From assembly GCA_030698575.1 (NCBI GenBank), contig JAUYMQ010000044.1, forward strand, positions 1-6,878: DNA of 6,878 nt. The letters run 5' to 3'. The notes beneath the pieces were generated by a model that saw only the letters and a program-made list of their open reading frames with translations, had not been told where the DNA came from and did not search any database. This document shows positions 1 to 6,878 of the stretch, in pieces. The position numbers and the translations under genes were made by a program. The first letter of the stretch is position 1. Every line of letters begins with the position of its first letter. The stretch comes from Deltaproteobacteria bacterium. GTDB taxonomy: Bacteria > JAUYMQ01.

Positions 1-1196
1 CGAAGGGGTTGATCCAGGGCTCGGTGGTAGTACTGCGCAACGCGGACGCGGCGATCCTGGCCGAGGCGGGGGGGCGGCAGTTCCATAAGGGCCGCTACGC
101 TCGCTACTCCGACTACAACCGCGCCACGGGCTCGCTGCGGCAGCCGGGCTCGGCATGGAAGCCGCTGGTGTACCTGGCCGCGTTTCGCCAGGACATGAAT
201 CTCGACAGCATGGTGCCAGACGAGCCCATCGGGATCCCCGCGGAGACCGATCGCCGGCTGAAGTGGATCGCCAACTACGACAACAAGTTCAAGGGACCAA
301 TCACCCTGCGCGACGCCCTGGCGCAGTCACGCAACGTGCCGACGGTCAAACTGGCCGAGCGCGTCGGCATCTCGAATGTAATCCTTACCGCTCACCGGCT
401 GGGCATCACTTCGCCGCTTGCCAAGAACCTCTCGCTCGCGCTGGGAGCCGGGGAGGTGTCGCTCTTCGAGCTCGCCAGCGCTTACGCCGTCTTCGCGAGC
501 GAGGGCAAGAGAATCCGCCCGGTCTTCGTCCGGAAGATCCTCGATCGCCACGGGCAGATCATCGGGGTGAACAAGCGCGTGCCCGACCCGAACGAGGGGG
601 CCGAGCCGAAGGTGAAGAGCACCTACGAGGACAAGCTGGAACTCCGCCGCGCGGCCGTCGGGCCCGAAGACTTCCCTCCGGGCAACGTGATGAGCCGGTC
701 GACGGCCTATCAGATCACCGATCTGCTGCAGGGCGTCGTGCGCTACGGCACCGGACGGAGCGTCCAGGCGCTCGGGCGCCCGGCGGCCGGCAAGACCGGC
801 ACGACCAACGATCTGCGCGATGCCTGGTTCATCGGGTTTACGCCGCAGCTAGTGGCCGGCGCCTGGGTTGGCTTTGATGAGGAGCAGCCGATCGGCCACA
901 AGGAAACCGGCGGCCGTGCGGCGGCGCCGATCTGGCTCTACTTCATGGAGAAGGCGCTGGAGGGGAAGCCCGTTCTCGACTTCCAGGTGCCGGATACCAT
1001 CACCTTCGCCCGCGTCGATTCCCACACGGGGCGCCCGGCCGGTGAGGACGAGAGGGGAAACACGATCTTCGAGGCCTTCAAGCAGGGCCACGAGCCGCCG
1101 GTGCGGCGAAACGACGAGGGTTCCGAGGGCGCCTCCTACACTGCCGGCCCCCTGCGGCCGCCTCCCGTCGATTTCTTCCGCCGCGACTATCAGTAG
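1..1196 (+). CDS. mrcA: Class A penicillin-binding protein (PBP1A type), C-terminal transpeptidase part, 5' truncated by window edge
   Basis: This is the DD-transpeptidase half of a bifunctional peptidoglycan synthase, which cross-links stem peptides on the periplasmic face of the inner membrane. The frame is open to the window edge (codons from position 3), and the first TTG at position 9 is internal to the protein, so the glycosyltransferase domain and membrane anchor lie upstream. Numbering from that TTG, all three penicilloyl-serine transferase motifs are present: SxxK at residues 48-51 (GSAWK, nucleophile Ser48), SxN at 107-109 (SRN) and KTGT at 262-265. The stretch around residues 270-325 (DAWFIGFTPQ, then AGAWVGFD and PIWLYFMEKAL) is typical of the PBP1A end of the domain. 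A proline- and charge-rich tail of about 60 residues follows and ends in a TAG. The gene converges on the decayed MscS gene with only 20 bp between them, and I see no terminator hairpin there. The fold and family are sure; the 1A subclass is likely. Confidence 0.95.
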   Translation, partial: KGLIQGSVVVLRNADAAILAEAGGRQFHKGRYARYSDYNRATGSLRQPGSAWKPLVYLAAFRQDMNLDSMVPDEPIGIPAETDRRLKWIANYDNKFKGPITLRDALAQSRNVPTVKLAERVGISNVILTAHRLGITSPLAKNLSLALGAGEVSLFELASAYAVFASEGKRIRPVFVRKILDRHGQIIGVNKRVPDPNEGAEPKVKSTYEDKLELRRAAVGPEDFPPGNVMSRSTAYQITDLLQGVVRYGTGRSVQALGRPAAGKTGTTNDLRDAWFIGFTPQLVAGAWVGFDEEQPIGHKETGGRAAAPIWLYFMEKALEGKPVLDFQVPDTITFARVDSHTGRPAGEDERGNTIFEAFKQGHEPPVRRNDEGSEGASYTAGPLRPPPVDFFRRDYQ

Positions 1197-1216
1197 GCTC
1201 AGCTCCCCTTCTCTCC

Positions 1217-2047
1217 CTACCCATCTCCTGCGCGGCGGATGCCCGGCGGCCATAGCCGGAAACCGCCGGGCTTGTAATCCTTCGGAAGGTAGTCGTCCGG
1301 AATCTGCGCGCGATGGCCGGCATGTTCTCGGGCTTCTTCGTCCAGGCATTCAGCTCGTAGCGGACGTAATAGTCCTCGAGGGCCGTCTGCAAAACGAAGG
1401 GACGGGGCTCGGGCTCGAGGTCCGGCGCTTCGAGCGCCGCCGCCACGAGCAGAGCATGCACCTTCCGCCACGGAACGTCGTACCCGATTGTCACCGCGGT
1501 GTGCAGAACCACGCCATCCCGTCTCGCGGGCGCGCTGTAGTTGATCATGGGATTTCCCATCACCATCGCATTCGGGATGGTGATCTCCACGTTCTTCACG
1601 GTTCGAAGCCGCGTCACGAAGGTCGTCTTCTCGATCACGTCCCCGGTCGCATCGGCAATCTTCACACGGTCACCGACGTCAAAAGCGCGCATGTAAGTCA
1701 GCACGATCCCCGAGATGGCGTTCGCGACGGCGCCCGTGGAGCCAAGCGACAGCAGGACGCCGAGAAAGACCGACACGGCCCGGAAGGCGGGGGAATCGTG
1801 CCCGGGAAGCTCACCTTCCCTTCATCGATGCCGTCGAAAACCAGCCGTGTGGCCCGAACCGCGTAATTCGCCAGGAGGCTACCCGCCACTCGAGGCGCCG
1901 CACCAGCTTGCGCAGAAGCCGCAACAGAACCAGGCCGAAGAGCGCTGCCAGGATGATGGCGACCAGGACAGCAAGGAAGCCGTTCGAATCGGTGAAAGTG
2001 ATCACCGCCCGCCGAATCTCCGACCAGCGTCCGAGCAGGCGCTCCAT
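1217..2047 (-). pseudogene. Decayed long-type MscS mechanosensitive channel gene with three frame-breaking internal deletions
   Basis: An intact homologue would be an inner-membrane channel that opens under membrane tension. Recognisable parts follow in order on the minus strand but in changing frames. Segment A (2047 to about 1868) holds a start, one hydrophobic helix (residues 24-43) and RRLEWRVASWR. Segment B (about 1885-1800) reads LLANYAVRATRLVFDGIDEG and KVSFPG. Segment C (about 1808-1312) reads LPGHDSPAFRAVSVFLG, then the pore helix and beta domain (GSTGAVANAISGIVLTYMRAF, GDRVKI, IPNAMV, TIGYDVPWR, FVLQTALEDYYVRYELNAW). Segment D (about 1315-1217) reads IPDDYLPKDYKPGGFRLWPP and ends in TAG. 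From memory of the family, blocks that normally lie between A and B (transmembrane region), B and C (the FPGFxPxWAxPTYK to PYLPG stretch) and C and D (the YSELHxNIQDxFNEAGVEIMSPHY stretch) are absent. The neighbouring genes are intact, so general sequence error is an unlikely cause. No complete channel can be translated from this locus. Confidence 0.88.
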
Positions 2048-2098
2048 GAACTCAACGACGGCAACCCTCCACCTCCCCCACCCCGCGCGAGTCTATCA

Positions 2099-2126
2099 CC
2101 CCGGAACCCCTGGGGGGAGTCCGGGG
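2099..2126. repeat. Strong GC-rich inverted repeat (hairpin) between the divergent mscS remnant and the nuclease gene
   Basis: The 7 bp arms CCCCGGA (2099-2105) and TCCGGGG (2120-2126) pair perfectly. Inside them CCCC (2107-2110) can pair with part of a G6 run (2112-2117), so the whole stretch can fold. There is no T-run on either side, so it is not a textbook intrinsic terminator. It lies upstream of both flanking genes and might be a remnant element, an mRNA leader structure or simply GC-rich sequence. The rest of 2048-2226 shows only the promoter-like boxes and the RBS listed separately. Confidence 0.5.
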
Positions 2127-2171
2127 CCGTTCGCTCGGGGATCCCGGGGGTCACTGTTGCCCGACAATCGC

Positions 2172-2200
2172 TTCAGGAAATCGCCATTGCGGAGTAGAAT
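2172..2200 (+). promoter_or_regulatory. Possible sigma70-like promoter for the nuclease gene
   Basis: TAGAAT at 2195-2200 matches the -10 consensus at five of six positions. TTCAGG at 2172-2177 is a poor -35 (three of six) at the ideal 17 bp spacing. Transcription would begin about 20 nt before the ATG at 2227. An imperfect inverted repeat, CAATCGC (2165-2171) and GCCATTG (2183-2189), overlaps the -35 region and could be an operator. This is inference from sequence alone. Confidence 0.35.
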
Positions 2201-2213
2201 GGCGCGGGATTCC

Positions 2214-2221
2214 AAGGGAGG
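2214..2221 (+). promoter_or_regulatory. Ribosome binding site of the nuclease gene
   Basis: AAGGGAGG lies 5 nt before the ATG at 2227. It is a strong Shine-Dalgarno match and fixes the start of this small ORF, which supports it as a real translated gene. Confidence 0.8.
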
Positions 2222-2226
2222 CCTCA

Positions 2227-2619
2227 ATGGCGGGAGGAAAGAGAGCGGTGCCGAGCGGCCAGTCACTCGAGGACGAGGTCGCCGGCCTCGGAAGGAAGCT
2301 CGGGCTGAACGTCCAGCGGCAGGTGAAGGTTGGGCGGCGGCTCTGGGGAGCGGAGCGCCGGATCGATCTGGTGCTGACTTACCGGGAAAGCCGTCGCAGC
2401 ATCGGTATCGAGTGCAAGGCCCAGGCTGCGCGGGGAACCGCGGAGGAGAAGATTCCGGCGATCATTTCAGACATCGACGCCTGGCCCATCAAGGGGCTCG
2501 TCGTATTCGCCGGCGAGGGGTTCTCGGGCAACATGCAGAACTATCTGTTTTCGACCGGAAAGGCCGTCGCCTTCGAAGATCTGGAAGCCTGGCTCAGGCT
2601 TTACTTCGGGCTCGACTAG
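2227..2619 (+). CDS. Small PD-(D/E)XK nuclease-like protein, probable partner of the adjacent Dam methylase
   Basis: This is a 130-residue soluble protein with no signal peptide or membrane segment. It shows the order expected of a PD-(D/E)XK nuclease core: an N-terminal helix with acidic residues (Glu15, Glu17 in SLEDEVAGLGRKLGL), a strand with Asp47 (RRIDLVL), then Glu62-Cys63-Lys64 in IGIECKAQ. A helix (GTAEEKIPAIISDI), a strand (GLVVFAG) and a short C-terminal helix (FEDLEAWLRLYF) follow. Asp47, Glu62 and Lys64 would be the metal and catalytic residues. It ends 36 bp from the end of a convergent Dam-type methyltransferase gene, which suggests the restriction half of a compact type II-like system, or a GATC-linked repair or mismatch nuclease. 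I recall similar short proteins annotated as PD-(D/E)XK superfamily, but cannot confirm this here. At 130 residues it is much shorter than DpnII- or MboI-type enzymes (around 280). The nuclease fold is likely; the restriction role and the GATC target are inference. Confidence 0.75.
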   Translation: MAGGKRAVPSGQSLEDEVAGLGRKLGLNVQRQVKVGRRLWGAERRIDLVLTYRESRRSIGIECKAQAARGTAEEKIPAIISDIDAWPIKGLVVFAGEGFSGNMQNYLFSTGKAVAFEDLEAWLRLYFGLD

Positions 2620-2655
2620 TAACCCGCTGCGTGGTCGTTTTGATTTCTGCCGGCG

Positions 2656-3504
2656 TCAGGCGGGCGGTGCAGGAATGCGCGAGAGCGAGCTGACGAGCAG
2701 TTCGAAGATGGGACCCCGCCTGTCAGGGCGCGAATTGATGAGCCGGTTGACCTTGACTGCCTCGAGGGGGAGCCCCTCGTAGAGCCCCCGGGTGAACCGG
2801 ACGTCGGAGTTCGAAAGCAGCGCGTAAACCTTCTTCTTCCGCAGCCGCCGGAGCGTCCTTGCCAGGCGATCCTGCTCCGCGGGGCCGAAGGGCAACCGGT
2901 CGTAGGCGGTGAAGCTCGACGTCGTCGAGACGGGGACGTAGGGGGGATCGAAGTAAACCACGTCTCCCGGTTCCGCCTTTTCAACGAACGCTTCGAAATC
3001 ACCCACCCTTATCTGCACGCCCTGCATGACCCGCGAGGCCGCCCTCAGATTGTCCCGATCAAGAATACGGGGGTTCTTGTAGCGCCCGAAAGGGACGTTG
3101 AAGCGCCCCGTTCGATTGACGCGGTACAGGCCGTTGTAGCCCGTGCGGTTCAGGTAGATGAGCCGCGCCGTCCGCGCGGCCAGGCCCAGCCGCGCAGGGT
3201 CCTGCGCGCGGACGCCGTAATAGGTGTCGCTGTCGTGCGGTTTACGGGAGAGACGGGCAAGCCGGGAGATTACGCCTTCGACGTCGTCGCGAACGCCCAG
3301 ATAGGCATCGACCAGTTCGCGATTCTGATCGCCGATGATCGCCCGCCGGAAGGCGCCGCGGGCTGCCAGGGCGAAAAAGACGGCACCGCCGCCGAGGAAG
3401 GGCTCATAATAGGTGACGCAGCGCTCGGGCAGGCGAGACAGGATTTCGGGGAGAAGCTGTCGCTTGCCCCCCGCCCATTTGAGAAACGGCACTGCTTCTT
3501 TCAC
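2656..3504 (-). CDS. dam: Dam-family DNA adenine-N6 methyltransferase (GATC expected)
   Basis: The enzyme transfers a methyl group from S-adenosylmethionine to adenine N6. At 282 residues it is close to E. coli Dam (278). The class alpha motif order is complete: FLKWAGGK at 7-14 (motif X), EPFLGGGAVFF at 34-44 (motif I, AdoMet loop), GDQNREL at 58-64 (motif II), DPPY at 186-189 (catalytic motif IV) and SNSD at 231-234. The recognition segment NGLYRVNRTGRFNVPFGRYK (124-143) closely resembles the GATC-reading hairpin region of Dam and DpnM, so GATC is the expected site. The start is GTG at 3504 with TGAGGG 4 nt upstream; the first motif begins at residue 7, which supports this start. It converges with the small nuclease gene and follows the secreted-protein gene on the same strand after an 85 bp gap holding its own promoter-like boxes and a tandem repeat. 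It could be a restriction-system methylase or a solitary housekeeping Dam. Confidence 0.93.
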   Translation of the reverse strand: MKEAVPFLKWAGGKRQLLPEILSRLPERCVTYYEPFLGGGAVFFALAARGAFRRAIIGDQNRELVDAYLGVRDDVEGVISRLARLSRKPHDSDTYYGVRAQDPARLGLAARTARLIYLNRTGYNGLYRVNRTGRFNVPFGRYKNPRILDRDNLRAASRVMQGVQIRVGDFEAFVEKAEPGDVVYFDPPYVPVSTTSSFTAYDRLPFGPAEQDRLARTLRRLRKKKVYALLSNSDVRFTRGLYEGLPLEAVKVNRLINSRPDRRGPIFELLVSSLSRIPAPPA

Positions 3505-3545
3505 GAAACCCTCAGAAGAATTTACGCGCGTCGTCGCAAGGGAAC

Positions 3546-3575
3546 CTTATCACGGGCGGGTGACAGCTCATACAA
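3546..3575 (-). promoter_or_regulatory. Possible promoter for the Dam methylase gene
   Basis: On the minus strand TTGTAT (3575-3570) and GATAAG (3551-3546) are separated by 18 bp, each matching the sigma70 boxes at four of six positions. Transcription would start about 35 nt before the GTG at 3504. The AT-richer stretch stands out from the GC-rich surroundings. The -35 box overlaps one copy of the tandem repeat at 3573-3595, which would suit an operator. Inference only. Confidence 0.35.
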
Positions 3576-3595
3576 GATTATGGGCAAGATTATGG
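3573..3595 (-). repeat. Tandem 11 bp direct repeat upstream of dam
   Basis: CAAGATTATGG (plus-strand reading) occurs exactly twice, at 3573-3583 and 3585-3595, separated by a single G, giving a 12 bp period. The second copy covers the TAA stop of the secreted-protein gene (3592-3590), and the first copy overlaps the inferred -35 of dam. An exact AT-rich repeat in DNA this GC-rich is unlikely by chance. A paired regulator site, or a small duplication at the end of the upstream gene, are the main readings. Confidence 0.7.
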
Positions 3596-4585
3596 CGCTT
3601 GCTCCACTTTCGGTCGCGCGCCTTCCTTCGGCGAACGGCCCTCCGGCGGCTTGATGTCGCTGGCGGCCAGCCGGTCGATCAACTGATCGAACATCGCCTT
3701 GCGTTTCCGGGCCCGGTCGGGGCGATCGAAGTAGGTGACCTGCAACGCGCCGACCGGGTAGTGGATGACGGCGCCCGTGACCATGACCCGCTCGTCGACG
3801 GCCTGCTGGTAGGCGGTGACCAGGCGCCCGCCGGCCCGGGTATCCACGCCGCTCGTGCGAATTCGCTCCGCCCCCCGGCTGCGCGCCACCTGATCGAGCC
3901 CCTCGAGTAGCAGCTCAAGCGTCTGATCGAACCCCGCCGGGCGATACTCGTAGCGAATCATGCCGGGCGCCCCCTCGGAGGGGTCGTCGGGAGCCGACGC
4001 CCGCCCCGTCAGGCCGGCGTCGTCCAGCATCTCGGGCGACCAGTTCGCCGGAGCGATAATCCCCGCCGGCGCACCCGGCAGGGGAAAGAAAGTGTCTGTC
4101 CTGTCCACGGTCGTCCCAGCGGCGATGCGCGCGGCCACCTCGCGGGCAGGCGCCGGGTCCTCGCCATTCGCCAAAACCGCGACGGGGATCATCCTCGTTC
4201 CCTTCCAGACGAACACCGTGGCCTGAACCAGATGCGCCTTGCCCTGTGTCGCCACGCCCCAGATCTCCGCCGCCGCGTAGCCATCCATCGGAAAGGTGCG
4301 CCCTTCCATCTCGCCCGCCTTCGCATCCTCGGGAAAGACGGCCAGAGCGAGCGGCTTCAGTGCGTCGATATTCGGCGAGAGGATCAGATCGGCGTCGAAG
4401 ACGGCGGCGTCGCGGAATTTCGAGCCTTCGGGGGGACTGAAGGCTTGATCGCCTCCTTCCGATTCGATTCGCGTCCAGCCCTCGGGCGGCTTCACCTCCA
4501 GCTGCGCGGGAGCCGGGGTCGCCGCAAGAAGGGCCAGGGCCGCCCCAAGCAGCGCCGCAGCGGCCCTCTGTCCTGCGCGCATCAT
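3590..4585 (-). CDS. Secreted protein of unknown function, possibly two related domains
   Basis: I do not recognise this protein. It has 331 residues and a clear Sec signal peptide: Arg3 and Arg7, a hydrophobic core at 8-22 and an APA/Q cleavage site after residue 27. It has no cysteine at all, so it is not a lipoprotein and has no disulfides. The mature part falls into two halves (about 31-160 and 172-308) joined by a proline- and glycine-containing linker. Both begin with a P-x-x-W-like turn (PPEGW, APANW) and end with an alpha-helix after a beta stretch, so a tandem duplication of a PsbP/Mog1-like fold is possible but weakly supported. PPEG recurs at residues 33-36, 51-54 and 314-317. The C-terminal 20 residues are charged and disordered-looking. 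Tandem ATG codons start at 4585; AGGAG lies 5 nt upstream. It is divergent from moaA (112 bp apart) and precedes dam on the same strand, with which it might be partly co-transcribed. An exported, probably periplasmic location is the only safe statement. Confidence 0.85.
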   Translation of the reverse strand: MMRAGQRAAAALLGAALALLAATPAPAQLEVKPPEGWTRIESEGGDQAFSPPEGSKFRDAAVFDADLILSPNIDALKPLALAVFPEDAKAGEMEGRTFPMDGYAAAEIWGVATQGKAHLVQATVFVWKGTRMIPVAVLANGEDPAPAREVAARIAAGTTVDRTDTFFPLPGAPAGIIAPANWSPEMLDDAGLTGRASAPDDPSEGAPGMIRYEYRPAGFDQTLELLLEGLDQVARSRGAERIRTSGVDTRAGGRLVTAYQQAVDERVMVTGAVIHYPVGALQVTYFDRPDRARKRKAMFDQLIDRLAASDIKPPEGRSPKEGARPKVEQAP

Positions 4586-4637
4586 TTAAACTCCTGTCCT
4601 GGCCTGCTACACCTGCGACTTCGCCGGGATGCGCGGG

Positions 4638-4666
4638 TTTACACCCCCCCGCTGATGCAGTAGCTT
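4638..4666 (+). promoter_or_regulatory. Possible promoter for moaA
   Basis: TTTACA at 4638-4643 matches the -35 consensus at five of six positions, and TAGCTT at 4661-4666 (three of six) follows after 17 bp. The -35 sits inside a short imperfect palindrome, GGGTTTACACCC (4635-4646), which could be a regulator site. The rest of the 112 bp divergent region 4586-4697 shows only the two RBSs (AGGAG for the minus gene, AAAGGG for moaA). I could not make out a molybdenum-cofactor riboswitch in it. Confidence 0.35.
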
Positions 4667-4697
4667 AGCCTCATCTCTCGGCGCCAGAAAGGGCATT

Positions 4698-5708
4698 ATG
4701 CGATCCGCTGAGTCCCTCCCCGGCCTTCCGCTCCTCGACACCTTCGCGCGCAAGCACGATTACCTTCGAATTTCGATCACCGACCGCTGCAATCTCCGCT
4801 GCCAGTATTGCATGCCCGAAGAGATGGTCTGGATGGAGCGCGCCGATATCCTGAGCTTCGAGGAGATCCTCCGCTTCACCCGCGTGGCGGTGTCGGTGGG
4901 AGTGACCAAGGCGCGGATCACGGGCGGCGAGCCGCTTCTTCGCAAGGACGTCGTGAGCCTCGTCGAACGGCTGGCGGCCATCGAAGGGATCGAGGATCTC
5001 TCCCTCACCACGAACGGCGTCCTGCTCCGCAAACTCGCCGAGCCGCTTTACAAAGCCGGGCTTCGCCGCGTGAACATCTCGCTCGATTCGCTCCGGCCCG
5101 ACCGGTACCACGAGCTCACACGGCGCGATCAGCTGCCCCAGGTGCTCGACGGCATCGAGGCGGCGGCCGACGCGGGTTTCTCTCCGATCAAGATCAACGC
5201 GGTGATGATGAAAGACGTGAACGTCGACGAGGCGATCGAGTTCGCCCTTCTTTCGCGCACCCGCCCCTTTCACGTGCGATTTCTGGAGTACATGCCGCTC
5301 GACGGCCAGGAGCTCTGGAAGCATGAAGACGTGGTCACCGGCGCCCAGATTCTTGCGCGAATTCGCGAGACCGGCGATGTGGTGGCTGTCGAGAGCGACG
5401 ATCTTTCCGAGGTGGCGCGGCGCTGGCGGTTCGAGGACGGCGAGGGCGAGATCGGTTTCATCAATCCCGTGAGCGAGCCCTTCTGCGGCGCCTGCTCGCG
5501 AATCCGGCTCACGGCGGACGGCATGATCAAGAACTGCCTGCTCGGGAACGACGAGTTCAATGTGAAGCGCTTGATGCGCACGGGCGGCGACGACGAGGAG
5601 ATCGCCAGCCTCATCCGCCTGGCAGTCCAGATGAAAGCCGAGCATCACGGCATCAACAGGCCGGGTTTCGAGAAGCTCGTCCGTAACATGAGCCGCGTCG
5701 GCGGTTGA
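4698..5708 (+). CDS. moaA: GTP 3',8-cyclase MoaA (radical SAM, molybdenum cofactor synthesis)
   Basis: MoaA converts GTP to (8S)-3',8-cyclo-7,8-dihydroguanosine 5'-triphosphate, the first step of molybdopterin synthesis, in the cytoplasm. At 336 residues it has normal length. The radical SAM cluster motif is CNLRCQYC, with Cys31, Cys35 and Cys38. The GGEPLLR motif (76-82) binds AdoMet. The C-terminal second [4Fe-4S] cluster is held by Cys263, Cys266 and Cys280 (CGACSRIRLTADG, then KNC), the substrate-binding site diagnostic of MoaA among radical SAM proteins. The protein ends in MSRVGG, the conserved C-terminal Gly-Gly tail needed for activity. The start is ATG at 4698 with AAAGGG 4 nt upstream. 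No other Moco gene (moaC, moaE, moeA) lies in the window, so it stands alone here, divergent from the secreted-protein gene and convergent with the YchF-like gene. The identification is secure. Confidence 0.97.
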   Translation: MRSAESLPGLPLLDTFARKHDYLRISITDRCNLRCQYCMPEEMVWMERADILSFEEILRFTRVAVSVGVTKARITGGEPLLRKDVVSLVERLAAIEGIEDLSLTTNGVLLRKLAEPLYKAGLRRVNISLDSLRPDRYHELTRRDQLPQVLDGIEAAADAGFSPIKINAVMMKDVNVDEAIEFALLSRTRPFHVRFLEYMPLDGQELWKHEDVVTGAQILARIRETGDVVAVESDDLSEVARRWRFEDGEGEIGFINPVSEPFCGACSRIRLTADGMIKNCLLGNDEFNVKRLMRTGGDDEEIASLIRLAVQMKAEHHGINRPGFEKLVRNMSRVGG

Positions 5709-5737
5709 CGATGACCGCGCTTGCGCGGGACATCGTC
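5707..5737. repeat. Near-perfect palindrome / hairpin at the 3' end of moaA
   Basis: Two nested stems are perfect: GACGATG (5707-5713) with CATCGTC (5731-5737), and CCGCGC (5715-5720) with GCGCGG (5723-5728). The loop is TT, and A and GA lie between the stems as a small bulge. It begins inside the moaA stop codon. There is no T-run, so it would be an atypical terminator, but its site between two convergent genes suits a bidirectional transcription stop or mRNA 3' end protection. Its right arm runs into the REP-like element that follows. Confidence 0.75.
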
Positions 5738-5770
5738 ATTGCGAGGAGCGTAGCGACGAAGCAATCCCCC
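5735..5770. repeat. REP-like palindromic repeat element (ATTGCGAGGAGCG / GACGAAGCAATC type)
   Basis: The segment has outer arms ATTGC (5738-5742) and GCAAT (5761-5765) around GAGGAGCG, TA and GCGACGAA. Its plus-strand translation gives IARSVATKQS, a well-known signature of false ORFs made by dispersed REP-type repeats in many bacterial genomes. Such elements are non-coding, usually extragenic, and thought to be moved by RAYT-type transposases; none is encoded in the window. It occupies the gap between the convergent moaA and ychF-like genes, a typical site. The family match rests on recall; copy number in this genome cannot be seen from one window. Confidence 0.8.
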
Positions 5771-5778
5771 GGCCGCGG

Positions 5779-6810
5779 TCACACATTGAACCGGAAATGG
5801 GCGATGTCGCCGTCCTGTATCACGTACTCCTTTCCCTCGAGCCTGAGCCTCCCCGCCTTCTTGGCGCCCGCCATCGATGATCCGCCTGCCACGAAGTCGT
5901 CGTAAGCGGCGACCTCGGCGCGGATGAAGCCCCGCTCTATGTCCGAGTGCACCTTGCCGCCCGCCTTCTGGGCGGTCGTCCCCCGCGTGATGGTCCAGGC
6001 GCGCACCTCGTCCTCGCCAACGGTGAGGAACGAAATAAGATTGAGGTGTTCGTAGACGGCGCGCACAAGGCGATCCTGCGCCGCCTCGGCAAGCCCCATC
6101 TCCTTCAGAAAATCGCCGCGCTCCTCCGGGGGGAGCGTCGAGATCTCCTGCTCGAGAGCCGCACAGAGCGGGATCACCGGCATCGAGAGCTTGCCTGCCG
6201 ATTCCTCCGTGCGAGGAAAGGCCTTCCCCGGATCCCCTTCACGGGTGTTGACCACGACGAGCGTGGGCTTCTGGGTCAGGAACTGGTAGCCCGAAAGCGC
6301 GCGAAGCTCGTCGCGATCAAAGGCCTCGCCCCGGAGCGGCTTCTCCTCGGAGAGCGTGGCCAGCGCTTTCTCGATGACGCGCCGGTCGGCCTCGGTCGTC
6401 TTCTCTTTCTTGAGCCGTTCCACTCGCTTCTCGGCGATTGCGAGATCGGAGAGCACCAGCTCGACGATCATGTCGTCGAGAGCCCTGCGGGCCCGATCGT
6501 CCCGGGCCGCGTCGTCCTCTCCCTCACGTCCGTCCACGACGATCACGAGTGCATCCATGGCCTTCATCGCGGCGATCACCTGGGCATCGAACGCCTTTCC
6601 GCCGTGAGAAGCGGCGAGAAGGTCACTGAACGTGATCTCCGCGAAGGTCGTTTTTTTCGGCTTGAAGATTTCGGTCAGGTGCGCCACTCGCGCATCGGGG
6701 ACCTTCACGACCCCCACGTCGGCGGCCGGTGCATCGGCGCCAAAGCCCGTGAGCGCCCGAAAAAGCGTGGTCTTGCCGGAAAACGGAAGTCCGATGAGGC
6801 CGACCTTCAT
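5779..6810 (-). CDS. ychF: YchF/Obg-type P-loop ATPase with C-terminal TGS-like domain, divergent subgroup
   Basis: YchF proteins bind ATP rather than GTP and associate with ribosomes; in E. coli YchF is linked to stress responses. The C-terminal third is clearly this family: EVRAWTITRGTTAQKAGG (268-285), IERGFIRAEVAAYDDFV (291-307) and the end RLRLEGKEYVIQDGDIAHFR (321-340) followed by FNV. The P-loop is GLPFSGKT (7-14), where typical members read GLPNVGKS. The usual G3 segment (VDIAGL) is replaced by FSDLLAASHGG (61-71), with no DxAG. The G4-like motif is NTRE (188-191), where YchF has NxxE rather than NKxD. A charged helical, coiled-coil-like stretch lies at about 110-160. At 343 residues it is slightly shorter than E. 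coli YchF (363). ATG at 6810 has AGGAA 8 nt upstream. It converges with moaA, and its stop lies 8 bp beyond the listed REP-like element. Orthology to E. coli ychF is uncertain, and it may be a distinct paralogue group. Confidence 0.9.
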   Translation of the reverse strand: MKVGLIGLPFSGKTTLFRALTGFGADAPAADVGVVKVPDARVAHLTEIFKPKKTTFAEITFSDLLAASHGGKAFDAQVIAAMKAMDALVIVVDGREGEDDAARDDRARRALDDMIVELVLSDLAIAEKRVERLKKEKTTEADRRVIEKALATLSEEKPLRGEAFDRDELRALSGYQFLTQKPTLVVVNTREGDPGKAFPRTEESAGKLSMPVIPLCAALEQEISTLPPEERGDFLKEMGLAEAAQDRLVRAVYEHLNLISFLTVGEDEVRAWTITRGTTAQKAGGKVHSDIERGFIRAEVAAYDDFVAGGSSMAGAKKAGRLRLEGKEYVIQDGDIAHFRFNV

Positions 6811-6840
6811 GCGCGGTATTCCTGTCTGTGGGGATAGAGT

Positions 6841-6857
6841 GCCCGCCCCCCGCGGGC
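6841..6857. repeat. Short GC hairpin upstream of the YchF-like gene
   Basis: GCCCGC (6841-6846) and GCGGGC (6852-6857) are perfect inverted arms around a CCCCC loop, about 30 bp before the ATG on the minus strand. There is no T-run. It could be a 5' leader structure or the end of a neighbouring unit outside the window. In such GC-rich DNA a 6 bp stem can also arise by chance. Nothing else is visible in 6811-6878 apart from the RBS. Confidence 0.35.
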
Positions 6858-6878
6858 GCCGGGACGCTAACGTGATTT

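Follow-up and report, generated by a model that had tools for sequence, protein, structure and literature searches.

A compact PF20472 nuclease linked to a Dam methylase, a probable minimal restriction-modification system for GATC

Introduction

The nearest described counterparts of the locus reported here are systems of the DpnII/LlaDCHI type, in which the methylase M.DpnII is encoded next to a restriction endonuclease (REase) of the PF04556 family, a protein of about 300 aa. A second methylase gene is also present in the Lactococcus plasmid locus. In Dam-directed mismatch repair, a GATC nuclease is likewise paired with Dam; this nuclease, MutH, is a longer protein than the one considered here and belongs to another family. 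Among type IIP enzymes, the small end of the subunit range is represented by PvuII, at 18.3 kDa (PMC4081073).

Here, a nuclease of 130 aa (14.3 kDa, pI 9.2) is described beside a Dam-type methylase in the window, by which we mean the whole of contig C577 (6,878 bp) from a 4.1-Mb source genome (653 contigs, 91.6% complete, 4.6% contaminated). The pair resembles DpnII-type loci in the adjacency of its genes and in a methylase that is nearest to M.DpnII; it differs from them in carrying no second methylase gene and in a nuclease without PF04556. The original prediction remarked that known GATC enzymes are around twice the size of this protein or more, and the DpnII-family REase compared here, at 304 aa, agrees with that remark. 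With PvuII and other small type IIP enzymes the nuclease shares a PD-(D/E)XK core and an expected homodimeric form, while its mass is lower and no sequence relation was detected. As a type II restriction enzyme, it would be the smallest known to us.

Neither PF20472 nor PDDEXK_11, the family to which the nuclease belongs, is mentioned by accession or name in the literature searched, so the linkage of the window lineage to Dam is new relative to that search; queries on the smallest restriction enzyme, on E. coli Dam residues and on GATC systems of Chloroflexi returned nothing specific. The parts of the locus are members of known families. Put together, they give a system of a familiar kind, and no description of so unusually small a version was found in that literature.

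Results

The window encodes, in order, a penicillin-binding protein fragment, an MscS-type channel, the nuclease, Dam, a protein that matches no family, MoaA and YchF. Analysis of the reading frames (Table 1) bears out the arrangement given in the original prediction: a 130-residue frame with an Asp and a Glu-x-Lys motif at the proposed positions, converging with a methylase gene so that only a short spacer separates the two stop codons. Chance open reading frames can be dismissed as an explanation for both genes, because their family scores lie well over the respective cut-offs. Downstream of Dam, at positions 3593-4585 on the reverse strand, lies the gene for a 331-aa protein, which has a likely N-terminal signal peptide and no Pfam match.

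Table 1. Coordinates of the nuclease-Dam pair in the window
Feature	Position	Strand	Details and basis
Nuclease, PF20472 PDDEXK_11, predicted restriction endonuclease subunit	2227..2619	+	130 aa, ATG start; Pfam, AlphaFold2, structural neighbours, homologue length and start
Asp47 codon, predicted metal ligand on strand 2	2365..2367	+	Residue conservation and model strand 43-52
Glu62-Cys63-Lys64 codons, predicted catalytic E-x-K on strand 3	2410..2418	+	Residue conservation and model strand 57-65
Spacer separating the converging stop codons of nuclease and Dam	2620..2655	.	36 bp
Dam-family N6-adenine methyltransferase, predicted specificity GATC	2656..3504	-	282 aa, GTG start; TIGR00571, PF02086, M.DpnII match, GATC-contact residues

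The methylase had been described as a complete Dam-type enzyme, and this holds: it is a full-length member of the Dam family by both TIGR00571 (258.3 bits against a cut-off of 114.85, E 9e-77) and PF02086 (E 9.6e-58). It is also the sole Dam over the cut-off in the source genome. Its closest solved structure is M.DpnII (2dpm, E 3e-60), followed by E. coli Dam (E 3e-41). The DPPY motif is intact. Specificity can be judged from residues K9, Y119, N120, L122, R124 and P134 of E. coli Dam, which we take to be its GATC contacts; the aligned residues read KYNLRP in the window protein and KFNLRP in M.DpnII. This string is kept in nearly all of the Dam proteins paired with the nuclease, with Y or F at position 119. 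In PADLOC, the methylase matches the MTase_II and orphan MTase models.

The nuclease is a member of PF20472 (PDDEXK_11) by the curated Pfam cut-off (64.1 bits against 23.7, E 1.5e-17), a family named by its fold only. NCBIfam names no function for it, none of the PADLOC-DB families matches it, and PF04556, the family of the DpnII REase, gives no match at E up to 1. A sequence search of solved structures found no relative, returning a single chance match to a dehydrogenase. An AlphaFold2 model built from 28 sequences (mean pLDDT 87.7, pTM 0.81) comprises a helix (residues 11-24), three strands (28-37, 43-52 and 57-65), a second helix (72-84), a fourth strand (89-95) and a closing helix-strand-helix. 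The resulting order, H E E E H E H E H, contains the alpha-beta-beta-beta-alpha-beta nuclease core. In this model, Asp47 is placed on the second strand and Glu62 and Lys64 on the adjacent third, which is the canonical PD-(D/E)XK arrangement. Foldseek returned largely PD-(D/E)XK proteins as top matches, none of which reached an E of 1e-3, and alignment with VIA-align gave Z values of 10.3 for Can2, 10.0 for BstEII, 9.9 for AF1548, 9.7 for Bax1, 9.4 for XisH, 7.4-7.5 for Hjc, 7.4 for MunI and 7.3 for PspGI. As values of 7-8 are common in such comparisons, these matches support the fold and not a function. The archaeal Hjc resolvases, XisH, the CRISPR ancillary nucleases Can2/Card1 and BstEII are accordingly structural neighbours (Z about 6.5-10) at 6-19% identity, and the shared fold shows no shared function. 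The predicted fold is thus restriction-endonuclease-like, as had been proposed from the motifs.

Conservation of the putative catalytic residues points in the same direction. Asp47 is kept in 48/49 Dam-paired homologues, Glu62 in 42/49 and Lys64 in 48/49, and all three are present in every one of the 25 unpaired homologues. The start, length and end of the protein are also conserved in most close homologues, which mostly span 129-132 aa. If the nuclease were inactive or decaying, the real unit would be a solitary regulatory Dam. Broken copies (L003, L004, L005, L067 and L105) and the Dam-only loci found in the phylum of genome G277 speak for such a loss, which we nonetheless regard as extremely unlikely for this protein: the window copy is intact with every catalytic residue present, intact copies predominate, and dN/dS values of 0.04-0.07 indicate purifying selection, with synonymous sites saturated in most sibling pairs and a value of 0.061 in the L100/L101 pair, where dS is 0.46.

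The linkage of the two genes was surveyed with the nuclease as the only query, Dam then being sought in the flanks. A first contig search found four relatives (two from Polyangiaceae, one from a Dehalococcoidia and one from an Anaerolineales), each beside Dam. The genomes searched comprised 386 varied genomes, 377 from the phylum of locus L002, 400 from that of L004 and 68 from that of G277; the nuclease is carried by 30/377, 19/400 and 25/68 genomes of these three phyla, respectively. In 98 genomes sampled across the domain, none of them nearer to the source genome than domain level, no close relative was found. The close group consists of 43 loci outside the source genome, mostly with 53-66% identity to the window nuclease; one further intact pair, L025, was left out of this count, having been found via its Dam. 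Dam is adjacent in 41 of the 43. Of the remaining two, L105 encodes a truncated nuclease separated from Dam by 1.5 kb, and L032 has an intact nuclease adjoining an Mrr-type gene, with Dam absent within the fetched flanks.

The orientation of the pair is variable. Nuclease followed by Dam is the commonest arrangement, the reverse order occurs in L002, L025, L029 and L059, and the genes converge in the window, L004, L066 and L070. That the genes stay linked however they are ordered and oriented speaks for selection that keeps the two together. Distances in the nuclease and Dam trees are also correlated (r 0.80 over 37 close pairs, with 0/5000 permutations as high), reflecting a shared history that is by itself no proof of interaction. 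Together, the conserved linkage and correlated trees give good support to the functional link that the original prediction had inferred. None of the three findings named there as refuting it was obtained: most homologues do have a methylase neighbour, the fold is of the restriction-endonuclease type, and Asp47, Glu62 and Lys64 are conserved.

Pairing with Dam is recurrent within PF20472 and not universal. Distant family members lie beside Dam at L010, L013, L014, L070 and L072-L077, on an Alicyclobacillus plasmid and in cyanophages. A related group of proteins of ~155 aa, with 33-41% identity, lacks a neighbouring Dam in all 24 of its tips; it forms a single clade (support 0.905), retains all catalytic residues and is mostly myxococcal (L035-L056 in the phylum of L002, L069 and L071 in that of L004). 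The Dam link therefore marks particular lineages. From this clade it follows that the fold can work without Dam, and the Mrr-type neighbour at L032 might be read in the same way: the nuclease could be methylation-dependent (type IIM or IV, DpnI-like), or could cut a target unrelated to GATC, with Dam a chance neighbour in a defence or mobile cluster. We consider either version very unlikely. A nuclease that cuts GmATC would be directed against the very DNA that its companion Dam methylates in the same cell, and 130 residues leave no room for a winged-helix domain like that of DpnI. Mere neighbourhood is argued against by an adjacency that stays constant through rearrangement and by the correlated trees.

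Relatives also occur in viruses. A single-sequence query with the nuclease gave no match in phage records, plasmid records or viral contigs, and a query with an alignment reached distant phage relatives. Within the fetched flanks of 52 viral PF20472 loci, a Dam-type methylase is found at 18. Many viral members (L107-L157, L250) carry Ser at the position of Glu62, in the motif S-L-K-Y-Q. In several marine Synechococcus phages, a PF20472 gene annotated as a hypothetical protein lies just downstream of a DNA methyltransferase gene.

At L066 (1055-1884, reverse strand), the nuclease gene is tandemly duplicated beside a convergent Dam; in the second copy, Asp47 is kept and Glu62 and Lys64 are replaced by Ser and Met, respectively, which suggests either a partner subunit devoid of catalytic activity or a gene in decay. 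Genome G387 contains the intact pair at L025 and also a second, decayed one, L003, with damage to nuclease and Dam alike.

In the phylum of G277, the pair occupies one site, beside an HD-GYP response regulator and argH, at six loci (L158, L160, L161, L163, L164 and L165) from three families (f216, f261 and f266); in other genomes of the phylum it is located elsewhere. In genome G1228 (L190), Dam lies beside the same type of regulator with the nuclease absent, an arrangement consistent with secondary loss of the nuclease. Other Dam genes of this phylum that lack the nuclease have different neighbours. At L176, Dam adjoins a DpnII REase (PF04556, E 2e-92), which thereby fills the neighbouring slot in a relative phylum. 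At L198 (623-1498, reverse strand), the gene directly beside Dam encodes a 292-aa protein with a DUF7226 domain and a C-terminal NucS nuclease domain (NucS_C), possibly another type of Dam-linked nuclease. The presence of a DpnII REase or a NucS_C protein beside other Dam genes suggests that the nuclease slot is exchangeable, which favours restriction-modification.

The rates of change of the two proteins set the pair apart from DpnII systems. In nine sibling pairs, the nuclease is 79-94% identical and Dam 68-83%, and the nuclease is the more conserved in 9/9. The same holds in 650/666 pairs overall, a figure that is inflated, as the close set was picked on nuclease identity; the sibling comparisons are the safer evidence. 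In nine DpnII systems the relation is reversed, the REase being less conserved than the methylase in 33/36 pairs and more conserved in 3/36. Alternatively, the nuclease could change slowly because it is small and consists almost wholly of core.

Vertical inheritance at a fixed site and a nuclease that evolves more slowly than its Dam are unusual for restriction-modification systems, and together they make domestication beyond plain restriction possible. Both features favour a Dam-dependent nuclease for repair or replication quality control, which, like MutH, would nick or cut unmethylated or hemimethylated GATC of its own chromosome, for strand discrimination or for removal of unreplicated or damaged DNA, and would have no anti-phage role. 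As a general account of the pair this is unlikely, for several reasons. MutL of the source genome and of 12 sampled hosts keeps the DQHA(x)2E endonuclease core, so that a nick of the MutH type is not needed; here, MutL is of the endonuclease type, in contrast to MutH/Dam-directed repair. PF20472 genes next to Dam are also carried by a plasmid and by phages, the distribution of the family among the genomes of the three phyla is patchy, and Dam persists beside the same regulator type without the nuclease in G1228. The methyl-directed repair nuclease offered as one option in the original prediction is disfavoured on the MutL evidence.

The MutL core was present in every complete C-terminal domain of the host proteins, and the longer motif varies at its final acidic position. 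Absence of the endonuclease motif from some host MutL proteins, as a strict 12-residue pattern had suggested, was rejected because the complete domains show DQHA(x)2E, and the MutH-like reading thereby lost its support.

Discussion

Taken together, the evidence on family, fold, conserved active-site residues, linkage through rearrangement, correlated trees and purifying selection forms the computed basis for an interpretation that we consider likely: the nuclease and Dam constitute a minimal type II restriction-modification system for GATC. From these data we infer cleavage by the nuclease, GATC specificity of both proteins, a nuclease dimer and protection by methylation. Of the three functional options originally put forward, a minimal restriction-modification system fits best. 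Because the two genes remain neighbours, whatever their order, across dozens of bacteria unrelated to one another, the pair is very probably a miniature system of this kind.

In the proposed mechanism, the Dam-type methylase would methylate the adenine of GATC on the host chromosome, providing a mark of self. The 130-aa nuclease, probably acting as a homodimer, would hold a metal ion through Asp47, Glu62 and Lys64 and would cut unmethylated GATC, or a sequence that contains GATC. Such cutting would restrict incoming phage or plasmid DNA. GATC is frequent in the source genome and is not avoided in the window, where 65 sites are found against 67.7 expected. The site counts thus carry no footprint of restriction, which is not necessarily expected of a resident genome that is methylated.

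In the lineages where the pair is passed on vertically at a fixed chromosomal site and the nuclease is more conserved than its methylase, there is a small chance that the nuclease has taken another course. There, the 130-aa protein might have turned into a Dam-dependent enzyme of chromosome maintenance that acts on under-methylated or hemimethylated GATC of its own genome, a MutH-like function that would have evolved independently and would operate alongside an endonuclease-type MutL.

Should the nuclease indeed cut GATC, few type II restriction enzymes that act on their own would be as small: recognition and cleavage of a 4-bp site would both reside in a PD-(D/E)XK core with nothing added. 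It would then inform how specificity can be fitted to a minimal scaffold, and may serve as an engineering module. A function would also be assigned to part of a Pfam family known by its fold alone. With several host lineages and with both paired and unpaired clades, the family offers a natural test case for the passage from a mobile restriction system to a stably inherited chromosomal one.
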